Origin: Gammaproteobacteria bacterium
GTDB lineage: Bacteria; Pseudomonadota; Gammaproteobacteria; Burkholderiales; Burkholderiaceae_B
NCBI GenBank assembly: GCA_018815245.1
Contig: JAHIXK010000002.1
Span: 310,001-374,000 of the forward strand
Length of the DNA stretch: 64,000 bases
Reading direction: 5' to 3'
Shown piece by piece: positions 1 through 64,000 of the stretch (position 1 is the stretch's first letter; each line of letters begins with the position of its first letter). The notes below the pieces were generated by a model that saw only the letters and a program-made list of their open reading frames with translations, was not told the DNA's origin and searched no databases. Position numbers and translations under genes: made by a program.

Positions 1-1
1 T

Positions 2-328
2 GGCGGTCAAAGCGCCCAAATGATGAATCAGGCTGATGCCGCCTACCAAACTGCAGGCACAGTGGTTGAAGGTGTCAGCAAAGGTGTGTTGGACACAGCG
101 CAAAACGTGGCCAACAAAACTTCGGGTGGCAACCTGAGCGCCGATGTTTCCAAAAGTGGTTCGATGAATGTGGCAGGCCTGGCAACAGCCAATGTCGCTG
201 GCAACCTGAGCGCCACCGCCAGCATGATGAATGCCGGTCAACTGAGCGCCATTACTGCAATGACATCGACACTGGTGCAAAGCGTGATCGCTGCCCGCCC
301 AGCCTCACTGACAGGCTTGCTGCGTTAA
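2..328 (+). CDS. C-terminal part of a hypothetical protein
   Basis: Open reading frame already running at the left edge and ending at the TAA at 326-328, so only about 108 C-terminal residues are visible. The first in-frame ATG (20) has no special claim to be the start. The protein is rich in Ala, Ser, Asn, Thr and Met, has no cysteine or evident transmembrane segment, and carries loosely repeated phrases such as NLSADVS and NLSATAS. I do not recognise the family. A clear intrinsic terminator follows 25 bases after the stop, which supports this being a real gene end. Confidence 0.55.
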   Translation, partial: GGQSAQMMNQADAAYQTAGTVVEGVSKGVLDTAQNVANKTSGGNLSADVSKSGSMNVAGLATANVAGNLSATASMMNAGQLSAITAMTSTLVQSVIAARPASLTGLLR

Positions 329-353
329 TTCAGCACACCGTTCAGCACACCGC

Positions 354-384
354 AAAAAGCCCTCGCATGAAGCGAGGGCTTTTT
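354..384. terminator. Bidirectional intrinsic terminator
   Basis: Perfect 8-bp GC-rich stem GCCCTCGC/GCGAGGGC (359-366 and 372-379) with a 5-base loop, flanked by A5 on the left and T5 on the right. It therefore has a U tract on both strands and can end both the plus-strand hypothetical gene (stop at 328) and the minus-strand TetR gene (stop at 393). Confidence 0.9.
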
Positions 385-392
385 ATTTTGGT

Positions 393-986
393 TCAAGCCT
401 GCTGCGACAGAAAAAACGCAAGCACCTTGTCTGCCAATAGATCCAGATTTTCGCCCTTGCGTGGCTTGTACCAAGTCACCATGAAGTTCATGGCCCCCAG
501 CACCATCAAACGCGCAAACTTTGTGTCTCCGCCCAGAAAACCCGCCTGATGCAAACCATTGACAGCTTCTTGCCAAATGGCATCGTATTCATCTTTTGTG
601 GCGATCAACCTGCGTTGGTGGGCGTCATCCAGGCAACGCCAGTTGTACAGCATCACGGGAATGAAATCGTTGCCGTCTTCCAGAATAATGCTGAGGTGCA
701 CCTTCACCAAGGCACGGAATTGCGCATCGGCAGCCAGGTTGGGATTCACCACTGCACGGGTCTTCTCCAGGCCTTGGCGCAAACCTTCTTCCACCACGGC
801 CACCAGAATGTCCTGTTTGCTCGCGAAATGGTAAAACGGGCTGCCACACTGCATGCCCACTGCATTGGCAATGGCGCGCATGCTGGCCCCATCGTAACCC
901 TTGTCGCGAAATAATTTTGCAGCCGCGCGAACAATGTCGCCACGCCTGCCATCATCGTGTTTTTGTTCTTTCTGTACTCTTGCCAC
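393..986 (-). CDS. TetR/AcrR family transcriptional regulator
   Basis: One-component DNA-binding regulator of about 197 residues. The N-terminal TetR helix-turn-helix is clear: an AAAKLFRDKGYDGASMRAIA segment followed by a recognition-helix region ending in SPFYHFASKQDIL. The rest is a helical ligand-binding domain with no recognisable specificity. The frame extends to a GTG at 1028, but that codon has no ribosome site and lies inside the upstream GNAT gene. The GTG at 986 follows AAAGGG at suitable spacing and is preferred. It sits directly behind the GNAT and small-protein genes on the same strand, so they may be cotranscribed. The ligand and target genes cannot be told from sequence. Confidence 0.9.
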   Translation of the reverse strand: MARVQKEQKHDDGRRGDIVRAAAKLFRDKGYDGASMRAIANAVGMQCGSPFYHFASKQDILVAVVEEGLRQGLEKTRAVVNPNLAADAQFRALVKVHLSIILEDGNDFIPVMLYNWRCLDDAHQRRLIATKDEYDAIWQEAVNGLHQAGFLGGDTKFARLMVLGAMNFMVTWYKPRKGENLDLLADKVLAFFLSQQA

Positions 987-1000
987 AACCCAGCCCTTTC

Positions 1001-1423
1001 TTATGTTGTCAGGTTCAGTGCCATCCACTGGTGGGGTATTCCCACTTCGCTGTGGGCGTCGCCCTGCGGCACAAAACCATGTCGACTGTAAAATTCAATT
1101 GCCTGTTGTTGCGCACTAAGGCGCACCACCTGCATTTTTTGTTCTCGCGCCACCGCCAGCAATGCCAGCAACATGGCGCTTCCAATTCCCCGGCTTCTGA
1201 ATTCGGGAAGTACCGCCATTCGGCCTATTTTTCCTTCGGGCAACAGCCTTGCAGTGCCCACGGCTTGATCGTCAAACCAGGCCACCACATGGGTTGAATT
1301 CGAGTCGTGCTTGTCCCACTCTTCGGATTCAGCAATGCCCTGTTCTTCGATAAAAACAGAACGGCGAATGGTACTTGCCCATTCGCCGTTGACCAACCAA
1401 CTTGAACAGTCGATTCGAATCAA
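1001..1423 (-). CDS. GNAT family N-acetyltransferase (ElaA/YjcF-like)
   Basis: Small single-domain acyl-CoA-dependent N-acetyltransferase of 140 residues. The N-terminal IRRSVFIEEQGI segment is typical of the ElaA/YjcF branch. The acetyl-CoA pyrophosphate loop appears as RMAVLPEFRSRGIGSAML, with the R-x-x-G-x-G/A core, and the C-terminal AIEFYSRHGFVPQG is the usual end of the fold. The only start codon fitting the full domain is a TTG at 1423, immediately after the stop of the preceding small gene. The substrate is unknown. Confidence 0.88.
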   Translation of the reverse strand: MIRIDCSSWLVNGEWASTIRRSVFIEEQGIAESEEWDKHDSNSTHVVAWFDDQAVGTARLLPEGKIGRMAVLPEFRSRGIGSAMLLALLAVAREQKMQVVRLSAQQQAIEFYSRHGFVPQGDAHSEVGIPHQWMALNLTT

Positions 1424-1431
1424 TATTGCAA

Positions 1432-1644
1432 TCAGCCCAAGGCTGACAATTCGGCGTCCACGGCTTCCAGCATTTCCTGTGTGATCAGACCACCTGAAAA
1501 GTTGGCCACCACTGCCAGTGGGAAACCTTTGCCCATGCCGATTTGTGGGTGTGTGGAAATGCCAGGCATGTGTTTTTCGAGAATCGCTGCTGTCTGCTCG
1601 TTGTCCAGCAAATCGCCCAGTTTGGATTGGGTAGAGAAAGCCAT
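1432..1644 (-). CDS. Small conserved-looking hypothetical protein
   Basis: Predicted 70-residue soluble protein with no signal peptide or membrane segment. The ATG at 1644 is chosen because GGAG lies 9 bases upstream; the ATG at 1653 directly abuts that ribosome site. The phrases LGDLLDNEQTAAILEKHMPG and HPQIGMGKGFPL look like a compact helical domain with a Gly-rich turn, a form I associate with short Burkholderiales proteins of unknown function, but I cannot name it. It is the first gene of a likely three-gene unit with the GNAT and TetR genes. Confidence 0.7.
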   Translation of the reverse strand: MAFSTQSKLGDLLDNEQTAAILEKHMPGISTHPQIGMGKGFPLAVVANFSGGLITQEMLEAVDAELSALG

Positions 1645-1706
1645 GTAAATCATCTCCTAGAATTTAAAATGGATCCACAATTCAAACAAACGCTTGAATT
1701 ATTGCC

Positions 1707-2387
1707 TCATTCTAGACCAAGAATTGATTGGCTGTAACGCTTTTTCAACGCCGCAACCGCACTGGTGTAAATCTGGTCAATTTCATGCCGGTTTGAAATC
1801 GAGATTTGCAGGTTGCGCACCAAACCATCTTTCAAGCTGTACAACCAGCCATGCACGGTCAGGCTTTGCCCGCGCTCCCACGCATCTTCAATCAGGGTGC
1901 TTTCACACAGGTGTTTAACTTGCTCAATCACGTTGAGCTCGCAAAGTTGATCAAGGCACCTCTGCTCTTTGTCTGGTTCAGAGGTGATCAGGTCGTGCCG
2001 TCGCGCAAGCTGGTGAATGGGGCGTACCCATGCATCGGCCAAACCCACCCGGTCGCCACGCATGGCCATTCGAACCCCTGAACACCCATAGTGACCGCAC
2101 ACAATAATGTGTTTTACCTTCAGGATTTCCACCGCAAACTGGGTGGCCGACTGGCCGTTCAAGTCACCGTGAAACACCTGATTGGCAACATTGCGGTGTA
2201 CAAACACCTCACCGGGCTGCAAGTTCACAATGGTGTTGGCGGGCACACGGCTGTCGGAGCAACCAATCCAGAAGTATTCTGGCGATTGCTGGTTTTCAAG
2301 TCGTTTGAAAAAATCGGGGTCTTTGTCGACCTGGGCACTAGCCCAGGTTCGATTGGCATCAAGCAGGTGTGAAAGGTCTTTGGACAC
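1707..2387 (-). CDS. can: Beta-class carbonic anhydrase
   Basis: Catalyses reversible hydration of CO2 to bicarbonate in the cytoplasm, supplying bicarbonate for carboxylation reactions. All catalytic features of the beta class are present in the 226 residues: zinc ligands Cys43, His99 and Cys102 (motifs WIGCSDSRVPAN and CGHYGCSGV) and the Asp45-Arg47 dyad. Length and the EVFVHRNVANQV segment match the Can/CynT branch. It stands as a single gene on the minus strand between the outer-membrane gene upstream and the small-protein gene downstream. Confidence 0.96.
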   Translation of the reverse strand: MSKDLSHLLDANRTWASAQVDKDPDFFKRLENQQSPEYFWIGCSDSRVPANTIVNLQPGEVFVHRNVANQVFHGDLNGQSATQFAVEILKVKHIIVCGHYGCSGVRMAMRGDRVGLADAWVRPIHQLARRHDLITSEPDKEQRCLDQLCELNVIEQVKHLCESTLIEDAWERGQSLTVHGWLYSLKDGLVRNLQISISNRHEIDQIYTSAVAALKKRYSQSILGLE

Positions 2388-2460
2388 GGTGTTGGCCTTT
2401 TGAAATCAAGACGCGCATTTTACCGCGGCGCTCCATGCCGTGCCACTGGGGTGAGCCCGA

Positions 2461-2480
2461 GGTGACACATCCGTGTCACC
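2461..2480. other. Perfect 8-bp hairpin without U tract
   Basis: GGTGACAC and GTGTCACC flank a 4-base loop. The hairpin lies 28 bases past the stop of the minus-strand outer-membrane gene and about 75 bases before the carbonic anhydrase start. No T run follows on either strand, so it may be a Rho-assisted 3' end, an mRNA-stabilising structure, or an operator for the carbonic anhydrase gene. Confidence 0.5.
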
Positions 2481-2507
2481 CGAGGCTTGCCGTGAACTCA
2501 AGACTGT

Positions 2508-3284
2508 TTATTCAACCTGTGATACATAGCTGAATGAAAATACGTCATCAGGGCTGGCCGTGCTTCGGCCTTTGGTGTAGCCGAACTGCAGGGCAGAGGT
2601 TTGATCCAGTGCATACACTGCGGAAATGGCGCGTTCCTTGCGCTTCTCAGTGCCCGCCAACAGTTCATCGCGCTGCGATGTGTTCATGTTGATGAACAAG
2701 GCCTCACTCAAGGGAAAATTCACGCCAAGGGTGGCGTAATTGCCATTGAGCAGCGGCAATTCAGGCGTGTCGCCGTAGTACTGGCGTCCCACGATGGCGG
2801 TCAAGCCAAAACCATTGTCGAAACGATAGGCCAGGTCCGCCTGCAAACCGTAATCTGTTTTGCCGGTACCCAAGCCTTTTTCTTCGTTACCACTGGCAAT
2901 TTTGACCAAACCTGTGGCTGACATTGCAAACCCTTTGGATTGAATGCCGCCCACGATGTCTTGCGTGTATGTGGCCACCATGTCGCCCAGTCCTTGCTGG
3001 CTGCGGCGCGCGTTACCAGAACCACCGGTTACAGTGCCCGCCACCAACGTGCCGGGGCCTTCCAGTGAAATGTAGGGAACAAACAGTGAAGCCCGGTAAT
3101 CTTCGCCGACGAGCGTGGCCCCCAAGGTGAAAGACTTGGCCTTGGTTTCCTCGGCCTGACCAAACTTGCCAGACAGGCTGTCAAAGCTGTAGGTCATCAA
3201 CAAACCGGGAGGTGCTGCAAAAACTGAAATGCTGGTTGCTGTTAAAGTGCAAGCCAGAAAAGCACGAATAAAAGAATGCCCCAT
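2508..3284 (-). CDS. Probable outer-membrane beta-barrel protein
   Basis: Predicted 258-residue exported protein. The ATG at 3284 is chosen over an upstream start (3320) because AAGGAGA precedes it at 6 bases and a standard signal peptide then begins (MGHSFIRAFLACTLTATS, ending SVFAAP). The mature part has alternating short amphipathic strands (YRASLFVPYISL, GFGLTAIVGRQYYG, ALQFGYTKGRS) separated by Gly/Asp turns, as in small transport or autotransporter-like barrels, and ends in an aromatic-containing strand. There is no specific family motif. Substrate and role are unknown. Confidence 0.72.
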   Translation of the reverse strand: MGHSFIRAFLACTLTATSISVFAAPPGLLMTYSFDSLSGKFGQAEETKAKSFTLGATLVGEDYRASLFVPYISLEGPGTLVAGTVTGGSGNARRSQQGLGDMVATYTQDIVGGIQSKGFAMSATGLVKIASGNEEKGLGTGKTDYGLQADLAYRFDNGFGLTAIVGRQYYGDTPELPLLNGNYATLGVNFPLSEALFINMNTSQRDELLAGTEKRKERAISAVYALDQTSALQFGYTKGRSTASPDDVFSFSYVSQVE

Positions 3285-3380
3285 GAACTGTCTCCTTTTT
3301 TTGGAACAGTATAGGGGCAAAAGCGCTGCTACTGGGATACTTCAAAAGGTGGCCGGGAAAGTACTTACAAAAAACCGGTA

Positions 3381-3887
3381 TTACAAGGCATTGGTCGTGC
3401 CGCCTGACTCACCGTGATGGCGGTCTTTCATTTTTTCCCTCCACTGCGCACGAATGACTTTGGCCTTCTCGCGTTGCTCCGGGGTCAGCACTTTGTAAAT
3501 TTCATGCTGGGTGCGCAACATGCTCATTTTCATGGCGCGCTCTTGGTCCTGTTGCTCGGCAATCAATCGCTCGGCCTTGGCCGCATCAAAGGTGTCATTT
3601 TCCACCAGCGACTTCATTTCTTCGCGGTGTGCGCGGCGATCGCTCATGGCAGTTTTCATGTCGCTCCTTTGCTTTTGCATGATTTGTTTGACCTGCGCTT
3701 GCTGGGCTTGAGTCAAATCAAGTTGCTTCAACATGCCCATGCCACCATGCTTTTGGTGATGGCGCATTTCCGAGTGCTGCTTCTCGCCGCCTTCCTCATG
3801 ATGCCCTGCATATGCACCCATCGGAATCGCCATGGCCATGGCGGTTACAGCAATCATTTTCTGGATGGCCAGTTTCGATACATTCAT
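3381..3887 (-). CDS. Spy/CpxP-family periplasmic chaperone/stress protein
   Basis: Exported 168-residue protein with signal peptide (cleavage near AYAG). The mature part is rich in His, Met, Lys and Gln and carries two LTxxQ-type repeats (LDLTQAQQAQ and VLTPEQREKA), the signature of Spy and CpxP. Family members act in the periplasm, either as ATP-independent chaperones or as inhibitors of the CpxA sensor. It is divergent from the cpxR-cpxA-like pair, with a CpxR-type box between them, so a CpxP-like feedback role is likely. The His-rich N-terminus may bind metal. A clear AAGGAG ribosome site precedes the ATG. Confidence 0.88.
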   Translation of the reverse strand: MNVSKLAIQKMIAVTAMAMAIPMGAYAGHHEEGGEKQHSEMRHHQKHGGMGMLKQLDLTQAQQAQVKQIMQKQRSDMKTAMSDRRAHREEMKSLVENDTFDAAKAERLIAEQQDQERAMKMSMLRTQHEIYKVLTPEQREKAKVIRAQWREKMKDRHHGESGGTTNAL

Positions 3888-3934
3888 TTGCCTTCTCCTT
3901 GTGTAATCACAACTGCATTGTGCAAAACCGCCCT

Positions 3935-3970
3935 GTAAACATGCATGCGGACCATGTAAAGAAGGGTAAA
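3935..3970. promoter_or_regulatory. CpxR-type binding box in the divergent spy/cpxR region
   Basis: Bases 3956-3970 are GTAAA, five bases, GTAAA, an exact match to the enterobacterial CpxR consensus GTAAA(N5)GTAAA. A further GTAAA half-site lies at 3935-3939, two helical turns away. The sites fall between the divergent spy-like and cpxR-like genes and could serve both promoters, giving autoregulation of the sensor pair and induction of its periplasmic partner. Confidence 0.75.
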
Positions 3971-4021
3971 GCGATTACAAACAAATGCACGAAAACCAAT
4001 GCCGCCTAGTAATATTGAGTC

Positions 4022-4708
4022 ATGACAAAAATTTTGCACATTGACGACGACATTGAACTGGGCGACATGCTGTGCGAATACTTGCGCGGCGAAGGTTTTG
4101 AGGCCGAGCATTGCGCCAACCCGGTTGAAGGTTTGAAAAAACTGGCCAACGGAAAGTTTCAGCTTGTGATACTGGACGTGATGATGCCGCAACAAAGCGG
4201 CCTTGAAACCCTGAAACAGATTCGCCTGAAGCACAACACACCGGTGTTGATGCTGACCGCCCGTGGCGACAACATTGACCGCATCGTGGGGCTTGAACTG
4301 GGTGCAGACGACTACGTGCCCAAACCCTGCCTGCCACGCGAAATCGTGGCACGTGTTCGTGCCATTTTGCGCCGGGCCAGCGATTCAAACAACGCGCCCA
4401 AACAAGCACTTCAACTTGGCCCTTTGGAAGTACAGCCTGCCAAACGCAAAGTGCTGCTGAACGGACAGGAAATTGAACTGACCAGCGCAGAATTCAATTT
4501 GCTGGGGGTGCTGGCCAGCCATGCCGGCCAGGTGGTCAGCAAAGCCATGTTAAGCGAACAGGGCCTGGGCCGGCCACTGGAACGTTTTGACCGCAGCATT
4601 GATGTGCACCTGAGCAGCCTGCGCAACAAATTGAACCTGAACGATGCCCAACTGCCGCTGACCCTGCACACCATCCGCGGGCAAGGTTATCAACTCAGCC
4701 TGGACTAA
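4022..4708 (+). CDS. cpxR: OmpR-family response regulator, CpxR-like
   Basis: Two-domain regulator of 228 residues. The receiver domain (1-118) has the acidic pocket at Asp8-10, phospho-acceptor Asp52 (ILDVMMP), Thr79 and Lys101 (VPKP). The C-terminal winged helix (about 130-226) ends with the SIDVHLSSLRNKL and TIRGQGYQL motifs of the OmpR/PhoB class. The adjacent sensor kinase begins 15 bases downstream. The symbol rests on the divergent Spy/CpxP gene and the CpxR box. No convincing Shine-Dalgarno sequence precedes the ATG; see the leaderless-transcript finding. Confidence 0.9.
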   Translation: MTKILHIDDDIELGDMLCEYLRGEGFEAEHCANPVEGLKKLANGKFQLVILDVMMPQQSGLETLKQIRLKHNTPVLMLTARGDNIDRIVGLELGADDYVPKPCLPREIVARVRAILRRASDSNNAPKQALQLGPLEVQPAKRKVLLNGQEIELTSAEFNLLGVLASHAGQVVSKAMLSEQGLGRPLERFDRSIDVHLSSLRNKLNLNDAQLPLTLHTIRGQGYQLSLD

Positions 4709-4723
4709 TCTGGAATTCAAGCC

Positions 4724-6118
4724 ATGGGCAAACTGTTCTGGAAATTCTTCTTCGGCTTCTGGTTGTGCCTGATCGCAGCCGCCGTGGCCACGGGCACAGC
4801 CTTGTATTTGATGCGCGAAAAACCCGCCAGCAGCGACATCGCCGAAGGCCCACGTGCGCAGTTCATGCTGGAAACCATACAGGAAGTACTGGAAGGCAAA
4901 GGGCCCGATGCCTTGCGCGACCTTCTGGACCGCAACAGGAAACGAACTGGCCACGCCATACCCGTGTTTGCGGTGTCCAATGAAGGCGACGAGATTTTAA
5001 ACCGTGAAGTCCCCGAGAACATTCAACAACGCATCGCCGCGCTGTTTGGTGGGCTGGAACAGCCCGAACAGGGCATCTTGATGGTAACGGCACAAAACAA
5101 CTCGCAATGGATCCTGTTCATTCCACGCAATCGCCGCCCGCCCAACGGCGAAATGGACACAACAAACGAACCCCAAAAACCGGGTGGAAAACACCAGCAT
5201 CGCGAAGCACTGGAACCCCCCTTGCCCCCCATGTCCGGCCCGGGGCTGTTTGCAGCGCTGCTGGCCAGCCTGTTGTTCGCAGGCCTACTGGCCTACACTT
5301 TCAGCCGCCCCCTGAATACGTTGAAGAATGCGTTTCGTGAAGCTGGCAAAGGCAGGTTGGGTGTTCGCATTTCAGGCGCCAGCCGAAGCAACAAAAAACG
5401 CAGCGATGAAATTGGCGAACTGCTCAGCGGCTTTGACCACATGGCCGAAGAAATTGAAACCCGCATTGAACAACAAAAAGCCTTGCTGCACGATGTGTCG
5501 CATGAACTGCGTTCACCCCTGGCACGCCTGAACCTGGCTGTGGGCCTGGCACGCCAGAACCCGGCACACCTGGACGCCAGCCTGAGCCGCATTGAAACCG
5601 AAGCGGAACGGCTCGACAACCTGATCGGCCAGCTGCTGAATTTGTCGCGGCTGGATACCAATCAGAATGCGGAAATTCTTCAGGAACACAATGTGATTGA
5701 ATTGTTGTTGGCTGTGGTGGAGGACGCTCAGTTTGAAGCGGAGCAACAGGACAAGCACGTTGAACTCTCGGGCACTGTGAAACAGTGGAATTTGAGATGC
5801 CATGCTGAAAGCCTGCAAGGTGCATTCGACAACATTATTCGAAATGCGATCAAACACACACCGGAAAACACGGCAGTGAAAATTGATTGCTCACTTTCGG
5901 GAAAATCACTGCGCATACAAATCGATGACCAAGGGCCGGGGGTTCCGCCCGCGCTGTTGCCCAGGCTGTTTACCCCGTTTTTTAAACACGGCGAACACTC
6001 AGGCCACGGCCTGGGTTTGGCCATTGCAAAAAAATCAATTCAGCGTGCCAATGGGTCACTGACTGCACGCAATGGTGTGCCGCGCGGCTTGGTCGTCACC
6101 ATTGAATTGCCGACGTGA
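4724..6118 (+). CDS. cpxA: Sensor histidine kinase, CpxA-like
   Basis: Inner-membrane kinase of 464 residues that should phosphorylate the preceding regulator. Order of parts: transmembrane helix about 9-30; a periplasmic domain of about 140 residues with a Pro/His-rich end; second helix 174-193; HAMP linker to about 248; HisKA box with phospho-acceptor His260 (HDVSHELRSPLARL); then the ATPase with N box (NIIRNAIKHTP), G1 box (DDQGPGVPP), F box and G2 box (GHGLGLAIAKKS). All catalytic motifs are intact. The stop lies one base before the end of the convergent DUF429 gene. The signal sensed is inferred to be envelope stress. Confidence 0.9.
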   Translation: MGKLFWKFFFGFWLCLIAAAVATGTALYLMREKPASSDIAEGPRAQFMLETIQEVLEGKGPDALRDLLDRNRKRTGHAIPVFAVSNEGDEILNREVPENIQQRIAALFGGLEQPEQGILMVTAQNNSQWILFIPRNRRPPNGEMDTTNEPQKPGGKHQHREALEPPLPPMSGPGLFAALLASLLFAGLLAYTFSRPLNTLKNAFREAGKGRLGVRISGASRSNKKRSDEIGELLSGFDHMAEEIETRIEQQKALLHDVSHELRSPLARLNLAVGLARQNPAHLDASLSRIETEAERLDNLIGQLLNLSRLDTNQNAEILQEHNVIELLLAVVEDAQFEAEQQDKHVELSGTVKQWNLRCHAESLQGAFDNIIRNAIKHTPENTAVKIDCSLSGKSLRIQIDDQGPGVPPALLPRLFTPFFKHGEHSGHGLGLAIAKKSIQRANGSLTARNGVPRGLVVTIELPT

Positions 6119-6119
6119 A

Positions 6120-7022
6120 TCAGGCCAACGGTGGCACACCTGCGATCCAGCCCTCAACAGGATCAATCAACTTGGGCAAACCAAAACTGGAGTCCGCCCG
6201 CTTGGCCGCCCAGCCCGCCACCAGGCAACACAACACAGCATCCAGGTGGTCTGCTTTCACATCGTCAAGCAAGCGCGCACGCAAGTAAGGGCGTACCTGC
6301 ACCTTGATGCCAAACAACATGCCCTCTTCCAAAGCACACAACAATTCCGAACGTGCCATGCGCCTGTCAGCCGTGTCTTTTTTGAGATCGTCGCTTTTGT
6401 AACTTGCGCGGTTCAACACCTTGCGGGCCAAATAGCCAGGGTAGGCCTCCAGGGCCACGCGTGTTTTGTCACCACGCTGCATACCGGGTATGTGCACGCC
6501 GGTTTTCATCAACAAGGGCGCGCCTGCGTGCAACATGTAAGCCACGGGGGGATTCACCCATTTCATGGAAGGCGATGAACCGGCAGGGCCATCGCATTCG
6601 CGGTGTGCAAACTTGTGGCCAATGGGGCGCGCATCACACCAGGCTTTGAAGGTGGTGCGAATTTGCTCGCGGCTCAAGGCGCTGTAGTAATTGATCAGGT
6701 TTTCCCAAGCCTTGAAGTCGGTGCGCCCTGCACCGGGCCACTTTAGGCCCTCCACCAGTTTTCGCGACAAACCAAAAGGCATGTCAATGGCGGCCACAAA
6801 CCCCAACTGTTCCAAAGGCCCGGCTGCGCGTTCAAGTTTTCCGAAGGCCTGTGGCCCCTCTTTTAACAAGGTTTCGAATTCGCCCAGCGTGGTGAGCGAC
6901 AGCAATTCGTCGACCGCCAACACCGCCCCTTGCCACTGGCCCACAGCCACTGCAATTGGTTTTTTCTTGGTGGGGCTGCTGGAAAAATCAATGCCCAGCA
7001 GGCGACTGTTTTCGGGATTCAA
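6120..7022 (-). CDS. DUF429 domain protein (predicted RNase H-fold)
   Basis: Protein of 300 residues that I assign to the DUF429 family, proposed to adopt an RNase H/actin-like fold; no biochemical function is established. The N-terminal LLGIDFSSSPTKKKPIAVAV is the first strand pair with an acidic residue (Asp11), and FVAAIDMPFGLSRKL carries a second conserved Asp. DADHLDAVLC-type acidic residues occur near the C-terminus as KADHLDAVLCCLVAGW. The start overlaps the end of the DNA ligase gene by 4 bases (ATGA), implying translational coupling and a related role in DNA metabolism. Confidence 0.75.
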   Translation of the reverse strand: MNPENSRLLGIDFSSSPTKKKPIAVAVGQWQGAVLAVDELLSLTTLGEFETLLKEGPQAFGKLERAAGPLEQLGFVAAIDMPFGLSRKLVEGLKWPGAGRTDFKAWENLINYYSALSREQIRTTFKAWCDARPIGHKFAHRECDGPAGSSPSMKWVNPPVAYMLHAGAPLLMKTGVHIPGMQRGDKTRVALEAYPGYLARKVLNRASYKSDDLKKDTADRRMARSELLCALEEGMLFGIKVQVRPYLRARLLDDVKADHLDAVLCCLVAGWAAKRADSSFGLPKLIDPVEGWIAGVPPLA

Positions 7023-8767
7023 ACTGCATTCTCCGGGGGCAACAAAGCTTCGAGCACTGCAAGGTGATCGGCTTCATGCAAAGGTTTGTCATGGCGAATG
7101 CGAAGCATACGCGGAAAGCGAACAGCCACACCACTTTTGTGCCGGGTGGAGCGGGAAATTGCTTCGAATCCAAGTTCGAAAACCAGCACCGGCACCACAG
7201 TGCGAACCGGCCCAAACTTGTCCACGGTGTGCTTGCGAATCACGCGATCCACCTCCTTGAACTCATCATCGGTCAGGCCCGAATAGGCCTTGGCAAACGG
7301 TACCAAGCGTGGCAAGCCACGCGCCACCGTGTCGTCCACTTTCTCACCGTTCGCAATCGCCTGCGCCACTTCTTGCGCTTGCGCTGCATTGGCTGGCGGG
7401 GTTTCCCACACGGCAAAGGTGTAATCGGTGTAAAGGCTGGCACGGCGACCATGCCCGCGCTGGGCATACACCAACACACAGTCCACGGTCATGGGGTCGA
7501 TTTTCCATTTCCACCACAGGCCATCGGCTTTGGTGCGGCCCACACCGTAGCGTGAATCGGTGTGCTTCAGCATAAAACCTTCCACACCCCTTGCACGGCT
7601 TTCTTCACGCAGCAACTTCAGCTCGACCCAGCTTGAAGCCTGCACACGCTGCGACAACAAGAAACGCGACATGGAATTCACGGTGCTTTGCGTGTGATAC
7701 TCCGCATGAAATTCTTCCAGTGCAGTTCTGCGTTGCCATTGGGCTTGGTCAACTGTATTCTTGTCGCTCAAGCGAAGCAGGTCATAAGCCAGAAAAACCA
7801 CGGGCGATTCAAGCATCAATTTCTTGCTGACCACCGTGCGATTCAAGCGACCTTGCAAGGCATTGAAGCCGGCCGGTGCATCGCCATGCCACACCAATAT
7901 TTCGCCATCCAGAATGCAGCCTTCGGGCCAGTGGGCAAATGCGGTTTGCAGTTCGGGAAACTGTTCGCTGACCAATTCTTCGCCGCGCGACCACACCCAC
8001 ACCTGCCCAGCCTCTTTCACCACCTGTGCGCGAATGCCATCGTATTTCCATTCCACCAACCACTTGGCAACAGCACCCAAATTTTCAGGTTCTTCTTGCA
8101 ATGGGTGCGCCAGAAAAAATGGCAAGGGTTGGCCCAGGCGGCTTGAATCTTGGCCAGCACTGTTGTCGCCGGGTGGTGCCAGCAAAGCCATGAATTGCTC
8201 GGCCGTGGGCAGGTTACTGCCATCGGCAAAGCCCATCATGCGCGTGGCCACCAGCTTGGCATCCAGCCCGGCCAGTTCAGCCAGTGCGCGGGTCACCAAC
8301 AACTTGGACACCCCCACCCGAAAACCGCCACCGACCAGTTTCACGAACAGAAATCGTTCGTTGACTGCCAGCTCATTCCAGCAAGCTTGCACGGCAGCAA
8401 TCCGTTCTTCATCGGGCATGTTGCGCAGGGGCAAAATGCGGTGGCGCATCCACCAGGCCAGGCCGTGTGACGGATCACTTTTCTGCGGGGCCATTGGCAA
8501 CACATGGGCAATGGTCTCGGCCAAATCACCCACAGCCTGGTAACTTTCCTCAAACAACCAGTCAGGCAAACCACTTACCTGCAATGCCACCTCACGCAGG
8601 GTGCGTGTGGGCACGGTGCGCTTGGGTTTGCCGCCCGATAAAAAATACACAGCCCACGCGGAATCCTCTGCTGGCGCATGGTCAAAGTAGCGGCGCAAGG
8701 CTTGTACCTTGTGCAAGGTTGAGGTGGAGCCGTCCAGCTCGGTAAACAATTCCGCAAACTGTTTCAT
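7019..8767 (-). CDS. ATP-dependent DNA ligase (ligase B/C type)
   Basis: Seals DNA nicks using ATP through a lysyl-AMP intermediate. The 582 residues contain an N-terminal ligase-associated alpha domain (about 1-200), then the nucleotidyltransferase core with motif I WKYDGIRAQ (adenylated Lys241), motif III (DGEILVW), motif IV (EGFMLK) and motif V (WWKWK), followed by an OB domain. It is a second ligase of the kind bacteria keep in addition to NAD-dependent LigA, often encoded beside a metallo-beta-lactamase exonuclease and the helicase Lhr. Here it overlaps the exonuclease and DUF429 genes by 4 bases each. No Lhr or Pde-type gene is in the window. Confidence 0.95.
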   Translation of the reverse strand: MKQFAELFTELDGSTSTLHKVQALRRYFDHAPAEDSAWAVYFLSGGKPKRTVPTRTLREVALQVSGLPDWLFEESYQAVGDLAETIAHVLPMAPQKSDPSHGLAWWMRHRILPLRNMPDEERIAAVQACWNELAVNERFLFVKLVGGGFRVGVSKLLVTRALAELAGLDAKLVATRMMGFADGSNLPTAEQFMALLAPPGDNSAGQDSSRLGQPLPFFLAHPLQEEPENLGAVAKWLVEWKYDGIRAQVVKEAGQVWVWSRGEELVSEQFPELQTAFAHWPEGCILDGEILVWHGDAPAGFNALQGRLNRTVVSKKLMLESPVVFLAYDLLRLSDKNTVDQAQWQRRTALEEFHAEYHTQSTVNSMSRFLLSQRVQASSWVELKLLREESRARGVEGFMLKHTDSRYGVGRTKADGLWWKWKIDPMTVDCVLVYAQRGHGRRASLYTDYTFAVWETPPANAAQAQEVAQAIANGEKVDDTVARGLPRLVPFAKAYSGLTDDEFKEVDRVIRKHTVDKFGPVRTVVPVLVFELGFEAISRSTRHKSGVAVRFPRMLRIRHDKPLHEADHLAVLEALLPPENAV

Positions 8768-9777
8768 GTGGCGGGCGCCCCCCCTTCACCCTCACCCTCA
8801 CCACCGTATTCGGTTACAAAAGCGCGTGCGTTCAATCCTTGTTCTTGCAACCAACGCACCATCACCTGCACATAACCGTGGGTCACAATCACTTGCTCGG
8901 CACCAGTAGCCCCAATGGCACGCATCAGGCCGGGCCAATCGGCATGGTCTGACATCACAAACCCCCGGTCTACATTGCTGCGCCTGCGCCCGCCGCGCAA
9001 CTGCATCCAGCCCGATGCAAACGCATCGGAATAGGCACTGCCAAAGCGCTTCATCCAGGCTGCCCCTTGCGCCGCAGGTGGTGCAATTGCAAGGCAGGTT
9101 TTGTAAACAGATTTCTCGAGCACCTCGCTTACCGTCAAGGTATCAGGCAGCTTCACACCCGCTTCGCGATAGGCCTTGTTCAAACCCTCACACGCGCTGT
9201 GGCACACAATCGGCCCTATGCTTGAATCAACACCCGCCAATATTCGCTGCGCCTTCCCGAATGAATAGCCGTACAGCACACTGGCCTTACCCAGCGCGGC
9301 GTTGGCCGCCCACCAGGCGTTAATTTCTGCGTAAATTTCAGCATCGCTGCGCCAACGGTAAATGGGCAAACCAAACGTGGATTCAGTGATGAAGGTGTGG
9401 CATTTCACCGGTTCGAATGCGTCGCAAGTAAGGTCGGGGGCCACTTTGTAATCGCCACTGGTCACCCACACATGGCCTTGGTACTCAAGCCGGATTTGGC
9501 ACGACCCCAACACATGGCCTGCCGGGTGCAGTGAAATTTTAACGCCGTTGTGAGTGGTGCTTGCACCGTAGGGCAGCGTGTCCAGGGCAATGTTGCCCAA
9601 GCGTGTGCGCAACACACCCTCGCCGGGCGCAGCACACAGGTATCGGTTGTGCCCAACACGGGCATGGTCCGCATGCGCATGGGTAATGATTGCACGGTCT
9701 ACCTTGCGCCACGGGTCGATGTAAAAATCGCCCTGCGGGCAATACAAACCTTCGGGGCGACTCACTACCAAATCCAT
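8764..9777 (-). CDS. Ligase-associated DNA exonuclease (metallo-beta-lactamase fold)
   Basis: Predicted 337-residue nuclease of the beta-CASP/MBL group found with ATP-dependent DNA ligases. The metal site is intact: HAHADH (His33, His35, Asp37, His38), a further His in PAGHVLGSCQI, then SGDYK, and downstream SDHADWPGL with VIVTHGYV. ATG 9777 is used, not the upstream TTG (9786), because GAAGG lies 9 bases before it. The gene begins 25 bases after the PLD-family gene and overlaps the ligase gene by 4 bases, so coupled expression is likely. Presumed role: trimming DNA ends before ligation. Confidence 0.93.
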   Translation of the reverse strand: MDLVVSRPEGLYCPQGDFYIDPWRKVDRAIITHAHADHARVGHNRYLCAAPGEGVLRTRLGNIALDTLPYGASTTHNGVKISLHPAGHVLGSCQIRLEYQGHVWVTSGDYKVAPDLTCDAFEPVKCHTFITESTFGLPIYRWRSDAEIYAEINAWWAANAALGKASVLYGYSFGKAQRILAGVDSSIGPIVCHSACEGLNKAYREAGVKLPDTLTVSEVLEKSVYKTCLAIAPPAAQGAAWMKRFGSAYSDAFASGWMQLRGGRRRSNVDRGFVMSDHADWPGLMRAIGATGAEQVIVTHGYVQVMVRWLQEQGLNARAFVTEYGGEGEGEGGAPAT

Positions 9778-9802
9778 GCTGCACAACCTTCAAAAACTAC
9801 AA

Positions 9803-11152
9803 CTAATACCGGCTGCCAAACCCACCGACAAACACCGCCAACAGCATCAATTTATAACACAGCCAACTTAGCGCCCGCGCCTTGAAAGGTCGCTGGGCGT
9901 GATCATGAGGCAGAACCTGGCGCCCCCCGCGTTCAATGGCCTGTATCAATTCTTTTCTCAATTGACCCGCGAATTCCCGGTTGTGAACAATCACATTGGC
10001 CTCGCGGGCAAACAGGCTGCTTAACGGATCCAGATTCGATGAACCGACGGTGGCCCAATTCGAATCAATGACTGCAACTTTGGCGTGCAAAAAACCGGGC
10101 AGGTATTCATACACCTCCACACCTTCGTCAAGCAAGCTGGAGTACAGGTATTGCGTTGCATAGTGCTGGAAACGGTATTCAATCCGCCCTTGCAACAGCA
10201 ACTTCACGACCACGCCACGCCTGCGGGCAGCAACAATGGCATTTCGCATTTTACGGCCGGGCAGAAAATAGGCATTGGCCAGAACTACCGTGCTTTGTGC
10301 ACGCCCAAGGGCCTGCAAATACGCGCGTTCAATGCGGCGGCGCAAGCGAAAATTATCGCGCACGGCAAGTTGCACTTTCACCTTGCCGGCAGTCGGCGGC
10401 AAAGCCTGCGCGCGGTGCTGTGCAAGTGTGTCGCGGTATTGGGCAATGCGCCTTTTCCACCAGTCGGAATTGAAGGTGTCAGTCACCTTGCCACCCGGGC
10501 CAATTTGTAACCACAACCATTCCATGCTGTGCCAAATGTCGTGCACCACCGGGCCTTGCAAAGCCACCGCGAAATCATATCGCGGGCCAAGGTCCTGATC
10601 CAGAAGATCCATGTTCACTTGTAAATCCCGTGCGCTCAGGACGCCCGATTTACCGAATGAAAACTGCACCGGTTTTTCCACCCGTGCATTGGCCCGCATC
10701 AATTCCTTGCGTTCGTTTTCGTGATTCATGTCATCAATCAGATTGATGCCACCCACAAAAGCTGTTTGCCCGTCGACAGCAATCATCTTGCGGTGCATGC
10801 GCCGCAAACGCCGTGGGCTGGGTTTGAACACAAAGCCCTCCGGGCGAAACACACGTACTTTCACACCATGTTGTTTCAGGCGGGGCGCCCAGGTTTGAAT
10901 GCCCTCGGTGCCACCAAAACCGTCCAGCACCAAACGCACTGTCACCCCCCGAGCAGCCGCATTGCACATGGCTTCACAAAAAGCCTCACCAACCGAATCA
11001 TCGGCGAAGATGTACGTTTCAATGCGCACTTCCTGTTTGGCTTGTTCAATGGCTTGCAAGGCCTGGGGAAACAGTGCCACACCGCCCACCAGCAACCGGG
11101 CTGAATTGCCATCGCGCTCGGGTGCCTGGGGTGGCAGCATGCTCAGGGCCAT
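9803..11152 (-). CDS. clsB: Phospholipase D-family protein, cardiolipin synthase B-like
   Basis: Protein of 449 residues with two HKD motifs: HRKMIAVD (His120, Lys122, Asp127) followed by GGIN, and HAKVAVID followed by GSSNLDPLS. This is the organisation of ClsB/YbhO, which makes cardiolipin from phosphatidylglycerol and another phospholipid. A C-terminal hydrophobic segment (SWLCYKLMLLAVFVGGFG) may hold it at the membrane. It overlaps the EEP-family gene by 10 bases, matching the ybhP-ybhO pairing of enterobacteria. A nuclease function, also known in the PLD superfamily, is the main alternative, given the DNA-processing genes downstream. Confidence 0.86.
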   Translation of the reverse strand: MALSMLPPQAPERDGNSARLLVGGVALFPQALQAIEQAKQEVRIETYIFADDSVGEAFCEAMCNAAARGVTVRLVLDGFGGTEGIQTWAPRLKQHGVKVRVFRPEGFVFKPSPRRLRRMHRKMIAVDGQTAFVGGINLIDDMNHENERKELMRANARVEKPVQFSFGKSGVLSARDLQVNMDLLDQDLGPRYDFAVALQGPVVHDIWHSMEWLWLQIGPGGKVTDTFNSDWWKRRIAQYRDTLAQHRAQALPPTAGKVKVQLAVRDNFRLRRRIERAYLQALGRAQSTVVLANAYFLPGRKMRNAIVAARRRGVVVKLLLQGRIEYRFQHYATQYLYSSLLDEGVEVYEYLPGFLHAKVAVIDSNWATVGSSNLDPLSSLFAREANVIVHNREFAGQLRKELIQAIERGGRQVLPHDHAQRPFKARALSWLCYKLMLLAVFVGGFGSRY

Positions 11153-11937
11153 GCGTACTCCAGATCCACCACAAAAGGCGCATGGTCAGACAACTTGGCC
11201 CACGCGCCGCCGTGCAGTACCGACGCTTCATGCACCTTAAAACCCCGTGTGAACACCCGGTCAAGACCCAGCAACGGGAACCGACTGGGAAAGCTGCCAA
11301 CACGCGCAAGGCGATTGCTTTTGTCCAGCGGCATCACCTCGACCGCATTCAAACCTTGCCGCAAAATTGGCCCCAGCCTGCGTTGCCAATCGTTGAAATC
11401 GCCCGCCACCACCAACGGCGTACCCGCTGGCACATGGCTGGCCACATGTTCAATCAATTTGGTGGTTTGGCGAACACGGCTTCGGTAGAGCAAACCAAAA
11501 TGCGCAACCATGGCATGCACTGGGCCGGCCGGCGTTTTCAAACGGCAATGCAACAAACCGCGCTGCTCCAGGCGGTGATCAGACACATCCTGATTCAGCA
11601 TCCACTCAATTTCATAGCGCGACAACAAGGCGTTGCCGTGATGCCCGTGTGAATACACGGCATTCATGCCATAAGCGGTAAAGTATTGCTGGCTGGCGTG
11701 GCCCAACAGGTTGTCAATCGCCGACGGGGTTTGGGCCAGAAATTCATGCTGCCCGCCCTCTGGCCAGTGCTCGAATTTGCTGGCGTGTTTGTCGTGGCGA
11801 CCCTGCACTTCCTGCAGGAACACCAAATCGGCATTCAGGGCATGAATTTGATCGCGCAAGGCATGGATGGTCAACGCCGGTTTGCGCAGGCCCATGACCC
11901 CTTTGTGAATGTTGTAGGTTGCGATTCGAAGTCGCAT
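11143..11937 (-). CDS. Endonuclease/exonuclease/phosphatase-family protein (YbhP-like)
   Basis: Predicted 264-residue Mg-dependent phosphodiesterase or phosphatase of the EEP fold. Hallmarks present: RIATYNIHKG at the N-terminus, the metal-binding Glu in LVFLQEVQG, the VAGDFNDW motif and the terminal SDHAPFVVDL. Family members include DNase I-like nucleases and lipid or inositol phosphatases. ATG 11937 is preferred to a TTG at 11946; neither has a strong ribosome site. As the first gene of the five-gene minus-strand run and the neighbour of clsB it resembles E. coli YbhP, whose function is not established. Confidence 0.85.
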   Translation of the reverse strand: MRLRIATYNIHKGVMGLRKPALTIHALRDQIHALNADLVFLQEVQGRHDKHASKFEHWPEGGQHEFLAQTPSAIDNLLGHASQQYFTAYGMNAVYSHGHHGNALLSRYEIEWMLNQDVSDHRLEQRGLLHCRLKTPAGPVHAMVAHFGLLYRSRVRQTTKLIEHVASHVPAGTPLVVAGDFNDWQRRLGPILRQGLNAVEVMPLDKSNRLARVGSFPSRFPLLGLDRVFTRGFKVHEASVLHGGAWAKLSDHAPFVVDLEYAWP

Positions 11938-11955
11938 TACATGCAATACATAGAA

Positions 11956-12044
11956 AATTTACCGGTAAATTACCAAGCCAATTCATAACCTGTCACAAGG
12001 ACAGGGTATTGAACCCAGATCAGGGTTACCCCTAAACTGGGTTC
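11956..12044. promoter_or_regulatory. Palindrome and nested inverted repeats upstream of the ybhP-clsB-ligase run
   Basis: A perfect 16-bp palindrome, AATTTACCGGTAAATT, spans 11956-11971, only 19 bases before the YbhP-like ATG. Farther upstream, GAACCCAG (12011-12018) and CTGGGTTC (12037-12044) form an 8-bp inverted repeat enclosing a smaller GGGTTACCC near-palindrome. ATTCATAACC occurs twice, at 11981 and 12051. These look like protein-binding sites or an untranslated-leader structure; no regulator is identified. Confidence 0.45.
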
Positions 12045-12110
12045 GTATATATTCATAACCACATACGCAGTTTAAAACCGTTTCTGGCAGCAGCTACACA
12101 CCGTATATGA

Positions 12111-12135
12111 AAAAAGGGGCCCACGCGGCCCCTTT
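12111..12135 (-). terminator. Intrinsic terminator of the aspS-nudB operon
   Basis: Just past the nudB stop on the minus strand, GGGGCC and GGCCCC (12116-12121 and 12127-12132) make a 6-bp GC stem extended by A-T pairs, followed on the minus strand by a run of six T. Confidence 0.85.
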
Positions 12136-12141
12136 GTATTT

Positions 12142-12639
12142 TCAGGCAAGCATGTTTGCCAACGCCAGTATGGCCTGCGCATTGTTGGGTGAAAAACACC
12201 TTGCTGCCGCCTGCTGTGCATCCAGCCACGCATAAGCCACATGCTCATCGACAGCCAGCCGGGGTTTGAAATCAGCCGGCACACACACCATGAACCAGTG
12301 TTCGGTGTTGTGGGTCACGCCTTGCGGGTAGCGGTGGCGCCAATGCTCGAAAATTTCGTACTGCAAAGTGTGGGGCCAGGGGCGCAACAGGCCGGGTTGC
12401 AATAATTCGCTGGGTGCTGCATCAATCACAGTGGGGGAATCAATGGGCATGGCCTTGAAGCCGGTTTCTTCTTCCAGTTCACGCACTGCCGCCTGCAGGG
12501 GCGATTCTTCCGGGAAATCAAGGCTACCGGTCACCGATTGCCAATAGCCGACTTTGTCGGCCCGTTCGATCAATAAAAAATCCCCGCTCGGGCTGACCAT
12601 CACGACCAGCACCGACACGGGGATTTTGTTGCCACTCAA
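12142..12639 (-). CDS. nudB: Nudix hydrolase, dihydroneopterin triphosphate pyrophosphatase (NudB)
   Basis: Hydrolyses a nucleoside-diphosphate-linked substrate; NudB removes pyrophosphate from dihydroneopterin triphosphate in folate synthesis. In the 165 residues the Nudix box is complete: GSLDFPEES followed by AAVRELEEETGF. The length, the KIPVSVLVVMVSPSGDFLLIERA opening region and the position directly after aspS support NudB over a generic Nudix enzyme. The start is a TTG at 12639, 11 bases after the aspS stop. A terminator follows. Confidence 0.9.
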   Translation of the reverse strand: MSGNKIPVSVLVVMVSPSGDFLLIERADKVGYWQSVTGSLDFPEESPLQAAVRELEEETGFKAMPIDSPTVIDAAPSELLQPGLLRPWPHTLQYEIFEHWRHRYPQGVTHNTEHWFMVCVPADFKPRLAVDEHVAYAWLDAQQAAARCFSPNNAQAILALANMLA

Positions 12640-12650
12640 AACGCGCGGCT

Positions 12651-14456
12651 TCAGGCTACGTTTTTAGGCTCGGCCTGACGAACGCGAATGTGCAGTTCAC
12701 GCAACTGCTTTTCGTCCACAGGGCTTGGAGCCTGGGTCAGCAAGCACTGGGCACGCTGGGTTTTCGGGAACGCGATTACATCGCGAATGCTTTCTGCACC
12801 GCTCATCATGGTCACAATACGGTCCAGGCCAAAGGCCAAGCCACCGTGGGGTGGCGCGCCATACTGCAATGCATCCAGCAGGAAACCAAACTTGGCTGCT
12901 GCTTCTTCTTCAGAAATGTTCAAGGCGCGGAACACTTTGCTTTGAACCTTTTCCTTGTGAATGCGCACCGAACCACCGCCCAGCTCCCAACCGTTCAACA
13001 CCATGTCATAGGCCTTGGCAATGCACTTGCCGGGGTCCGTGGTCAGGTAGTCTTCGTGGCCATCTTTCGGGCTGGTAAACGGGTGGTGGCAAGCCGCCCA
13101 GCGGCCTGCCTCTTCGTCCAGTTCAAACATCGGGAAGTCGATCACCCACAGTGGTTCCCACTGACCTTGCACCAAACCGGCCTTCTGGCCAAATTCGCTG
13201 TGACCGACCTTCAGGCGCAAAGCTCCTATTGCGTCGTTCACCACCTTGGTTTTGTCGGCACCGAAGAAAAGAATATCGCCATCGGCCGCACCGCTGCGCT
13301 TGAGCAATTCATTCAGTGCGGCGTCGTGAATGTTTTTCACGATGGGCGATTGCAAACCATCACGACCCTTGGCCAGTTCATTGACCTTGATCCAGGCCAA
13401 ACCTTTCGCGCCATAAATGCCAACAAACTTGGTGTAGTTGTCGATTTCCGAACGTGGAATTTCAGCGCCTCCCGGCACACGCAAGGCAACCACGCGGCCA
13501 TTGTCCATGTTGGCCGGGCCGGAGAACACCTTGAAATCAACATCTTTCATGATGTCGGTCAATTCGGTGAATTCCATTTTCACACGCAGGTCGGGCTTGT
13601 CGGAGCCAAAACGGGCCATGGCCTCGCTGTATGGCATCACGGGAAACGGGTTCTGCAATTCCGCATCCATGGTCTGCTTGAACACCTTGCGGATCATGTC
13701 TTCGAACAGGTCACGAATTTCCTGCTCGCCCAGGAATGAAGTTTCAATGTCCACCTGGGTGAATTCAGGCTGACGATCAGCGCGCAGGTCTTCGTCGCGA
13801 AAGCATTTGGTGATTTGGTAGTAACGGTCGTAACCGGCCACCATCAGCATTTGCTTGAACAACTGGGGCGACTGCGGCAAGGCGAAAAACTCGCCGGAAT
13901 GCACACGCGAGGGCACCAGGTAGTCGCGCGCGCCTTCGGGCGTACTTTTCGTCAACATGGGTGTTTCAATGTCCACAAAACCTTGCGCATCCAGGTGCGT
14001 GCGAATGGCCATGGCCACTTTGTAGCGCAGCATCAGGTTTTTCTGCATTTGCGGGCGACGCAAATCGAGTACACGGTGGGTCAGGCGGGTGGTTTCAGAC
14101 AAGTTTTCATCGTCCAGCTGGAACGGGGGCGTCACAGAGGCATTCAGAATTTCCAGCCCCTTGCACAACACCTCCACGGCACCGCTTTTCAGGTTGCTGT
14201 TTTCTGTGCCCGCCGGGCGCGAGCGCACAAGGCCTTCCACGCGCACACAGAATTCATTGCGCAGGGTTTCAGCGGTGGCAAACACATCGGCCAAATCGGG
14301 ATCGCACACCACCTGCACCAAGCCCTCGCGGTCGCGCAGGTCAATGAAAATTACCCCGCCGTGGTCGCGGCGACGTTGTACCCAGCCGCACAGGGCAATG
14401 GTTTGGCCCAAATAAGCCTGTGACACATTGCCACAATAATCAGTACGCATTTTCAT
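12651..14456 (-). CDS. aspS: Aspartyl-tRNA synthetase
   Basis: Class II synthetase charging tRNA with aspartate; 601 residues, the usual bacterial AspRS length. The N-terminal OB anticodon-binding domain ([20 protein letters not shown]) is followed by the catalytic core with motif 2 ([19 protein letters not shown]), the bacterial GAD insertion domain, and motif 3 ([13 protein letters not shown]). Whether it is strictly discriminating or also acts on tRNA-Asn cannot be decided by eye. It follows the DUF502 gene by 18 bases in the fmdB-DUF502-aspS-nudB order. Confidence 0.98.
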
Positions 14457-14474
14457 GAATTTGGTCTTGTTTAA

Positions 14475-15107
14475 TTAAAGTTGAGTCGACACGTCTTCGG
14501 AAGGTGCAACCACCCCCAAAGACACAATGTACTTCAGCGCCTCGTCCACAGACAAACCGGACGGACGCAGTAATTTTTCGGGCACCATGATCACATAACC
14601 CGATGCGGGGCTTGGTGATGTGGGCACATAAACCGACACCAACACACCTTGATCCTGCAGGTTCTCCAGCAACACCTGGGGTGGGGTTCCTGTCACAAAA
14701 CCCAAGGCCCATACGCCGGGGTGAGGATACGGCACCAAAACAGACCGCGTGAATGCTTTGCCAGAGGAACTTAAAAGTGTGTCTGACACCTGCTTCACAC
14801 TGTTGTACACAATTTTGAACAGCGGGATTCTGGACAATACCCAGTCGCCCGCCTTGAAAAGCGAGGCACCAAAGTAATTGGCTGCCAACACGCCGGTGCC
14901 GAACAACACTGCCCCCGTCAGGATAATACCCAGGCCGGGGATGTGAATGCCCAACAAAACCCGTGGATGCAGGGAATCGGGCAGCAACATGAGGGTTTGA
15001 TCCATCAAATCAACAACCAAAACCAGAACCCAAAGCGTGATGGCCAAGGGCACCCAGATCAACAGACCTGTAAGCAGGTATTTTTTGACAAGTGCGGCGT
15101 TCAACAA
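14475..15107 (-). CDS. DUF502 family membrane protein
   Basis: Protein of 210 residues with two transmembrane helices near the N-terminus (about 11-33 with the LLIWVPLAITLWVL segment, and about 53-75 with GIIL TGAVLFGTGVL spaced in between) and a soluble C-terminal part containing GFVTG and YVPTSPSPASGYV motifs typical of DUF502. Its function is unknown. The only plausible starts are TTG codons at 15107 or 15104, preceded by AAGGA. It is sandwiched between the fmdB-like gene and aspS, as is usual in this order. Confidence 0.88.
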   Translation of the reverse strand: MLNAALVKKYLLTGLLIWVPLAITLWVLVLVVDLMDQTLMLLPDSLHPRVLLGIHIPGLGIILTGAVLFGTGVLAANYFGASLFKAGDWVLSRIPLFKIVYNSVKQVSDTLLSSSGKAFTRSVLVPYPHPGVWALGFVTGTPPQVLLENLQDQGVLVSVYVPTSPSPASGYVIMVPEKLLRPSGLSVDEALKYIVSLGVVAPSEDVSTQL

Positions 15108-15114
15108 TGATCCT

Positions 15115-15414
15115 TTAAGTGGCGTCCGTACTGGGAGCAGGCGCTACGGGAGCCGCTGGCGCTGCTGTGCCTGAGTTGCTGCCAGCTGCAGCCTCAGCCG
15201 AAGCGGTGCCGCTACTGCCACTGCCACTGCTGCCACCACGGAAATCCGTGACATACCAGCCCGAACCTTTTAACTGAAAACCAGCTGCAGTCACTTGTTT
15301 GGCAAAACTGGCCTGCCCGCAGGCGGGACAATTGGTCAAAGGTGCGTCACTGAGCTTTTGCAATACATCTTTCTCGAAACCACACGCTTCACAGCGATAC
15401 GCATAAATTGGCAT
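15115..15414 (-). CDS. FmdB-family zinc ribbon protein
   Basis: Small 99-residue protein beginning MPIYAYRCEACG, the standard N-terminus of the FmdB/CxxC_CxxC_SSSS regulatory family. Four cysteines in two CxxC pairs (CEAC and CPAC) form a single zinc ribbon over the first 40 residues. A conserved GSGWYVTDF segment follows, then a low-complexity Gly/Ser/Ala/Pro tail. The ATG at 15414 is used because the family begins exactly there; the frame extends further upstream to 15453. It is thought to be regulatory, without a demonstrated role. First gene of the aspS operon. Confidence 0.9.
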   Translation of the reverse strand: MPIYAYRCEACGFEKDVLQKLSDAPLTNCPACGQASFAKQVTAAGFQLKGSGWYVTDFRGGSSGSGSSGTASAEAAAGSNSGTAAPAAPVAPAPSTDAT

Positions 15415-15500
15415 TTGCGCTTTACTCACATATACAAACGAAAAACCCCCCATTATAAGATGGAAGGCTGCATAACTCCAACACCCTGAATTTCAAAGAC

Positions 15501-15536
15501 AAAAAAAGAGCGCATTCCTTTCGAAAAGCGCCCTTT
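15501..15536 (-). terminator. Intrinsic terminator after the desaturase-like gene
   Basis: On the minus strand AAAGGGCGC pairs with GCGCTCTTT (one G-U wobble) across a 14-base loop and is followed by a run of seven T. It lies about 65 bases beyond the stop of the desaturase-like gene. Confidence 0.85.
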
Positions 15537-15601
15537 GTGTCGGTGACACTGTACTACGCCGCCCCCTCTAGCAAAAAGGGCGGTTGGGGATCAACAAGCT
15601 C

Positions 15602-16723
15602 TTAAGCGGCTTGGTATCCAGCCTCCTCACGCCTTTGTTCTTTCGCTTCCCAGCGGTTGGCACGCTTGAAGGTACCCAGATCATTGAACCGCACACCATT
15701 GGCACGCATTACTTCGTGGCCTTTTTTGGCTGTCATTTGGCGAAGGTAGAACGGATCTCGCACTACAAAGTGGTGAATGCCGTGCGTGGAGCCAAAATTG
15801 AAGCAAAACAGGTGGGGGATGATGAACCACTTGCTATTCAACACCTGGCACTGCTGTACGAAGTTGCCGTCTTCAATGTCGCCAAAATAATGCATGTTCG
15901 AGCTGATGAAGTTGATCGAGAACGACCGCAACAGGTTGGGGGCAAATATCAGCACAGCCACCGTGTTGGCCGTGGCCACCAGTTCAGGCGTTACCAATGC
16001 AGGCCAAGGCACGTTATAACCCACGGCCCACGCCGCTGCCTCAACGGCCCAGTAGGCCACATACGCATGCCAACCTGCATAAAACACGGTAGCCAAGGGG
16101 AAATTGCCGATCGCGCCACGCATCAACGCTTTCAGGCGCAGGTGCTTGGGCACTTTCATGATGCGCAGCACCACTGAAAGCTCCAGGTCCAGCATCATCA
16201 GCAGGCGCAAGGGTGTGAAACGCTCGCCATTGGTAATCGCGCGCTCTTCCAGATCAGTTTCCGTGCCGGAATGCTTGTGGTGGTGCAAATGCAAGTGACG
16301 GCGCAACCAGGGGTTGATGGTGCTGGGGCGGCAGAACCACACCAACGTCATCATCAGGTTGTGCATGAACTTGTTCTTGCGGAAATACATGTAGTGGATC
16401 AGGTCGTGTTCCAGTTCATGCGTAAAACTTAGAAACACGGCAATTACTGGAATTGTGACGTACCACGCCAGCATGCCTTCCAGGTAGGCCCAGCCTGTCA
16501 ACACCGCACCGGCGATTGACAACAGCAAAATGGCCATGCCGATGAGATCCTGGTGCTTGAGAATGGGGTATTTGGCGCGAATGCGGTCGCCTTCGGCAAG
16601 CACAGCAGTTTTAATGGTGGCAATGCGCTTTTGATCCAGTGCATTGATGTTGTTCTGCTTGATCCGTGAACCACCTTCGGCTTTGGCCGGCTGGCTCATC
16701 AGCTTTTCACTCAAACTTGACAT
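15602..16723 (-). CDS. Membrane fatty acid desaturase/hydroxylase family protein
   Basis: Integral-membrane di-iron enzyme candidate of 373 residues. The three His clusters of the superfamily are present: HELEHDLIH (about 102), HLHLHHHKH (about 145) and HGIHHF (about 315), with hydrophobic helices around 60-100 and 210-270. The clusters fit the fatty-acid desaturase group better than AlkB alkane hydroxylase, whose NYxEHYG box is absent. Likely substrate: acyl lipid or another long-chain compound. A strong AGAGG site precedes the ATG. It is divergent from an AraC regulator (gap 114 bases), which probably controls it. Confidence 0.82.
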   Translation of the reverse strand: MSSLSEKLMSQPAKAEGGSRIKQNNINALDQKRIATIKTAVLAEGDRIRAKYPILKHQDLIGMAILLLSIAGAVLTGWAYLEGMLAWYVTIPVIAVFLSFTHELEHDLIHYMYFRKNKFMHNLMMTLVWFCRPSTINPWLRRHLHLHHHKHSGTETDLEERAITNGERFTPLRLLMMLDLELSVVLRIMKVPKHLRLKALMRGAIGNFPLATVFYAGWHAYVAYWAVEAAAWAVGYNVPWPALVTPELVATANTVAVLIFAPNLLRSFSINFISSNMHYFGDIEDGNFVQQCQVLNSKWFIIPHLFCFNFGSTHGIHHFVVRDPFYLRQMTAKKGHEVMRANGVRFNDLGTFKRANRWEAKEQRREEAGYQAA

Positions 16724-16837
16724 ACTGTTGCCTCTTTGTATTTTGGCTTTTAATGATTGAAGTATGCTTGGGGTTCACCAGTAAAGCTTGTTCTAAAACG
16801 ACAATGTCATGACCTTCGGCGCCAAAATAAAGAATCA

Positions 16838-17869
16838 ATGAACAACAAAGCGTCCAACCCGACCATGAACACCCCGACCGCGCTGGCCAGCTGGATGCGT
16901 GGCCTTGCCCGCGAACTGGCGCTGCAGGGTTGTGACGCGCAGGCCTTGTTTGCCCAGGTCGGCCTGGATTTTTCCTTGCTGGATTCACCCGAAGCCCGCT
17001 ACCCGGTGCACCAAACCACCCTGCTGTGGCAAGCGGCTGTTCACGCCACGGGCGACGAAACACTGGGGCTGAAAGCCATACGGCACATTACCCCCGCCAC
17101 GTTTCATGCCGTGGGCTTGAGCGTGATGGCCAGCGAAACACTTGAGCAAGCCTTTGGCCGCATGCGCCGCTTTGCCGACCTTGTGACCGATGCCAGTGAA
17201 ATCGATTTGCTGAGCAGCGCGTCAGAATTCGTGGTTGAACTGAAGCTAAAGGAAGGGGCACAACCCGCCCACCAGTCTACAGATGGGTTTTTGTGCCTGC
17301 TTGCCAATGCGGGGAAGGGCCTGGGCGAACCGGGGCTGGTGCCACTGCGGGTTGAGCTAAGCCGGCCTGAACCCCACCCCCGGCACAGGGATTATTTTGA
17401 GCGCAGTTTCGACGCCCCCTTGCTGTTTGGCTGCAAGGCCATGCGCCTTGTGTTTGCCCTTGCCACTGTGCAAACCCGGCTAAAGGGTGCAAACCCCTTG
17501 ATTGCCGAACACCTGGACCAAGCCAGCCTTGCCGCCATTGAAAGGCTGAAGCCCGCCAACAGCGCAAGCCGATTGTTGCGCACGTGGGTGGTTGATCAAC
17601 TGGACAAGGGTGCGCCCAGCATTGAACAGGCGGCTGCGTACATGAACATGAGCGTGCGCAACCTTCAGCGCAAACTGGCCGACGAAGGCCGCAGCCTGGC
17701 CGCGATTGTGGATGACATTCGACAAGGCGAAGCGCAACGCCGCCTGAAACACACCCAGGATTCCCTGACCGCCATTGCACTTGATCTGGGCTTTTCAGAC
17801 GCGTCAGCTTTCAGCCGGGCCTGCAAACGCTGGTTTGGAAAAAGCCCCAGCGAGGTTCGCGACATTTAG
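16838..17869 (+). CDS. AraC-family transcriptional regulator
   Basis: Regulator of about 343 residues with an N-terminal arabinose-binding-like region (about 20-210, OruR/ArgR type with no cupin) and a C-terminal AraC helix-turn-helix (about 245-340): AAAYMNMSVRNLQRKLADEG is the first HTH and AIALDLGFSDASAFSRACKR the second, ending WFGKSPSEVR. The ATG at 16838 is preferred to the TTG at 16757, which falls in the promoter region. It faces away from the desaturase-like gene, and regulators of this type often respond to fatty acids or related small molecules; the effector is not known. Confidence 0.9.
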   Translation: MNNKASNPTMNTPTALASWMRGLARELALQGCDAQALFAQVGLDFSLLDSPEARYPVHQTTLLWQAAVHATGDETLGLKAIRHITPATFHAVGLSVMASETLEQAFGRMRRFADLVTDASEIDLLSSASEFVVELKLKEGAQPAHQSTDGFLCLLANAGKGLGEPGLVPLRVELSRPEPHPRHRDYFERSFDAPLLFGCKAMRLVFALATVQTRLKGANPLIAEHLDQASLAAIERLKPANSASRLLRTWVVDQLDKGAPSIEQAAAYMNMSVRNLQRKLADEGRSLAAIVDDIRQGEAQRRLKHTQDSLTAIALDLGFSDASAFSRACKRWFGKSPSEVRDI

Positions 17870-17993
17870 TTCACATTTATAGAGTGTTGCACCTACACGC
17901 AGGGCATGGGTTTTGCACTGCAACAAAAGCAAATCTGCTTTCTGCCGAATGTTTCTGACGGCAACTTGATTACTTTTGATTGGAGTTGGTGCA

Positions 17994-20030
17994 ATGCTAA
18001 GTAATAAACCTACACGATTCTTTCTCTCCTGCGCACTTGTTTTGCCCCTTGCACTGGGTGGGCTGATTGCATTTGGTGCAGCGACGAGTGATCTGCAGAA
18101 TCAGGACATCGCACCGAGTGTGCGCGACCAAACCGGGACCTCAAGAGTTTCCGAACCACTGGATTATCGATCCTCGCAGATAATCGTCACAGACCCTGAA
18201 GGCATAGCCTACAACGCGGATGTGAATGCATTGGTTCGCTATCCACTAGACGGCGACGGTCCATTTCCCGTCGTACTGTACTTGCATGGTCGCCATGTGA
18301 CCTGCAGTTATTTGGGAACCGAGTTTCTTAGCACAGGCGAATGCGACCTTGAACTGCCCGGTGTGTTGGGCCAGCCGCTGAACGTGGTGAAATCAGTGGA
18401 CAGCTACAAAGGGTACGACTACATGGCCAGAAATTTGGCTGCACACGGTTATGTGGTGGTGTCGATCAATGCAAACGATGTGAACGACAAAGACCTGGCA
18501 GGCGATGCCGGGGTTCAGGCACGCTCCGAACTTATCTTGCACCACCTCGACATTCTGCGCGAAATCAACCGGACAGGTTTTTACAGCAAGCTGGACGAAC
18601 CCTACCTGCTGGCCAGCCTTCGAGGCAAAATAAACATGGGCAAGGTGGGGTTGATGGGGCACTCCCGGGGTGGGCAAGGCGTGACGCATTCGCTCAGCGT
18701 GAACCAGGCGCGCGGACCCACACTGGAAGTGGGCGAAGTGACTCCGGCAGGTAGCGCATTCAACCAGCCACACAATATCAATGCCGTGTTTGCCTTGGCA
18801 CCGACCAACTTCGACATCATCACAGCACCCAACACCACTTTTGCTGTGTTGCTGCCTTACTGTGATGGGGATGTTTCCAACCTGCAAGGCGCATTCATGT
18901 ATGACGAAAGCCGCAATCTGGAAGAAACAACGCCAAGCCGGAAGTTTCAGCTTGTGACCATGGGTGCAAACCACAACTTTTACAACACCACTTGGTCTGG
19001 GGACGATTATTCCAATGACGATCCGTGGTGTGACAGTGCCGCTGAAAGTAGTGGTCGAGACAACCCGATTGATCAACGCCGTCACGGCGAGTTCTTGATG
19101 TCTTCTTTCTTTCGCCTTTTTCTGGGCAATGAAACGGAGTTTGCACCTTACTGGTCAGGCATGGCCAGCCTGCCTGCCGACGCTTGCCCGGTCGAATCCA
19201 GCGATGCGGGCCAACGCTGCGATGAACGTGTGCACTTGAGCATTCAAACCCCAAAGGAACAACGCCTGGAGATAGACAACACAAGCACCACAACATCGTT
19301 GACAACAAACCAACTGGGCGGGGCAAACAGCACCAGCGACACTGACCGTTTCGAATTTTGTTCAACCCGCAATGAATCGGGCACTGTGAACTCAACTGGT
19401 TGCCCGAGCCTGCGCACCTGGGCCACCAGTGGCCAGCTTTACGTAGAATCAGACAACAGCGAATCGCGATTCAAAACCCAATTCAATGATCTGGATGTGA
19501 CCGCTTACGACAGCCTGACGTTCCGGGTTGGCATACCAGTCAAGGCTGCAGACAACAACCCGTTGGTAATGGCACCCAACATGCGTGCCATGCTCACCGA
19601 TACATTTGGACAAAGTACCGTGGTCGATGTAGCCAGCTATTCAAATGCTTTGTATTTGCCACCGGGCGACCCGCTGAACACCGAAGGTGCAAAAACCCTG
19701 TTGAATATGGTTCGTTTGCCATTGGCCGGCTTTCAAGGCGTTGATTTTGAGCACCTGGCGACACTGGAATTGATTCATGTGGGCCCCACCCAATTGCAAC
19801 TGACAGACTTTCAATTTCAGGCACTCGCTGGCGAACTAACACTTGCGGATGCTGACACCGAAACACCCATCGGGGTAGAGCCAAACGAGGGCACTGTAAA
19901 CAACACAAGCTCCGCAAGCAATTTGGGAGGTGGCGGATCAACCTCGCTGCCAGGGCTGGCGGCCTTGACACTCACCCTGGTGGCATTCAAACGCAAGCGA
20001 ATTATCAAGGACGCGGGTCGTAATGGGTAA
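17994..20030 (+). CDS. Large secreted alpha/beta hydrolase with GlyGly-CTERM-like tail
   Basis: Predicted 678-residue exported protein. The ATG at 17994 has GGAG 8 bases upstream and starts a signal peptide (LSCALVLPLALGGLIAFGAA). The first half is an alpha/beta hydrolase: oxyanion strand VVLYLHGRH, nucleophile elbow GLMGHSRGGQG (Ser about 224), a Cys-rich region and GANHNFYNTTW as candidate catalytic His. The second half is a beta-rich domain. The C-terminus has Gly4-Ser-Thr-Ser, a hydrophobic stretch (LPGLAALTLTLVAF) and KRKR, as in GlyGly-CTERM proteins processed by rhombosortase. An esterase, lipase or polyester hydrolase role is possible. Its last 26 bases overlap the convergent DUF411 gene. 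Confidence 0.82.
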   Translation: MLSNKPTRFFLSCALVLPLALGGLIAFGAATSDLQNQDIAPSVRDQTGTSRVSEPLDYRSSQIIVTDPEGIAYNADVNALVRYPLDGDGPFPVVLYLHGRHVTCSYLGTEFLSTGECDLELPGVLGQPLNVVKSVDSYKGYDYMARNLAAHGYVVVSINANDVNDKDLAGDAGVQARSELILHHLDILREINRTGFYSKLDEPYLLASLRGKINMGKVGLMGHSRGGQGVTHSLSVNQARGPTLEVGEVTPAGSAFNQPHNINAVFALAPTNFDIITAPNTTFAVLLPYCDGDVSNLQGAFMYDESRNLEETTPSRKFQLVTMGANHNFYNTTWSGDDYSNDDPWCDSAAESSGRDNPIDQRRHGEFLMSSFFRLFLGNETEFAPYWSGMASLPADACPVESSDAGQRCDERVHLSIQTPKEQRLEIDNTSTTTSLTTNQLGGANSTSDTDRFEFCSTRNESGTVNSTGCPSLRTWATSGQLYVESDNSESRFKTQFNDLDVTAYDSLTFRVGIPVKAADNNPLVMAPNMRAMLTDTFGQSTVVDVASYSNALYLPPGDPLNTEGAKTLLNMVRLPLAGFQGVDFEHLATLELIHVGPTQLQLTDFQFQALAGELTLADADTETPIGVEPNEGTVNNTSSASNLGGGGSTSLPGLAALTLTLVAFKRKRIIKDAGRNG

Positions 20031-20481
20031 ATGAGCTCACTTCACCCTGCTTGCTCACCAGCAACACGTCGTATTCGGCGCGTTTGCTGGGGTAATCGGG
20101 GTGTTCCATGCCGGGTGAACCCATGGGCATCGCAGGCACCGAGAGACCCACCACATCACCGGGCTTTTCAGCCAGCAGTTTTTTGATGTCTGCTGCAGGC
20201 ACATGGCCCTCTACTGCATAGCCACCCACACGCGCACTGTGGCAACTGCCGTACTGCTGTGGCATGCCCAAAGCCGCCCGGAAAGAATCGGTGTTTTGCA
20301 CATCATTCACCTTCACGGTAAAACCATTTTCCTCCAGGTGCTCAACCCACGCGGCACAACAACCACAGGTGGGCGTTTTCCACACCTCGACAAGCTGAAC
20401 ATCCGCAGTGTTTTCTGTGTCGCTGCAGGCCACCAAAAACACAGCAAATCCAATTGCCAAAAGCTTGTTAAACACAGTCAT
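20005..20481 (-). CDS. DUF411 family lipoprotein (metal-binding candidate)
   Basis: Predicted 158-residue lipoprotein: the signal peptide ends in lipobox LVAC, giving a lipid-modified Cys19. The mature part matches DUF411, a thioredoxin-like family common near copper or silver resistance genes: KTPTCGCCAAWVEHLEENGF holds a Cys-x-Cys-Cys cluster, and GSCHSARVGGYAVEGHVPA and a Met/Pro-rich VPAMPMGSPGM segment could add metal ligands. No metal-resistance genes flank it here. Role inferred as periplasmic copper handling. Confidence 0.87.
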   Translation of the reverse strand: MTVFNKLLAIGFAVFLVACSDTENTADVQLVEVWKTPTCGCCAAWVEHLEENGFTVKVNDVQNTDSFRAALGMPQQYGSCHSARVGGYAVEGHVPAADIKKLLAEKPGDVVGLSVPAMPMGSPGMEHPDYPSKRAEYDVLLVSKQGEVSSFTHYDPRP

Positions 20482-20540
20482 GATTAACCCCTTTAATTAT
20501 CACAAGGCCGACTTTACCTGATTTGAACATTTGATTCTGC

Positions 20541-20612
20541 GGCCGGAAGTATAACCAATGCGTTACACGACACGTTATTGAGTGCAGACGCTGCTTCAGC
20601 AGGCGTGAACAA
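20541..20612 (-). pseudogene. In-frame relic of the KpsS/LipB-like gene
   Basis: The minus strand can be read as FTPAEAASALNNVSCNALV followed by ILPAAES, closely matching VTPAEAAFAINNVSEGSLV followed by TLSPEES in the intact KpsS-like protein (bases about 25314-25385). The nucleotides themselves align across about 70 bases, including an identical GCTGCTTCAGCAGG. No start, catalytic part or continuation is present. It appears to be the remnant of a second copy, left beside the acyltransferase gene by duplication and deletion or by recombination. Confidence 0.65.
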
Positions 20613-20653
20613 TAAACCCCGGTTATCAGAACTGCATTGGAAAGACCCACGCC

Positions 20654-21694
20654 ATGAATCAGCCCTCGACCCACCCAACATGGAACTCACTCGATGGCGC
20701 ACGCGCCCTTAGCATTGGATGCGTGTTGGCATGCCACCTGCTGCCGCTTGGCCCGAAAACGGTTTTTGATTTAAACATTGCCGCGGGTCAGTTCGGCATG
20801 GCCATCTTTTTCTCACTGTCTGGCTTTTTGATTGCCCACAAGCTGATCACAGAACGATCATTGTTTGAGTTCGCGGTAAGCCGTATCTTGCGAATTTTCC
20901 CACTGTTGTGGCTACTCCTGTTGATCGACTTTGCGGTACGGTTACCCGAGATCAACATTGACACAATGGCCGTACATTTTTTATTGGTCGTCAACAATTT
21001 CTCGGATCACTATTTCAGGGAAACAGAACACCTCTGGAGTTTGTGCACAGAAGTTCATTTCTATGCGCTGGCTGCGCTGTGCGTTTTGATATTCAAACGG
21101 GCGGGGCTGCCATTGCTGGTGATCACGGGTTGCATATTGAGCATGTATCGCTTTAATGAGCAAGCCTTGTTCAACACCTCCACACTGTTCCGGCTGGATG
21201 AATTGCTCATCGGTCTAAGCCTTGGTTTGATCTGGCACTCTGATTCACCCGCTTCCAGGCACTGCAAGAAACTCCTCACTACGATCAATCCGTTTTACGC
21301 AATGGTCTGTTTGGCTGTTGCCAGCCTGGCACCACCGAACCCCGTGCTTTTTATTTTGCGACCCTACATTGCTGCGCTGTTCATCGGCTCACTGATCTTC
21401 AACACCCAAGCAACAACCAGCCAGATCATGACCAGCCCGACATTGAAGTGGATTTCACGCCATGCATATGCCCTGTACATCATCCACCCGTTCCTGCTTC
21501 TGACCTGGCTAGGTTCAGGCGACAAAATAACCATGTATCTCAAACGTCCACTTCTTTTTATTGCTCTGTTTGTCTTGGCGTATCTGTCAACCCGCTACTA
21601 CGAACAATTTTTCATTCGGCTGGGCAAACAGTGGATCAGGCAAAGAAGAAATACCAAAACAACCCTGCCCTCACCGCCCGCAGTCACCAACTAA
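20654..21694 (+). CDS. Acyltransferase-3 family membrane protein
   Basis: Integral-membrane O-acyltransferase of 346 residues with about ten transmembrane helices. The family signatures are the N-terminal SLDGARALSIGCVLACH with its conserved Arg and His, then FFSLSGFLI, and an RILRIFPLLW segment with the conserved Arg. Such proteins (OafA/ExoZ type) transfer acetyl groups to polysaccharides or lipids during envelope synthesis. At the left edge of the exopolysaccharide locus, acetylation of the repeat unit is the likeliest role. Confidence 0.9.
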   Translation: MNQPSTHPTWNSLDGARALSIGCVLACHLLPLGPKTVFDLNIAAGQFGMAIFFSLSGFLIAHKLITERSLFEFAVSRILRIFPLLWLLLLIDFAVRLPEINIDTMAVHFLLVVNNFSDHYFRETEHLWSLCTEVHFYALAALCVLIFKRAGLPLLVITGCILSMYRFNEQALFNTSTLFRLDELLIGLSLGLIWHSDSPASRHCKKLLTTINPFYAMVCLAVASLAPPNPVLFILRPYIAALFIGSLIFNTQATTSQIMTSPTLKWISRHAYALYIIHPFLLLTWLGSGDKITMYLKRPLLFIALFVLAYLSTRYYEQFFIRLGKQWIRQRRNTKTTLPSPPAVTN

Positions 21695-21725
21695 AAGCCA
21701 GTGGGCTCTGTGTACGGGGGGTATT

Positions 21726-23228
21726 TCAGTGCAATGTTGAAACAGCGTTGATCAGTGGGTTGCGCAAAAGATCGTTGTCCGGATACACAAGGGCCCTCGC
21801 CCTGCTTTCTTTACCGTCACTCGCGGTTTTTCGAACCGTGATCACGGTTCGAGTCTGCTCCCCAGGCCAAGTAAACTTCACGGAATCGCCATTGTTAAGC
21901 CAGTGTGAATTGAACAGCATCCGTTTGCCCTTGGTGCCAAAAATCTTCAGCTCCATCTGAATTCCTTCACTTGCCTTGAACTGCAATGTATAACTTTTTC
22001 CCGCTTTCATTCTGGCCCAGTCCACGGCACTGAAACTTCGGTTGTTGCGGTGCTGGAATTCCGAACCTGCAGATGCGCCAGTGATCACCATGGATTGCGT
22101 CCAGGTGTCGTAACGAGCCTCGCCGGAGCCTTCGGCTTTTACCCACGGCCCGCGCATGGAGAGCATGTTGAAATGTTCAACGGCATCGAACTCCTTGCCA
22201 TGCCCGTCAATCCAGCCTTGAACTGACACAACCTGACGCAAGGCTTTCTGAATTCGCTTCAGGTCTTTTGTTACTGCGGCGTCCCATTTTGGCTTTTGGA
22301 ACGCAAACTTCGAACCATTTTCTACATAAATATAAAAAGGCGTGCCGTGGTTGCGATCAACCACATAAGCACCGTAAACCTTCAGTGTTTCGGCTATTTT
22401 TCGCAAGCCTGGATCGTCGATCAAGTTCGTGTCAAACGCCTCGGGCAGCATAAGCAATGCGCCTTCAGGAATACCCCCGGTGTTTTCTTTCCAGGTTCTG
22501 TCAGCCGATGTAGCAGGAAATACATAACCCCTCTTGCTTGACAAACCATTGTGCGCCAGCGACATGGCCAAGGCATGGCGATACATGGGCTGCCCGTCAT
22601 TGACCTCGTGTTTGCGGACGAGGCCCGCCATGGGCGGCACAGCAGCCGCGCGCGCACCTTGATAATAATGGGAGGGATCGCCCCAGCCACGACCATCAAG
22701 CCGAGTCCACGCATACATGGAGGCTGTCCAGCGGCCGTCTTGACCTTTTTTAAGATTTAGAAAGGAATGAATCACACCGTCAATGGGATCCACAATATCG
22801 GCATGCCCGTCGCTGCCGCTGGCAGGAATGGTTTCGCTTGGCCAGCGCGGAATGGTGACACCTGGAATGAACTGCTCGCCATCCAGCTCCCACAAACCAG
22901 GCTTGCCAGCAATGCCAAACACCTGCTGGGGCGAATCACTTTCATCGGCCAGAAATGCAGTGGTTGAGTAAGGGCCTTCGCCAACCAAAGGGCGATAGGT
23001 GGAATCGGGGATTTGGAAATCACCAAGCTGAACCCCAACGGGGCGGGCGTTCCAATAAGACTGTGCGGAAAACGGACGCTCGAATGTACCAAAACCAATG
23101 TGCGCAGAACCGCCAGTTTCTGGCTGTTCTGCCTGGGTTTTGCAGGCCACGGACAAGACCGCAGAAAAAACCAAACACAAGACAAGGCTTGGTTTTTTTG
23201 GTGTCGATCTGGTCAGATGGTTTTGCAC
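21726..23228 (-). CDS. Putative lipoprotein of an unnamed exopolysaccharide-associated family (copy 1)
   Basis: Protein of 500 residues starting at GTG 23228 with GAGGG 9 bases upstream. The signal peptide ends in lipobox LSVAC, predicting a lipid anchor. It is clearly paralogous to the protein at 37890-39416: both carry FERPFS, ASGxDGHADIVD, HSF, RLDGRGWGD, GARAAxxPPMAGLxRKHE, VFPAT, DRTWK, GAYVVDRN and PFYIYVENGS, then a C-terminal beta-sandwich-like domain. The invariant His, Asp, Arg and Lys clusters suggest an enzyme such as a polysaccharide lyase or hydrolase, but I cannot name a family. It starts 3 bases after the sugar transferase gene, so the two are probably cotranscribed. Confidence 0.8.
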   Translation of the reverse strand: MQNHLTRSTPKKPSLVLCLVFSAVLSVACKTQAEQPETGGSAHIGFGTFERPFSAQSYWNARPVGVQLGDFQIPDSTYRPLVGEGPYSTTAFLADESDSPQQVFGIAGKPGLWELDGEQFIPGVTIPRWPSETIPASGSDGHADIVDPIDGVIHSFLNLKKGQDGRWTASMYAWTRLDGRGWGDPSHYYQGARAAAVPPMAGLVRKHEVNDGQPMYRHALAMSLAHNGLSSKRGYVFPATSADRTWKENTGGIPEGALLMLPEAFDTNLIDDPGLRKIAETLKVYGAYVVDRNHGTPFYIYVENGSKFAFQKPKWDAAVTKDLKRIQKALRQVVSVQGWIDGHGKEFDAVEHFNMLSMRGPWVKAEGSGEARYDTWTQSMVITGASAGSEFQHRNNRSFSAVDWARMKAGKSYTLQFKASEGIQMELKIFGTKGKRMLFNSHWLNNGDSVKFTWPGEQTRTVITVRKTASDGKESRARALVYPDNDLLRNPLINAVSTLH

Positions 23229-23231
23229 AGT

Positions 23232-23891
23232 TTACTGCCCTCGCAACATGGCCATGGGTGTTTTCACCACCAGGGCAAGGTCCCTTGCAAAGGAAGCCTG
23301 CTCTACATACATTGCGTCGTACCTGGCACGGCAGGCGAAGGTGGTGTCGTGTCGTGCATAGACCTGCCATAGCCCCGTCAAGCCAGGTTTGACAGACAGG
23401 TATTTTGCCAGCGCCGCGTTGGTGTACAGGCGAATCTGCTCCCGTGCAAAGGGCCGTGGGCCTACAACGCTCATCGTGCCATTCAACACATTGATGAACT
23501 GAGGCAGCTCGTCCACACTACTGCGCCGCAACCACTTTCCAACCCAGGTGACTCTCGGGTCTGATTGCAGTTTCTGTGTTGTCTTCCATTCATGTGCAAT
23601 TTTTGGATCGGTCGCAATCAAATGCTCAAGAACCTCTTCCGCATTGACAACCATGGTCCTGAATTTCCAGCAGTCAAATGACTTGCCTTTCAAGCCAACT
23701 CGTCTTTGGCTGTAGAACACCGGGCCACCATCGAGCGACACAAGCAACATGGCAATCAACAACACCGGCGATAGAAACAGCAACACCAGCAATGAAAAAA
23801 CCACGTCGAATATCCGTTTGAGCGAAGACCGAAGGTAGGGTACAACTGCGAACGCCGAAACGTGCGCATAGTTCAGGTTGTTTAGTTTCAT
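23232..23891 (-). CDS. Priming sugar transferase (undecaprenyl-phosphate glycosyl-1-phosphate transferase)
   Basis: Starts polysaccharide assembly by moving a sugar-1-phosphate onto undecaprenyl phosphate. The 219 residues are the minimal catalytic form: one membrane-embedded hydrophobic helix (FDVVFSLLVLLFLSPVLLI), then the bacterial sugar transferase domain with FYSQRRVG, CWKFRTM, SVDELPQFINVLNG, VVGPRP and KPGLTGLWQV. The N-terminal multi-helix module of WbaP/WcaJ is absent. Adjacent secreted protein and distant eps genes point to the same pathway. The sugar used is unknown. Confidence 0.93.
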   Translation of the reverse strand: MKLNNLNYAHVSAFAVVPYLRSSLKRIFDVVFSLLVLLFLSPVLLIAMLLVSLDGGPVFYSQRRVGLKGKSFDCWKFRTMVVNAEEVLEHLIATDPKIAHEWKTTQKLQSDPRVTWVGKWLRRSSVDELPQFINVLNGTMSVVGPRPFAREQIRLYTNAALAKYLSVKPGLTGLWQVYARHDTTFACRARYDAMYVEQASFARDLALVVKTPMAMLRGQ

Positions 23892-23923
23892 TTCACAAGC
23901 CTCAAAAAGTGAACAACAAAAAT

Positions 23924-23959
23924 CGCACCTTTTAAAAAATTAAAAAGCTAAAAAGTGCG
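23924..23959 (-). terminator. Candidate terminator or attenuator before the sugar transferase gene
   Basis: The 268-base AT-rich stretch 23892-24159 separates two minus-strand genes. Within it CGCACCTTTT and AAAAAGTGCG pair over 10 positions with one mismatch, and ATTTTTG follows on the minus strand. A second, weaker inverted repeat (TCTGAAT/ATTCAGA, 24106-24131) lies nearer the KpsS-like stop. I see no gene in the rest of this stretch; it should hold the sugar transferase promoter. Confidence 0.5.
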
Positions 23960-24159
23960 GTGATGATTGTTTCCTCGCGCCTGCTTGATGGAGCTACATC
24001 AATACAAGTAATTTTGTTTTGGTTTTTATTTCCTTGTTGCTAACGAGTGACTTTGAGATTTGGAAAACAAGACGTTCGAAATCAATGTAAATTTCTTCAA
24101 AACACTCTGAATATTTGGTCAAAAATTCAGAATGAATTGTGTGTGAAATGCATCCGGTT

Positions 24160-25491
24160 TTAGTTGTCGTGGTTCGCAGGAAAATGTGAACCCGAATTGA
24201 TACGCAAGATTTTTTGTATTGCAGGACTCAGATCTGTTTCGGGTCCAAGACTCCAGGAACCCTTTACAAAATAATTCGAATGCAGGTAGGTCACAAACCG
24301 GTCAACCGCAGGAGCATCGACTGGCCAGTTGCCAAGTTTCAGCTGCTGAAGAAAACTGCTTGTTTGGCCCGTTGTACGAACCACCCCACAAATTTCATCA
24401 CGGGAGTAAAAACTTTCACCAAATACCAGGGTGGGCTTGTGCGAGGCAATCGACTGAAGTCCTACTGAAGAATTGACAACCATGACAAAGTCGCAACGCT
24501 CAAGCAGCGGCTGAACGGGCTCGGCACCAACCCAGTGCACCCCCTGCATTTCTGCAGCCACATCGGCATAACTAATTCGGGACAGGTCCACGGGGTGAAG
24601 TTTCACCACGATGTCGTAATCGGGGCCAAATACGGCGCGAATGCGCTGATAGCAATGAAGTAAAAAATCCTTGGGATTATTGAACAACTTTGAATTCAGC
24701 AGAATTTGTGTGTCGTCGTGAACTTGCAGCACCACCAGCGCGAACGGTTTTTTCCGCGCCACAATTTCAGCGCTTGTTGAGAGAGGCAAGGTCATTTTCA
24801 CGGCCTTGCGAATTTTCTGGTCACGCAACTCCGGGTATTGGTCATAAAACTTTGAATTTGCCAAAACCTTGATTTTCAACTTCAGGCGCTGAAGAAAGTG
24901 AAGGTGATCAATCGTTGTTGGTCTGGTTATGGCAACTGTTTTTTCAGTCAACACACGTGCTGAATCAACATTCCATTCGAGGGAGGTCACGTCGCAAAGA
25001 CTGGACTCTGCGTTGACGCCCTTGGGATCAATTTGCAAGGTATTCGGGAAATAGCCATTCTCAATGTACACGGTTTTCAATTTGTAATTGGCCGCCACCA
25101 GTTGACATATTTTTCCCACACAATCACTGCCATTCCACATGACAATGCAAGTGATTTTGCGTTCAAGTACCAGCGACTCAACCCGTCGATAAATCAGGTT
25201 CACCCTTTGACGCCACACCGCATCTGTACCGCCGTACTTGGCTTTCATAAAGCCGTAAACAAAGTAATACTGCGCATCCGAATCAAACACGTCCGCACAC
25301 GGACTTGATTCTTCGGGCGAAAGTGTAACCAATGAGCCTTCCGATACGTTATTGATCGCAAAGGCTGCTTCAGCAGGGGTAACGGCAAGATAGGTAGGCC
25401 TGTATGCCTGCTGGGCCTGAAGGGCGCGTGCCAGTACAATCAGGAACGGGCACAGACCCAAGTAAGTGAGTGGGTATAAAACATTGTGCAT
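24160..25491 (-). CDS. KpsS/LipB-like capsule polysaccharide biosynthesis protein
   Basis: Protein of about 443 residues with the Capsule_synth (KpsC/KpsS/LipB) signature: VYIENGYFPNTLQIDPKGVN, the LQVHDDTQI segment, VKLHP, then VNSSVGLQSIASHKPTLVFG. Characterised relatives are cytoplasmic glycosyltransferases that add Kdo linkers to phosphatidylglycerol in ABC-transporter capsules. ATG 25491 is chosen because AAAGG lies 8 bases upstream; the longer frame to 25569 overlaps the galE promoter. It begins with a hydrophobic stretch (YLGLCPFLIVLARAL). It is divergent from galE. A relic of a second copy lies at 20541-20612. Confidence 0.82.
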   Translation of the reverse strand: MHNVLYPLTYLGLCPFLIVLARALQAQQAYRPTYLAVTPAEAAFAINNVSEGSLVTLSPEESSPCADVFDSDAQYYFVYGFMKAKYGGTDAVWRQRVNLIYRRVESLVLERKITCIVMWNGSDCVGKICQLVAANYKLKTVYIENGYFPNTLQIDPKGVNAESSLCDVTSLEWNVDSARVLTEKTVAITRPTTIDHLHFLQRLKLKIKVLANSKFYDQYPELRDQKIRKAVKMTLPLSTSAEIVARKKPFALVVLQVHDDTQILLNSKLFNNPKDFLLHCYQRIRAVFGPDYDIVVKLHPVDLSRISYADVAAEMQGVHWVGAEPVQPLLERCDFVMVVNSSVGLQSIASHKPTLVFGESFYSRDEICGVVRTTGQTSSFLQQLKLGNWPVDAPAVDRFVTYLHSNYFVKGSWSLGPETDLSPAIQKILRINSGSHFPANHDN

Positions 25492-25607
25492 GATGCTGAC
25501 CTTTAAGTTAATTGTGAGTAAATTCGGGCGTTGAGTTGGCGCATGCCACAATGTATCGACAATTGCCAAGCAACACTTTTTTCAAACCCTTGATTCAAAT
25601 AACGACG

Positions 25608-26603
25608 ATGTCAAATTTACGGTTACTGGTAGTAGGTGGTGCGGGCTATATTGGCTCACACATGGTCAAGCAGCTTGCCTTGGCGGGCTGCAACGTAACA
25701 ACACTTGACAGCCTGGTAAATGGCCACCGGGATGCCGTGCTGCACGGTGATTTTGTGCATGCAGACCTGGCGGACAAAGATTCGCTGACCCAGCTTTTCA
25801 AACACCAGCAATTTGATGCCGTGCTGCATTTCGCCTCCTTCATTCAGGTCGGCGAGTCGGTTCAAAAACCAGCCTTGTACTACGAAAACAATGTCACCAA
25901 CACACTCAACTTACTAAACGCCATGAACAACGCTGGCGTCAGGCGTTTCATTTTTTCCTCAACGGCAGCCACTTTTGGCGAACCGCAATACACCCCGATC
26001 GATGAACAACACCCTCAGTCACCGATCAATCCCTACGGGCGAAGCAAGTTGATGATTGAGCAAATTCTCAACGACTATGACAATGCCTACGGACTAAAAT
26101 CAGTGTGCCTGCGTTACTTCAACGCAGCAGGTGCCGATCCCGACGGACAACTCGGTGAAAGACACAACCCGGAAACACACCTGATTCCACTGGTGCTTCA
26201 GGCTGCATCGGGTCGCAAACCATTTATTTCAGTTTTTGGACGCGACTATGACACACCCGATGGCACCTGCATCCGGGATTACATTCACATCAGCGACCTG
26301 TGCGAGGCTCACTGGCTTTCCCTGCAAAGCTTGCTCAAAGGTGCCAACAGCCAACAGTACAACCTGGGCAATGGTCATGGTTTTTCAGTACAGGAAGTCA
26401 TTGATTCCGCTCGACGCGTTACTGGCAGGCACATTGAAGTTGTGGATGCGCCCCGGCGTGAAGGCGACCCAGCGAGGCTGGTGGCAGACTCCAAATCAGC
26501 CCGTTTGAACCTGGGCTGGTCGCCGCGGTTCTCAGACCTGGATGTGATGGTGAAGCACGCGTGGAACTGGGAACAGAATCAGCACGGAGCCAACATGCCA
26601 TGA
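25608..26603 (+). CDS. galE: UDP-glucose 4-epimerase
   Basis: Short-chain dehydrogenase of 331 residues that interconverts UDP-glucose and UDP-galactose (or the N-acetyl forms), supplying precursors for the polysaccharide. NAD-binding GGAGYIGSH lies at the N-terminus, the catalytic SSTAATFG Ser/Thr region follows, the Tyr-Lys pair is in NPYGRSK, and YFNAAGAD, DGTCIRDYIHI and the C-terminal substrate-binding segments are intact. ATG 25608 begins exactly at the Rossmann strand; in-frame starts from 25536 add an unrelated extension. Its stop overlaps the next start (ATGA). Confidence 0.95.
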   Translation: MSNLRLLVVGGAGYIGSHMVKQLALAGCNVTTLDSLVNGHRDAVLHGDFVHADLADKDSLTQLFKHQQFDAVLHFASFIQVGESVQKPALYYENNVTNTLNLLNAMNNAGVRRFIFSSTAATFGEPQYTPIDEQHPQSPINPYGRSKLMIEQILNDYDNAYGLKSVCLRYFNAAGADPDGQLGERHNPETHLIPLVLQAASGRKPFISVFGRDYDTPDGTCIRDYIHISDLCEAHWLSLQSLLKGANSQQYNLGNGHGFSVQEVIDSARRVTGRHIEVVDAPRREGDPARLVADSKSARLNLGWSPRFSDLDVMVKHAWNWEQNQHGANMP

Positions 26604-27394
26604 CGACAATTCGAAAAAACCTGTTTGAAATAGAGTTCTCTGCTGTGACGCAAAAAGAGGCTGTTCAAACCATTCTGCAATGGGCAGACAACCTTCAAAG
26701 TTCCCCGAGAAGGGTTGTAACACCCAATGTCAATTTGACGGTGTTGCAATCGCGCAATCCTGAATTTCGTCGGGTGCTGAACGAATCGGACCTTTGCCTA
26801 GTGGACGGAAAACCCATCCTGTGGGCCTCCCGGCTGTTCAAGGTCCATCTGCCCGAAGTGGTGACAGGCAGCGACTTGGTGCCCGCCGTGTTTGCTGCGC
26901 ATCAAGTGCGGGCGAACGGTAAACCTTTGAGAGTTTTTCTGTTGGGCGCCGCAGACGGTGTGGCGGAACATGCTGCAAAAAAAATCATTGCCCAATATCC
27001 ATCAGTGCAGGTGTGTGGCGTGTACAGCCCGCCATTTGGTTTTGAAAGGGATGCAGCAGAATGCGAGAAGATTTGTGAGCGAATCTGCACCGCTCAGGCC
27101 AGCATTCTGGTGATTGGCCTTGGCGCACCGAAACAAGAATTCTGGGCGGCCGCACACCTTGGAAAAACCGGGGTCAATGTAGCCATTTGCGCAGGTGCCA
27201 CCATTGATTTTCTGGCTGGCGAAAAATTGCGGGCACCTGTCTGGATGAGGCGCTACGGTTTGGAATGGTTATTCAGAACCTTGACCGAACCCAAGCGACT
27301 CGCGAAACGATATGTGGGGGACGGCCTGGCCTTGCCTGGTTTGTTGTGGTCTGAATACCAACGACAGAAAAAGGTGAGGCCGCGCATTTCATAA
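26600..27394 (+). CDS. WecG/TagA/CpsF-family glycosyltransferase
   Basis: GT26-family enzyme of 264 residues that transfers an N-acetylaminosugar (ManNAc or similar) to the lipid-linked acceptor. Conserved blocks are VTPNVNLTVL, LCLVDGKPILWASRLF, VTGSDLVPAVF, FLLGAADGVAE, VIGLGAPKQEFW and ICAGATIDFLAG followed by RRYGLEWLFR. ATG 26600 overlaps the galE stop, so translation is coupled to it; the longer frame starting at 26561 lies within galE. It should add the second sugar of the repeat unit. Confidence 0.92.
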   Translation: MTTIRKNLFEIEFSAVTQKEAVQTILQWADNLQSSPRRVVTPNVNLTVLQSRNPEFRRVLNESDLCLVDGKPILWASRLFKVHLPEVVTGSDLVPAVFAAHQVRANGKPLRVFLLGAADGVAEHAAKKIIAQYPSVQVCGVYSPPFGFERDAAECEKICERICTAQASILVIGLGAPKQEFWAAAHLGKTGVNVAICAGATIDFLAGEKLRAPVWMRRYGLEWLFRTLTEPKRLAKRYVGDGLALPGLLWSEYQRQKKVRPRIS

Positions 27395-27913
27395 ATCGTT
27401 TCGCGCTGCCCGTTTTACAATTCGGGCCGGATTGCCGACCACGGTGCAACCACTGGGTACGTCGGAGAGAACCACCGCCAATGCACCGATTTTAACGTGA
27501 TCGCCTATGCGCACCGGGCCAAGCACATGGGCACCTGAACCAAAGTCAACATGGTCGCCCACCACTGGCGCACCGCTTCCGTTGCCTTTGTCACCCAATA
27601 CAACGCCCTGTCGAAGGGTGCAATTGCAACCTATCACCACCTCGGGGTGAATAAAAATTCCGCCAAAATGCCAGATCCGAAACCCGGGGCCGATGCATGC
27701 GGCCTTTGGCAAACCAATTCCGGTCATTGTTTCCACCAACCGTTGCAAGAACCAGTACCAACGCAGCATCCATTTTTTGCGCAAACCATTAGGGCGCTGA
27801 TCAATCCGACGCCCCAGACGGTAAACCCAAATGGCCCAAAGAGACTGTTCCCGCAACAATTCGCGTCGACTTCCGCCAACCCGCTTCAAATCGGCCAACC
27901 AATCCTGATCCAT
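27389..27913 (-). CDS. Serine acetyltransferase-like left-handed beta-helix acetyltransferase
   Basis: Hexapeptide-repeat acetyltransferase of about 174 residues. It has a helical N-terminal part and a C-terminal left-handed beta-helix: RIWHFGGIFIHPEVVIG, LRQGVVLGDKGNG, VVGDHVDFGSGAHVLGPVRI, then VVGNPARIVKR at the end. This resembles CysE-type enzymes but, in an exopolysaccharide locus, it more probably acetylates a sugar. ATG 27913 is preferred to a start at 27928 by family length. It overlaps the end of the convergent glycosyltransferase gene by 6 bases. Confidence 0.87.
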   Translation of the reverse strand: MDQDWLADLKRVGGSRRELLREQSLWAIWVYRLGRRIDQRPNGLRKKWMLRWYWFLQRLVETMTGIGLPKAACIGPGFRIWHFGGIFIHPEVVIGCNCTLRQGVVLGDKGNGSGAPVVGDHVDFGSGAHVLGPVRIGDHVKIGALAVVLSDVPSGCTVVGNPARIVKRAARNDL

Positions 27914-28119
27914 ATTTGCACAGCACATTGAGAAAAATAATTCCCAACTCTACACCACCTTCATGCCAATTTTGCGGACATGGCGGGATATGACCAACGG
28001 GGTTGTGGACACTGTCGGATTGCCCTGAACCGAGTGCAATTTCAATTTTCTTGTTAGCCAATTTGGGCACTCAAGCGTTAACTATCCTGTTTTCAAGAAT
28101 CAGGTATTCCATAAAAATC

Positions 28120-29373
28120 ATGGCGCACCCCCTATTAGCGCTGCATACCGCCTGGCGATATGGCAGCAAGCCGCTTTTGACGCTGCTGTGTTATACATCG
28201 GCCACCCTGGCCGCTAACCCGGTTTATGGCGCTTCGTCTGAAGACGATCCGGGCATTGCACCGTTTGCCAGAGTGGACTACACCTACGATTCAAATCTGT
28301 TGAACAGAAGCGATGAAGGTGATGGGCCCGAACCGCAATCTGACCAGGTCAAACGCCTCGAACTTGGAACACTTTTTGACGCCCGACTAAGCCGCCAAAA
28401 ATTCTCTGGGCTAATGTCCTTGAGTGACACTCGACACGAGCGATTTACAGAACGTAACACCGATGGATACGCCTATCGGCTGCGCTGGGATTCCGAGATT
28501 GGAAAAACAATTCTTGCCGCCGCCGAAAAAGGGGCTGTGTCCGATCAAGCCCCCATTCAAACGGGGCTTGTGTCCGCGACACTTCGAAAACAAGACACCG
28601 AACTGGCGTCGCTTACCTGGAATTTTCACGCCAACTACGCGGTTCTGAGCGAGTACAAACGCACAGAAACCCGGTTCGAAGGCGCCGATGACAACAGCAC
28701 CGCCCTGCTGAACGGGTTGAATCGAGACGATCAGTCCAGCTACATCGGCCTGGCTTATCGACCGGCCTCTGGCAGTTCATCGGCAATTCTGCTCAAACAA
28801 TCCAGCGGCTTCTTTCCATCGCGGCAAATCATTGGACCAGGACAAACCGTATCCAACAACTTTGATCAATCAGAAGTTGAATGGCTGACCCGTTGGAATT
28901 ACTCAAAAATCACGATGCTGACCCTGTCACTTTCTTCGGTGGACAGACAGCATGATGAACTTCCACAAAGAGACTTTTCGGGCACCAACTACCGGGTCGC
29001 AGTGCGTTATGAACCAACGGTGAAAACAAGTTTTGACCTGATGGTGGCCAAGCAGATCGTGGGGGTGTCAGATGCCACCAACTCGGATGCACTGGCCAAA
29101 CAACTGGGCTTGGGCATGCAAATGGAATTGACCAGCAAGCTATTTCTTCAACTGGGCTACATGCCACAGAATTTGCAGTTCAACGGCACCGACGGATTCA
29201 GCACCGTGCCCCGCACGGAACGCCTGAAAGAGAGTCGCATCGGGCTTGAATTCCAGATGGACCCGAGGTTGAAGCTGGGGGCAAACCTGCGCCAGCGAGA
29301 CAGGGACAGTTCCCTGCCCAACTTGGATTACTCGGCACACTCGATGAACGTATTCGTGAAGTATGAACATTGA
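28120..29373 (+). CDS. EpsL-like outer-membrane beta-barrel protein of exopolysaccharide export
   Basis: Exported 417-residue protein: signal peptide (LLTLLCYTSATLAANPVYGA), then many alternating beta strands (ARVDYTYDSNLLNR, KITMLTLSLSS, NYRVAVRYEPTVKTSFDLM) ending in MNVFVKYEH, whose final aromatic and charged residues fit a barrel closing strand. The DYTYDSNLL opening and position ahead of the Wza-like gene match EpsL of methanolan-type/exosortase-B-associated clusters, a putative outer-membrane polysaccharide transporter. ATG 28120 is used because the frame upstream to 28003 is not signal-peptide-like. First gene of the plus-strand eps operon running to 37862. Confidence 0.8.
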   Translation: MAHPLLALHTAWRYGSKPLLTLLCYTSATLAANPVYGASSEDDPGIAPFARVDYTYDSNLLNRSDEGDGPEPQSDQVKRLELGTLFDARLSRQKFSGLMSLSDTRHERFTERNTDGYAYRLRWDSEIGKTILAAAEKGAVSDQAPIQTGLVSATLRKQDTELASLTWNFHANYAVLSEYKRTETRFEGADDNSTALLNGLNRDDQSSYIGLAYRPASGSSSAILLKQSSGFFPSRQIIGPGQTVSNNFDQSEVEWLTRWNYSKITMLTLSLSSVDRQHDELPQRDFSGTNYRVAVRYEPTVKTSFDLMVAKQIVGVSDATNSDALAKQLGLGMQMELTSKLFLQLGYMPQNLQFNGTDGFSTVPRTERLKESRIGLEFQMDPRLKLGANLRQRDRDSSLPNLDYSAHSMNVFVKYEH

Positions 29374-29440
29374 CACACCATGGCCTTGCACCCACACAAA
29401 CACCACACCTGTTTTACAGGCTGAAAGGAGGAACCCAACG

Positions 29441-30256
29441 ATGAACCGGATCTTATTTTTAATCGTACTTCTTGTCACACTGACCCCCGTCCATGCAAAC
29501 GAGCAGGGCGAGGACTACCGCCTCGGTGGTGGCGACCTGATCAGGGTCAGCGTTTTTCAAAATTCTGATTTCGACGGGGACCGGCGCGTGTCCGAGAACG
29601 GGGAAATTACCTTCCCCTTGGTTGGTGCCGTGTCAGTGGGTGACCTCACTGTTCGGCAAGCCGAGATGGCCATTGCAAAACGCCTGAGCGATGGCAAATT
29701 TGTTGTAAGCCCCCAAGTCTCCATTTTGCCGCTTGAAATGCGAAGTTCCCAAATTGCAGTTCTTGGTTTTGTTACAAAGCCCGGCCGTTACGCACTGGAC
29801 TCGCGAAACACAAGGCTGACAGACGCACTTAGCCTGGCAGGTGGAATCATCCAGTCTGCCCCTGCTGTCAGCCTCAACGGTGGCGACATCGTTGTAATCA
29901 AGGGTAAGCGCGAAGGCAAACCGTTTCAGAAATCAGTTGATCTGCGGGAAATATTCCTGCAGGGCAATGATTCGCTGGATGTGTATGTGCGCGGTGGTGA
30001 CACGATCTACGTAGACAAGGCTCCCCAGTACTACGTATACGGAGAAGTGCAGCGGCCGGGTGTGTACAAGATCGAAGCAAACATGACTGTCAGGCAGGCA
30101 CTGGCGCAGGCGGGCGGGCTAACGCCCCGCGGCTCCCAACAGGGCATTCGGATTTACAGGAAAGACAACACTGGCAAGGAAGTCGTGATCGCACCCGATC
30201 TTGATCAGCCCCTGCTGGACAACGACACTTTGTTTTTTAAGCAAAGCTTTTTCTAA
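29441..30256 (+). CDS. Polysaccharide export protein (Wza/EpsE-like)
   Basis: Outer-membrane or periplasmic export protein of 271 residues. A strong AAAGGAGG site 8-10 bases before ATG 29441 rules out the upstream starts. Signal peptide, then the Poly_export domain beginning YRLGGGDLIRVSVFQNSDFDG, followed by two SLBB domains (AVLGFVTKPGRYALDSRNTR and YVYGEVQRPGVYKIEANM regions). No lipobox Cys is present, unlike Wza. It should form the channel through which the chain-length and kinase pair drive export. Confidence 0.94.
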   Translation: MNRILFLIVLLVTLTPVHANEQGEDYRLGGGDLIRVSVFQNSDFDGDRRVSENGEITFPLVGAVSVGDLTVRQAEMAIAKRLSDGKFVVSPQVSILPLEMRSSQIAVLGFVTKPGRYALDSRNTRLTDALSLAGGIIQSAPAVSLNGGDIVVIKGKREGKPFQKSVDLREIFLQGNDSLDVYVRGGDTIYVDKAPQYYVYGEVQRPGVYKIEANMTVRQALAQAGGLTPRGSQQGIRIYRKDNTGKEVVIAPDLDQPLLDNDTLFFKQSFF

Positions 30257-30279
30257 TCTCGACAAGCAGGACAAGACCC

Positions 30280-31662
30280 ATGACCCTTGAGCAACTACTT
30301 TTGATTTTCAAGGCCCGCATTCGAGTCACGCTGCTTACCTTGTGCATTGTGGTAACGGGTGCACTGGTGACCAGCTTTTTGTTGCCCGATGAGTACAAAG
30401 CAGACGCCACACTGGTGGTGGATGTGCGATCACCGGATGCAGGACTGGCCAACGCAGGGCTTCCTTTCACATCACCGGCCTACATGAACACCCAGGCGGA
30501 ATTGGCTGCCTCCGGGCGGGTGATTGAACAGACAATTTCGCTACTTGACCTTCGAAACAACGAGGATTTGCAAGCTGAATGGGAAAATATCGGCGAGAAC
30601 AGACCCGACTTCGGGCTATGGCTGGCTGCGCACGTCAAAAAAAGCGTGAAGGTTTCTCCGGGCAAAGAAAGCAACTCCCTTAACATTACGGCGCTGAGCA
30701 ATACCCCACAGCTTGCTGCCGATTTGGCCAATGGCATCGCCCAGGCTTACATCAACACCTCCAGCGACATGAACACCGCACCGGCCAAAGCCTACACGAA
30801 AATGTATGAAGAGCAGCTTCAGGAAGCGCGTGAAGAACTGATCGAGGCACAGAAAAAATTGTCTGAATTTCAAAAAGAGCGTGCAATCGTCATTGCGACC
30901 GACGATCAGATTGATGTGGAAAATGCAAGGCTGGCTGAACTATCAAGTGCCCTGACGCAGGCCCAAAGCAAGCGTGCAGAACAGGCTGGGCGGGCAAGCA
31001 GCTCGGGTGAACAGGGATTGCTGCAAGACCTTGGCAGCAATACGGTTCTCAATACAATGAGAACACAACTTCAACAAAAACAATCCGCACTGGCTGAAGC
31101 GTCCTCAAGAATTGGCAGTAATCACCCGGAGTACATCCGCCTGAAAGCCGAAGTGGACGCACTGCAAAACAGTGTTGACACCGAGATCCGTCGAAGCAAT
31201 GCAACTCTGCAGGCCAATGCACGAGCATCCGCCTCCCAGGAAGCATCCATTCGAAATGCACTGGAAGCACAGCGGGCGACAATTCTGAAGCTTGCAGAAA
31301 ACCGCGATTCGGCAGCCACATTGCAACGCGACCTGGAGGCAGCGAAAAAGCAGTTCGAACTGCTGTCTTCACGAACCAGCATGTCGGAAATTTCCAGCAA
31401 ACAAACCACCGCCAATACCTTTCTGGTAAGTGAGGCAAGTGTCCCAACCCGACCACGCACCCCGGGAATGCTGATAATCGGGGGCATTGCCTCCCTGTTT
31501 GGTCTGTTGCTTGGCCTGGCCCTTTCCTGCGCCATGGAATTTCTCGATCACCGCGTGCGTTCCACATCCGATCTACGCTCGATGGGTATTCCTGCACTTG
31601 CCAAGATTTCCACAAACCGTACAAACCGTGGAATGCGTCAACTGAATTACACCCAAAGGTGA
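30280..31662 (+). CDS. Chain-length determinant protein (Wzz/EpsF-like)
   Basis: Inner-membrane polysaccharide co-polymerase of 460 residues. An N-terminal transmembrane helix (about 15-37), a periplasmic domain with a long coiled coil (about 170-390, rich in Glu, Gln, Ala and Arg), a Pro-rich PTRPRTPG junction and a second helix (GMLIIGGIASLFGLLLGLAL), then a short cytoplasmic tail. It sets polymer length with Wzy and recruits the kinase encoded by the next gene, whose frame overlaps its stop. Confidence 0.93.
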   Translation: MTLEQLLLIFKARIRVTLLTLCIVVTGALVTSFLLPDEYKADATLVVDVRSPDAGLANAGLPFTSPAYMNTQAELAASGRVIEQTISLLDLRNNEDLQAEWENIGENRPDFGLWLAAHVKKSVKVSPGKESNSLNITALSNTPQLAADLANGIAQAYINTSSDMNTAPAKAYTKMYEEQLQEAREELIEAQKKLSEFQKERAIVIATDDQIDVENARLAELSSALTQAQSKRAEQAGRASSSGEQGLLQDLGSNTVLNTMRTQLQQKQSALAEASSRIGSNHPEYIRLKAEVDALQNSVDTEIRRSNATLQANARASASQEASIRNALEAQRATILKLAENRDSAATLQRDLEAAKKQFELLSSRTSMSEISSKQTTANTFLVSEASVPTRPRTPGMLIIGGIASLFGLLLGLALSCAMEFLDHRVRSTSDLRSMGIPALAKISTNRTNRGMRQLNYTQR

Positions 31663-31670
31663 ACCGCACC

Positions 31671-32558
31671 ATGAAAGTCAGAAACAATCTAGAAACCCCG
31701 CAGATTACCCATCTGGAAGACGATACCGATCAGTCGATTGGACACATTCTGGTGAGATCTGGACGGCTTAGCCCAGAGGCCGCCGAGGAAATACATCGCA
31801 GGCAAAAAGACAATGGTCTTTTGTTCGGTGAAACGGGTATTGCGATGGGCCTGCTCAGCCGGGAAGACGTCGAGTTTGCAATCGCCACGCAATTTGACTA
31901 CTCGGTTCTCAAGAGAGGCAGCAGCAAGATTTCCGAAGATCTTGCGACAGCCTATGACCCCTTCGGCTCCGCAGCGGAGGCATTTCGGGAATTGCGTACC
32001 GAGTTATTGCTGGGCTGGTATGAAGCCGATGAGAATGCAAAAATTCTGTCCGTCATCAGTGCGCGACGCGGCGAAGGCCGCAGTTACGTTGCGGCGAATC
32101 TGGCAGTGTCATTTTCCCAACTTGGACTCAAAACCCTTTTGGTCGACACCGATTTTCGCAATGCCAGGCTACACGCATACTTTGGCGTGCCCAACCGTCG
32201 CGGGCTGTCCTCCCTGCTTCAAAACAAAAGTACATTCAACTTTTTTCTGCCCGTGAATGGCATACGCAATCTTTTTATTCTGCCTTCAGGGCCCTTGCCG
32301 CCCAACCCGCAGGAACTGCTTTCACAGGGTGCCTTTGCGGATTTGCTGGCCGAATTCACCAATTACTTCGACATCCTTATTCTAGACACCCCTGCGGCAC
32401 TGATTTATTCCGACGCAGCCACTGTCGCCAAGCGATCCCATGCTTCCATCGTGGTGGCACGGCAAGACCACACCAAAGCTGAGGAACTTACACACCTGAG
32501 TGACAACATGCACCGGCACGGCGGAAAAGTTCTGGGATCGGTTTTGCTGGACTTTTAA
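31671..32558 (+). CDS. BY-kinase-like chain-length ATPase (EpsG type)
   Basis: Cytoplasmic partner of the EpsF-like protein, 295 residues from ATG 31671 (a GTG at 31659 is possible). Residues about 22-85 form a helical domain like the MshEN/GspE N-terminus (SIGHILVRSGRLSPEAAEE and LLSREDVEFAIATQFDY). The ATPase domain has a Walker A-like ARRGEGRSYVAANLA, Walker A' TLLVDTDFR and a Walker B-like ILILDTPA. The Walker A lysine position is Arg, as I recall for the EpsG subgroup, and no Tyr-rich C-terminal cluster is seen; the protein ends SVLLDF. Confidence 0.9.
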   Translation: MKVRNNLETPQITHLEDDTDQSIGHILVRSGRLSPEAAEEIHRRQKDNGLLFGETGIAMGLLSREDVEFAIATQFDYSVLKRGSSKISEDLATAYDPFGSAAEAFRELRTELLLGWYEADENAKILSVISARRGEGRSYVAANLAVSFSQLGLKTLLVDTDFRNARLHAYFGVPNRRGLSSLLQNKSTFNFFLPVNGIRNLFILPSGPLPPNPQELLSQGAFADLLAEFTNYFDILILDTPAALIYSDAATVAKRSHASIVVARQDHTKAEELTHLSDNMHRHGGKVLGSVLLDF

Positions 32559-32567
32559 ATACGACAG

Positions 32568-33944
32568 ATGAATTCAGCAACACATTCAAACCAAATTTTA
32601 TATGGACTGGGCCTGATCACCGGGGTCGCGGCCCTGTTGCTGTTTGGTGCGGCAGTGGGCTTGTACGCGAACAAATTTGGCGAACACCTGGTATTGATGC
32701 TCGGGACGCCCTTGCTGATTCCGCTTGGCCTGTTGCTGTTTGTGAATCCGCGTTTGTTGTTTTATGTGTTGATCGGCACACGCTGTGCACTTGACCCGAT
32801 TCTGGAATCGGCGCGATTTTCATCCAGCTTCGGCCTGGGCGCATTACTCAACATGCTGCTGGTCGCCTGTGCTGTGATGATATCCATTCAAGGCGACAAG
32901 GCCAGGCTGAAGCAAAGCGTGTTGTTGTGGGCGCTTCCGATTCTGGTGATGATTTTCGGCGTCACCTATGCACCCGATCCCCTTGCAGCACTGAAACGCC
33001 TGATTGCCTTCATCAGCTATTTTTCGGTCTTCACTGTTGGCATGATTCTGTTCGAAGAAAAAAAGCTGCGCACCCTGCTTCGGGTTGTCGTGATGTCCTC
33101 TGCGTTGCCAATTGCTGTTGGCCTGTACCAACTCTCCACGGGCTCACTGGCCGCTGAAGGGCGACTGGCCGCCACGTTTACCCACCCCAACATTTTTGCC
33201 TTTTATTGTTTGCTGGTCCTGATTGCGCTGGTCTACCTGCGAAGAACATCCGCAGGCCCGGGCGAGAGCGAACCCGGACGCCTGGAATCCGCAACACACT
33301 CCGTATTGTTTGTATTGCTGCTGGTATCGATCGTGCTGACCCAAACACGCAGTGCCTGGGTGGCGCTGACTTTGATTGCACTAACCTACTGCGTGGTGTT
33401 TTCCAGAAAAACCTTGCTGTGGCTGCTCCTTGGTCTGTTGCTCGCAGCGCTGACCCCAGAAGTTCAGGAACGCATTGTTGATTTGTTCAGTGGCAACGAG
33501 GTGGCGAACTACGGCAAGCTCAACTCGTTTGCATGGCGGCAATACATCTGGGAAAGCGGCCTTAACTGGATGAATAGTTCGCGTTATTTGCTGGGATACG
33601 GGATCGGCGGTTTTTATCATTACTCCCCCGAGTTTTTCCCGCTTTCCGGCGGCACCCACTACGGCGCCCACAATGTGTTTGTTGAACGCTTTTTCGACGG
33701 CGGGGTATTGGCAGTCGGCGTATTTGCGATCTTCTTTCTGGCCCAAATACGAAAGGCATTCGTTTTGATCCGGCACGACCATTTCACCGCGCTGGTTTTT
33801 CTTGGAATGATTCTGTCCTATCTCACCTTGAATGCGTCTGACAACGTGGTCGACTACCTGGCCTACAATTGGTACTACTGGGCTGTGGCGGGGGCTTTCT
33901 ATGCAGCGGCCTGCCAGGCCACATCAAGCCGTCTTCGCTCATGA
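32568..33944 (+). CDS. O-antigen ligase/polymerase-like membrane protein (Wzy candidate)
   Basis: Polytopic membrane protein of 458 residues with about ten hydrophobic helices. It has the Wzy_C-type core: TQTRSAWVALTLIALTYC, then a large periplasmic loop with GYGIGGFYHYSPEFF and GGTHYGAHNVFVERFFDGG, the HN-containing motif of ligase/polymerase proteins. Between the chain-length and flippase genes, a polymerase role is more likely than lipid A ligation. The last 4 bases overlap the flippase start. Confidence 0.88.
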   Translation: MNSATHSNQILYGLGLITGVAALLLFGAAVGLYANKFGEHLVLMLGTPLLIPLGLLLFVNPRLLFYVLIGTRCALDPILESARFSSSFGLGALLNMLLVACAVMISIQGDKARLKQSVLLWALPILVMIFGVTYAPDPLAALKRLIAFISYFSVFTVGMILFEEKKLRTLLRVVVMSSALPIAVGLYQLSTGSLAAEGRLAATFTHPNIFAFYCLLVLIALVYLRRTSAGPGESEPGRLESATHSVLFVLLLVSIVLTQTRSAWVALTLIALTYCVVFSRKTLLWLLLGLLLAALTPEVQERIVDLFSGNEVANYGKLNSFAWRQYIWESGLNWMNSSRYLLGYGIGGFYHYSPEFFPLSGGTHYGAHNVFVERFFDGGVLAVGVFAIFFLAQIRKAFVLIRHDHFTALVFLGMILSYLTLNASDNVVDYLAYNWYYWAVAGAFYAAACQATSSRLRS

Positions 33945-35428
33945 ACGCAAAATCACTTCGCGGTGCCTACCTGATGGTGGCAGGCAAAGGATTGTCTGCG
34001 CTGATCGGCTTGGCCAGCATGCTAATCCTGGCCCGATTACTGGAGCCCGAGGATTATGGCCTGGTGGTACTGGTCGAGGCCGCGCTCACCTTGCTGGCAG
34101 CGGTCACTGAACTTCAGATGGTGTCTGTACTCATCCACCTTCCCAAGGTGGACGACGAACACTTCAGCACCACGTGGACCCTGAACCTGATCCGCGCATT
34201 TGTCCTGTGTTCACTGGTTGTCCTGATCGCGCCGGGTATCGCCGAGTTCTACGATGACCCCCGCCTGGTGGACATCGCATACGTATCCAGTCTTTCACTG
34301 TTTCTCGGTGCAATGCTCAACCCGAAAATGGCCTTGCTGGTCCGCGACCTTGATTTCAAGAAAGAGTTTTTACTCGGGCTTAGCCAGAAAGTTGCAGGCT
34401 TTGTGGTGACCGTAATCGTTGCTTACCAGTTGCGGAACTACTGGGCTTTGGTGTTGGGCACCTTGGCCACGCAAGTCTGCGGGCTGGTGGTTTCGTATTG
34501 GTGCTACCCGTTCAAACCTGCGCTCACATTGAGCAAAGTGCGTGAACTCTGGGGATTTTCCATGTGGCTTTCGCTGGCCAATTTTGTAAAAACACTGAAC
34601 ATCAAGCTGGATCAATTTGTGGTCGGTAAAATGTTCAACCCCAGCGTCACAGGTGTGTATTCTCTGGCCACGCGCCTGTCCACCGTGTTGTTTACCGACA
34701 CGCTGGGTGCAGCGCTTCGCGTGGTGTCGCCCAGCCTTCGCGAGCACACCCACAACCCCCTTGAATTGAACAAGGCCTACCTGAAAACACAAAGCCTGGT
34801 CACCCTGATATTTTTACCGGTGGCCAGCATCACCAGCGCACTGGCTTCACCGTTGATTGATTTGGCACTGGGGCCAAAATGGATTGACGTCATTGATGTG
34901 TTCCGTGTGCTGGTGCTCGCTTTGTGCCTGGAAGCCATCGGCGGCGTTGGCCTGTCGGTGGTAATGGCCACATTGAACACACGACTTGCCTTTTATCGAA
35001 ACCTGGTATCCATTGCAGGCCGCGCCGCTTTCATGGGCATCGGGCTTTACGCCGGTGGCTTTTATGGTTTGCTGCTTGGACGCGCCGCCTCGGCCTTGCT
35101 CGACCTCTTGCTGTACTTCGCCATTGCAGGAAAAGTGACCGGCCTTTCTGTTCGAAAACAACTGTGGCTGAACTGGCGCACCGTGCTGTCATGTGCACTT
35201 GTTTACCCGGTGCTGTATGCCTTGCAAACCCCACCCTGGCCATTAATTGGCAATTCCAGCCTGCTGCAAGCCTTCTGGTTGCTCGCCATGATTGGCGCGG
35301 GGATGCTAATGCAAATGTGTGTACAGGGCTTGCTTTGGATTCTCAGCAACAGGCCCGACAGCATTGAACCAATTTTTCTAGCCTACCTGAAAAGCAAATT
35401 TATTCACAAGGGAATGCGAAGCGCATGA
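33941..35428 (+). CDS. Polysaccharide flippase (Wzx/MATE-like)
   Basis: Polytopic membrane protein of 495 residues, about 12-14 helices, of the polysaccharide-transport family. N-terminal LRGAYLMVAGKGLSALIGLA and LILARLLEPEDYGLVVLVEA are the usual first two helices; a long hydrophilic loop near SLREHTHNPLELNKAYL and a C-terminal helix bundle complete it. ATG 33941 overlaps the Wzy stop (ATGA). It should move the lipid-linked repeat unit to the periplasmic face. Confidence 0.92.
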   Translation: MNAKSLRGAYLMVAGKGLSALIGLASMLILARLLEPEDYGLVVLVEAALTLLAAVTELQMVSVLIHLPKVDDEHFSTTWTLNLIRAFVLCSLVVLIAPGIAEFYDDPRLVDIAYVSSLSLFLGAMLNPKMALLVRDLDFKKEFLLGLSQKVAGFVVTVIVAYQLRNYWALVLGTLATQVCGLVVSYWCYPFKPALTLSKVRELWGFSMWLSLANFVKTLNIKLDQFVVGKMFNPSVTGVYSLATRLSTVLFTDTLGAALRVVSPSLREHTHNPLELNKAYLKTQSLVTLIFLPVASITSALASPLIDLALGPKWIDVIDVFRVLVLALCLEAIGGVGLSVVMATLNTRLAFYRNLVSIAGRAAFMGIGLYAGGFYGLLLGRAASALLDLLLYFAIAGKVTGLSVRKQLWLNWRTVLSCALVYPVLYALQTPPWPLIGNSSLLQAFWLLAMIGAGMLMQMCVQGLLWILSNRPDSIEPIFLAYLKSKFIHKGMRSA

Positions 35429-36669
35429 ACACGAACAAAGTTGCCTACCTGATCAACCAATATCCCAAAGTAAGCCATACATTCATTCGGCGAGAGATTC
35501 TTGCGCTCGAATCTTTGGGGCTTCAAGTCAGTCGGCTTTCAGTACGGGGTTGGGACAACCCCGTTGCAGACCCCATTGATGAAACCGAGCGGCAAAAAAC
35601 CTTTTATTTGCTTCAGAACGGCGTGTTCGATCTTGTGCGCGCAAGCGTTGCCGTGTTTACCGAACGGCCCTTACTTTTCTTGAAAGCCCTTCGAGCCGCT
35701 TTTTCCATGGGTATTCGAGCCGATCGCCCTGTGCCTTTTCACCTGATGTACCTGCTGGAAGCCTGCAAGGCATTGCAATGGCTGCGCAAACAAAACATTG
35801 GGCATGTGCACGCGCACTTTGGTGCCAATTCCACCGAGGTGGCGATGATGATTCGCCTGCTAGGTGGCCCCACCTACAGTTTCACTGTGCATGGGCCTGA
35901 AGAATTTGACAAACCGGAATTCATTGGACTGGGCACAAAAGTTGAGCATTGTGCCTTTGTCGTGGCCATCACATCCTATTGCCGCAGCCAGATTTACCGC
36001 TGGATTCCGCAAACCATCTGGAACAAAGTCAAGGTAGTACGCTGTGGCATCGAACCGGATTTTCACCGCGATTTGCCCGATGCATTTCCCGGCGAACCAC
36101 GACTTGTCTGCGTAGGGCGTTTATGTGAACAGAAAGGGCAGCTGATTTTACTGGCCGCAGCCGCAAGGCTGAAAGAACAAGGGGTCGACTTGCAACTGGT
36201 GCTGGCTGGCGACGGAGAAATGCGCCCGGAAATTGAGCGACAAATCGACCAACTGAACCTTCGCAACAACGTGCAAATTACAGGCTGGATCAGCAGCGAG
36301 CAAGTGCGGGAAGAGATATTGAAATCACGGGCAATGGTGTTGCCCAGTTTTGCGGAAGGCCTGCCGGTTGTGGTGATGGAAGCCATGGCATTGAGGCGCC
36401 CTGTTATCAGCACCTACATTGCGGGCATGCCCGAACTGGTGATACCCGGTGTGAACGGATTCTTGTGCCCGGCAGGCGACGTGAATGAATTGGCAATGCT
36501 TATGGAAACTTGCCTGAAGGCAGACGAAGGCACACTGCGCGAACTTGGAGACAATGCACAGCGCGCTGTGCTTGAACAACATCACATCCTGACCGAGGCA
36601 GGCAAACTGGCCGCGCTGTTTACAACGCTGCTCCGTCCAGAACAGACCGCTGGGGGTAAAGCACCGTGA
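35425..36669 (+). CDS. GT4-family glycosyltransferase
   Basis: GT-B retaining glycosyltransferase of 414 residues. The N-terminal part (YLINQYPKVSHTFIRREI) is typical of WcaL/AmsK-type exopolysaccharide transferases; the His-containing HVHAHFGANSTEVAMM and FTVHGPEEFDKP are the acceptor side. The C-terminal GT4 domain has LVCVGRLCEQKGQLILLAAA, the LAGDGEMRPEIE strand, VLPSFAEGLPVVVMEAMALR and TYIAGMPELV. It overlaps both neighbours by 4 bases, so translation is coupled across the operon. Confidence 0.95.
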   Translation: MNTNKVAYLINQYPKVSHTFIRREILALESLGLQVSRLSVRGWDNPVADPIDETERQKTFYLLQNGVFDLVRASVAVFTERPLLFLKALRAAFSMGIRADRPVPFHLMYLLEACKALQWLRKQNIGHVHAHFGANSTEVAMMIRLLGGPTYSFTVHGPEEFDKPEFIGLGTKVEHCAFVVAITSYCRSQIYRWIPQTIWNKVKVVRCGIEPDFHRDLPDAFPGEPRLVCVGRLCEQKGQLILLAAAARLKEQGVDLQLVLAGDGEMRPEIERQIDQLNLRNNVQITGWISSEQVREEILKSRAMVLPSFAEGLPVVVMEAMALRRPVISTYIAGMPELVIPGVNGFLCPAGDVNELAMLMETCLKADEGTLRELGDNAQRAVLEQHHILTEAGKLAALFTTLLRPEQTAGGKAP

Positions 36670-37862
36670 CGTTGATCCTGAACATGCTGATTTCCCTGCC
36701 CGCCCTCTTGCTGACCCTGCTCGCGCTGTGGTTTGGCATGCAAGTTGTGGCGGCCTGTTTGCCGGGAAGAGCGCCAACCCGTGACAATGCAACAGCATGC
36801 GGGCGGCTTGCTGTTCTTATCCCGGCCCACAACGAATCAACCAACATGATTCCCACCTTGCGTGCAGTTCACTCACAGGGCCTTGCGGGATTGCGTGTTC
36901 TTGTGGTGGCTGACAACTGCAGTGACGATACGGCGCAAGTGGCAAAAAACGAAGGGGCCGAGGTAATCGAGCGAAGCGACCCCACGCGGCGCGGCAAAGG
37001 CTATGCCCTTGATTTTGGAATTCAACATTTGAAGGCAGCCCCCCCCGACACTGTCATCGTAATGGATGCCGATTGCTTGCCAGCGCCCGGCGCAATGGCT
37101 CGCATGGTTGAACTGGCCACACAAACACAGCGCCCGGTTCAGGCGCTTTACCTGATGAACAACCCAAACCAACCCACAGTGAAATCGAGAATTGCAGAGT
37201 TCGCGTGGCTGGTCAAAAACCACGTGCGTGCACGCGGCCTTCATTGGTTTGGGCTTCCCTGTCAGCTGACAGGATCCGGCATGGCCTTTCCTTGGCACGT
37301 ATTGCAAGGAGTGCCGTTGGCCACCGGCGAAATTGTGGAAGACATGAAACTGGGAATCACATTGGCTGCCCGCGGCTACGCACCTGTATTTTGTGAACAG
37401 GCGATGGTCAGCAGCACATTCCCTGCCAACGATGAAGGAGTCCGTTCGCAGCGCAAGCGCTGGGAACACGGTCACCTCGCAATCATCTGGAACGAAGGCT
37501 TGCCCAATTTGGGCAGGGCATTGCTGAACCGAGACCAAAACCTGTTGTTCATGGCCCTGGACCTTTGCATTCCGCCCCTGGCTTTGTTGGTCATGATGAA
37601 CATGGTGTGGCTGATTGTGGCCAGTATTTATTGGGCGTGGCTTGGCAGCGCATGGGCACTGACAATCAGCTTAATTGGCATGTTGATAACAGCCGCTTCA
37701 GTTACCTTGGCCTGGTACAAATTTGGCAGATCTGTAGTGACTGGCACCGACATGCTGCGGGTGCCCATTTACATGCTGTCCAAACTGTCGGTGTATGCTG
37801 GTTTTCTGTTTCGAAGACAAACTACCTGGGTTCGCTCCAAACGCGACAACGAACCCAAATAG
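36666..37862 (+). CDS. GT2-family membrane glycosyltransferase
   Basis: Inverting GT-A glycosyltransferase of 398 residues starting at a GTG that overlaps the preceding stop. N-terminal helix, then AVLIPAHNES-type nucleotide-binding strand (RLAVLIPAHNESTNM), DxD in VIVMDADCLPAPG, a second acidic EDMKLGITLAARG, and the QRKRWEHGHL motif of the QxxRW class; two C-terminal helices (LALLVMMNMVWLIVASI and SLIGMLITAASVTLAW). The layout resembles cellulose synthase-like or N-acetylglucosaminyl transferases. Last gene of the eps operon. Confidence 0.93.
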   Translation: MTLILNMLISLPALLLTLLALWFGMQVVAACLPGRAPTRDNATACGRLAVLIPAHNESTNMIPTLRAVHSQGLAGLRVLVVADNCSDDTAQVAKNEGAEVIERSDPTRRGKGYALDFGIQHLKAAPPDTVIVMDADCLPAPGAMARMVELATQTQRPVQALYLMNNPNQPTVKSRIAEFAWLVKNHVRARGLHWFGLPCQLTGSGMAFPWHVLQGVPLATGEIVEDMKLGITLAARGYAPVFCEQAMVSSTFPANDEGVRSQRKRWEHGHLAIIWNEGLPNLGRALLNRDQNLLFMALDLCIPPLALLVMMNMVWLIVASIYWAWLGSAWALTISLIGMLITAASVTLAWYKFGRSVVTGTDMLRVPIYMLSKLSVYAGFLFRRQTTWVRSKRDNEPK

Positions 37863-37883
37863 CACCCTGTTGAACACAGGGTG
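37863..37883. terminator. Hairpin between convergent genes at the end of the eps operon
   Basis: CACCCTGT and ACAGGGTG pair perfectly over 8 bp with a 5-base loop, directly after the GT2 stop and 7 bases before the end of the convergent secreted-protein gene. The flanks are only moderately T-rich, so termination is probable but not certain. Confidence 0.65.
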
Positions 37884-37889
37884 ACTTCA

Positions 37890-39416
37890 TTATTCCGCAA
37901 TCTCGGTCAACATTGCGCGAATCACTGTTTTTTCGCCAATGCCACTGACCGTGCCCAGAATTGATGCGCCGTCGACCGTGGGCCAACGAAAGCGATAGGT
38001 TTCACCATTGCTCAACGCCCGGCTATGGAACTGTTGAACGCCCCCGCCCCAATACCGCAGGTAAGCGCGTCCGCCATTGCTGGCCTCAACCCGAAACTCA
38101 TAAAGCCTGCCCTTGACTGGCTTGGCCCACTTAACCCGTGAAATAGCCCGGTCTGACGAACTTTCTGCCGTGTAAGCTTTGTTTGTGGCACCAAACACCA
38201 CGCTTTGCAACGCCGATTCGAAAACAGGAAACGTTTCTCCTTTCACGATCGGGCGCCATGGGCCACGCATCGACACCATGTTCAGCGGCTCAAGCGACGC
38301 CACGGGTTCGCCACGGCCATTCACCCAGTCCCTGGCGTAAGTTACCTGCTTCAAAGCCGCCCGAATGCGTTGCAAATCATTGGCCACAGCAGAATTCCAG
38401 CCACCCCGGTGAAGGTTGAAGTCTGAACCATTTTCAACATAAATGTAAAAAGGGGTGCCCACATTCCTGTCCACCACGTAAGCACCGTAGGTTTTCAATG
38501 TGTTGACCACCTTTCGCAAATCAAGGTTGCTGATTTTTGTGGCGTCAAATGTCGGCGGCAACATCATCAGGGCTCCGGTTGGAATTCGCCCGGTGTTGTC
38601 CTTCCAGGTGCGGTCACCCGAAGTGGCCGGAAATACATACTGCTCGTACTCTGACAGGCCATTGTAGGTTAGCGACATGGACAGCGCATGGTTGTACTGG
38701 CTTGCCCCGTCGTTGATTTCATGCTTTCGGATCAGCCCTGCCATGGGCGGAATACCGGCAGCCCGCGCACCCTGAAAGTAATGCACACCATCGCCCCACC
38801 CGCGCCCATCAAGACGGGACCAGGCATACTGAACCGCAGTCCAGCGTCCATCGGTGTTTCTTAACTGCCAGAAAGAATGGATGATTCCGCTTTCAACATC
38901 GACAATGTCTGCGTGCCCATCCGTTCCGCTGGCGGGAACTGTCTCGGTTGGCCAATGGGGAATAGTTACCGACGCGCGGTTCACCTCCGCATCAGGATCC
39001 CAAACACCCACGGTGCCAGCAGGTGGATAAACAATGACCTCCGCATCATGGGGACTGCCCAAAAACGCTGTGCTGGAGTACTTGCCAGTACCGACCATTG
39101 GGTAATACGTGGATTCCGGAATGACCACATTGCCGTAAGCAACCTGTCGAGGCCGGATATTCCACAGTGAGTTCACCGAGAACGGCCGTTCAAAAGTAGA
39201 AAAATTACTTGCCTGATAAACAGATGGTTCCGGAACCTGTGGTACCAGCAAACCAGTGGATGGACTTTCTTTCTTGCAAAATCCGCTTGAAATACTTACC
39301 TGGCAAACAGGCTCAAATACCTGGGCGTGGGAAACCTTGGCTTGACCGGCGACGGCAGTGATCAATAAAAACGTGGTGTGAAAAATGAACTTGGGGGAGA
39401 CGGCTCGAATACTCAT
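37890..39416 (-). CDS. Secreted protein of an unnamed exopolysaccharide-associated family (copy 2)
   Basis: Exported 508-residue paralogue of the protein at 21726-23228. ATG 39416 starts a cleavable signal peptide (FIFHTTFLLITAVAGQAKVSHA) in place of the lipobox of copy 1. The conserved core (FERPFSVNSLWN, SGTDGHADIVD, RLDGRGWGDGVHYFQGARAA, PPMAGLIRKHEI, DRTWKDNTG, GAYVVDRNVGTPFYIYVENG) is followed by a C-terminal beta-rich domain that may bind carbohydrate. No named family recognised. It converges on the eps operon and stands alone, so it may have its own promoter. Confidence 0.8.
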   Translation of the reverse strand: MSIRAVSPKFIFHTTFLLITAVAGQAKVSHAQVFEPVCQVSISSGFCKKESPSTGLLVPQVPEPSVYQASNFSTFERPFSVNSLWNIRPRQVAYGNVVIPESTYYPMVGTGKYSSTAFLGSPHDAEVIVYPPAGTVGVWDPDAEVNRASVTIPHWPTETVPASGTDGHADIVDVESGIIHSFWQLRNTDGRWTAVQYAWSRLDGRGWGDGVHYFQGARAAGIPPMAGLIRKHEINDGASQYNHALSMSLTYNGLSEYEQYVFPATSGDRTWKDNTGRIPTGALMMLPPTFDATKISNLDLRKVVNTLKTYGAYVVDRNVGTPFYIYVENGSDFNLHRGGWNSAVANDLQRIRAALKQVTYARDWVNGRGEPVASLEPLNMVSMRGPWRPIVKGETFPVFESALQSVVFGATNKAYTAESSSDRAISRVKWAKPVKGRLYEFRVEASNGGRAYLRYWGGGVQQFHSRALSNGETYRFRWPTVDGASILGTVSGIGEKTVIRAMLTEIAE

Positions 39417-39711
39417 GATGTGACTTTCGCTCAATGCAGTGTGGCTTACAAACTGCCTGCGGCAACAATGTGCAGGCAACCTGCCGACCCAAGCCTTTGA
39501 TCAAAAAGAACTATTCGATCGGCAACCCGCACTTTATAGAGGAAGAAAAATGCCTGATACATCAAGAAGCAAATGGATTTGCCGTGTGATTGATGATTCA
39601 ATGAAAAAAGTGTTGAGTATTATACTTACGCAAAATAAACTTTTAACAATGTATAAATCATAATATTTGCACCAACTTCGATGCACCTAAACTTGCAACT
39701 GACCAATGAAT
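39417..39711. other. Non-coding AT-rich stretch upstream of secreted paralogue 2
   Basis: About 295 bases between the start of the secreted paralogue and the end of the FAH-family gene. It should contain the paralogue's promoter. A 74-codon frame on the plus strand has no ribosome site or recognisable product and is not called. No repeat, RNA gene or clear operator is evident. Confidence 0.5.
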
Positions 39712-40371
39712 TCAATTCACTGTGAATTCAACATCAATCAAGCCGGGCATCACCAAGCGTACCGTGTCTTGGCCATTCAGCGCACCCACCCCTTCAGGCG
39801 TTCCGGTGAAAATCAGATCGCCCTCCTGCAAGGTAAATACCTTGCTTAAATAATGCACGATAAAAGGAATGGGAAACAGCATTTTGCGAATGTCCCCATG
39901 CTGCCGAAGCTGCCCGTTCAGGTGCATCTGGAATTCAATGTGATGAGGTTGTTCAACATGTTCAGCAGGAACAAACTGCGTCACGGTGGCTGCGCAGTCA
40001 AAGCCCTTGGCCACAGCCCACGGCAAACCACTTTGCTTGGCTTTGGTTTGTAAATCGCGGGCGGTCAGGTCCAGGCCTAAGCCATAACCCGCAATGTGTT
40101 TAAGTGCCTTGTCCTCGGAAATATTCTTGCCACCCTGCCCCACCAGCAACACCAGTTCGGCTTCGTAATGCACATCGCGTGAATGCGCGGGCAACACAAT
40201 GGGCGTGCCCGGCGGGTGCAACGCTGAGGTGGGTTTGATAAACACCACTGGGTCTTCTTCCGGGCGATTGCCCAACTCCGCGATATGGGCTGCGTAGTTG
40301 CGACCAATACAAAAAACATTGCGAACCTGAACTGCTTTTGTTTGCTGAGCCAACAAGGTGACATGGGGCAT
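39712..40371 (-). CDS. Fumarylacetoacetate hydrolase family protein
   Basis: Metal-dependent hydrolase or decarboxylase of 219 residues, the length of the YcgM/FAHD1 branch (acylpyruvate hydrolysis or oxaloacetate decarboxylation). Conserved FCIGRNYAAH, then FIKPTSAL, the metal-binding VHYEAELVLLVG (two Glu), LGLDLTARDLQ, and FTGTPEGVG near the C-terminus. The start lies 4 bases after the stop of the small secreted-protein gene. The true substrate cannot be decided. Confidence 0.92.
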   Translation of the reverse strand: MPHVTLLAQQTKAVQVRNVFCIGRNYAAHIAELGNRPEEDPVVFIKPTSALHPPGTPIVLPAHSRDVHYEAELVLLVGQGGKNISEDKALKHIAGYGLGLDLTARDLQTKAKQSGLPWAVAKGFDCAATVTQFVPAEHVEQPHHIEFQMHLNGQLRQHGDIRKMLFPIPFIVHYLSKVFTLQEGDLIFTGTPEGVGALNGQDTVRLVMPGLIDVEFTVN

Positions 40372-40375
40372 GGGT

Positions 40376-40804
40376 TTAAATTCCTTCTTCTTTCAGGAAT
40401 GGACCGAAACAGGTATCCAGTTCAGCCTTCTGGCACATCATGAATTTCGCGCCCGACACATGCATCACAATGTAATTGGTGGCCACATTGCCGTTGGGCA
40501 CCACATTGCCCATGCAATCGGATTCGCTGTTGACCTGAATTACCGTGTCAACCCATTTGTAGAAACCCTGCGCATCGGGGCGCAGGCTAATGTCGTACCG
40601 GGTTTGAACCACCTGCCCGCCACTGAGAATTTGCGTGGTGCCATCGGTACGAATGTCATAAATTTCCGAACAATTTTGTTCGGGCAAATTGATGCGCCAC
40701 AAACCCACCAGCGGGTGTTCTTGGGGCAGTGTGGTTTCGGCTTTAAGCGGGAAAGACAAAAAAGCGGCACTAAGACAGGCCAACAGGGAAAAGCGGTACT
40801 TCAT
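40376..40804 (-). CDS. Small secreted protein of unknown function
   Basis: Predicted 142-residue exported protein. ATG 40804, with AGAGG 6 bases upstream, begins a signal peptide (MKYRFSLLACLSAAF, cleavage near LKAE). The mature part starts HPLVGLWRINLP, as in lipocalin-like proteins where a Gly-x-Trp lies on the first strand, and contains four cysteines that could form disulfides. I do not recognise a specific family. It overlaps no gene and probably shares a transcript with the FAH-family gene. Confidence 0.72.
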   Translation of the reverse strand: MKYRFSLLACLSAAFLSFPLKAETTLPQEHPLVGLWRINLPEQNCSEIYDIRTDGTTQILSGGQVVQTRYDISLRPDAQGFYKWVDTVIQVNSESDCMGNVVPNGNVATNYIVMHVSGAKFMMCQKAELDTCFGPFLKEEGI

Positions 40805-40876
40805 GACAAACCTCTGCTGCAATGGTTGGTGCAATCAGCATAATGTGGCTTGGCACACAGAACAAGGCTGAAAAAT

Positions 40877-40911
40877 AAAAAAGCCTGCAACTGCAACAGC
40901 CACAGGCTTTC
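40877..40911 (-). terminator. Intrinsic terminator of ssb
   Basis: On the minus strand AAAGCCTG and CAGGCTTT (40903-40910 and 40880-40887) form a perfect 8-bp stem followed by TTTTATTTTT, about 20 bases past the ssb stop. Confidence 0.85.
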
Positions 40912-40931
40912 TTATTGAAGATCTGAAAAAA

Positions 40932-41444
40932 TCAAAACGGAATATCGTCATCCAGATCGGCCACGCTTTGCGGGGCTGAACGCTGTGGGGCGGGCGAAGA
41001 CGAACGCATGCTGCTGCCACCTGAGCTGCCACCTGAGCTGCGGCTTGGTGCAGGTGACTGATCAAAATCATCACCACCGCCCATGGACGAGCCGCCGCCA
41101 CCGCCGCCTTCGCGACCACCCAACAATTGCATTTGGTCTGCAATAATTTCGGTGGTGTATTTGTCCACACCCGACTGGTCTTGCCACTTGCGGGTTTTCA
41201 AGCGGCCTTCAATGTACACCGAACGACCTTTCTTGCAGTACTCACCTGCAATTTCAGCCAGGCGACCGTAAATGACCACGCGGTGCCATTCGGTTTCTTC
41301 GCGCTTTTCACCTGTGTTTTTGTCTTTCCAGTTGCTGGAAGTGGCCAGGGCCAGGTTCACCACGGCGCCGCCATCTGGCAAATAGCGCACGTCGGGGTCT
41401 TTGCCCAAATTACCAACCAGAATTACCTTGTTTACTGAGGCCAT
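40932..41444 (-). CDS. ssb: Single-stranded DNA-binding protein
   Basis: Protein of 170 residues. The N-terminal OB fold (1-110) begins [20 protein letters not shown] and includes the [17 protein letters not shown] strand. A Gly/Ser/Pro-rich linker follows, ending in the acidic protein-interaction tip DDDIPF. A 12-base tandem duplication at 41014-41037 encodes part of the GGSSGGSS linker. It follows the MFS gene on the minus strand, the usual ssb-MFS-uvrA order. No LexA box was found upstream by eye. Confidence 0.97.
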
Positions 41445-41504
41445 GGAATGAAATGCTCCTTAAATTCTTGAAATGAGTATTGAAATGCGTTTAAGTGGGG
41501 CTGG

Positions 41505-42770
41505 CTAAGTGGGGCTGATCGAGCCATCGACGGGCGGCATTGCTGCAGCACGTGGAGGCAAAGCCTTGATGCCCAAGGCCAACAAAAACCACAACACGAC
41601 CAACAACAATACGCCTTCAAACACGCCTTGTGCGCCCAAATGGCGAAATGCCAAACCACCCAGCGCACCACCGGCAAAAAGCCCCAACGCTTGAGAAGTA
41701 TTATATACACCCAAAGCCAAACCCCGGTGACTGAGGGGTGCCACTCGTGATACCCACGAGGGAAGGGTAGCCTCAAGCAAATTAAAGCCCACGAAGTAGG
41801 CCAACAACAGCACAACCACGGCCCAGCCTTGTTCTGCGAACAACACCAACCCCAGCAACACAGCGCCCATCAGGCCAATTGCTCCCAATTTCACCTGCTT
41901 CGTTTTTGCTTTTTTCTCGGCCCACACCATCAGCGGCACCATGAGCACGAACGAGCCCAGCACCACGGGCAGGTACACTTTCCAGTGTTCTTCCAGCGGC
42001 AACTCCAAGCCACTGAGCAACAGGCTGGGCACCACCACAAAAAGCGACATTTGCGTTAAATGCAGGGTAAAAATACCCAAATTCAAACGCAACAGGTCAG
42101 GCGTCGTTAGCACGGCCCAGCCATTGGCAAAACTACCCTTCAGCCTGGCTTCCTGATCCGCCAGATTCGGGGTGGGCAACAGCCAAATGACCACCCCAAT
42201 ACCCAGAATACTAAGCACACCTGTGATACCAAACAAACCGCCAAGTCCGAAAAACTTGTACAACACCGGCGAGAACACCAGCGACAGCGCAAAAGTAATG
42301 CCAATTGACGCGCCAATCATGGCCATGCCCTTGGAGCGTACTTCGTCGCGGGTTACATCAGCCAGCAAGGCCGACAAGGCCGCTGAAATTGCACCTGCCC
42401 CCTGTAAGGCGCGCGCCCACACCAGTTGCTCAACCGTTTCAGCCACATAGCCCAGCCAGCAACCCGCAGCAAACAGCAGCAAACCGCCAATAATGACGGG
42501 TTTTCTTCCGATTTTGTCGGAAGCCCAACCCAAGGGAATTTGCATGCAGGCCTGCGCCAAGCCGTAAATGCCCATGGCCAAACCCACCAGGCTTAAATTG
42601 TCGCCACCAGGCATGCCTGCTGCATGCAGGGAAAACACTGGCAGGATCATGAACATGCCAAACATTCGCAATGCATAAATGCTGGCCAGCCACCCAGCGG
42701 CTTTGCGCTCGGCAGGCAACATCTTGAAAGCATCGGGGGCAGGGTTACGGCTCACGGTGTTACGGTTCAT
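41505..42770 (-). CDS. MFS transporter (YajR-like)
   Basis: Major facilitator superfamily permease of 421 residues with 12 predicted helices. The family motif A is seen as LGWASDKIGRKPVIIGG between helices 2 and 3, and the GAGAISAALSALLADVTR region is motif C-like. This is the drug-efflux-type MFS gene normally found between ssb and uvrA in Burkholderiales. No C-terminal ferredoxin-like (YAM) domain is present. Substrate unknown. It is divergent from uvrA. Confidence 0.9.
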   Translation of the reverse strand: MNRNTVSRNPAPDAFKMLPAERKAAGWLASIYALRMFGMFMILPVFSLHAAGMPGGDNLSLVGLAMGIYGLAQACMQIPLGWASDKIGRKPVIIGGLLLFAAGCWLGYVAETVEQLVWARALQGAGAISAALSALLADVTRDEVRSKGMAMIGASIGITFALSLVFSPVLYKFFGLGGLFGITGVLSILGIGVVIWLLPTPNLADQEARLKGSFANGWAVLTTPDLLRLNLGIFTLHLTQMSLFVVVPSLLLSGLELPLEEHWKVYLPVVLGSFVLMVPLMVWAEKKAKTKQVKLGAIGLMGAVLLGLVLFAEQGWAVVVLLLAYFVGFNLLEATLPSWVSRVAPLSHRGLALGVYNTSQALGLFAGGALGGLAFRHLGAQGVFEGVLLLVVLWFLLALGIKALPPRAAAMPPVDGSISPT

Positions 42771-42872
42771 GTGGTGTGGAAATTCAAGGGCTTGAACAAC
42801 CCGTGTAGATGTGTTGGTCCGGGAAACCGTCTATAGTATCAGGTTGGCCGCTGATTCCATTTGCCGTACCGC

Positions 42873-45767
42873 ATGAACTCCATTCGCATTCGTGGTGCTA
42901 GAACCCACAACCTGAAAAACATTTCGCTTGACCTGCCCCGCGATTCCCTCGTGGTGCTCACCGGGCTGTCCGGCTCGGGCAAGTCCAGCCTGGCTTTCGA
43001 CACCCTGTACGCCGAAGGCCAGCGTCGCTATGTTGAAAGTTTGTCAACCTACGCCCGCCAGTTTTTACAGTTGATGGAAAAGCCCGATGTCGATTTGATC
43101 GAGGGCTTGTCCCCCGCTATTTCCATCGAGCAGAAGGCCACCAGCCACAACCCGCGCTCCACTGTAGGCACGGTGACTGAAATTCACGATTACCTGCGCC
43201 TGTTGTTTGCCCGCGCTGGCACCCCACGCTGCCCTGAACACGACATGGAACTGAGCGTGCAAACCGTGTCAGAAATGGTGGACACGGTACTGGGCTGGCC
43301 CGAAGAAACGCGCATCATGATTCTTGCGCCTGTGCTGAACCAACGCAAAGGTGAGCATGTGGATTTGCTCAACGACCTGCGCGCGCAAGGTTTTGTGCGA
43401 ATTCGCCTGAAAAAAGGCCCGCAGGATACCCCCGAGATTCTGGAACTGGACAAGCTACCGCCGCTGGACAAACACCACAAGCACAACCTGGACGTGGTAG
43501 TAGACCGTTTGAAAGTGCGCGTGGACGCCCGCCAACGCTTGGCTGAAAGTTTCGAAACCGCGCTTCGCATCAGCGACGGCAAGGCGATTGCCGTGAATCT
43601 GGACACGGAAACCGAAACTGTGTTTTCCAGCAAGTTTGCCTGCCCGGTGTGTGATTACAGCCTGACCGAACTTGAACCCCGTTTGTTCTCGTTCAACAAC
43701 CCGGCCGGTGCCTGCCCGGTGTGCGATGGCTTGGGCCATGAAACATTTTTCGACCCGCTGCGCGTGGTAGCGCACCCGGATATTTCGCTGGCTGCGGGGG
43801 CCATCAGCGGCTGGGACAGGCGCAACGCCCTGTACTACCAAATGATCCAAAGCCTTGCGGGGCACTATGGCTTCGACCCTGAGTCCGCGTGGAATGAATT
43901 GCCTGAAGATGTGCAGCATGTGGTGCTGTACGGTTCGGGCAGCGAACAAATTACCTTCACCTACCTCAGCGAACGCAGCAAGCCAGTTGCCAAAACCCAC
44001 GCCTTTGAAGGCATTTTGCCCAACCTGACCCGCCGCCACCGCGACACCGATTCTTCTGCCGTGCGCGACGAGCTGGGCAAACTAATGGCGGTTCGAAGTT
44101 GCCAAGCCTGCCAGGGATCGCGCCTGAAAACAGGCGCACGCCACGTGTTCATTGGTGAACAAGAACACCGAAAGGCATTGCACCAGGTTACGGAATTGCC
44201 CATTCACAAGGCGCTGAATTATTTCGAAAGCATGCACATGCATGGCGCGAAAGGGCAGATCGCCGACAAAATTGTGGTGGAAATCAAGGCGCGCTTGCAG
44301 TTCTTGAACGATGTGGGCTTGAATTACTTAACCCTGAACCGCAGTGCGGACACGCTCAGTGGCGGCGAAAGCCAGCGAATTCGTTTGGCCAGCCAGATTG
44401 GTTCCGGACTAACGGGTGTGATGTACGTACTGGATGAACCTTCGATTGGTTTGCACCAGCGCGACAACGACAGGCTGATACAAACGCTGTTGCGCCTGAA
44501 AAACCTGGGCAACACCGTGCTGGTGGTGGAACACGACGAAGACGCCATTCGCTGCGCAGATTACGTGGTGGACATGGGCCCCGGCGCGGGCGAACACGGC
44601 GGCCAAATTGTGGCGCAAGGCACACCTGCAGAAATATTGGCCAGCCCGGAATCGCTGACAGGTCAATATTTGAATGGCAAGCGAAAAATTGAACGCTTAA
44701 GCCCCATGCGCACACCCGACCCGGCGCGCATGCTGACCATTCACAATGCCACTGGCAACAATTTGAAAGACGTAAGCGCCAGTATTCCGGTTGGTTTGTT
44801 TGTGTGTGTCACGGGGGTTTCTGGTTCAGGAAAGTCCACGCTGATCAACGACACGCTATTGGCTGAAGCGGCACACCAATTGAACCGTGCACACAAGGAA
44901 GGTGCTCCGCACAGCCACATCAGCGGGCTTGAACATTTCGACAAAGTAATTGCCGTTGACCAAAGCCCGATTGGCCGCACACCACGCAGCAACCCGGCGA
45001 CGTACACAGGCTTGTTCACACCGATTCGTGAATTGTTTGCAGGTGTGCCCGCTTCGCGTGAGCGCGGTTACGATGTGGGCCGCTTTTCATTCAACGTGAA
45101 AGGTGGTCGCTGCGAAGCCTGCCAGGGCGACGGCGTGGTGAAAGTGGAAATGCACTTTCTGCCCGACCTGTATGTGCCTTGCGATGTGTGCCACGGCAAA
45201 CGCTACAACCGCGAAACACTTGAAATTTTGTACCGCGGAAAAAGCATCGCTGAGGTATTGGAGCTGACCGTTGAGCAGGCACTTGAAGTGTTTTCTGCCG
45301 TGCCCAATATTGCACGCAAACTGCAAACCCTGATTGATGTGGGTTTGGGTTACATACGCCTGGGGCAATCGGCCACTACACTTTCCGGCGGTGAAGCGCA
45401 GCGCGTGAAACTCTCGCTTGAATTGTCGAAACGCGACACAGGCAAAACGCTTTATATTCTGGACGAGCCCACCACTGGCCTGCACTTTCACGACATTGCC
45501 ATGTTGCTGAAAGTGCTGAACCCATTGGTAGAGCAAGGCAACACTGTGCTGGTCATTGAGCACAACCTGGATGTGATCAAGTGTGCCGACTGGGTTCTCG
45601 ACATGGGCCCTGAAGGCGGAGACAACGGCGGCATGTTGATCGCTGAAGGCACGCCGATGGACATTGCAAAAAACGAAAACAGCCACACTGGAAAATTTCT
45701 CGCGCGCTTTTACAACGAGGAAGCGGAACCGACACTGCCTGGCAAAAAGTCGTCGAAAAGGGCTTAA
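42873..45767 (+). CDS. uvrA: Excinuclease ABC subunit A
   Basis: Damage-recognition ATPase of nucleotide excision repair, 964 residues, full length. Two ABC modules: first Walker [10 protein letters not shown] with signature [10 protein letters not shown], second Walker [10 protein letters not shown] with [10 protein letters not shown]. Zinc-binding CPVC...CPVC (near 250-280) and CEAC...CDVC (near 740-770) modules are intact. ATG 42873 begins at the canonical [17 protein letters not shown]; an upstream TTG adds four residues. The promoter region with the divergent MFS gene is about 100 bases. Confidence 0.98.
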
Positions 45768-45813
45768 AAAGGGTCGTGTACAATAGGGGCCTCTTTTAAG
45801 CAGTGGGAGCACC

Positions 45814-46689
45814 ATGAACGAGCAACTCGAAACCCTATTCAAGTACATCGAACCAGCCAAGTTGCTGGACCTTGGTTTGCAAGCCACCAAATTTATTCTG
45901 GTCATCATCGTTGCTCTCACCGTGCTGCGCCTGGTGAAGACCACAATCGACCGCGTGGGCAAACGCATGCAAAGCCGCAGCTCCACACTGGACGATCAAA
46001 AACGGGTTGAAACCCTGACACGCGTTTTGAAGTACGTGGCCAATGTGGTCATCTTGCTGCTGGGCGCATTGATTGCACTGGGCACAATTGGCATTTCCAT
46101 TGCGCCCGTACTGGCAGCAGCCGGTGTGGTGGGCCTGGCCGTTGGCTTTGGCGCACAAAGTTTGGTGAAAGACTATTTCACCGGCATTGTGTTGCTGATT
46201 GAAAACCAGATTCGCGCAGGCGACTTCATTGAGGTAGGCGGGAAGTCTGGCACCGTGGAAAACGTGACCCTGCGTTACGTTCGCCTGCGCGATGCTCAAG
46301 GCAATGTGCACTTCGTGCCCAATGGTCAAATTGATTCAGTCACCAATTCAACCATGGACTTCGCATACGCGCTGATCGACATCGGAATCGCCTACAAAGA
46401 GGAAGTAGATTCGGCCATTCAGGTGATGCAAAAAGTGGGGGTTGAGTTGGCAGAGGATGCGGAATGGGGTTCGAAAATTACCGAACCAATGTCAACATTC
46501 GGCGTGCAAGAATTGGCTGACTCAGCGGTCATTGTTCGTGTGCGATTCAAAACCACGCCAGGCGACCAGTGGGCTGTTCGTCGTGAGTACCAGAAACGCA
46601 TCAAGGCGGCATTTGACAAAGTGGGCATCGAAATTCCATTTCCGCATGTCACGATGTGTTCAAGTGTTGAACAAAGCGCACTTCAATAA
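45814..46689 (+). CDS. Small-conductance mechanosensitive channel (MscS family)
   Basis: Membrane channel of 291 residues, the core MscS size. Three helices occupy about 15-125; the pore-lining segment AAAGVVGLAVGFGAQSLVKDY is followed by the beta domain with FTGIVLLIENQIRAGDFIEV and the FVPNGQIDSVTN motif, then the C-terminal alpha/beta domain ending near PFPHVTM. GGGAG lies 5 bases before the ATG. It releases solutes on hypo-osmotic shock. Confidence 0.93.
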   Translation: MNEQLETLFKYIEPAKLLDLGLQATKFILVIIVALTVLRLVKTTIDRVGKRMQSRSSTLDDQKRVETLTRVLKYVANVVILLLGALIALGTIGISIAPVLAAAGVVGLAVGFGAQSLVKDYFTGIVLLIENQIRAGDFIEVGGKSGTVENVTLRYVRLRDAQGNVHFVPNGQIDSVTNSTMDFAYALIDIGIAYKEEVDSAIQVMQKVGVELAEDAEWGSKITEPMSTFGVQELADSAVIVRVRFKTTPGDQWAVRREYQKRIKAAFDKVGIEIPFPHVTMCSSVEQSALQ

Positions 46690-46761
46690 AAAACTTGCCC
46701 ATTGCACTGCACAGCTGCATGGACACATGCATCCAGCCACCACGTTTTGATCAAGCTGTCT

Positions 46762-47607
46762 ATGAAAACATCACCCCCTGGAACACCAAGCTGCAGTTTT
46801 CCAGCCAGCCAAAACACACCAAGCCATGACAAATCGACCGGCAAGGTGTTGTTCCCAACAACGGCCGAATGGCACTTTAAAAAAGATGACGGGCAATCAG
46901 CTGCTGATCTTGTAAGAAAATTACAAATACAGAAAAAACTGACGGATGTTGGTGCGTCAGTTCAAAAGCTATTGAACTACAGCCATTCCGAGAATAGTGG
47001 CAAGCATGTTGTTCGCGCTGAATTTGAAACCATTCCACGCCAATTTTCGCCAACATGGCGCCATGCAATTGAATGCCTTGATTCAATGATTGCCTGCTTT
47101 TCGTCATTGACTGAAATACACGCAAACAACGTTTATCATGGAAATCCGAGTATCGGTAACATCATTTTTCAGGATGCCAGTCATTCGGAATCAGGAATAA
47201 GATCGACCAAAGGCTACCTGACCAATTTCCACCATTGCGGCCACATCAACGGTGACCTCGCCCTGTGTGCGAAAGACGTGCAAATTGCCTTAAGCGATTT
47301 CGGTGGCAGGCTGTTGATGATCGCGGAAAACAGCAACTTCACGAAAATTCGGGTCCTGAGAATGCACCTGGAGTCACAGGTCAACTTTGCGGATCAAGAT
47401 GACCTTGATACCCTGGAAAGTGCTTCAACCATGCTCAACCACCTGCGTTCGCTGAAAACTCTTTTGAACCTGAGAAGTAAAGACTATCCCAACAACCACA
47501 AACCAGGCTGGGGACCTTTGAATCAGGAACAGGTCTTTGACGAATACCTTGAACTTCAACAAAAAAAAGCCAAGCTCAGTGTTGCACGATTCAGCAACAC
47601 AGGTTGA
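46762..47607 (+). CDS. Orphan protein with a degenerate protein-kinase-like core
   Basis: Soluble 281-residue protein from ATG 46762; the frame opens earlier at 46702 but that part is not protein-like. No family is recognised. A kinase-like order can be traced: VYHGNPSIGNIIF (about 125-136) at the catalytic-loop position with Asn instead of the catalytic Asp, GYLTNFHHCG (about 151-160) at the DFG position with Asn instead of Asp, and KDVQIALSDFGG resembling helix F. Both key Asp residues and the loop Lys are missing, so a pseudokinase is the best guess. It is a single gene flanked by mscS and a hairpin. Confidence 0.6.
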   Translation: MKTSPPGTPSCSFPASQNTPSHDKSTGKVLFPTTAEWHFKKDDGQSAADLVRKLQIQKKLTDVGASVQKLLNYSHSENSGKHVVRAEFETIPRQFSPTWRHAIECLDSMIACFSSLTEIHANNVYHGNPSIGNIIFQDASHSESGIRSTKGYLTNFHHCGHINGDLALCAKDVQIALSDFGGRLLMIAENSNFTKIRVLRMHLESQVNFADQDDLDTLESASTMLNHLRSLKTLLNLRSKDYPNNHKPGWGPLNQEQVFDEYLELQQKKAKLSVARFSNTG

Positions 47608-47643
47608 TTGAACTTTGAAGATTCAAGATCAAGTAGCCCGCAA

Positions 47644-47679
47644 GGGCGATGCGAGGACGCTTTAGCGTCTCGCATGCCC
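47644..47679. other. Long bulged hairpin between convergent genes
   Basis: GGGC-ATGCGA-GACGC on the left pairs with GCGTC-TCGCAT-GCCC on the right across a TTTA loop, about 15 base pairs broken only by two single-base bulges. It lies between the ends of the orphan pseudokinase-like gene and gltD. No T tract follows on either strand, so it may be a REP-like element or a factor-dependent terminator. Confidence 0.6.
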
Positions 47680-47723
47680 CAAGACTCAACAACGGGGAAT
47701 TCGACTTGATCAAAGCTGAGTGA

Positions 47724-49211
47724 TTAACGCGGCAGTACAGTCGCCCCCATCAGGAACTCATCCACCTCACGGGCAGCCTGACGGCCTTCGCGAATGGCCC
47801 ACACCACCAGTGACTGACCACGGCGCATGTCGCCTGCAGCGTACACCTTGTCCACGTTGGTGCGGTAGCAACCGTCACCATCGGTGGTGGCCCTGGCGTT
47901 GCCACGGTTGTCTTTCTCAACACCAAAAGCATCAAGAATGCTTTTTGCGGGGTTGGTAAAGCCCATGGCAAACAACACCAAATCTGCCTCGACCATGAAT
48001 TCTGAACCCGCTACTTCCTGCATTTTCATTTGACCGGTGGCTTCGTCTTTCACCCATTCAACTTTGGCGCACTTGGCTGCTTTTACATTGCCTTTGCCAT
48101 CGTCGATGAATTCTTTGGTGGTGACCGCCCAGTCGCGTGCCACGCCTTCTTCATGCGAAGAAGAGGTGCGCATTTTCATGGGCCAGTAAGGCCAAACCAA
48201 AGGCTTGTTTTCTTCTTCGGGTGGCTGTGGCATCAATTCAATTTGCGTAACCTGTTTGGCACCGTGGCGGTTGGATGTACCCACGCAATCGGAACCCGTG
48301 TCGCCACCACCAATCACGAGCACGTTTTTCTTCGTGGCCATGATCTGGTCTTTCAGCTTGTCGCCTGCATTCACACGGTTTTGCAGTGGCAAAAACTCCA
48401 TTGCAAAGTGAACACCCTTCAACTGACGGCCTGGAATTGGCAAGTCGCGTGGCACTTCAGATCCACCTGTCAAAATAACGGCATCGAACTGCGCCATCAA
48501 TTCTTTCGGTGTGATGGTTTCGCGGGCCAGGTTGGTGATGCCGCCCTCTGCCAGTTTTTCGCCCACAAACACGCTGGTTTTGAAGGTGACGCCTTCAGCC
48601 TGCATTTGCTCAACGCGACGATCAATGTGAAATTTTTCCATCTTGAAGTCGGGAATGCCATAACGCAGCAAACCACCAATGCGGTCGTTCTTCTCAAACA
48701 CGGTTACATCGTGGCCAACACGCGCCAACTGTTGGGCAGCGGCCATGCCTGCGGGGCCTGAGCCCACCACCGCCACTTTCTTGCCGGTTTTCTGTGCCGG
48801 CACCTGTGGCACCACCCAGTTGTTTTCCCAGCCCTTGTCGATGATCGCGTGCTCAATGCTCTTGATACCTACCGGGTCTTCATTGATGCCCAATGTGCAC
48901 GCTGCTTCGCAAGGTGCGGGGCAAATGCGGCCTGTGAACTCGGGGAAGTTGTTGGTGCTGTGCAGGGTGTGCAACGCCGCTTTCCAGTCTTGCTTGTACA
49001 CAAGATCATTGAAGTCGGGAATGATGTTGTTCACGGGGCAGCCGTTGTTGCAAAACGGAATGCCGCAATCCATACAACGTGCGCCCTGAATTTTGGCTTC
49101 GTCGTCGTTCAGTGTAATAACAAATTCTTTGTAGTGCTTGACGCGTTTTTCTGGGGCCTCACTGGCTTCCTTCAAACGCTCAAATTCCATAAATCCTGTG
49201 ACCTTTCCCAT
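47724..49211 (-). CDS. gltD: Glutamate synthase small subunit
   Basis: Beta subunit of NADPH-dependent glutamate synthase, 495 residues, passing electrons from NADPH through FAD to the large subunit. N-terminal 4Fe-4S motifs [14 protein letters not shown] and [15 protein letters not shown]-binding [23 protein letters not shown]-binding [16 protein letters not shown] and the C-terminal [18 protein letters not shown] are all intact. It starts 30 bases after gltB. Confidence 0.97.
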
Positions 49212-49241
49212 TTTTCTAAATCCTCGTTAACAGGTTGGTTC

Positions 49242-53966
<4,725 letters not shown>

Positions 53967-54037
53967 GGCAAAGCCCCTGATTTTCAGTATGTTGCTCACT
54001 TTACTGCAGTGCGGCAAGATTCTCAAGGAAAATAAAA

Positions 54038-54100
54038 GGGGTCTGACCCTGTTTAATACATCACCCCAAATTCAGGGGATAATAATTAGGGACACACAAA
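54038..54100. repeat. RAYT-associated-type palindromic sequences
   Basis: Between gltB and the RAYT-like gene lie GGGGTCTGACCCT (54038-54050, a near-perfect GGGTC-T-GACCC palindrome), a CCCC/GGGG pair (54064-54078) and ATAATTAGGGACAC. Read on the minus strand, GTGTCCCTAATTATT...GGGTCAGACCCC resembles the sequence found next to many proteobacterial REP-associated transposase genes. This is from memory of such elements, not a search. Confidence 0.45.
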
Positions 54101-54112
54101 ACAGCAATGCAC

Positions 54113-54817
54113 TTAGCTTGTGCCCTGATTTTTTTTCGTTGGTCGTCCGCGGGGCCTTGGTCGAACCGGGCGGTTCGCAAGGTCTTGAATTTGCGCGCAA
54201 AAAGAATCGTCACTCCAAAGCCAACCTTTCTCCAAACAACCTGCAAGCTCGGCATCGTCCAGCGCGCTTAGGCCTTGCTCACTGAACTGCCGGTAGCGGC
54301 TTTGCCGCTCAAAAGGTGTATTGCCCAGTTGCCAGTACACAGGCAAATCGCTCAACCAGGCTTCGTTCACCACGCCGGCGTGGGCCGCAAAACTACTCCA
54401 GGGGTATGTGGCCAAATCGGGGGCTCCCGCAGCACGCGTGGCCAGTTGCTCAACGAACAGGCAAGCTTTCAGGCTGCGCGAACCGGGTTGCACCACAGTG
54501 GATTTGAAACGCGGCTCCCAAAGCGCGCTGGAATTGACGGTTTGTACTTGCCGCACAGCCGGCGAGAAATGGCGATTCAGGTTTTGTACAAAGCGACCCA
54601 CCCTGTGAGCCTGGGAAGCGGTGATCATCAACAACGCGCCCGTGGGAACCAGGCAGTAGGCATGCATGGCAATCGCCTCCTCAGCTGCGCTCAACGGCAA
54701 CTGGGCGTGAAAAAGCAAAAAAGCCTCGCGGGTTTTGAATACATCCTGCCCTGCAATGCCCCGCAGCTCAATCACCATGGGGCATTCGGGAATAAACAAA
54801 CGGGCTTGGCGAGCCAT
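54113..54817 (-). CDS. RAYT/IS200-like transposase homologue, catalytic motifs lost
   Basis: Protein of 234 residues beginning MARQARLFIPECP with the frame of REP-associated tyrosine transposases: HAYCLV (52-57), LWEPRFKS and YPWSSF are all at family positions. The active site is gone. Where RAYTs have NHVHLL (the HUH metal site) it has PTGALLM (58-64), and at the position of the catalytic Tyr in CxRYIELN it has ACLFVEQL (Phe121). The frame is otherwise intact, which favours a retained, domesticated protein over a decaying one. It sits between dgt and gltB with a Pro/Arg-rich tail. Confidence 0.8.
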   Translation of the reverse strand: MARQARLFIPECPMVIELRGIAGQDVFKTREAFLLFHAQLPLSAAEEAIAMHAYCLVPTGALLMITASQAHRVGRFVQNLNRHFSPAVRQVQTVNSSALWEPRFKSTVVQPGSRSLKACLFVEQLATRAAGAPDLATYPWSSFAAHAGVVNEAWLSDLPVYWQLGNTPFERQSRYRQFSEQGLSALDDAELAGCLEKGWLWSDDSFCAQIQDLANRPVRPRPRGRPTKKNQGTS

Positions 54818-54826
54818 TGGGATGCC

Positions 54827-55963
54827 TTAAGACTGCATGCCGGGAACAGTCAGGCGCTGGTGCTCTTTCATGGCGTAGCGGTCGGTCATCCCCGCAATAT
54901 AATCGGCTATGGCGCGAGGAACATCCGTTTGCGCACGCTGAAAAAACTGTGGCGGCAACAGCCGCGGGTCGTCCATGAAAATATGAAACAGCTCCTGCAC
55001 CACGCGGCGTGCCTTCAAGGTAGCCCGCAACACCTGGTAGTGCTGATACAGGGCTTTGCGCAAAAACACTTTCAGTTCGTGATTCAACTCGGCCATTTCG
55101 CTGCTAAATCCAATCAGCTTGTCGGCCAACTGTACGTCAGCCAGACTGGCCGGCTTCATCAGATGAATTCGTCGCTCGGATTCGTGCAACAAGTCCTGTA
55201 CCAGCGCATTGATAATGCCGCGCACGGTTTCGTGGATCAGCCTGCGCCCGTCAATGCTGGGGTGCCGCGCCTTCACACGGTCCAAATGTATTTTGAACAA
55301 ACGCACCTCGGCAGCCTGCTCCAGCGTAATCAGGCCCGAACGCAAACCATCGTCAATGTCGTGGTTGTTGTAGGCAATTTCATCGGCCAGGTTGGTTACC
55401 TGCGCTTCAAGCACCGGGCGTCGATTGCTTAAAAAACGGTCAGCGACCTCACCCAGCTTTTCAGCATTGGGCCTGGAACAGTGCTTCAAAATACTTTCAC
55501 GCGTTTCAAAACACAAATTCAAACCGTTGAATGCTGCGTACTTTTCTTCCAGTTCATCCACCACACGCAGGCTTTGCAAGTTGTGCTCAAACCCACCGTA
55601 CGGCGCCATGCATTCATTCAGGGCGTCTTGCCCAGCATGGCCAAACGGCGTGTGCCCCAAATCATGGGCCAGGGCAACGGCTTCGGTCAGCTCTTCATTC
55701 AAACCCAGATTGCGGGAAATGCTGCGCGCAATTTGCGCCACTTCAAGGCTGTGGGTCAGGCGGGTGCGGTACAAATCACCTTCGGTGTTTACAAACACCT
55801 GGGTTTTGTATTCAAGGCGGCGAAAAGCAGCGCTGTGGATAATGCGGTCACGGTCGCGCTCAAACTCGGTTCGGCCTTCCGGGCTTTTCTCGGGGTGCAG
55901 CCTGCCACGGGTGTTCGTGGAACTGACTGCGTAAGGGGCCAAGCCAAGTTCGAAGTTGCGCAC
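54827..55963 (-). CDS. dgt: Deoxyguanosinetriphosphate triphosphohydrolase-like protein
   Basis: HD-domain dNTPase of 378 residues that splits dGTP (or other dNTPs) into nucleoside and triphosphate. Metal ligands are His71 ([15 protein letters not shown]) and His100-Asp101 ([17 protein letters not shown]) with a later Asp in [17 protein letters not shown]. This length belongs to the short, dgt-like subfamily. The GTG start at 55963 lies 3 bases after the aroB stop, in the conserved aroK-aroB-dgt order. Confidence 0.95.
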
Positions 55964-55965
55964 TG

Positions 55966-57060
55966 TTAGTCCCCCGCCCCCATTTCCTGCAATGTTTGCC
56001 GCACCAGCGCCTCATCGGCGGGCGAGGTGGATGCACCACCCAGCCCATTGAGCAACACATACTTGATTGAACCGGAATCGGCCTTCTTGTCGTGCGCCAT
56101 CAGTTCCATGAACTTGTCCACACCCAAGCGCGGCGGAATGGCGGGCAAACGGGCGTCAATTACAATTTTCCTCAGGCGTGCAGATTCCTCCGCACTTAGG
56201 CGACCCATGCGGCGACACAGCTCGGCGGCAATCACCATGCCACACCCCACTGCTTCGCCGTGGTACCACTGGCCATAGCCCATGCCCGCTTCAATGGCGT
56301 GGCCAAAGGTGTGACCAAAATTCAAAATGGCACGAATACCACCTTCGCGTTCGTCTTTCGACACCACACCGGCCTTGATCTCGCAAGAACGCTTCACCAC
56401 CAGAGCCAGCAATTCCGGATCACGATTCAACAGGGCGGGCATATTGGCCTCAACCATGTCGAGGTATTCAGTATCGGCAATAGCGCCGTGCTTGATAATT
56501 TCAGCAAAGCCGCAGCTTAGCTCACGATCTGGCAGGGTGTTCAGCGTAGAAATGTCTGTGAGCACCATTTGCGGCTGGTAAAACGCGCCGATCATGTTCT
56601 TGCCCAGCGGGTGGTTGATGCCGGTTTTGCCGCCCACGGAACTATCCACCTGGCTAAGCAGCGTGGTGGGTACTTGAACAAACGCAATACCACGCATGAA
56701 GGCGGATGCAGCAAACCCCCCCATGTCGCCAATCACCCCACCGCCCAGCGCCACAAGCACGGTTTTTCGGTCGCAGTGGTTTTGCAGCAAAGCATCAAAC
56801 ACACGTTGCAGGGTGGGCCAGTCCTTAAATTCCTCGCCATCAGGAAGGCTGACGACATGCACAAGTTTTGCACCCGCTTGCTGCAGGGTGGCTTTCAACT
56901 TGTCCGCATACAAAGGACCTACCGTGGTGTTGGTGCAAACCATCACCACCTTTCCTTCCACATGCGGTGCGAATAGTTCGGCGTTGCCCAGCAAACCTGC
57001 ACCAATGTGAATCGGGTAGCTGCGGTCAGCCAAATCAACTTCCAAAGTGTATCGGCTCAT
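55966..57060 (-). CDS. aroB: 3-dehydroquinate synthase
   Basis: Second enzyme of the shikimate pathway, 364 residues: converts DAHP to 3-dehydroquinate using NAD and a divalent metal. Conserved NAD-binding [22 protein letters not shown] is split here as [14 protein letters not shown] and [28 protein letters not shown] and the metal ligand His in [10 protein letters not shown] and GEAVGCGM are intact. It overlaps the aroK stop by 4 bases. Confidence 0.97.
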
Positions 57061-57614
57061 TCTGTTCCAGTTGCCTTTTGTTCAATTCCGGGCGCTTTCT
57101 GACCCAATTTTAAAGCATGGCTGATTTTGTGAACAATTTGGTAAACAGGTTGCCGACCTGTTTCAACAACCACGGTTGCGCACTCCTTGTACAAAGGCAA
57201 GCGGGCGACCAATAGCTCCTCGATTTTTCGGCGGGGATTTGGGCCTTGAAGCAAAGGCCTGTTTTTGTCCAGCCGCGTGCGTTGATAAAGGTCTGCAACA
57301 GAAGCGCTTAAATACACCACGGCGCCTATCTGCTTCAGTATCTCGCGGTTTTCAGCCGCCAGAACGATGCCGCCGCCAGTGGCAATGACATGACGTTCCT
57401 TTCCAACAAAACTGGCCAGCGCCATCGACTCGCGTCGACGAAAACCGGCCTCGCCTTCAATTTCGAAAATGACGGGAACACTGACACCCGTTTGTTGCTC
57501 GATCAAGTGATCGGTGTCAGTGAATTCCCAGGACAGATGTTTGGCCAAAGCCTTGCCGACAGTGCTTTTGCCGGCACCCATCATGCCCACCAGCACAATG
57601 CATTGATTGGACAC
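57057..57614 (-). CDS. aroK: Shikimate kinase
   Basis: Phosphorylates shikimate with ATP; 185 residues. P-loop [11 protein letters not shown] (Lys16), substrate-binding TDTDHLIE with Asp34, the FRRRES Arg-rich segment and ATGGGIVL, and the lid region [10 protein letters not shown] are all present. It is the first gene of the aroK-aroB-dgt-RAYT-gltB-gltD series, 50 bases downstream of pilQ. Confidence 0.97.
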
Positions 57615-57663
57615 TTCGTTGAATCTTTGTAAACAATCGAATCATTGTACGGTAAAGCATGTG

Positions 57664-59745
57664 TTATTGGTCTGCCAGCACAACGGGGGTCAAAAAGATT
57701 AACAGTTCAGCCCGGCGCTTGCTGTCGGTTTTACCTTTGAACAACAAACCAAGGCCTGGAATATCGCCAAAGAAAGGCACCTTCTCGTTTTGCAGGTTGT
57801 CATCTTCCTCAAAAATACCTCCCAGCACAACGGTACCACCGTCGGCCACGAGAACCTTGGTTTTCACGCGGCGCGTGTCAATGGCCGGGCCGTTGGGTGT
57901 TGTAATACCCACGGAGTCTTTGGCCACATCCACATCCAGCAACACAGTACCATCCGGCGCAATCTGTGGCGTTACAGCCAACTTCAGGTTCGCCTCTTTG
58001 AATTCCGTTGCAGTCGCACCACTGCTGGTGGCGATCTGATAGGGAATTTCCGTGCCCTGCTCAATCAATGCGGGCTCTTTGTTGGAAGTAATAACCCGAG
58101 GATTTGATACAGTGCGAATCTTGTTTTCAGTTTCAAGCGCACGCAATTGTAAATTGATCAGTCGGGTCGAATTGGCGTTGAACAGGGTGTACGCCAGCGT
58201 AGTTGACGCACTCGCCCCGGTATCTGCAAACCCTTTGCTGCCAAACTGCTCTCCAATTTCGGTAAATGCAGTCGCCCCGGAAGAGGCCGCCCGAATGCGC
58301 ACACCCAGCTCTCTGGAAACCGATGTGTCCGCCAACACCACACGCGCTTCAATCATGACTTGCTTTACCGGCTTGTCCAAACTCGTGACAATCATGCCGA
58401 TCCGCTCCATGCGGGTTGGTGTGTCCTGCACGAAAACCTGGCTCGTTCGCTCGTCTGAGATCAAAGTTCCGCGTGAAGACAACAGCTTCGAATCTTCCGA
58501 TTTGATCAATGCGACCAAATCTGCCGTTTTTTGATAACTGACCTGAAACACCCTTGAAACCAGCGGCTCCATGTCATCCTGGGCCTGGCGATTGGCCGTC
58601 TGAAATTTATCATTGCTAACATCCGCAGGTGTTGAAACCAGCAACACGTTGCCAGACTGGCTTGAAACCAAACCTTTGGAGCGCATGACAATGTCCAAAG
58701 CCTGATCCCAAGGCACATCTTTCAAGAACACGGACACATTGCCCTTCACCGAGTCGCTTAACACCAGGTTCATTTTCGTAAAATCAGCAAAAACCTGCAT
58801 CACAGTGCGAATGTCGGCGTCCTTGAAATCCAGAGTGATTGGACGGCCACTGTAACGCGCCACCAAGCTTTGCCCCTTTACTGCAGATTTCACTTCCTGC
58901 AGGCTGCTGGCCTGTTCAGCCTGCTTGACGATCGGCGTGACCTCAACTTCCACGACGGCCCCGAGCTGCCGAACAATGTGCGTGGCATTGTTCAAGTCCA
59001 TCTGCACCAGAAGGGTTTGGTCGCCGGGTGTCAAAGTCAATCCCTGAATTGGCGAATCCGGCTTGGTTGACAACTGTTTGGGAATCTCAGGCTTTACCCC
59101 GGCATTGGCAAAGCGAAGCCGCAAACGCTCGCTGTTCAGCACTGCGTCTGCAACAATGTCGCTGCGATCAAATTCGATGCGAATCAACTGCTTGCCGTTT
59201 TTCTCACTTACACTCCAGCTGTTCAGCACTGGCCCCTCTTTCACCACAACTGGCTTGCCCAACACCTCAGAAACCGTTTCCTTCAAGGCACTTTTTGCGG
59301 GCAACACGGCGATCTGAGCAATACCCGGCACAAAGGGCTTTGGCCCTGAAAAAACAAGATCAACCGAACGATCCGATTGGCTCACTTGAACGTCATAATT
59401 TTGAGCCATTTCAAACACCAAACGGCTTTTACCCCCGGAGGCGATCAACTGCGACTTCTTTATCCTGCTGCCAGAGGCAAAGACAACCGGCAACGATTTG
59501 TTGTCTAGCTGCACGGAAAAATCAACCACCTGCCGCGCCGGGTTGGCGATGCGAAACAAGCCCGGCTTGTTTTCCAGTGCCTGATCAAACTGCAAGCTTA
59601 CTTGTGTACGATCATCAAGCTCCTCCACTTTGACAGCAGTCACAGTTACTGCCCAAGTTTGTCCAATCAACATTAAAAACAGGCCCAAACCCAACAAACC
59701 ATTTATCAAGAAAAAAGCGCTGCGATTGATCAATTTAATAGTCAT
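57664..59745 (-). CDS. pilQ: Type IV pilus secretin PilQ
   Basis: Outer-membrane secretin through which the pilus passes, 693 residues. Signal peptide with a Leu-rich core (FLINGLLGLGLFLMLIG), two AMIN-type peptidoglycan-binding regions in the first 270 residues, an STN/N0 domain (SGRPITLDFKDADIRTVMQV), an N1 domain, then the secretin barrel ending in VADGGTVVLGGIFEEDDN and LLFKGKTDSKRRAELLIFLTP (split). ATG 59745 overlaps the pilP stop (TGATG) and has AGGGG upstream, better than the TTG at 59748. Confidence 0.97.
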   Translation of the reverse strand: MTIKLINRSAFFLINGLLGLGLFLMLIGQTWAVTVTAVKVEELDDRTQVSLQFDQALENKPGLFRIANPARQVVDFSVQLDNKSLPVVFASGSRIKKSQLIASGGKSRLVFEMAQNYDVQVSQSDRSVDLVFSGPKPFVPGIAQIAVLPAKSALKETVSEVLGKPVVVKEGPVLNSWSVSEKNGKQLIRIEFDRSDIVADAVLNSERLRLRFANAGVKPEIPKQLSTKPDSPIQGLTLTPGDQTLLVQMDLNNATHIVRQLGAVVEVEVTPIVKQAEQASSLQEVKSAVKGQSLVARYSGRPITLDFKDADIRTVMQVFADFTKMNLVLSDSVKGNVSVFLKDVPWDQALDIVMRSKGLVSSQSGNVLLVSTPADVSNDKFQTANRQAQDDMEPLVSRVFQVSYQKTADLVALIKSEDSKLLSSRGTLISDERTSQVFVQDTPTRMERIGMIVTSLDKPVKQVMIEARVVLADTSVSRELGVRIRAASSGATAFTEIGEQFGSKGFADTGASASTTLAYTLFNANSTRLINLQLRALETENKIRTVSNPRVITSNKEPALIEQGTEIPYQIATSSGATATEFKEANLKLAVTPQIAPDGTVLLDVDVAKDSVGITTPNGPAIDTRRVKTKVLVADGGTVVLGGIFEEDDNLQNEKVPFFGDIPGLGLLFKGKTDSKRRAELLIFLTPVVLADQ

Positions 59746-60272
59746 CAAAATCCCCTAGGCAAATCACCAGGTATCAGGTTCAACTCCAGGCGTGCGCCCC
59801 CAGTTTCCACGTCCAAAGGTATTAGCACCGCATGTCTGCGGCCCAATGTCACCACTTTGTGTGTATTCAGTACGTAACTTCCAACCCCTACGACATGGTC
59901 TTTTTCACCATCATTCAAAATGGCAATTCGCTGCCCGGAAGTTTCGATCAACCCAGTCAAACGCAATGAGGCAGCAGACGAGCCACCTGCAGTCTCGTAG
60001 CCTTGACCGCTCATCGGCGTGATGCTTGACCATTCGAACAACCCGCCGGTGATGACAGGTAAACTTGAAGACCCTGGGTTCAACATGTTTAAAGTCGGGC
60101 TGACACCTGGAAGCGGATCAATTACAGAGCCCTCGGTAAACTCCATGGAACCAGGCCCACCTCGACTCAGCCGTCTATCCAATTCCTTTAGTGCCGTGGA
60201 GTGGCTCTCCGCAGGATCAGCCAACTCCGGTAGCATCGGAACCAGCAATAAAGAAAACAAAAACTCGATCAT
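59745..60272 (-). CDS. pilP: Pilus assembly protein PilP
   Basis: Periplasmic link between PilNO and PilQ, 175 residues. The C-terminal PilP beta domain is recognised by LRLTGLIETSGQRIAILNDG and KDHVVGVGSYV followed by VVTLGRRHAVLI. The N-terminus has a hydrophobic helix (MIEFLFSLLLVPMLPEL) but no lipobox Cys, unlike the lipoprotein PilP of Pseudomonas and Neisseria. Its start overlaps the pilO stop by 4 bases, so no upstream extension is available. Confidence 0.92.
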   Translation of the reverse strand: MIEFLFSLLLVPMLPELADPAESHSTALKELDRRLSRGGPGSMEFTEGSVIDPLPGVSPTLNMLNPGSSSLPVITGGLFEWSSITPMSGQGYETAGGSSAASLRLTGLIETSGQRIAILNDGEKDHVVGVGSYVLNTHKVVTLGRRHAVLIPLDVETGGARLELNLIPGDLPRGF

Positions 60273-60898
60273 TCTGAAGCTTCCTCCCCGGACTCACCGG
60301 ACGGTACTTTTGGAGCATTCGCTGAAAGCTGCACAAAGGCATTTAATTCGCCATTCATTTGCCAATCCCCAGAGTCGGGCAACACAGACATCTCAAACTC
60401 CTTCAAACTAACCTGACGAGTAAGACTCGCAATTTGGTTGGGCAGCTTGGCGATCGCACCACCCTGTCCACGCACACGAACCTTGACGGGAACTACACGC
60501 ATCACCTCTTGGTCCACAGATTTTTGCGGGGTAAATTCAGACAAGCTCAATTCCTGGTCCAAAATCACTTCGTTGATTCGCCCCAACAAAGAGGCGAGCT
60601 CTCGCTCAGTGGGCAAGGCCACGGTTAGAGCCGGCAGCTGCGCCTCCATCTGCACCAACTTCGCTTCGATCGCGGGCGCCTCCAGCAACAGTAGCGACTG
60701 AGCATCAAGACGCGTCAACGAACCCTGAATCTCCATCTCAAGCCGGGAATTGGCATCAAGGCTGTGCTTCCAAAAAAGCAGGAAGCACACGATGCCCAGT
60801 ACAACCCACACCCCAAGTACAAGAAGAATTCTGTTTAGAACACCAAGAAGCGGCAGGTCCTCTACAAAAGTCCGAAAATCCCATTCATCTAGTCGCAT
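60269..60898 (-). CDS. pilO: Pilus assembly protein PilO
   Basis: Inner-membrane alignment protein of 209 residues. ATG 60898 gives MRLDEWDFRTFVEDLPLLG, then one transmembrane helix (ILLVLGVWVVLGIVCFLLFW), a coiled-coil segment rich in Leu and Glu, and the ferredoxin-like domain with LASLLGRINEVILDQELSL. The longer start (60931) would add residues that belong to the pilN frame overlap. It dimerises with PilN. Confidence 0.94.
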   Translation of the reverse strand: MRLDEWDFRTFVEDLPLLGVLNRILLVLGVWVVLGIVCFLLFWKHSLDANSRLEMEIQGSLTRLDAQSLLLLEAPAIEAKLVQMEAQLPALTVALPTERELASLLGRINEVILDQELSLSEFTPQKSVDQEVMRVVPVKVRVRGQGGAIAKLPNQIASLTRQVSLKEFEMSVLPDSGDWQMNGELNAFVQLSANAPKVPSGESGEEASE

Positions 60899-61466
60899 CT
60901 GAAGCCCCACGCAACAAAGCCTTGATCTCAAAAAGGTGTCGCTGTCCTTCCTTCACATCCTTGCCATCATTGTCGGGCTCTGTCAGGGTGACCAGATCGA
61001 CCGAATGAAACAAGTGATTACCCCCCTCCATTTGATCGACCCATTCCGCCAGATGGGACACTACGTTGGTAAACCCGTTGATGGTCAACACATCTTTCGC
61101 GGCGGACAGACGGGTAATGGAAACACTGGACGGCACGGTACCATCTACAAACGAGACCCAATTACTCGCCAAAAGTGACTCCACCTCCACGGCCCTCAAT
61201 GCACCAATCTGCCGCTCCAGCACAGCCAGACGATCTTTCTTGACTTGAACTTCCTGCACTTGGTTGGCCACGTCCGTCTCCATCGCGGAAAGATTGCTCA
61301 AAAAACGCTCTTTCTTTGCAGCACGATCCGAAAAATCATTACCCACCGAAAGACACAGCAGCAAACCGGCCACAACGCCAACAAACAGTTCAGCCATCAC
61401 GCGTTGGCGACGCTTTTTCTCACGAAATGCCCGATACGGGTAAAGGTTGAACAGAATTACTCGCAT
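60885..61466 (-). CDS. pilN: Pilus assembly protein PilN
   Basis: Inner-membrane partner of PilO, 193 residues. The short cytoplasmic tail begins MRVILFNLYPYRAFREKKRR, a variant of the NLLPHR motif by which PilN docks on PilM, followed by one transmembrane helix (ELFVGVVAGLLLCLSVG), a coiled coil and a small C-terminal domain. Overlaps pilM by 10 bases and pilO by 14. Confidence 0.95.
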   Translation of the reverse strand: MRVILFNLYPYRAFREKKRRQRVMAELFVGVVAGLLLCLSVGNDFSDRAAKKERFLSNLSAMETDVANQVQEVQVKKDRLAVLERQIGALRAVEVESLLASNWVSFVDGTVPSSVSITRLSAAKDVLTINGFTNVVSHLAEWVDQMEGGNHLFHSVDLVTLTEPDNDGKDVKEGQRHLFEIKALLRGASDATR

Positions 61467-62425
61467 GGCATCGCCTCCAGTGCACCAAAAGGAACAACAT
61501 CATCATGCCAATAAGTTTGTAACTCCTTGCGCGGCGAGATGACCTGCAAACGAGGAGAAAGGGTTTGACTCCGCCTGACCGTCGCCTCACAGCCCTTGGT
61601 GTACATCAACTCTCCACCTAGAATTAACCGCACAGAGGCAACCTCTTCCGGTGCCCCATCACGCGTCCAGGTCGACACCAAACGCTCCAGCGCGGAGACT
61701 GCTTGAACCACAGAAAATCCCTCCTCACTGTGCTCCATGCTTTCGTTGAACAATACGCCCTGCGAAAACACTGCCAAACGAATTCGATGCCGCGACAATT
61801 CACCATGCAACAAAAACCGGATATTCGAGGTTTTTAACGCCTCCGGGGCCATTTGCATGTAGCCATTCATCGCTGCGATAGAGTCCAACGTGACCCCCAA
61901 GCAGGTCAAACCACAGGCCTGACAAGCAACTAGAATTTCATCTATCTGCTTTTGATCAATGCCAGCTACAGCTAGGTTCATACTGCCATCAGAAAGTTCT
62001 GACTTGACCTGCCAGTCAAAGGCGGCCTCCCTTTCAGAGGATCCGGCGGCAGCTTCCATTAATTCCTGAATCTGATAGCGGATCAGATTCTCGCGATCGT
62101 CCTTGTTCGCGCTGATTTCGCCCAAATACGCATGCTTGGATGGCACCGAGATCACGACATACGCAGGACGAGCGAACATCGTTGGCACCTGGGCCAAAGA
62201 ACTGTTCATGGCCTGCTGTAGTGACACCGATGTCAACAAGGCATCATCTGAAGGAGTGAGACCCAACTCACATCCGCCCGAGGCGTGAATGGATTTAAAT
62301 GACAACCGCTCTCGACGTTCGATTTCTCCATACACCCAGCGGCAACGATCACCACTGAACGACAAAGACAAAGCATGTAAAGCCCCTCTTTGAAAACCGT
62401 GCAGCAATCTTTGAATAAAAGTCAT
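61457..62425 (-). CDS. pilM: Pilus assembly protein PilM (divergent)
   Basis: Cytoplasmic actin-like ATPase that binds PilN, 322 residues, first gene of pilMNOPQ. The family is clear from VISVPSKHAYLGEISANKDD, RYQIQELMEAA, VAGIDQKQIDEIL and LGVTLDSIAAMNGYM, but the usual N-terminal GxDIGxSSVK phosphate loop is not recognisable (ALSLSFSGDRCRWVYGE occupies its place). It is the gene divergent from ponA, with about 150 bases between them holding both promoters. Confidence 0.88.
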   Translation of the reverse strand: MTFIQRLLHGFQRGALHALSLSFSGDRCRWVYGEIERRERLSFKSIHASGGCELGLTPSDDALLTSVSLQQAMNSSLAQVPTMFARPAYVVISVPSKHAYLGEISANKDDRENLIRYQIQELMEAAAGSSEREAAFDWQVKSELSDGSMNLAVAGIDQKQIDEILVACQACGLTCLGVTLDSIAAMNGYMQMAPEALKTSNIRFLLHGELSRHRIRLAVFSQGVLFNESMEHSEEGFSVVQAVSALERLVSTWTRDGAPEEVASVRLILGGELMYTKGCEATVRRSQTLSPRLQVISPRKELQTYWHDDVVPFGALEAMPCE

Positions 62426-62573
62426 AAGTAAACTCTGAACAAGATAGAACTTCAGAGTAGAGAATTCAGGCGAGCCAGCTAACCCTCAATAGAGTGCCCA
62501 ACCAGAAGGGGTAGATCCGAGATTTCGCCGCCACAGGTCAACGGCCTCAATTTCCAGTGCGTTGGCAGATACA

Positions 62574-64000
62574 ATGTGTGCACTGTCACCTATCTTGCAA
62601 CGACCTGTGAATTCAAACAAAACCCGCCTCCAGCCCCAACAATCCGGCTTCATCGCATCTGCACTGACCATACTCATCGGCTTGGGCGTGTCGGGCGTGC
62701 TTCTTGTAAGCGTTGCCTTGGCACTCATTTTTCCGAAGCTTCCTGATCTTGACACCCTGACCGACTACCGGCCCAAAGTACCACTGCGCGTTTTAACCAC
62801 AGATGGTGTACTGATCGGTGAGTTTGGCGAGGAAAGACGACGTCCAGTGGACATTACGGAAGTGCCAGTCGTGATGCAACAAGCCATTTTGGCGGCAGAA
62901 GACGACCGCTTCTATCAGCACGGCGGCATCGACTTCATGGGCGTGGCCCGTGCTTTGGTCACCAACGTCACATCGGGCGGGCGGGCGCAAGGTGCCAGCA
63001 CCATCACCATGCAGGTTGCGCGCAACTTCTTTCTAACCCGCGACAAAACATGGACCCGAAAACTTTACGAAGTGCTGCTGGCCTACAAAATTGAAGACAA
63101 CCTGTCCAAAGACGAAATTCTGGAGCTGTACATCAACCAGATTTACCTGGGCCAGCGTGCCTACGGGTTCCAGTCCGCCTCGCAAGTGTATTTTGGCAAA
63201 CCCCTTCGTGAAATCAACGCAGCCGAAGCGGCAATGCTGGCCGGTCTGCCCAAAGCCCCTTCTGCCTACAATCCGATCGTGAACCCCAGTCGCGCACGCA
63301 TTCGGCAGGAATACGTACTGCGTCGCATGCACGATCTCGACTACCTGGACGACAAACAGTACGAAGAAGCGCTGAAAACAGAATTGGTGTATCGCAACCG
63401 CAAAGTAAACGGCGACGACGTCGAGGCCACCACCGGCCTGACCATCAATGCCGACTACGCCGCAGAAATGGCCCGTCAGGCCGTGGTTGCAATGTACGGC
63501 GAAGAAGCCTACACATCCGGCATCACCGTGACCACCACCCTGATTGCCAAGGAACAACGCGCTGCCCAGCGCGCATTGCGCAATACCGTCATGGATTATG
63601 AATTGCGCCAATTCTTTCGTGGTCCGGAAGGCTTCATGGAGCTGCCCAATGACCCCAAGGAGGCCGAAGAAGTTATTGGTGACAACATCAGTGATTTCAC
63701 CGACTACGGCTTCCTTCAAAGCGCCGTGGTGCTGTCCGCCAGCCCCACTGAAGTGGTGGTTTCTCAAGGTGCGGGCGAGCCGCTAAAACTGACAGGCGCC
63801 AGCTTGAAACCCGCAGAAAGCTGGCTTAATGAACGTTCCCCGGCCAACAAGCGCCTGAAACGCGGCGCCGTGGTTCGAATTTTGAAACGAAAAGACCAGC
63901 CCCCCATGTTGACCCAACTGCCGGAAGTGGAGGCGGCCTTCATTGCCATTAACCCCAAAGACGGCTCAATCCGTGCCCTCTCTGGTGGCTTTGAGTTTTC
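62574..64000 (+). CDS. mrcA: Class A penicillin-binding protein 1A, 5' part
   Basis: Bifunctional peptidoglycan synthase running off the right edge; about 475 residues are visible. Transmembrane helix about 26-53, then the glycosyltransferase domain with the catalytic Glu in ILAAEDDRFYQHGGIDFMGV, QGASTITMQVARNFFL, KTWTRKLYEVLLAYKIE and YGFQSASQVYFGKP. The later ODD/OB-like insert typical of PBP1A begins after about 290. The transpeptidase domain lies outside the window. ATG 62574 is used; a GTG at 62607 is equally plausible and neither has a strong ribosome site. Confidence 0.95.
   Translation, partial: MCALSPILQRPVNSNKTRLQPQQSGFIASALTILIGLGVSGVLLVSVALALIFPKLPDLDTLTDYRPKVPLRVLTTDGVLIGEFGEERRRPVDITEVPVVMQQAILAAEDDRFYQHGGIDFMGVARALVTNVTSGGRAQGASTITMQVARNFFLTRDKTWTRKLYEVLLAYKIEDNLSKDEILELYINQIYLGQRAYGFQSASQVYFGKPLREINAAEAAMLAGLPKAPSAYNPIVNPSRARIRQEYVLRRMHDLDYLDDKQYEEALKTELVYRNRKVNGDDVEATTGLTINADYAAEMARQAVVAMYGEEAYTSGITVTTTLIAKEQRAAQRALRNTVMDYELRQFFRGPEGFMELPNDPKEAEEVIGDNISDFTDYGFLQSAVVLSASPTEVVVSQGAGEPLKLTGASLKPAESWLNERSPANKRLKRGAVVRILKRKDQPPMLTQLPEVEAAFIAINPKDGSIRALSGGFEF

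Follow-up and report, generated by a model that had tools for sequence, protein, structure and literature searches.

The locus raises a simple question: why is a RAYT-like open reading frame that lacks the residues needed for catalysis kept intact between dgt and gltB? The window, by which we mean the whole 64,000-nucleotide stretch analysed, comes from a genome that its close named relatives mark as Limnobacter and carries on its minus strand, co-oriented and in this order, a dgt-like HD phosphohydrolase gene (54827..55963), the RAYT/TIRYT-derived ORF (54113..54817; 234 aa, ATG start), upstream of which dgt ends at a distance of 9 nt, and gltB, encoding the glutamate synthase large subunit (49242..53966; likely start, ATG 53966). 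The mechanically listed gltB frame begins at a TTG at 54026, inside the predicted promoter at the -35 box, and the conserved start is the ATG at 53966. The original prediction, that this is a RAYT homologue in a single open frame that has lost both its HUH and its tyrosine motifs, was borne out by alignment. LVPTGALLMI of the window protein aligns with LMSNHVHLLA of intact relatives, which puts G60 and L62 at the HUH histidines within the former motif PTGALLM (residues 58-64; 54626..54646, minus strand), and ACLFVEQLA aligns with CSCYIDQNP, so that F121 (codon 54455..54457, minus strand) replaces the catalytic tyrosine. The window protein therefore has neither of the features expected of an active RAYT or TIRYT, the HUH motif and the catalytic Tyr (Y---NP). 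A search of the window genome found no second RAYT relative.

Taken alone, the window protein reaches only E 0.022 against NCBIfam REP_Tyr_transpos, under the family cut-off; it does not match Pfam Y1_Tnp, and a PDB sequence search with it was empty at E 1. Its RAYT homology is indicated by its relatives, which match RAYT models (at E 0.1, REP_Tyr_transpos is matched by 11 of the 16 members of alignment A1, best 1e-23, and Y1_Tnp by 8 of the 16), and by its predicted structure (pLDDT 90.5), for which the top PDB fold match is 4ER8, in which a RAYT is seen with a REP hairpin (query TM-score 0.49, Foldseek E 9.6e-7). By this structure model the protein has the Y1 HUH fold. The model also places helices at residues 168-181, 185-197 and 204-211, which may be compared with the helix-turn-helix-like C-terminal extension with which RAYT subclass 2.1 is described in Quentin 2018 (PMC6006769) and Di Nocera 2013 (PMC3733652). 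In the C-terminal part of the protein lie the most constrained block of the protein, PVYWQLGNTPFERQSRYRQFSEQG (residues 159-182; 54272..54343, minus strand), which includes the GNTPF signature of the gltB-linked clade, and an AT-hook-like tail, RPRPRGRPTKK (residues 219-229; 54131..54163, minus strand), in which GR(P) is conserved. Pfam AT_hook is matched weakly, by 2 of the 16 family members in A1 (best E 0.048), and no Pfam HTH model was matched at E 0.1 in the 16. A search of plasmids with the window protein returned 17 records, all distant and below 60% identity.

Among the 15 other Limnobacter genomes, 13 carry an intact orthologue without internal stops; the two that do not (G001 and G010) are 85% and 65% complete, and their gltB promoters also lack the sites described below. 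The original prediction had held that orthologues absent or frameshifted in close relatives would indicate simple decay, and this is not what we find, since 13 of 15 congeners are intact and the misses are incomplete genomes. The gene follows dgt in all 13 orthologue loci, and gltB comes next in 12 of the 13 in the stretch that was read. G002 (L011, L038), the thirteenth, has some 2.6 kb between its RAYT gene and gltB, with the operator match at gltB and not beside the RAYT gene. The dN/dS comparison that the prediction had proposed for same-locus orthologues gives a median of 0.082 (range 0.031-0.261; Nei-Gojobori, 64 of 91 Limnobacter pairs usable and 27 without usable dS), indicating purifying selection, with 0.035 for dgt (computed on a set that did not include dgt of L012), values that are descriptive only because sequence pairs share branches. 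Across 12 close rows the regional values are 0.016 for the YWQLGNTPF block, 0.021 for the WSSF block and 0.071 for the helix that formerly bore the tyrosine, and the strand that formerly bore the HUH motif (segment 50-67) has 0.160, the highest except for the tail at 0.186. The RAYT of the window thus combines two features, in that catalysis has been lost yet the protein is under purifying selection.

Of 250 genomes sampled evenly across the order, 129 have a RAYT-profile match (E 1e-10) and 223 have gltB (E 1e-200); in at least 41 a RAYT ORF precedes a co-oriented gltB at a distance of less than 1 kb, a count based on the RAYT matches listed together with the 62 listed gltB matches judged able to share a contig. 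Outside the order, inspection by eye found no RAYT adjoining gltB in any of 71 class-level genomes with a profile match, 67 of which have gltB; these 71 are what remains of 74 matching genomes, in a class-level set of 276, after three belonging to the order are set aside. In family f49, which groups with Curvibacter rows in the tree, exactly one match (E 1e-60) is found in 58 of 60 genomes, and in family f7 at least one match at that threshold in 59 of 60, with two or three in eight; the three genomes of these families that lack the gene are G583, G595 and G131. Held-out rows were taken from these two families and consist of the remaining 57 f49 genomes in which a match had been found plus a selection of 39 from f7 (26 best-scoring new rows and 13 lower-scoring); gltB lies within the locus in 93 of these 96, and in L274 and L285 the RAYT gene does not adjoin it.

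Two kinds of RAYT can be told apart in these genomes. The signature GNTPF/Y is present in 67 of 83 compared rows, all 67 of them gltB-linked or displaced; of 20 RAYTs situated away from gltB, 16 lack the signature and the other four, which carry it, are displaced orthologues. The generic RAYT rows all fall on one side of a branch of the tree with support of 100/99. The catalytic H, H and Y are retained in 21 of the 67 signature rows, against 16 of 16 generic rows. Among the held-out rows, 91 of 96 have the signature and five do not, and 64 of 96 retain H, H and Y, although the f7 rows were selected, so that the catalytic fraction in f7 is not a population estimate. Mapped on the tree, the dead state requires at least seven changes, six of them forced by well-supported branches, and seven if counted as losses without regain. 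Since so many members keep all three residues, whatever role the protein has need not depend on the loss of catalysis. With purifying selection, near-universal presence in f49 and f7 and at least seven catalytic losses, the suggestion in the original prediction that the gene was domesticated for a nucleic-acid-binding role is well supported.

What the protein might bind is suggested by the sequence in front of gltB. Two TGTCCC/GACCC sites about 49 nt apart lie in the interval from the RAYT gene to gltB, shortly ahead of the predicted -35: a putative distal operator half-site, TGTCCCTAATTATTA (54080..54094, minus strand), identified by comparing Limnobacter promoters, and a putative proximal half-site, GGGTCAGACCCC (54038..54049, minus strand), which is the only exact copy in the window genome. 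The predicted gltB promoter follows on the same strand, with a -35 hexamer TTGAGA (54021..54026), a 17-nt spacer and a -10 hexamer TAAAGT (53998..54003). In the Limnobacter promoters TGTCCC-AATT and GGGTCAGACCCC are conserved and the stretch between them is variable; the flanks of the sites are A/T rich, and the core resembles the terminal-repeat core GGGGWSAS of mobile TIRYT relatives. When genomes are scanned with a sequence model of the Limnobacter element, each of the 14 that have the RAYT gene shows a single strong copy, located at gltB, and no second strong one (next best E 0.026), and G001, G010 and G016, all without the gene, show no match; since the model was built from the sequences of 13 of these 14 genomes, what is informative here is the independent match in G002 together with the lack of a second strong copy. 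A dispersed REP family, a trait of REP-type RAYTs that TIRYTs need not have, was considered and rejected, there being, with one mismatch allowed, 13 matches against 10 in a control orientation, and one exact copy. The near-match C12 lies in an apparently protein-coding stretch, which by eye we take to be flagellar fliI.

A strict site pattern, set after the adjacent promoters had been viewed and before the wider pattern was made, occurs in 32 of 41 promoters with an adjacent RAYT and in 4 of 40 others, counts which, like all those for sites given here, come from related and hence not independent rows. The four (G232, G278, G089 and G029) are genomes with a RAYT of the gltB-linked clade elsewhere, and a fifth such genome, G028, was missed. 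The wider pattern was tuned on the discovery sequences, displaced ones included, with CGTC forms added after the promoters of family f1 had been seen; it finds any site in 66 of 68 discovery promoters where RAYT adjoins gltB and paired sites in 58 of 68, and, where the RAYT lies away from gltB, any site in 10 of 10 genomes and paired sites in 8 of 10. It occurs in one of 39 control gltB promoters (G027), 17 of these controls having a RAYT-profile match somewhere in the genome, of which two were read, both without the signature. The pattern was then frozen for the held-out and further-control counts, the held-out families f49 and f7 having had members in the discovery set. Any site was found in 80 of 81 held-out promoters and paired sites in 71 of 81, where a Markov expectation gives 4.2 and 0.04; paired sites were found in none of 20 further controls (10 with a RAYT-profile match in the genome, 6 of those read) and single sites in three. 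Among the held-out rows, L278 duplicates a discovery row exactly and one other shows 92% identity to one; leaving out every row with 90% or more identity to some discovery row gives 78 of 79 and 69 of 79, and setting the limit at 70% or more gives 65 of 66 and 56 of 66. Fifteen of the 96 held-out loci do not enter the site count, as no gltB start motif could be located within 900 nt; 12 of the 15 contain gltB, and among the other three L272 is at a contig end. The single held-out promoter without a match, L282, has the gene adjoining gltB, and in G268 (L103) and G149 (L107), where the RAYT adjoins gltB and is catalytically dead, the promoter sites have diverged beyond the pattern.

The geometry of the pair is regular. 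The two sites are 48-50 nt apart in 67 of 71 held-out pairs; a minority of promoters, mostly with inverted sites, have a spacing of 37-39 nt. A set of 77 rows was used for promoter phasing (46 of the direct type, 21 of the inverted type and 10 without a promoter call), and in 37 of the 46 direct-type rows the distance from the core to the start of the -35 box is 12 or 13 nt, mostly with 17-nt spacers, some of the other distances listed in this set (3 and 6) being earlier chance TTGs. In family f1, a dead clade (L018-L030, L194-L210), many sites read CGTCCC...GGGACGCACC and not TGTCCC...GGGTCAGACC, a change that suggests that protein and site changed together.

Rearranged genomes indicate which gene the sites belong to. 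In G232 the RAYT follows an apparent dgt end, and gltB, 731 kb away, keeps both sites; the RAYT is also displaced in G017, G021, G025, G026, G028, G278, G032, G089 and G029, and gltB has at least one site by the widened pattern. That the sites stay at gltB when the RAYT is displaced argues that they serve gltB and not the transposase gene. G027 (L213), a 97%-complete assembly of 120 contigs, keeps the sites with no RAYT detected and gives a weaker element-model match at gltB. On its contig C111, gltB stands in rearranged surroundings, and the frames upstream resemble toxin-antitoxin genes by eye.

The other end of the presumed element behaves differently. Generic RAYT genes have an inverted GGGGTCAGAC-type repeat upstream in 9 of 16 cases, which fits the GGGGWSAS consensus that Di Nocera 2013 (PMC3733652) gives for TIRYT repeats. 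In the discovery set this upstream repeat accompanies 10 of 21 catalytically intact genes against 5 of 46 dead ones, and in the held-out set 40 of 64 against 9 of 32, with a reversed-pattern control at 6 of 179. The gltB sites, by comparison, do not track catalysis: at least one site accompanies 54 of 55 intact genes and all 26 dead ones, and paired sites accompany 50 and 21. At the window RAYT itself, inspection by eye of the 40 nt preceding the gene showed no terminal repeat, and the core occurs only on the gltB side (54038-54049).

In proposing how this arrangement arose, we need to explain the retention of the protein, the loss of catalysis and the persistence of the sites at gltB. We think it likely, from sequence comparison, that the ORF product is a transposase-derived DNA-binding protein that serves as a dedicated regulator of the gltBD promoter. 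It also seems fairly probable that the TnpA-like (Y1) clade, near-universal in f49 and f7, is as a whole a dedicated gltBD transcription factor with the fossil end of its ancestral mobile element as operator, and that catalysis was shed repeatedly as protein and operator co-diverged. An ancestor of many members of the order would have acquired, in the dgt-gltB interval, a mobile TIRYT-type element with a Y1 HUH transposase and GGGGWSAS terminal repeats. The gltB-side end of this element would have turned into an operator composed of two half-sites spaced by about 49 bp, the nearer of which usually ends 12-13 nt before the -35 box. The protein would have retained its fold, the C-terminal YW-LGNTPFxR block and the GRP tail for recognition of the site, while DNA cutting became dispensable and was then lost many times. 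Sites some 4.6 helical turns apart and ending just before the -35 would suit contact with polymerase or DNA bending, and placement upstream of the -35 suggests activation over repression, on a guess only slightly better than even. The insertion history, the binding of protein to site and the effect on gltBD transcription are all matters that we infer. The original prediction left open whether DNA or RNA was bound; because paired sites are conserved at the gltB promoter, specific DNA binding there is the likelier reading, and the RNA half of the proposal found no support here.

Other explanations have to be weighed against regulation by the RAYT-derived protein. The paired sites could be the operator of another host regulator of gltBD, with the RAYT gene a linked passenger, and the occurrence of sites in G027 with no detectable RAYT gene is what this would lead us to expect. 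However, the pair is absent from 38 of 39 and 20 of 20 control promoters, the sites persist at gltB when the RAYT gene is elsewhere, their core matches the terminal-repeat core of the protein's own mobile relatives, and the window genome yielded no second RAYT; we regard a separate host regulator as unlikely, if deserving of some weight. We give little credence to an RNA element, that is, a terminator or hairpin at the 3' end of a dgt-RAYT transcript that is bound by the protein or ends transcription before gltB. GGGTCAGACCCC and its flanking A/T tracts are indeed palindromic and a T-rich stretch follows, but no terminator-like site was found in 53900-54300 and no Rfam match in 53800-54300, and the element, which is situated before the predicted -35, remains beside gltB and does not accompany the RAYT where the two are separated.

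The retention of H, H and Y in 64 of 96 held-out members, and of the upstream repeat in 40 of those 64, might be taken to mean that members keep a transposase or single-stranded DNA-processing job, for which the gltB site is a safe insertion site or one linked to replication. Such a job is hard to reconcile with a window protein devoid of catalytic residues, with at least seven catalytic losses in which the gene was retained, and with the usual single copy per genome, and we consider it very improbable. Simple decay, in which the transposase of a former element is becoming a pseudogene beside its leftover ends, would account for the lost residues and for an upstream terminal repeat that is mostly gone from dead lineages; we find it scarcely credible for a gene whose frame is intact in 13 of 15 congeners at a dN/dS of 0.08, which is present in 58 of 60 f49 and 59 of 60 f7 genomes, and whose gltB-side sites do not fade.

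The proposed regulator has analogues among known systems. With TIRYTs and subclass 2.1 it shares the Y1 HUH fold and, probably by descent, a lineage, and the GGGGWSAS repeat core matches the gltB sites (GGGGTCAG, GGGGACAG). TIRYT repeats are assigned mainly to subclass 2.1 in Quentin 2018 (PMC6006769), whose tree kept only sequences with both motifs, and the TIRYTs listed by Di Nocera (PMC3733652) retain HUH and Tyr. The window protein, unlike these, lacks both motifs, is single copy, has no upstream repeat and is associated with sites tied to one promoter. The E. coli TnpAREP/RAYT (4ER8), its best PDB fold match, is called a domesticated transposase with housekeeping-gene-like behaviour in PMC8266576; that protein processes many-copy single-stranded REPs, whereas the window protein lacks the catalytic residues and has no dispersed repeat. 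The TldR proteins are TnpB-like, nuclease-dead, RNA-guided repressors (PMC13418256, citing Wiegand 2024), and the resemblance, by analogy and in outline, is to a nuclease-dead protein from IS200/IS605-type elements, inactivated repeatedly and in fixed association with a host gene. TldRs, however, are TnpB-derived and guided by RNA; the window protein has a Y1, TnpA-like fold and not TnpB homology, and would recognise the old element end directly.

Our searches of the open-licence PMC literature turned up no description of a gltB-linked RAYT. If the proposal is true, central nitrogen assimilation in much of a large bacterial order is controlled by a nearly core regulator whose gene is of a kind that usually carries a transposase annotation, a transposon end has been turned into a promoter operator, and the system is a TnpA-side counterpart of the TnpB-derived TldR regulators. 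As lineages with and without catalysis exist side by side, the question of why RAYTs persist without spreading becomes directly testable.

Two loci bear names from outside the order. The RAYT proteins of L047, a bin labelled Mycobacteriaceae, and of G627 (L278), which belongs to family f7 in the order of the window, are identical, and the L047 bin or contig is therefore probably mislabelled. A record named for the gammaproteobacterium Panacagrimonas (L049) has the order aroK-aroB-dgt-RAYT-gltB, with catalytic residues intact and a GltB that is 76% identical, and transfer of this locus is possible.
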